A DNA stretch of 15,188 nt from contig JAMCSM010000107.1 in the NCBI GenBank assembly GCA_023380915.1, positions 573 through 15,760 of the forward strand. Direction: 5' to 3'. The DNA comes from Actinomycetota bacterium. GTDB lineage: Bacteria > Actinomycetota > Humimicrobiia > Humimicrobiales > Humimicrobiaceae. Below are positions 1 to 15,188 of the stretch, piece after piece. Position 1 is the stretch's first letter; every line of letters begins with the position of its first letter. Made by a program: the position numbers and the translations under genes. The notes beneath the pieces are model-generated. The model made no database searches. It was not told the DNA's origin and worked only from the letters and a program-made list of their open reading frames with translations.

Positions 1-2
1 CA

Positions 3-533
3 GGAGATATCGTAAGATTTGAAAAATTATTTCAAAGAGATAAAGACCCCTGGAATTTTTCCACTTCTAAATATGAAAAAAATCGGTTCAATACAATTTT
101 GGAATTTGTTAAGATGATAAAACCCCAAAGTATTTTAGAACTGGGTTGTGCTGAAGGACACCTGACAAAACAACTTTTTTCTATCTGCTCAGATCTTACT
201 GCTGTTGAAATAAGCGAAACTGCTATTCAGAGAGCGGAACAAATGGTACCTGGACCTAAATTCGTATCAGGAGATTTAACTAAAATTAAGTTTACTAAAA
301 AATTTTCTGTTATCCTGGCAGCTGAAGTTTTATATTATCTTAAAGAGGAAGAAATCATAAGATTTATTGAAAATTGCCAGACCGACTATTTACTTATATC
401 AGGTTTTTTTAATCAATATAATCTACTCAGAAAATATGATTTTAAAAAAGTTAAAAACAAGTGGATTTTTCGCTTTGAATTCAGTTTTCCTTTTCTAAAA
501 ATTACTGACATTTATCTTTGGAAGAAAAACTGA
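3..533 (+). CDS. SAM-dependent methyltransferase, NodS-like (5' end outside window)
   Basis: Class I (Rossmann-fold) S-adenosylmethionine methyltransferase. The frame is open from base 3, and the 32 codons before the first in-window start (a TTG at 99) read like real protein: they contain DPWNF and a Tyr-Glu pair typical of the pre-core segment of NodS-like enzymes. I therefore treat the gene as cut by the window edge, with 176 residues visible. Motif I (LELGCAEG) binds SAM. An acidic residue follows the second strand (TAVEIS), a GD motif follows (FVSGDLT), and the core strand AAEVLYYL comes after. The C-terminus is short and ends in basic residues. NodS-type enzymes methylate small sugar or amino substrates, and relatives often sit beside PIG-L deacetylases and family 2 glycosyltransferases, as in this neighbourhood. 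The substrate here is unknown. It converges on the PAP2 gene with only 7 nt between the stop codons and no separate terminator. Confidence 0.85.
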   Translation, partial: GDIVRFEKLFQRDKDPWNFSTSKYEKNRFNTILEFVKMIKPQSILELGCAEGHLTKQLFSICSDLTAVEISETAIQRAEQMVPGPKFVSGDLTKIKFTKKFSVILAAEVLYYLKEEEIIRFIENCQTDYLLISGFFNQYNLLRKYDFKKVKNKWIFRFEFSFPFLKITDIYLWKKN

Positions 534-540
534 TTTAGTT

Positions 541-1257
541 TTATTTTTTGTCTGCTTTTATTAAGCCAAATCTACCATCTATTTTTAAAATAGTAATGAT
601 TATTGTTATCATTACTATTCCCGATGCAAGGCTTGCAAAAACATCACTTGGCCAATGAACACCTAAATAAATTCTTGAAAAACTAATTAAAATTACCAGG
701 GCACATCCCACAAAAATTGACAATATCTTTACAATTTTGCTCTTTGCAAAATCAAAAACAAAATAAAATATTAAGCCATAAAAAGCTATTGAAATAAAGC
801 TGTGACCACTTGGAAAACTAAAGTCTTTTTCTAAAAATAGAAGATATCTAAGTGGAGGACCCTGCCTTTTTATTATATTTTTTGTAATATAAACAAACGT
901 TTCACCTAATATTGTCGAAATAGAAACTGCAATTATTTGCTTCCATTTGCTAAGAATTGCCAGAACAGTTATTATAATAATTGAAAATATTAAAATAGTT
1001 TGCCAGTCTCCAAGGTGAGTTATGCTTAGCATAAATATATTCAAAAATGGATTTCTTATATTCTGGACCCTGTCAAGCATATTTAGATCTAAAACTGCAA
1101 GTGTTTCATTATCAAACAAATCTTCTATAAAGTTGAAGAAAACATAAGTAAAAAAAGATACCAATACAACTCCTGCAGTTAAATAAAGGCCATTTTTAGA
1201 ATTAATATTGAATCTATTTTTTATAAAATTTACAAATTTTGACTGGTTTTTATTCAT
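541..1257 (-). CDS. PAP2-family membrane phosphatase
   Basis: Integral-membrane phosphatidic acid phosphatase type 2 / undecaprenyl-pyrophosphate phosphatase-like protein of 238 residues with about five or six hydrophobic segments. Motif C2 is PSGH, in the stretch SFPSGHS. Motif C3 is SRIYLGVHWPSD, matching SR-x5-H-x3-D exactly, with the nucleophile-type His and the Asp in place. Motif C1 is KNIIKRQGPP, where the usual K-x6-RP reads K-x6-GP, so the conserved Arg is Gly; an Arg lies two residues earlier. Such enzymes dephosphorylate lipid phosphates or diphosphates on the outer face of the cytoplasmic membrane, recycling lipid carriers used for glycan export. The ATG at 1257 has no strong Shine-Dalgarno. 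It lies 98 bp downstream of the GH113-like lipoprotein on the same strand and may be the last gene of that operon. The family call is firm; the substrate is not. Confidence 0.9.
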   Translation of the reverse strand: MNKNQSKFVNFIKNRFNINSKNGLYLTAGVVLVSFFTYVFFNFIEDLFDNETLAVLDLNMLDRVQNIRNPFLNIFMLSITHLGDWQTILIFSIIIITVLAILSKWKQIIAVSISTILGETFVYITKNIIKRQGPPLRYLLFLEKDFSFPSGHSFISIAFYGLIFYFVFDFAKSKIVKILSIFVGCALVILISFSRIYLGVHWPSDVFASLASGIVMITIIITILKIDGRFGLIKADKK

Positions 1258-1355
1258 ATAATATTTACCATAAGATTCTAAGGGAATAAAATAATTTATT
1301 AAAGTAGTAAAATAGAATAATGTTTTTTATAAAAAAACTTATCAAAAAATCTAAG

Positions 1356-2540
1356 CTAACCTCTTCCCTTTCGGAAATTATCCCAGATAATCTTTTCTAC
1401 CAATTTTCCAGGTATAGACCAGGTAGTATCATTTGGGTTAACAATAATTTTTGTCGGCCAGTAAAACCAGAAAACTCCTTCAAACCAAACCTTATTATTA
1501 AAAACATCAAATAATGCCTGAGTAGCATTAGCTTGTTCAGGTTGATCTGGTTTAGTATTTATTGAGTTACCTCCATAAGGAATTGTAGAGCTATAATTCC
1601 AGGGCTCAATGTTGGCACCTACAACACTTCGATAACCAATTTCTAAAAAAATAATCTTTTTTTGAAATTTGTTACTTATGGTTTCTAGCTCCTGGACTAC
1701 ATTGCCCTGGCGGTTATTTTCCCAGCTATTTTTAAGTTCATCCAAAGTCGGATCCTGCTTTTGCGTAAGGTCGAAATATGCTGCTATTCCAATATAGTCC
1801 AGATCCCTCATCCAATCCATTTTAAGGATATTCTGAAATTGCGAATCCTGATACCAGCGATTCATTTTCGCTGTCACAACACCCTTATAGACATCACGGA
1901 CTGCTTTCACAACTATTCTCCATTCATCATTTTTGCCCCAAACTGAGGACAATTCATTAGCAATGGAAAAAAGATCAACGTTTTCACTATCAGCAATTTT
2001 TGCATAATGCAGGATTGCTTCCTCATAAGAATTGAACCAATCCTTCTCACTGGAAGGTTTTATAACACCTGCCCAAATCTTATCGTTATCAACTATAAGA
2101 TGAGGCATCAATGAGACTTTTTTACCACTTTTATGTATTTGTTTTATCAATGCAATTAAAGACGCATCCTGTGATTCATCAATTGTCACTTCATTAGAAT
2201 CAATCTTTGACTGGTAAATAAAAAAGCGAAGCTGTACCCAATTTATTTCCTTTATATTAAGAAGAGTTTCTAAAGACTTAGAAGCTTCCATATCGGAATA
2301 TGAAACTGGAAAAGGATAGAAGTCTATGCCTCTAAAATTCAGAAGACTTGATCCACTGGAAGTTAAAGTACTTTGCGTGCTCTCAGGTGAAGTGGTTGTT
2401 GGGGGCTGACTTTCAATGCTATTTGTTTTTATTGTTTCTGAAATTGATGTGGAAGCATCATTAGTTTTACAACTAATAAATGTTAGAGCAATAATTAAAG
2501 AAATTACAATAAGACTAAAAAACCATTTTTTATTTCTCAT
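1356..2540 (-). CDS. GH113-like TIM-barrel glycoside hydrolase lipoprotein
   Basis: Exported lipoprotein of 394 residues. There is a basic N-terminus and hydrophobic core, then a lipobox-like FISC with Cys24 as the probable lipidated residue. A Ser/Thr-rich linker spans about 25-66. The rest reads as a (beta/alpha)8 barrel starting at FRGIDFYPFP (69-78). In this family type the acid/base Glu follows Asn at the end of strand 4: here IANEL, Glu196. The nucleophile is on strand 7: here FLEIGYR, Glu300. KVSLMPHLIV (141-150) and EGVFWFYWP (354-362) are the expected strand 3 and strand 8 signatures. Relatives include endo-beta-mannanases, but specificity cannot be read from sequence. The start codon overlaps the stop of the glycosyltransferase gene by 4 nt (ATGA), implying translational coupling. 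I infer a hydrolase or editing enzyme acting on the glycan made by that transferase, similar in role to hydrolases encoded with other polysaccharide synthases. Confidence 0.83.
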   Translation of the reverse strand: MRNKKWFFSLIVISLIIALTFISCKTNDASTSISETIKTNSIESQPPTTTSPESTQSTLTSSGSSLLNFRGIDFYPFPVSYSDMEASKSLETLLNIKEINWVQLRFFIYQSKIDSNEVTIDESQDASLIALIKQIHKSGKKVSLMPHLIVDNDKIWAGVIKPSSEKDWFNSYEEAILHYAKIADSENVDLFSIANELSSVWGKNDEWRIVVKAVRDVYKGVVTAKMNRWYQDSQFQNILKMDWMRDLDYIGIAAYFDLTQKQDPTLDELKNSWENNRQGNVVQELETISNKFQKKIIFLEIGYRSVVGANIEPWNYSSTIPYGGNSINTKPDQPEQANATQALFDVFNNKVWFEGVFWFYWPTKIIVNPNDTTWSIPGKLVEKIIWDNFRKGRG

Positions 2541-3889
2541 TTTTTCTCCCCTGCGGCAACTGAAAAATCTCCATTGTGTAAAGTTTTAGTATTAGCCCAC
2601 GATCTTACAGTCAGACTTGTCAATCCCACCCAGAGCCAGTGAAATTCAAAGAACCAGTAAAAAAAACAAAAAAGTAAAATTTTTTTTCTTTCATACCTTC
2701 TAGATTTTAGTAAAATAAAGATTAGCAGAATGAGAAAAATTAAAGCCAAACCGACCCATAAAAAAATTTCCGGACTCCATATCGATACCTGCCCAGTAAA
2801 AAAGTAAAACAGGTATAGAAAAGTAGATATCCACCATGCAGCTATTGAAAGGGGTGAAAGACGGTAAATATAATCTATAAAATTTCCATAATTGGCTAGA
2901 TTTTCCCAGAATAGCTGCAAATAACCTTTTACCCATCGCCTTCTTTGGCGGATCATATCTGACCATGTCACGGGTTTTTCATCATATGTTTTTAGATTAT
3001 CAGCATAACAGAATTTTTTCTTTTTTAGTGAATAACGAATTGAAAGTTCAAAATCTTCAATTAGTGAATTATTCCAGCCACCCATTTCCAAAAGGTCTTT
3101 TTTCCTTAAAATAGCTCCTGTTCCTGCCATAAAACAATTAAGTCCTAGGACTTGCCTACCAAAACATGAGATTTCATTAAAAATATTACATTCCAATCCT
3201 ATTATTAAAGATAACCATGAAGCATTGGGGTTGCTGGCCGATACTTCTGATTGTATACCAGCTACTGCCGGATCCTCAAAATAAACAATAGATTTTTTCA
3301 AAAAATCTGGATCCTTAATACGGTTGTCAGCATCAAATTGAGCTACAATCTCTCCTTCTGCTACCTGCAGCCCTCTATTTAAAGCCAATGCTTTTCCAGC
3401 ACCTTCTGTAGTGTATTCTATTACCTTTATCTTTTTATTTCCAATTTCTCTTGCCCTCCGGGCGGTAGCATCAGTGCAATTATGGGCAATTACCAGTACT
3501 TCAAAGTTAATATAACTTTGAGAAATCAGATCCAAAAGAATATTTTTTATAACACTTTCTTCATTGTAGGCAGGAATAATAATAGAAATCATTTTATCGC
3601 AAGAATCAAATTTTAAATTTGGTTTTGGTTTATAAAAAATTCCCGAAATTCCCATAAAGAGCCATATAAACATAGGGAGATAAATCAATAAAATGCAAAG
3701 ACCTAGAAGATATGGAAACTGTACATTAAGTATGGGAAAATGAAAAAATGAAGCGTAAAACGCATGTTTTGTAACGATTTGATAAATAGTAGCAAATAAG
3801 ATAAAAATAACAAATAATCCAACTGTTAAAACGAAAGTTAAATAAAAGATATCTTTAATCTTTGCAATACCTAATTTTTTCCTGATCAA
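2537..3889 (-). CDS. Processive family 2 glycosyltransferase (polysaccharide synthase type)
   Basis: Membrane glycosyltransferase of 450 residues with the BcsA/PgaC/NodC-like layout. Two hydrophobic segments (about 13-38 and 60-86) precede a cytoplasmic GT-A domain. This starts at ISIIIPAYNEE (101-111), has FDADN with the DxD metal/nucleotide-sugar site at Asp186-Asp188, the catalytic-base region IEDFE (Glu278-Asp279), and the processivity motif QRRRW (315-319). Three further hydrophobic segments follow (about 347-367, 374-394 and 406-427). The QxxRW motif marks synthases that extend beta-linked polymers and often translocate them. The start is TTG at 3889, with a weak purine stretch upstream. 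The next in-frame ATG is at residue 100, inside the catalytic core, so TTG is preferred. It begins 31 nt after the carbohydrate-binding-like protein and its stop overlaps the GH113-like lipoprotein start. This is the probable core enzyme of the locus; polymer identity is unknown. Confidence 0.92.
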   Translation of the reverse strand: MIRKKLGIAKIKDIFYLTFVLTVGLFVIFILFATIYQIVTKHAFYASFFHFPILNVQFPYLLGLCILLIYLPMFIWLFMGISGIFYKPKPNLKFDSCDKMISIIIPAYNEESVIKNILLDLISQSYINFEVLVIAHNCTDATARRAREIGNKKIKVIEYTTEGAGKALALNRGLQVAEGEIVAQFDADNRIKDPDFLKKSIVYFEDPAVAGIQSEVSASNPNASWLSLIIGLECNIFNEISCFGRQVLGLNCFMAGTGAILRKKDLLEMGGWNNSLIEDFELSIRYSLKKKKFCYADNLKTYDEKPVTWSDMIRQRRRWVKGYLQLFWENLANYGNFIDYIYRLSPLSIAAWWISTFLYLFYFFTGQVSIWSPEIFLWVGLALIFLILLIFILLKSRRYERKKILLFCFFYWFFEFHWLWVGLTSLTVRSWANTKTLHNGDFSVAAGEKK

Positions 3890-3920
3890 TTTAAACCACT
3901 TCTTTTTATAAAATAAATGA

Positions 3921-4868
3921 TTAAAAACTTAAAAACTGTATCTCACCAAAAAAAGCATCATCAATATTAACCTTTCCGGTTCCCTGCAGAGCAATTACAG
4001 GATCGCCCAAGATTACATCATCCGGAGCTTTTGCTATTAAATTATATTTCATCCATCTACCATAACTTGTGCCGATTATCCAGGGCCCATAACAAGCATA
4101 TGAAGGATAGATTCTTTTTCCCTTTTTTTTGTTTTTAAAATCGTCATTTCGAAAAAATTGCTGAATGAGCCTTACGCCGTTTCCATCATTAACACTGTAG
4201 TTTATCCAAAAGGAAAGGAGGTAATATCTTCCAGATATTACTCTTGGTTTAAACTTTATAAAAGGTACAGCCAATGCTCCGTCATCAAGCCTGTCTTTTC
4301 CTATGATTTTAAAACTCCATTTTCCGCTTCTTGATAAAGTATTATCGCACAAAAATTCAGGTTTGCCTGCAAATATTTCATTACCCCAGGGTAAGGGGCG
4401 AAAACCATATTTGTCTGAAAAATAATCTTTTAAATAATAAATTTTTTCAAAGCTTACATTAGCATTGGAAAACTCTGTTGGATGGTTTTCAAGAATTACA
4501 AACGGTGCATTAATTTCTATAGGTTGCAGTAGAATTGGTTGAAGAGTATCAGCAGTGGTTTGGTTAAAATAACTATGATGAATAGGTAACCCCTCAATAT
4601 TATCTTTAAAATTACTGATAGTTTTGGTATTAAGGTTATTCTTTTTAACATTAAGGGTATCAACATTAATATCAATATCATGATTTTTGGTTGAGTAACT
4701 TTCTAGTGCTCGTGCATAATGTACCCCATTAGTTTTTAAATGCAAACCAGGTATAGGTTTATTGGTGTGCACAAAAACAGGTATTAGGCTAAGGCCCAGT
4801 ATAAGGGAAAATCCTGATACTATAAGGATCCTTTTTACTCTGTTCCAATTCTTATATTTAATTTTCAT
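3921..4868 (-). CDS. Membrane-anchored protein with C-terminal carbohydrate-binding-like (jelly-roll) domain
   Basis: 315 residues from the ATG at 4868. An in-frame TTG three codons upstream is possible but has no better ribosome-binding site. A basic start (KIKYKNWNRVKR) precedes one hydrophobic segment (14-33), so the bulk is extracytoplasmic. Residues 40-125 are polar, Asn/Thr-rich and unrecognised. Residues about 165-312 resemble a beta-sandwich carbohydrate-binding module: SRSGKWSFKI, then SGRYYLLSFWIN, and the closing KYNLIAKAP...VNIDDAFFGE, typical of CBM4/9-like or galactose-binding-like folds. No catalytic motif is visible. It sits directly upstream of the family 2 glycosyltransferase (31 nt) and downstream of the broken propeller-like gene (56 nt), so I infer a surface glycan-binding or polymer-export accessory role. 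The fold assignment comes from pattern only. Confidence 0.7.
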   Translation of the reverse strand: MKIKYKNWNRVKRILIVSGFSLILGLSLIPVFVHTNKPIPGLHLKTNGVHYARALESYSTKNHDIDINVDTLNVKKNNLNTKTISNFKDNIEGLPIHHSYFNQTTADTLQPILLQPIEINAPFVILENHPTEFSNANVSFEKIYYLKDYFSDKYGFRPLPWGNEIFAGKPEFLCDNTLSRSGKWSFKIIGKDRLDDGALAVPFIKFKPRVISGRYYLLSFWINYSVNDGNGVRLIQQFFRNDDFKNKKKGKRIYPSYACYGPWIIGTSYGRWMKYNLIAKAPDDVILGDPVIALQGTGKVNIDDAFFGEIQFLSF

Positions 4869-4924
4869 ATATATCAACTACATTTCTTTAACTAATATTT
4901 ACTAATTTTAAAAGTCAAAATTTT

Positions 4925-6017
4925 TCAAATTGGATTATCCCTTGAAATTATATTATCATTTGAATCCCTAAAATAGATTTTAGCCCCGCTTATGCCAATA
5001 AATTTCAAATCTTTGTCTAATGGGATTTTCTTATTGGTGTCATCTGCTAAATTTATTAAATAATTACCGTAAACAAGATAAACTCCTATCTTGTCAGCAT
5101 ATATTTCTTCATAAAGCGGGTCATTCAAGCTTATTATTTTTTCAATCTTTTCATTTTTCAAAACATATGCTGTGCTTTTTTTATCCAGTGATTGAACGTA
5201 TATATTATCGTTCGAATCACAGCCAAGCAATCGTATTTTTTTCTTATTAAAGCCTTCTATGGGTTGAGGATAGCAAAAAAGATTATTGTTGTAATCTTCA
5301 TAATATAGAGTAAAAGTATTGTTTAATAAAACCATATTATTTATTGTATTTTTTAGGTTTATTGTTTTCACTCTTTTCATAATATTAAGGTAATACAAGG
5401 TATTAATTAAGCTGCTGCCATTACTGCCTTCGATGTTAAAAAAAATAAGATTTGTCAAAGATGAATAATCGATATGTTTTATAGTTGTACCTGCGGTTAT
5501 ATTTATTGTTTTTTGTAAGGTTTCTATATTATTTACAATATCATACGATTTTACATTTAAAGAAGCCCCTTTTAAAGTAAAATAAATAATGATATCTCGG
5601 TCATTCATCAGTTTAAAATTGGTAACAGTGCCATTGTCTGAGACCTTATTGATTAAGGAATCAGTGGAAATGTCTTTTATGTTAATCTCATTTCTATAAA
5701 GATATGTGCAGTATTTTCCGTCATAAGAAAATTAAATATAAGAATGATATATTTATTGCATCGTAAGGTACGTTTGTGAGTTTACCCCCTGACATATTTT
5801 TTGTATCTGCGGAATTTACACTTGATGCAGTCGCGTTGCTTGATTCAGTCACACTTTTTATATTTGCAACATCATCTGCATGCATAACAATAGAATTATT
5901 TATAATAAAGATAACTGAAAAAGAAATAATAGCAGCAAAAATTGCATATATTCCTGTTAATAATACTATTTTTTTAAATTGTTTTTGTGATTTAATTATT
6001 TTTCTATCCGTCTTCAT
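4925..6017 (-). pseudogene. Disrupted membrane-anchored propeller-like protein (frameshifted paralogue of 14007-15140)
   Basis: Two frames together match the intact 377-residue protein at 14007-15140 from end to end. Residues 1-92 (6017 down to about 5745) carry the N-terminal membrane anchor and Ser/Thr/Asn-rich linker, ending DAINISF. The frame then runs into a TGA at 5721-5723. The other frame resumes SYDGKYC and continues to the stop at 4925. Alignment with the intact copy shows a 13-nt insertion (TTCTTATATTTAA on the coding strand, 5732-5744), which shifts the frame by one. A separate downstream protein could start at ATG 5608 (227 aa) but has no visible ribosome-binding site and would lack a membrane anchor. 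The rest of the gene has no other stop and keeps normal codon use, so the lesion looks recent, or it could be an assembly error. It starts 19 nt after the NAGPA-type gene. The function of the intact form is unknown. Confidence 0.8.
5732..5744 (-). other. 13-bp insertion causing the frameshift
   Basis: Relative to the second copy (near 14327), the coding strand carries 13 extra bases between ATATCA and TTTTCTTATGAC. The insert contains TTCTTAT, which recurs 15 nt downstream, so an imperfect local duplication or replication slippage is possible. Exact placement may shift by a base or two. Confidence 0.7.
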
Positions 6018-6036
6018 ACAGTAAACCCATATAGCT

Positions 6037-7077
6037 TTATGGCATGACTAAAAAAGCACTTGGTATTGAGCGCTCCCCTGTTATATCACATGGTCTATTG
6101 ATAGTTTTGCCCTGATAATTCAAAGTCGCTGATGAACCGCCGTCAAGATTTGCGGCATTATAAGCTCCATACTTTAGAAAAATATCCTGGACATCCATAT
6201 AATTTGCGCCGTAGCTGTATAACTGACGGCCATCGATTACCAGCAGTAGAATTGTACCGTCTTTTTTTTGCGCTATTGCACTTCGCGGCGCAAGATAAGT
6301 GCCTCCCTTTTTCACAAGTGGCTTTCCATTTAATATAAGTGCCGGTCCAAAAGAAATAGCACATCTTAAATTACTATTATTTATCTGGTCAAGATCCATT
6401 GAGTTACTGATAACAAGGATATTATCATTGCTAAAGCCTATTACGCTGAATGTCTTAAGTCCGTTTTGTATAAATTTGATTTTTCCGTTTTCAATAACAA
6501 TTCCATCAGGTTTTGCACCCGTACCTGTTAAATTGTCATCTAAAAAGCCTCCTGCATTTATACCGCCAATAGCCTTATATATATTCACTATTTCACTAAG
6601 GGGGGCGCCAACCTGCCCAAGTTTGGGTGCCAGTCCGAGGGTAACCTTTGATGGGTCGCTAACCTCCATAAGCTTGCCCTTAAAATTAGTACCGGTTATG
6701 TCAATAATATTTATTCCAGTTATATCTTTAACTTGCATCTCTTTGCTGTTTTGAGATTCCAGGACTTGATTAGTACTATCAGACTGAACAGTATTGTCTT
6801 TTTGTACTTTTATATTACTTAAATTTTCTTTATCATCCCTTACAACTGAATTGGTTTTAGCTAAAATATTGTTTATATCACCTTTGCTCAGAAACCATGT
6901 TGCAAAATATTTATTACTCTTTGTAGCCATTGACATTGCCACAATATCATATTTTAGTTTTACAAAAGGCCCGTGATAAATGAATATAATTGCAAAAAAA
7001 GATAGAAACACAAGCATGCAAATCATGAAATGAAGAAAATAAAAAGTTATGGAATTTGGTTTGGTCTTATGTTTCAA
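6037..7077 (-). CDS. Membrane-anchored phosphodiester glycosidase (NAGPA)-domain protein, copy 1
   Basis: 346 residues from a TTG at 7077, preceded by a GGGAG Shine-Dalgarno at about 7088-7092; the second copy also starts with TTG. One hydrophobic segment (about 10-33) anchors the protein, followed by a polar linker (85-118). Residues about 125-346 form the NAGPA / DUF2233-type domain found in N-acetylglucosamine-1-phosphodiester alpha-N-acetylglucosaminidase and in bacterial exopolysaccharide proteins. Signatures are GGINAGGF (171-178), the SFGPALILNG strand (242-251), APRSAIAQ (263-270), IDGRQ (281-285) and NLDGGSS (310-316). Members cleave sugar-phosphodiester linkages, so it may trim or modify a phosphate-containing envelope glycan. 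It leads the set of genes followed by the broken propeller-like gene (19 nt gap), the carbohydrate-binding-like protein and the glycosyltransferase. By hand count it shares about 266 of 346 residues with copy 2, without gaps. Confidence 0.88.
   Translation of the reverse strand: MKHKTKPNSITFYFLHFMICMLVFLSFFAIIFIYHGPFVKLKYDIVAMSMATKSNKYFATWFLSKGDINNILAKTNSVVRDDKENLSNIKVQKDNTVQSDSTNQVLESQNSKEMQVKDITGINIIDITGTNFKGKLMEVSDPSKVTLGLAPKLGQVGAPLSEIVNIYKAIGGINAGGFLDDNLTGTGAKPDGIVIENGKIKFIQNGLKTFSVIGFSNDNILVISNSMDLDQINNSNLRCAISFGPALILNGKPLVKKGGTYLAPRSAIAQKKDGTILLLVIDGRQLYSYGANYMDVQDIFLKYGAYNAANLDGGSSATLNYQGKTINRPCDITGERSIPSAFLVMP
6680..6808 (-). repeat. 129-bp perfect inverted repeat, copy 1 (partner 13195-13323)
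   Basis: Base-by-base comparison shows complete identity to the reverse complement of 13195-13323, with a mismatch at each border (6809 and 6679). The tract encodes residues 91-132 of the NAGPA-type protein, that is the linker and the start of the domain. Flanking coding sequence is clearly diverged, including at third codon positions. This makes the tract a candidate gene-conversion or recombination site. Confidence 0.9.
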
Positions 7078-7095
7078 AGTTTATATTCTCCCAAC

Positions 7096-7118
7096 GAATT
7101 TTCATTTACTGAAAATTC
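7096..7118. repeat. 8-bp inverted repeat upstream of NAGPA-type copy 1
   Basis: GAATTTTC, a 7-nt spacer, then GAAAATTC forms a perfect dyad. It lies 19 nt upstream of the TTG start, immediately before the Shine-Dalgarno (in the minus-strand sense). It could be an operator or an mRNA hairpin affecting initiation. Chance occurrence in AT-rich DNA is also plausible. No equivalent is seen upstream of copy 2. Confidence 0.35.
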
Positions 7119-7265
7119 AATATATTAGCATATAAAGATGAATTTTTTATGAAGATTCTCCATTAACTTCTCGTACATAATCTTGATTATTTAGCCTATA
7201 ACTTTTTATTTGCAAGCGTGATGAGTCAGAAGCTGCCCTATAAATATTGCAACTTTAAAAATATA

Positions 7266-8096
7266 TTAAATGCCGGGCGTACCACTGGGAGCAGTAAGTG
7301 TAACGGTTGCATTTTTGCTATCATAACCATTTGAAGCTATTGCTCCTAAACTATAAGATTGGCCCATACGGAGATTTACCTGCGCTATAGTAGCCCCCCA
7401 GACTCCGTGACTATCATCTTTACTGAATACAACAGTTGGAGTGGGATCGCCAGTTACAATAGCTCTGACCCTAAAATAATAAATATTACCATTTGGTACA
7501 TAAATTGGCCCTTCTTCTATCTGAAGGTCTATAGTAACAGAATGATCAATTGTGGTTACTGCAGTAGCAGATATTTCACTATTTGAAGTGTATGAAGTAT
7601 TTAAAGTGCCACTTGAATATTGTACAGAAAACTTGACCGTATTTGAGCTTGATATAATATTGTTATTTGCATCAACAAGAGTTGCTGCAATTGAATAATC
7701 TGCTGCGTTGCCTGGATTCCAATCATACACATATGGCGGTGCACTTATAGTCTTTATTATCTGCCCATCACTTAAAATGATATTTAATTTATAACCAGTG
7801 CTTGAAATATCTTCTTTTAAGTCAACCTTGATGGGGACAGTCTCGGTTCCATTTGCAAAAATAAAAGCCTGTCCATTTTCAGGAGATGAAATCAGCATTG
7901 GATATTGCTGGATCTGGGAGGTCTGCTGGGTAGAGTTTTGTGTTTGGCTTGTAGAAGCTTGACCGGAAAAGAATGGAAATGTAAATTTAGCACTAAATCT
8001 TAATACAATTATTACTGCAATAACAATTATTACTGCAAATATTATAAATGGGAATCTATCAGCAAGACTTGTGTATTTTTTATAATTTTTATTCAT
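7266..8096 (-). CDS. Membrane-anchored protein with two Ig-like domains
   Basis: 276 residues with a short basic cytoplasmic tail, one hydrophobic segment (16-32), then a Ser/Thr/Gln-rich linker (46-64) and an extracytoplasmic part. Residues 68-159 look like a bacterial Ig-like domain: SSPENGQAF, then VPIKVDL, then YKLNIILSDGQ, then YVYDWNPGNAADYSIAATLVDANN, closing on VKFSV. This is the pattern of Ig domains in surface proteins and RodZ-like tails. Residues about 185-269 appear to be a second beta-sandwich (YYFRVRAIVTGDPTPTVVFSKD ... ATVTL). No catalytic motif is present. The ATG at 8096 has a good AGAGG Shine-Dalgarno 4 nt upstream. It is the first gene of the minus-strand run, separated by 188 nt from the NAGPA-type gene, so co-transcription is uncertain. 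A structural or adhesion role is inferred only from domain type. Confidence 0.78.
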   Translation of the reverse strand: MNKNYKKYTSLADRFPFIIFAVIIVIAVIIVLRFSAKFTFPFFSGQASTSQTQNSTQQTSQIQQYPMLISSPENGQAFIFANGTETVPIKVDLKEDISSTGYKLNIILSDGQIIKTISAPPYVYDWNPGNAADYSIAATLVDANNNIISSSNTVKFSVQYSSGTLNTSYTSNSEISATAVTTIDHSVTIDLQIEEGPIYVPNGNIYYFRVRAIVTGDPTPTVVFSKDDSHGVWGATIAQVNLRMGQSYSLGAIASNGYDSKNATVTLTAPSGTPGI

Positions 8097-8147
8097 TTTA
8101 CCTCTGTTGTCCTAAGATTTTTAGTTTATAGTAAATCTAATGTAAAT

Positions 8148-8156
8148 ATTCTATCA
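8148..8156 (-). promoter_or_regulatory. Candidate extended -10 promoter for the Ig-like gene
   Basis: On the minus strand TGATAGAAT fits an extended -10 (TGn plus a hexamer matching TATAAT at 5 of 6). It is about 50 nt upstream of the ATG at 8096. No good -35 is present at normal spacing. AT-rich DNA makes chance matches common. Confidence 0.3.
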
Positions 8157-8247
8157 CTTTTTAAGCTAATCAATTAGTTCTTGAGATGATTTATGAAAAT
8201 TTAATTAAAGTATTTTAATTAAAAACTGACATTTATTTAAAATTGAA

Positions 8248-8275
8248 TTTATATTTATCATAAAATCAGTATAAT
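8248..8275 (+). promoter_or_regulatory. Candidate sigma-70-type promoter for the FISUMP lipoprotein and uppP
   Basis: TTTATA (8248-8253), a 16-nt spacer, then a perfect TATAAT (8270-8275). It would give a leader of about 150 nt before the proposed start at 8436. A second TATAAT at 8393-8398 lacks a recognisable -35. Confidence 0.35.
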
Positions 8276-8314
8276 TTATGAGAAACAATTATTTTAAATC
8301 ATTAAAAATAATAT

Positions 8315-8413
8315 TTGAAAGAAAACAAGCTTAATTTTTTGGACATTCCATGGAAAAGACTACAAATGCACAGAGGCGCTGGTAGCAAGGATTATAATAT
8401 AGGGATTTTTTAA
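8315..8413 (+). CDS. Possible 32-residue small ORF or gene remnant
   Basis: A TTG-started frame of 32 codons ending in TAA 22 nt before the proposed ATT start of the FISUMP gene. It contains FLDIPWKRLQMHRGAGSKDY, which has a less Ile/Lys/Asn-dominated composition than random AT-rich frames here, and its DNA (8360-8392) is richer in GC than its surroundings. No Shine-Dalgarno is visible. It could be a leader peptide, the tail of a decayed gene, or chance. Confidence 0.2.
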   Translation: MKENKLNFLDIPWKRLQMHRGAGSKDYNIGIF

Positions 8414-8435
8414 AAATAAAAAAGGAGAATATAAA

Positions 8436-9245
8436 ATTAAGAAAACAATAAAAATTATAATTATTTTAATGATTGCAATTTTTATTTTTGTTTTTACAGG
8501 TTGTTCCGGAGGAGTTGCCCAATTTACGGAAGCTGCAACGACTACTGCCACTTATTCAGCTCAAACTACTCAGGAAGTTCCAACAGAAACAGAGCCGTCT
8601 GTCACGACCACAACCGCTATAACGAGTAATGCAACAACTATGCAGGAAACTGGTACAGTTACAGACATTGACGGTAATGTTTATCATACAATAAAAATTG
8701 GTAATCAGGTATGGATGGTTGAAAGTCTTAAAGTAACCCATTACAGTAATGGTGATCCGATACCCAATGTTACAGATGGCACACAATGGAGTATTATCCC
8801 AACCGGGGCATATTGTAATTATGGTAATGATGCAAATAATGTAACCACTTATGGCTGTCTTTATAACTGGTATGCTGTAAACGACAACCGCAATATTTGT
8901 CCCGCAGGCTGGCATGTACCTACCGATGAAGAGTTTAAGATACTTGAAACATATCTTGGCGGAAACAGCATTGCCGGCGGCAAAATAAAAGAAACAGGAA
9001 CAACTCATTGGATTAGCCCCAACACCGGCGCTAATAATGAAAGTGGCTTTACTGCGCTGCCTGCCGGTTGCCGTTTAAGTGATGGAAATTTTTTAAACAT
9101 AAACAAAGATGTACACTTTTGGACTTCCACGGAACGTAACAGTTCCGGTGCGTGGACCAGGTACTTAAGCGACAATTCAGCAGAAACCTTCCACCACTAT
9201 GGTAACAAGCACTATGGTTTCTGTGTGCGATGCGTGAAGGATTGA
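8436..9245 (+). CDS. FISUMP-domain lipoprotein, probable ATT start
   Basis: Exported lipoprotein carrying a Fibrobacter succinogenes major paralogous (FISUMP, TIGR02145-type) domain. The first ATG (8469) has no Shine-Dalgarno and gives a signal peptide without its basic N-region. An ATT at 8436 lies 8 nt after a clean GGAG (8424-8427) and restores a normal start (KKTIKIIIIL) with a stop upstream at 8400; no ATG, GTG or TTG occurs between. I therefore choose ATT (269 aa). Lipobox-like FTGC follows, Cys23. A Thr-rich linker spans about 30-70. The domain then runs to the end: DIDGNVYHTIKIGNQVWM, YGCLYNWYAV, CPAGWHVPTDEE, GFTALPAGCR, FWTSTE and the final FCVRCVKD. Its role is probably surface binding or adhesion; no activity is established from sequence. 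Parts are far richer in GC than neighbours (32 of 60 bases at 9121-9180), suggesting transfer. uppP follows after 63 nt. Confidence 0.88.
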   Translation: MKKTIKIIIILMIAIFIFVFTGCSGGVAQFTEAATTTATYSAQTTQEVPTETEPSVTTTTAITSNATTMQETGTVTDIDGNVYHTIKIGNQVWMVESLKVTHYSNGDPIPNVTDGTQWSIIPTGAYCNYGNDANNVTTYGCLYNWYAVNDNRNICPAGWHVPTDEEFKILETYLGGNSIAGGKIKETGTTHWISPNTGANNESGFTALPAGCRLSDGNFLNINKDVHFWTSTERNSSGAWTRYLSDNSAETFHHYGNKHYGFCVRCVKD

Positions 9246-9262
9246 ACTGAATATTTCAGTTC
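9244..9262 (+). other. Hairpin overlapping the FISUMP stop codon
   Basis: GAACTGAA, a 3-nt loop TAT, then TTCAGTTC form a perfect 8-bp stem beginning inside the TGA stop codon. No T-run follows, so it is not a standard intrinsic terminator. It may stabilise the upstream mRNA or reduce read-through into uppP. Confidence 0.45.
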
Positions 9263-9308
9263 TGGCTCATATAAAATTAATAATGAAATAAAGTTTTGAA
9301 AGGAAAAA

Positions 9309-10109
9309 TTGATAGGTATAATTCAACCAATAGTTTATGGAGTAGTTCAGGGTATTACAGAGTTTTTACCCATATCAAGTACAGCCCATCTTATATTAAT
9401 CCCATGGTTCTTTGGCTGGAAAGACCCCGGAAATGTTTTTGATGTAGCTCTGCATATCGGGACTGCTGCTGCTGTAATCCTATATTTTGTAAAAGATTGG
9501 ATCAGATTAATTCACGCCGGATTTACCAGGCCTAAATCTGATGATGGAAAACTCTTCTGGTTTTTGGTTATAGCAACTATTCCCGGAGGAATTGCAGGGA
9601 TATTTCTGGATAAATATATGCAATATTTTCGAAATCCTGCTCTTATAGGAATTGTTTTAATAGTTTTAGGAATTGTTTTGTATCTGGCAGATAAAATGGG
9701 ACAGAATAATACTGAATTAAAAAAAATTGGACTTTTCAGAAGTTTGGGTATTGGCATTTCACAAATTCTTGCAATTATTCCCGGCATATCCCGTTCAGGA
9801 ATTACAATAACAACCGGACGATTTTTAGGTGTGAAAAAAGAAAGCATTGTAAAATTTACTTTTTTGCTGTCTGCGCCAATAATACTTGCAGATGGCCTTT
9901 ATCATGCCAAGGATTTAAAAAATGTTCCAATTGACAGAATACCATTTATTATTGCTGTTTTTACATCTGCTATTGTTGGAGCTCTGAGCATTAAATTCCT
10001 GTTGAGCTACATTAGAAAGTGGGGCTTTGGGATATTTGCAGTTTACAGGTTTGTATTTGGAACTTTTGTTATTGTGCTATATTTTATAAGAATACATTTC
10101 TTGAAGTAA
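9309..10109 (+). CDS. uppP: Undecaprenyl-diphosphatase (BacA/UppP family)
   Basis: 266-residue polytopic membrane enzyme of normal family length. It converts undecaprenyl diphosphate to undecaprenyl phosphate on the outer face of the membrane, recycling the carrier used for peptidoglycan and other surface glycans, and commonly confers bacitracin tolerance. The first signature is QGITEFLPISSTAHL (14-28), with Glu18 and His27 at catalytic positions. The second is PGISRSG (158-164), with Arg162 as the conserved active-site Arg. The first Glu of the E. coli EGxxE motif is Gln14 here, as in many family members. The start is TTG at 9309, five nt after AAAGGA. It lies 63 nt after the FISUMP lipoprotein with a small hairpin between, and converges on the CHAP gene. 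Together with the PAP2 protein it gives this region two lipid-carrier phosphatases. Confidence 0.96.
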   Translation: MIGIIQPIVYGVVQGITEFLPISSTAHLILIPWFFGWKDPGNVFDVALHIGTAAAVILYFVKDWIRLIHAGFTRPKSDDGKLFWFLVIATIPGGIAGIFLDKYMQYFRNPALIGIVLIVLGIVLYLADKMGQNNTELKKIGLFRSLGIGISQILAIIPGISRSGITITTGRFLGVKKESIVKFTFLLSAPIILADGLYHAKDLKNVPIDRIPFIIAVFTSAIVGALSIKFLLSYIRKWGFGIFAVYRFVFGTFVIVLYFIRIHFLK

Positions 10110-10128
10110 ATATTAATACACAGAATTT

Positions 10129-10152
10129 ATTAAAAAATTAATTAAAAAATTA
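10129..10152. repeat. Two tandem copies of a 12-bp AT unit
   Basis: ATTAAAAAATTA occurs twice head to tail in the gap between the convergent uppP and CHAP genes. The unit is nearly self-complementary and could form a weak AT-only hairpin. No clear intrinsic terminator is present in this 151-bp gap. Confidence 0.5.
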
Positions 10153-10260
10153 ATTGACAAAATTAAAGAGAATGCAACAAGCCCAACTATTTACAGACTC
10201 ACATAAAAATATTTTCAAAGTTGATACGACGGTACGACATTACTGCAGCTCTAATAATTA

Positions 10261-11088
10261 TTAAATGTATTGGTAATATGGCTTACCATAGTTTAATTTG
10301 CTGTGTATCCATCCTCTTACCGGCGGGTATGTAACATTTTTTTCACTTGAAAAATTCGATATATAGTTGTTATCATCTATTGGAAGGGAGTCTTCGGCAT
10401 TAATTCCTACATTTTGTTGAACAAAATATATTCTTTTATTATTTCTGTCTATCCAAATAACTATGGCTACATGACCATGTGAAAGTCCTTTACCTTCACC
10501 TGCATCAAAAACAAGAATGTCTCCCCATCTTGGAGTCCGGGTATTCCCATTTTCAAAAGTTTCAAAATCTGAAATGCGCTGTACTGCGTTGAACATTTGA
10601 TAAGCACTGCTTACTCCTGGCAATAAACCAAAATTAAATTGAGAATAAAATCTCCTGACCATTTCTACACATTGCCACTTAAGGCCATATGCACTTCGGC
10701 CATTCACGTAGTTCCATGACTCTGTATTATAATAAATATCTACACCACACCATTCTTTTCCAGGTAAAAGTACGTCTCCCCATCTAAATTTGATGTTTGT
10801 CGCAGAACTTTCATTGGTTTCTTTAGTTATTGCTTCTGGCGTTTTATAAATACTTTTTTTATATGTTTCATCTGATTGAGTAATTTCTGCAGTAATTACA
10901 TTTATTGTTGATACTGCAGTTGCAGCAGCTGCTGAAGTCCCACCGGTAATAACTTTAGTCCTTTGATTTTCTTTGTTTATAGATGGATTTACACATAGGG
11001 CCTGGATGCTTGAAAATAAAATAATAATTAAAGTTATAATAATTATATATATCTTTTTATTTTTCTTTTTTCTTTTTGAAATATTCAT
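10261..11088 (-). CDS. Exported CHAP-domain amidase/endopeptidase
   Basis: 275 residues. A strongly basic start (KRKKKNKK) and hydrophobic segment (13-30) form a signal peptide, with a possible cleavage after IQA (28-30), or an anchor. Residues about 45-98 are a low-complexity Ala/Thr/Ser-rich linker. The CHAP (cysteine, histidine-dependent amidohydrolase/peptidase) domain covers about 105-262. The catalytic Cys140 lies in KWQCVEMVRRFY, the catalytic His206 in SHGHVAIV, and a polar third residue probably in YFVQQN (Gln225/Asn226). WGDILVF (188-194) is the usual strand before the His. CHAP enzymes cleave peptidoglycan stem peptides or related amides, including glutathionylspermidine. An envelope role is inferred from export. 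The ATG at 11088 has only a weak GGA upstream. It converges with uppP and diverges from the PIG-L gene. Confidence 0.88.
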   Translation of the reverse strand: MNISKRKKKNKKIYIIIITLIIILFSSIQALCVNPSINKENQRTKVITGGTSAAAATAVSTINVITAEITQSDETYKKSIYKTPEAITKETNESSATNIKFRWGDVLLPGKEWCGVDIYYNTESWNYVNGRSAYGLKWQCVEMVRRFYSQFNFGLLPGVSSAYQMFNAVQRISDFETFENGNTRTPRWGDILVFDAGEGKGLSHGHVAIVIWIDRNNKRIYFVQQNVGINAEDSLPIDDNNYISNFSSEKNVTYPPVRGWIHSKLNYGKPYYQYI

Positions 11089-11220
11089 GAGATATTTCCA
11101 GTACTAAAAACTGATTTTGTATACATCTGCATATATTTTACTACTTTGATTTTAAAGTATATATCTTGTAAAAGCTCAATAGTTTAATAGCGGTAATTAT
11201 CAAGATTTTTAATTGGCATT

Positions 11221-11249
11221 TTTAAGTTATTTGAAGGAAAAGGTATAAT
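11221..11249 (+). promoter_or_regulatory. Weak candidate promoter for the PIG-L gene
   Basis: A perfect TATAAT at 11244-11249 lies 29 nt upstream of the ATG at 11279. TTTAAG at 11221-11226 sits 17 nt before it but matches the -35 consensus at only 3 of 6. The leader would be very short, and no Shine-Dalgarno is visible before the ATG. Confidence 0.3.
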
Positions 11250-11278
11250 AATCTAATAAAGTCATAACTTAACAAAAA

Positions 11279-12817
11279 ATGAAAAAAGAAATAATACAAA
11301 AAAATAAAGAAAATAGAGAAAAGCTAAGAAAAGTTAGGAATTCTATTGCTGCTATAATAATAATTATTTTTTCCTCAACCACTTTTGTTTATTGTCAAAA
11401 AGCAGCACCCGGGTTTTTGGAAAAAAATACTCCAAAAATACAAATTCAAATAAATCATGAAACTTTTCCTGCATTTACAAAGATAACTCACAAAAATGAT
11501 TTGCCGACAACAAAAGAGATTCCAATTGTTAAACAAGGGTCTCAAATATTAACCGGCTATAAAGATGAAATTACTCCTCAAATTGGAAAATTTATATCCG
11601 ATGATAGAATTTTGATTTTGGCACCGCATCCCGATGATGAAGCAATTGGCACAGCAGGAGCTATACAGGAAGCATTAAAAGTTGGTGCTGCCGTTAACAT
11701 GGTATGCCTGACCAATGGAGATTTTGATCAATCTTCAATGAGTAATTTTAAAAAAAAATTTCCTGGTGTCCCAGGCCAGTTTTTACTTTTAGGTGAAAAT
11801 AGAATGAAAGAATCCATTAAAGGTATGGAAATACTGGGCTTAAAAGATAATAATTTGAAATTTTTAGGTTATCCTGATTTTGGGACTCTAAATATTTTTT
11901 TATGGCACTGGGGAACCACGGTACCTTATAAAAGCCTCCTGACCCGTACTTTAAAAGTCCCTTATCCCGAATGTTATTCACCCGGTTCGGAATACAGAGG
12001 AGAAAATATCCTTAACGATTTAACCAGTATTATAAAAGAATTCCAGCCGACCAAAATTTTTGTATCAAGCCCGGTAGATTTGAATAGAGATCATAGGGCG
12101 CTTTATCTTTTCCTCAGGGTGTCATTATGGGATCTCGAAGGAAAAATTAAAGATCCTGAAGTTTTTACTTATCTTATTCACAGCAAAAATTGGCCGGTTC
12201 TGCAAGGTTATCACCCTGAAAAATTGTTAATACCTCCAAACCAATCTTCAACCAGTGAAATTGTCTGGTCAAGCTTAAATTTGACCAGCGATGAAACTAA
12301 AAAGAAATATGAAAGCATAATTTGTTATAAAAGCCAGCTTGGATTTGGCCCTCCGTATTTAGTATCCTTTGTTGGGAAAAACGAGCTTTTTGCAGATTTT
12401 AATAGTATAAATTTAAAAAATAACAGCCAAAATCAAATTATCTGGCAGATTGTCAGCGACGACGAATTATTCTATTCAATAAGTAATGGCTTTTTATCTA
12501 TTAAAATAATACCAAAACAAAAAACAGATAAGAATTTTATTATGTCAATTTATTTATTGGGTTATAGCACTAAAACAGAATTTGCTGAAATGCCTAAAAT
12601 TCATTTAAGGATTAGTTCAGAGGGAATAAAAATTTTCAATAAAAATCAGGAAATTCATACAAGCGAAGTCATGCCTGGTTATGACGGAGATTCTTTAATT
12701 ATAAAAATTCCGCTTACTCTTTTGAAAAATCCAAAATATATATTAAGTGACATTGAAACAAAAACAAAATATTTATCAAATAATGCCTCCGGATGGAGGG
12801 TTTTGAATATTGATTGA
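11279..12817 (+). CDS. Membrane-anchored PIG-L family de-N-acetylase with C-terminal beta-rich domain
   Basis: 512 residues with a highly charged start (1-20), one hydrophobic segment (22-38) and a FVYC that is a poor lipobox, so probably an anchor or cleaved signal. The PIG-L/LmbE domain spans about 108-300. It opens with ILAPHPDDE (113-121), whose His117, Asp119 and Asp120 provide zinc-binding and general-base residues. VNMVCLTNGD (139-148) and RMKESIKGMEILGL (175-188) are typical, and DLNRDHRAL (267-275) supplies the distal zinc His (His272). Family members remove N-acetyl groups from GlcNAc-containing glycans or conjugates, using Zn. About 200 further residues follow; the end (IIKIPLTLL ... 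GWRVLNID) resembles a CBM9/DOMON-like beta-sandwich. The usual family length is about 220-280, so this is an extended extracytoplasmic version. It precedes NAGPA-type copy 2 by 108 nt. The substrate is unknown; a surface polysaccharide is inferred. Confidence 0.88.
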   Translation: MKKEIIQKNKENREKLRKVRNSIAAIIIIIFSSTTFVYCQKAAPGFLEKNTPKIQIQINHETFPAFTKITHKNDLPTTKEIPIVKQGSQILTGYKDEITPQIGKFISDDRILILAPHPDDEAIGTAGAIQEALKVGAAVNMVCLTNGDFDQSSMSNFKKKFPGVPGQFLLLGENRMKESIKGMEILGLKDNNLKFLGYPDFGTLNIFLWHWGTTVPYKSLLTRTLKVPYPECYSPGSEYRGENILNDLTSIIKEFQPTKIFVSSPVDLNRDHRALYLFLRVSLWDLEGKIKDPEVFTYLIHSKNWPVLQGYHPEKLLIPPNQSSTSEIVWSSLNLTSDETKKKYESIICYKSQLGFGPPYLVSFVGKNELFADFNSINLKNNSQNQIIWQIVSDDELFYSISNGFLSIKIIPKQKTDKNFIMSIYLLGYSTKTEFAEMPKIHLRISSEGIKIFNKNQEIHTSEVMPGYDGDSLIIKIPLTLLKNPKYILSDIETKTKYLSNNASGWRVLNID

Positions 12818-12925
12818 CGATATTTATGGAAATTTCATATTATTTTCATTTTATTAAATTATTATTAATATTTTATTAATAGACAGCTCATTTAAACTTT
12901 AAATATTTTAGAGGTTATATAAATT

Positions 12926-13966
12926 TTGAAATCTAAATCCAGATTAGTTTCTATAATTTTTTATTTAGTGCATTTTTTAATTTGTGTACTGGTATTTTTA
13001 ACATTTTCTTCAGTGCTGCTTATTTACCATGGTCCTTTCATAAAACTAAAAGAATATATTGTTTCAACTTCGATGCGCACAAATAAAGATAAATTTTTTG
13101 CAACATGGTTTTTATCCAAAAAAGAAATAGATGACATTCTGGCCAAAACAAATCCGGTTGTACAAGATGAGAAAGAAAATTTAAGCAGTATAATAGTACA
13201 AAAAGACAATACTGTTCAGTCTGATAGTACTAATCAAGTCCTGGAATCTCAAAACAGCAAAGAGATGCAAGTTAAAGATATAACTGGAATAAATATTATT
13301 GACATAACCGGTACTAATTTTAAAGGCAAACTTATGATAGTTGACGACCCTTCAATAATTACAATAGGCCTTGCTCCAAAACTTGGAGAGGTCGGTGCTA
13401 CTCTTAATGAAATAGTAAAATCATGCGGAGCTATTGGAGGCATAAATGCGGGAGGATTCTTAGATGACAATCTCCTGGGCACCGGAGGTAAACCTGATGG
13501 AATAATTATACAAGACGATAAAATTAAATTTATTCAAAAAGGGCTTAAAATATTCAGAATAATAGGGTTTAATAAAGACAACATTCTTGTCATAAGCAAT
13601 TCAATGAATCTGGACCAGATAAATGCAAGCAACCTTAGGTGTGCAATTTCTTTTGGACCGGCGCTTATACTAAATGGAAAACCACTTGTAACCAAGGGAG
13701 GAACAACACTTGCACCACGTAGCGCAATAGCGCAGAGAAAAGATGGTACAATTCTTCTTTTGACAATTGACGGTCGCCAGTCGGAAAGTCCTGGTGCTAA
13801 TTTTATGGACTTGCAGAATGTCCTGCTTAAGTATGGAGCTTATAATGCTGCAAATCTTGACGGTGGTTCTTCAACCACTATGAATTATCAGGGAAAAACT
13901 ATCAATAAACCCTGCGATATAACAGGAGAGCGCTCAATTGCATCTGCTTTTATAATCATTCCATAA
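12926..13966 (+). CDS. Membrane-anchored phosphodiester glycosidase (NAGPA)-domain protein, copy 2
   Basis: 346 residues, aligning without gaps to the protein at 6037-7077 (about 80 differences by hand count). The TTG start at 12926 follows GAGG at 12911-12914; the next in-frame ATG is well inside the protein, after the membrane segment. The hydrophobic anchor (about 9-33) is followed by a polar linker and the NAGPA / DUF2233-type domain. Landmarks are GGINAGGF, SFGPALILNG, APRSAIAQ, IDGRQ, NLDGGSS and CDITGERS. These catalytic-domain blocks are the same as in copy 1, so both copies look functional. Differences concentrate in the membrane segment and in surface-type positions, except for residues 91-132, where even the DNA is identical. 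It is followed after 40 nt by the intact propeller-like gene, the same order as in the minus-strand copy. Upstream DNA is unrelated to that of copy 1, so the two are probably controlled separately. Confidence 0.88.
   Translation: MKSKSRLVSIIFYLVHFLICVLVFLTFSSVLLIYHGPFIKLKEYIVSTSMRTNKDKFFATWFLSKKEIDDILAKTNPVVQDEKENLSSIIVQKDNTVQSDSTNQVLESQNSKEMQVKDITGINIIDITGTNFKGKLMIVDDPSIITIGLAPKLGEVGATLNEIVKSCGAIGGINAGGFLDDNLLGTGGKPDGIIIQDDKIKFIQKGLKIFRIIGFNKDNILVISNSMNLDQINASNLRCAISFGPALILNGKPLVTKGGTTLAPRSAIAQRKDGTILLLTIDGRQSESPGANFMDLQNVLLKYGAYNAANLDGGSSTTMNYQGKTINKPCDITGERSIASAFIIIP
13195..13323 (+). repeat. 129-bp perfect inverted repeat, copy 2 (partner 6680-6808)
   Basis: Identical over its whole length to the reverse complement of 6680-6808. 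Mismatches at 13194 and 13324 end the tract. It is in the same codon register in both NAGPA-type genes, so crossing over here would leave both reading frames intact. Confidence 0.9.
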
Positions 13967-14006
13967 AAAAATAAGACATCATGAATCCGAAATATTAATA
14001 ACTTTT

Positions 14007-15140
14007 ATGAAAGCAATTAAAAAAAATAAAAAATTTATAAAAATACTGATATTAACAGGAATATATGCAATTTTATCCGTTGTTATTTCGACTTTAGTTA
14101 TCTATCATATTAATAACTCAATAATCACAAATACAGATGATTCACCAATAAATAACTCTGGTACTACCCAGACAGAAATTGTTTCAAATGAAAAAAGCAC
14201 CATTGAATCAAACAACACACCCATAACAATTGATAATTCTGCAACAACAGAATCCGCGGATACAAATAATACCCTTAAAATTAAACTTACAAATATACCA
14301 TGGAATGCAATAAATATATCATTTTCATATGACGGAAAATACTGTGCCTATCTTTGTGACAATAAAATTTATATAAAAGATATTGCTTCCAACACAACAA
14401 TCAAAGAAATTATTGATGATGCCCCTGTAACCAATTTTATCCTTATAAATGACCGTGACCAGATTATTTATTTTACCTTAAGGGGAACAACTTTGAATGT
14501 AAAAACATATGATATTTCTAGTAATACGGAAACCCTGCAAAAGACAATAAAAATACCTGAAGACGCAACAATTAAACATATTGATTATTCAGCTTTAACA
14601 AATCTTGTATTTCTTAATGTTGAGAACGGTAGCGGCAGTAGTTTAAAAAGTGCTCTATACTATCTTAATATAATGAAAAGATTAAAAACAGTTCAATTAA
14701 AAACTATAATAAATAATATGGTTTTGTTAAACAACGCCTTTACCTTGTATTATGAAGATTATGATAATATTCTTTACTGCTATCCCCAACCAATAAAATC
14801 AATAGAAGGACTTGATTTTAAAAAAACACGCTTACTGGGTTGTGATTCTACCGATAATGTATTTATTCAATCCTTAAACAACAGACACAATATTTATATT
14901 TTAAAAAATGGAAGTATTGATAATATAATAAATTTAAATGATCTTGCCTACAATGAATTTTATGCTGATAAAATTGGAGTTTATGTTATTTACAGCAATT
15001 ATATAATTAATTTAGCTGGCGATATTAATAAAAAAATGCTATTGGATAGAAATTTATTATTCGTTGGTGCAGGTGGAGATAAAATGTATTTTAGAGATTC
15101 TGATGGCAATATAATTGCTAAAATTATAAAATTTGAATGA
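14007..15140 (+). CDS. Membrane-anchored extracytoplasmic protein with propeller-like repeats (intact copy)
   Basis: 377 residues; no named family recognised. A basic start (KAIKKNKKFIK) and a hydrophobic segment (12-35) anchor it. Residues about 38-92 are a Ser/Thr/Asn-rich linker. The remainder, from WNAINISFSYDGKYCAYL, consists of short beta-strand blocks that look like PD40/TolB-type propeller blades: FSYDGKYCAYLCDNKIYIKDI, then NDRDQIIYFTLRGTTLNVKTYDI, SALTNLVFLNVENGSG, FTLYYEDYDNILYC, DKIGVYVIYSNYIINL and DKMYFRDSDGNIIAKI. There is no catalytic motif. It follows NAGPA-type copy 2 by 40 nt with no Shine-Dalgarno, so translation may be coupled. Its counterpart in the minus-strand cluster is frameshifted, leaving this as the only intact version in the window. 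Constant pairing with the NAGPA-type gene suggests a partner or scaffold role, which is inference. Confidence 0.75.
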   Translation: MKAIKKNKKFIKILILTGIYAILSVVISTLVIYHINNSIITNTDDSPINNSGTTQTEIVSNEKSTIESNNTPITIDNSATTESADTNNTLKIKLTNIPWNAINISFSYDGKYCAYLCDNKIYIKDIASNTTIKEIIDDAPVTNFILINDRDQIIYFTLRGTTLNVKTYDISSNTETLQKTIKIPEDATIKHIDYSALTNLVFLNVENGSGSSLKSALYYLNIMKRLKTVQLKTIINNMVLLNNAFTLYYEDYDNILYCYPQPIKSIEGLDFKKTRLLGCDSTDNVFIQSLNNRHNIYILKNGSIDNIINLNDLAYNEFYADKIGVYVIYSNYIINLAGDINKKMLLDRNLLFVGAGGDKMYFRDSDGNIIAKIIKFE

Positions 15141-15154
15141 AGATCTTAAAGATT

Positions 15155-15188
15155 ATGAAAAATTTGAAAACTTTGAAAATTTTCAATT
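15155..15188 (+). CDS. Possible start of a further gene, cut by window end
   Basis: An ATG 14 nt after the preceding stop opens a frame of 11 visible codons with a Lys-rich start (MKNLKTLKIF), as expected of an exported protein. No clear Shine-Dalgarno is present and too little is visible to identify it. By position it corresponds to the carbohydrate-binding-like gene of the minus-strand cluster, but no sequence match can be claimed. Confidence 0.25.
   Translation, partial: MKNLKTLKIFN

What the first reader, a model, noticed from the sequence alone, without database searches (positions are those of the whole stretch)
6680..13323. 129-bp identical inverted repeats bound a potentially invertible 6.4-kb envelope segment
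The inverted tracts 6680-6808 and 13195-13323 are perfectly identical and occupy the same codons of two oppositely oriented NAGPA-type genes. Homologous recombination between them would invert 6809-13194, which contains the Ig-like, FISUMP, uppP, CHAP and PIG-L genes. It would exchange promoters, Shine-Dalgarnos and N-terminal anchors (first 90 residues) between the two genes and leave both frames open. This would change which upstream signals drive the glycosyltransferase operon and which drive the second cluster, a form of phase variation without a dedicated recombinase. No recombinase gene is visible, so RecA-dependent exchange is assumed.
Basis: partly seen in the sequence, partly recalled or inferred. 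Interest (0 to 1): 0.75.

Follow-up and report, generated by a model that had tools for sequence, protein, structure and literature searches.

The report
Gene conversion between inverted twin genes
Two diverged, oppositely oriented copies of a predicted envelope-enzyme gene share one perfectly identical 129-base stretch, which was most likely copied recently from the left gene into the right one without flipping the DNA between them, an ordinary kind of gene-to-gene copying rather than a demonstrated genetic switch.

Summary
In detail: 6680-6808 and 13195-13323 are exact reverse complements (129 bp), in the same codons of two inverted NAGPA-family genes that are 72-76% identical on either side. 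0 of 20,000 site shuffles and 0 of 20,000 codon shuffles reach such a run. The switch interpretation is mostly not supported. A related actinobacterial MAG carries an ortholog of the left gene, and database protein P0002 is a near ortholog of the right gene. With these as flanking markers, the left gene is left-type throughout; the right gene is right-type before and after the tract but left-type inside it. So the tract was most likely written left to right by gene conversion. Both genes keep parental ends, the signature of conversion without crossover, that is, without inversion in the sequenced molecule. The same 4 of 20 clade rows are right-type in both end trees, so no 5'/3' chimera is seen. 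The tract covers mainly a variable, predicted disordered linker. A crossover there would keep both frames open, so rare inversion stays possible, but nothing shows it. This is a new instance of a known process. Interest is low to moderate.

The parts
6680..6808 (-). 129-bp tract in the left NAGPA gene, inferred donor
   Evidence: exact reverse complement of 13195-13323; 91.5% to the ortholog in L003
13195..13323 (+). 129-bp tract in the right NAGPA gene, inferred recipient
   Evidence: L-type inside an R-type gene: sites L=R against L003 versus L=L003 against R are 11:0 in the tract, 6:44 and 29:98 in the flanks; the R near ortholog P0002 has a different linker
6037..7077 (-). left NAGPA-family (PF09992) gene with predicted N-terminal membrane helix, L type throughout
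   Evidence: Pfam 3.7e-41; N- and C-part trees
12926..13966 (+). right NAGPA-family gene, R type outside the tract
   Evidence: precomputed PF09992; 91% to P0002 in the N part and 91% in the C part
4925..6017 (-). left copy of the partner gene (propeller-like is my label; Pfam hits only below cut-off), read as separate 98-aa and 227-aa frames, with a 13-bp insertion against L003 and the right copy
14007..15140 (+). right copy of the partner gene, open over 377 aa
   Evidence: 770 of 1067 aligned bases identical to the left copy, longest identical run 25
   Evidence: no Pfam hit at E 0.001; 65% relative in G001 on another contig
8469..9245 (+). FISUMP-domain gene
   Evidence: PF09603 6.9e-50
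9309..10109 (+). undecaprenyl-diphosphatase (uppP/bacA) gene
   Evidence: PF02673 5.2e-75
10261..11088 (-). CHAP-domain gene
   Evidence: PF05257 7.4e-12
11279..12817 (+). PIG-L deacetylase-like gene, upstream of the right NAGPA gene
   Evidence: PF02585 1.3e-21

Best explanation
The two NAGPA-family genes are inverted paralogs that differ at about a quarter of their bases outside one 129-bp stretch, and that identical stretch was most likely copied from the left gene into the right gene by a recent gene conversion that did not invert the DNA between them. Shown here: exact identity only in the tract, every synonymous position included; discordance with the relatives confined to the tract; parental flanks on both genes. 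Inferred: a break or gap within the right gene's linker was repaired by homologous (presumably RecA-type) strand invasion of the left gene in the same cell, copying its linker; the joint was resolved without crossover. Most of the copied part is a predicted disordered linker, so the change was probably near neutral. The right copy's earlier linker was probably longer and R-type, as in P0002.
For: Tract-confined identity: L/R 71.7 / 100 / 76.2%. Codons with the same amino acid but a different codon: 19 of 55 before, 0 of 42 in, 74 of 169 after the tract. Sites with L=L003 against R versus L=R against L003: 44:6 before, 0:11 in, 98:29 after. Trees of residues 1-89 and 136-346 both group winR with P0002 (91% and 91%) in a 4-row R group (SH-aLRT 97 and 92) and keep winL outside it. 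In the linker winR equals winL (43 of 43) and is 91% to P0003-P0005 and P0007-P0009, whereas the best linker match of P0002 is P0010 at 49%, of P0010 is P0002 at 49%, and of P0013 is P0014 at 40%. The R group is the same 4 of 20 rows in both trees. The sequence upstream of the left gene is also L-type: the alignment with L003 runs on to 7154. Linker residues 93-118 have pLDDT under 50. Precedent: inverted tufA/tufB conversion in Salmonella (PMC5485169, passages).
Against: No reads, so neither the tract nor the orientation can be checked for assembly error. No DNA is held for P0002, so the R side rests on protein, and the sequence upstream of the right gene could not be typed. The 3' flank has 29 L=R sites against L003 and the flanks have 22 and 35 sites where R=L003 against L: homoplasy, changes of L alone, or older small conversions. 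Polarised with L002 as outgroup the 5' flank is weak (L-L003 6, L-R 3, R-L003 5), the 3' flank clearer (29, 11, 9), and only 4 of the tract's 11 L=R sites can be assigned to the L side. The N-part tree has few columns, 22 of 43 inner branches open, and does not resolve the L types as one clade; the trees are quick ones and no AU test was run. An even number of crossovers would leave the same flanks. In tuf almost half of the conversions selected at one site came with inversion, so crossover is not mechanistically disfavoured.
Confidence: 0.86

Rival explanations
1. The tract is a live inversion site: RecA-dependent crossover between the 129-bp inverted repeats flips 6809-13194 in part of the population, swapping upstream regions and anchors of the two genes. 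It is compatible with an earlier conversion.
For: Identical inverted tract, in phase; chimeric frames would stay open. Inversions accompany almost half of the conversions selected at one site between inverted tuf genes.
Against: Both genes have parental ends in the sequenced molecule and no chimera is seen among 20 clade rows; no recombinase among 14 scanned ORFs; the order difference from L003 has breakpoints outside the tract.
Confidence: 0.12
2. Assembly artefact: reads of two paralogs, or two strains, were merged so that the left gene's linker was pasted into the right gene.
For: The window's proteins are listed on a 15,760-bp contig, probably metagenomic (no whole genome held); a repeat of 129 bp is near common k-mer sizes (recalled).
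Against: A paste needs two false joins, both in frame. The flanks are non-chimeric and each gene keeps its own type on both sides, which a wrong traversal of the repeat would not give.
Confidence: 0.06
3. Selection on the linker kept the DNA identical since the duplication.
For: None found beyond the identity itself.
Against: 0 of 42 codons differ synonymously, against 19 of 55 and 74 of 169 in the flanks; by eye the linker is the least conserved part of the alignment, and R-type relatives P0002, P0010 and P0013 have other linkers; at all 11 tract sites where L differs from L003, R has the L base.
Confidence: 0.01

Closest known systems
Gene conversion between the inverted tufA and tufB genes of Salmonella enterica (PMC5485169; passages read)
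   Same: Two inverted paralogs on one chromosome; one-way copying from donor to recipient with the donor unchanged; possible accompanying inversion.
   Different: tuf genes are nearly identical; here the genes differ at about 25% of sites outside one short tract. Here no inversion is seen and RecA dependence is untested.
RecA-dependent pilE/pilS and related conversions in antigenic variation (PMC4534519; passages)
   Same: Segmental one-way copying within a surface-associated gene.
   Different: No silent cassette array is seen here: both genes are open from start to stop, and one event is seen.
Campylobacter fetus sap S-layer locus with RecA-dependent inversion between inverted homologs (mechanism recalled; passages of PMC3887049 speak only of phase variation and rearranged sap genes)
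   Different: There inversion is established (recalled); here no second orientation or chimeric gene is seen.

Membership tests
Ectopic (paralog-to-paralog) gene conversion | Tract of identity well above both flanks, synonymous sites included | tested here: met
Ectopic (paralog-to-paralog) gene conversion | Phylogenetic discordance confined to the tract, with donor and recipient distinguishable | tested here: met
   donor side at DNA level (L003), recipient side at protein level (P0002)
Ectopic (paralog-to-paralog) gene conversion | Flanking markers parental (non-crossover outcome) | tested here: met
   N- and C-part trees
Ectopic (paralog-to-paralog) gene conversion | Dependence on RecA-type recombination | not testable with these tools
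   no experiment; no genome held for the window
Invertible element / phase-variation switch | Inverted repeats bounding the segment | tested here: met
Invertible element / phase-variation switch | Both orientations present in reads or relatives | tested here: inconclusive
   no reads; no chimera among 20 clade rows; only one relative with comparable order, and its breakpoints are elsewhere
Invertible element / phase-variation switch | Dedicated site-specific recombinase nearby | tested here: not met
   none among 14 ORFs scanned with Pfam; only 15.2 kb visible
Invertible element / phase-variation switch | Expression changes with orientation | not testable with these tools
   none

The most novel reading that the evidence does not exclude
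The conversion created, mostly in a predicted disordered linker, an in-phase 129-bp inverted repeat that now lets this bacterium flip a 6.4-kb envelope-gene segment by homologous recombination alone, exchanging anchors and upstream control regions between two phosphodiester-glycosidase gene clusters.
Probability: 0.1. Interest if true: 0.55.

Novelty: new member of a known kind. Interest (0 to 1): 0.25.

Why it matters
It shows that a perfect inverted repeat in phase in two genes should not be read as a switch before flanking markers are checked. The parental or chimeric state of the two genes tells conversion from inversion without reads, given relatives of both copies. It also gives one clean natural example of short, one-way conversion between strongly diverged inverted paralogs in an uncultured lineage.

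Tried and rejected
Scans with the two-row alignment A1 found no relative in the genome or viral collections, probably because the patterns came from variable parts; alignment A2 found 75 loci. Of these 75 only L002 and L003 were compared for gene content and order; L001 (Clostridium algifaecis, 63%) and the rest were not. Looked for the R-type gene in genomes: G001 has one match, the L type (its completeness is not told). Of 149 genomes given as relatives of G001, G001 and G002 included, 27 match, but only G001 and G002 over nearly the whole protein; the other 25 match only C-terminal parts at 31-46%. So R-type DNA with context was not obtained. Looked for an exact inverted repeat of 12 or more between 4601-5000 and 7078-8468, near the ends of the block that is flipped against L003: none. 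Searched G001/G002 for the GT2, uppP, Ig-like and hypothetical 3921-4877 proteins: GT2 has partial matches at 27-40%; a 65% Ig-like relative (G001), UppP relatives at 74-76% (G002) and 42% (G001) lie on contigs other than the NAGPA ones; nothing was found for the hypothetical protein. Considered and rejected: chance, selection on the linker, crossover in the sequenced molecule. A first Campylobacter fetus literature search gave 0 papers, a broader one 8.

Full report
Observation. The window holds two 346-aa NAGPA-family genes in opposite orientation (6037-7077 minus, 'L'; 12926-13966 plus, 'R'), 77% identical in protein. They belong to an inverted homology of 1051 nt at 78%. Within it 129 consecutive bases, 6680-6808 and 13195-13323, are identical. 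The next longest inverted exact match in the window is 25 bp. In 20,000 site shuffles the longest run was 59, and in 20,000 codon shuffles 68. The gene after each NAGPA gene is duplicated too (4925-6017 and 14007-15140; 770 of 1067 aligned bases identical, longest identical run 25), so the repeat unit is a two-gene unit, and the tract is the only long identical stretch in it.

Where the tract lies. Its complete codons are residues 91-132, between an N-terminal helical region with a predicted membrane helix and the Pfam NAGPA match (168-345 in the L copy). In the predicted model of the R protein (mean pLDDT 71.8; the five models range from 50.2 to 71.8), residues 93-118 have pLDDT under 50; the rest of the tract, from about 120, runs into the first strand of the folded part (122-128). 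Four other stretches after the tract and one before it are also under 50, so the model is moderate only. In an alignment of the two window proteins with 24 of the 118 other hits listed (3161 found), this linker is by eye the least conserved part and varies in length. Purifying selection is therefore a poor explanation. At DNA level, among codons coding the same amino acid, 0 of 42 differ in the tract, against 19 of 55 before and 74 of 169 after it.

Which gene gave and which received. L003, from a MAG titled Actinobacteria bacterium, isolate LacPavin (JAPLCN010000124.1), has one such gene, and its genome gave no second match. It behaves as an ortholog of L: 86.6 / 91.5 / 87.0% to L before, in and after the tract, against 78.0 / 91.5 / 77.2% to R. 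Among L, R and L003, sites where L=L003 against R number 44 before, 0 in and 98 after the tract; sites where L=R against L003 number 6, 11 and 29; sites where R=L003 against L number 22, 0 and 35. At all 11 tract sites where L differs from L003, R has the L base. With L002 as outgroup the polarised counts (L with L003, L with R, R with L003) are 6, 3, 5 before; 0, 4, 0 in; 29, 11, 9 after the tract, so the 5' flank alone is weak at DNA level. For the R gene the near ortholog is the protein P0002: 91% in residues 1-89 and 91% in residues 136-346. It is 18 residues longer and its linker is different; P0010 and P0013, the other two R-type rows, also have other linkers. The R gene of the window thus carries an L-type linker between R-type ends. 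The inferred direction is L to R.

Age. With 0 differences in 129, a rough upper 95% bound on L-R distance in the tract is 0.024, against 0.091 between L and L003 in the same bases. On a simple clock the copy is younger than about a quarter of the L-L003 divergence.

Crossover or not. If crossover in the tract had inverted 6809-13194, each gene would now join one type's 5' part to the other type's 3' part. Quick trees of residues 1-89 and of residues 136-346 (47 rows: the two window proteins and 45 of the 118 other listed hits; P0040 left out as short, lower-ranked rows not given) both put R with P0002, P0010 and P0013, and L outside that group. The joint clade is the same 20 rows in both trees, and the R group the same 4, so no chimera is seen among 20. 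Support for the R group is SH-aLRT 97 in the N part and 92, under the 95 mark, in the C part; the L-type rows form a supported set in the C part (96, 16 rows) but are unresolved in the N part. No AU test was run. The left gene's upstream sequence is L-type too: the alignment with L003 continues to 7154. The right gene's upstream sequence had no relative to compare. The sequenced molecule is thus in the parental arrangement. Non-crossover conversion is the simplest account; an even number of crossovers cannot be excluded. It is not known whether the organisms that supplied the 20 rows hold both copies, so their lack of chimeras is weak evidence.

Gene order in relatives. In L003 the order is NAGPA(+), partner(+), FISUMP(+), CHAP(-), PIG-L(+). 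In the window the L unit lies on the same side of FISUMP but points the other way. The alignment breakpoints are near 4934 and 7154, with FISUMP homology resuming at 8388. They are not in the tract, and reversing 6809-13194 would not give the L003 order. This is a separate rearrangement; its cause was not found. L002, the second contig compared (9,250 bp), has a similar two-gene unit but no match at E 1e-4 to the genes between.

What remains possible. The repeat is long enough in principle for homologous recombination (recalled), and crossover in it keeps both frames open. In Salmonella, conversion between inverted tuf genes came with inversion in almost half of the events selected at one site (PMC5485169, passages). 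So inversion in part of the population is plausible, but nothing in hand shows it.

Literature seen. PMC5485169: passages. PMC4534519: passages. PMC3887049: passages, which do not describe sap inversion; that mechanism is recalled. Listings only. No claim is made that this locus is absent from print.

Noticed in passing
5727-5745 and 4848-4866: The left partner gene carries a 13-bp insertion (5733-5745) absent from L003 and from the right copy, and its frame is broken there. The insertion plus 6 adjoining bases matches 4848-4866 exactly in inverted orientation (19 bp); 0 of 300 Markov surrogates reached 19 (maximum 17), a test made after seeing the match. It may be a templated insertion from about 860 bp away.
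   Followed up: partly
4934-7154 against L003 5848-8043: The two-gene L unit is inverted relative to the FISUMP-CHAP-PIG-L block between the window and the Lac Pavin MAG; no exact inverted repeat of 12 or more joins the regions checked near its ends.
   Followed up: partly
12926-13966 and 6037-7077: Close NAGPA relatives are rare in the genomes given as relatives of G001 (2 of 149 over nearly the whole protein, G001 itself included; kinship not told), whereas Clostridium algifaecis has one at 63%, which may mean horizontal transfer.
   Followed up: no
3921-4877: 318-aa protein without Pfam or NCBIfam hit at E 0.001 and without a match in G001 or G002, beside a GT2 glycosyltransferase, a GH113-like protein and a PAP2 phosphatase.
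   Followed up: no
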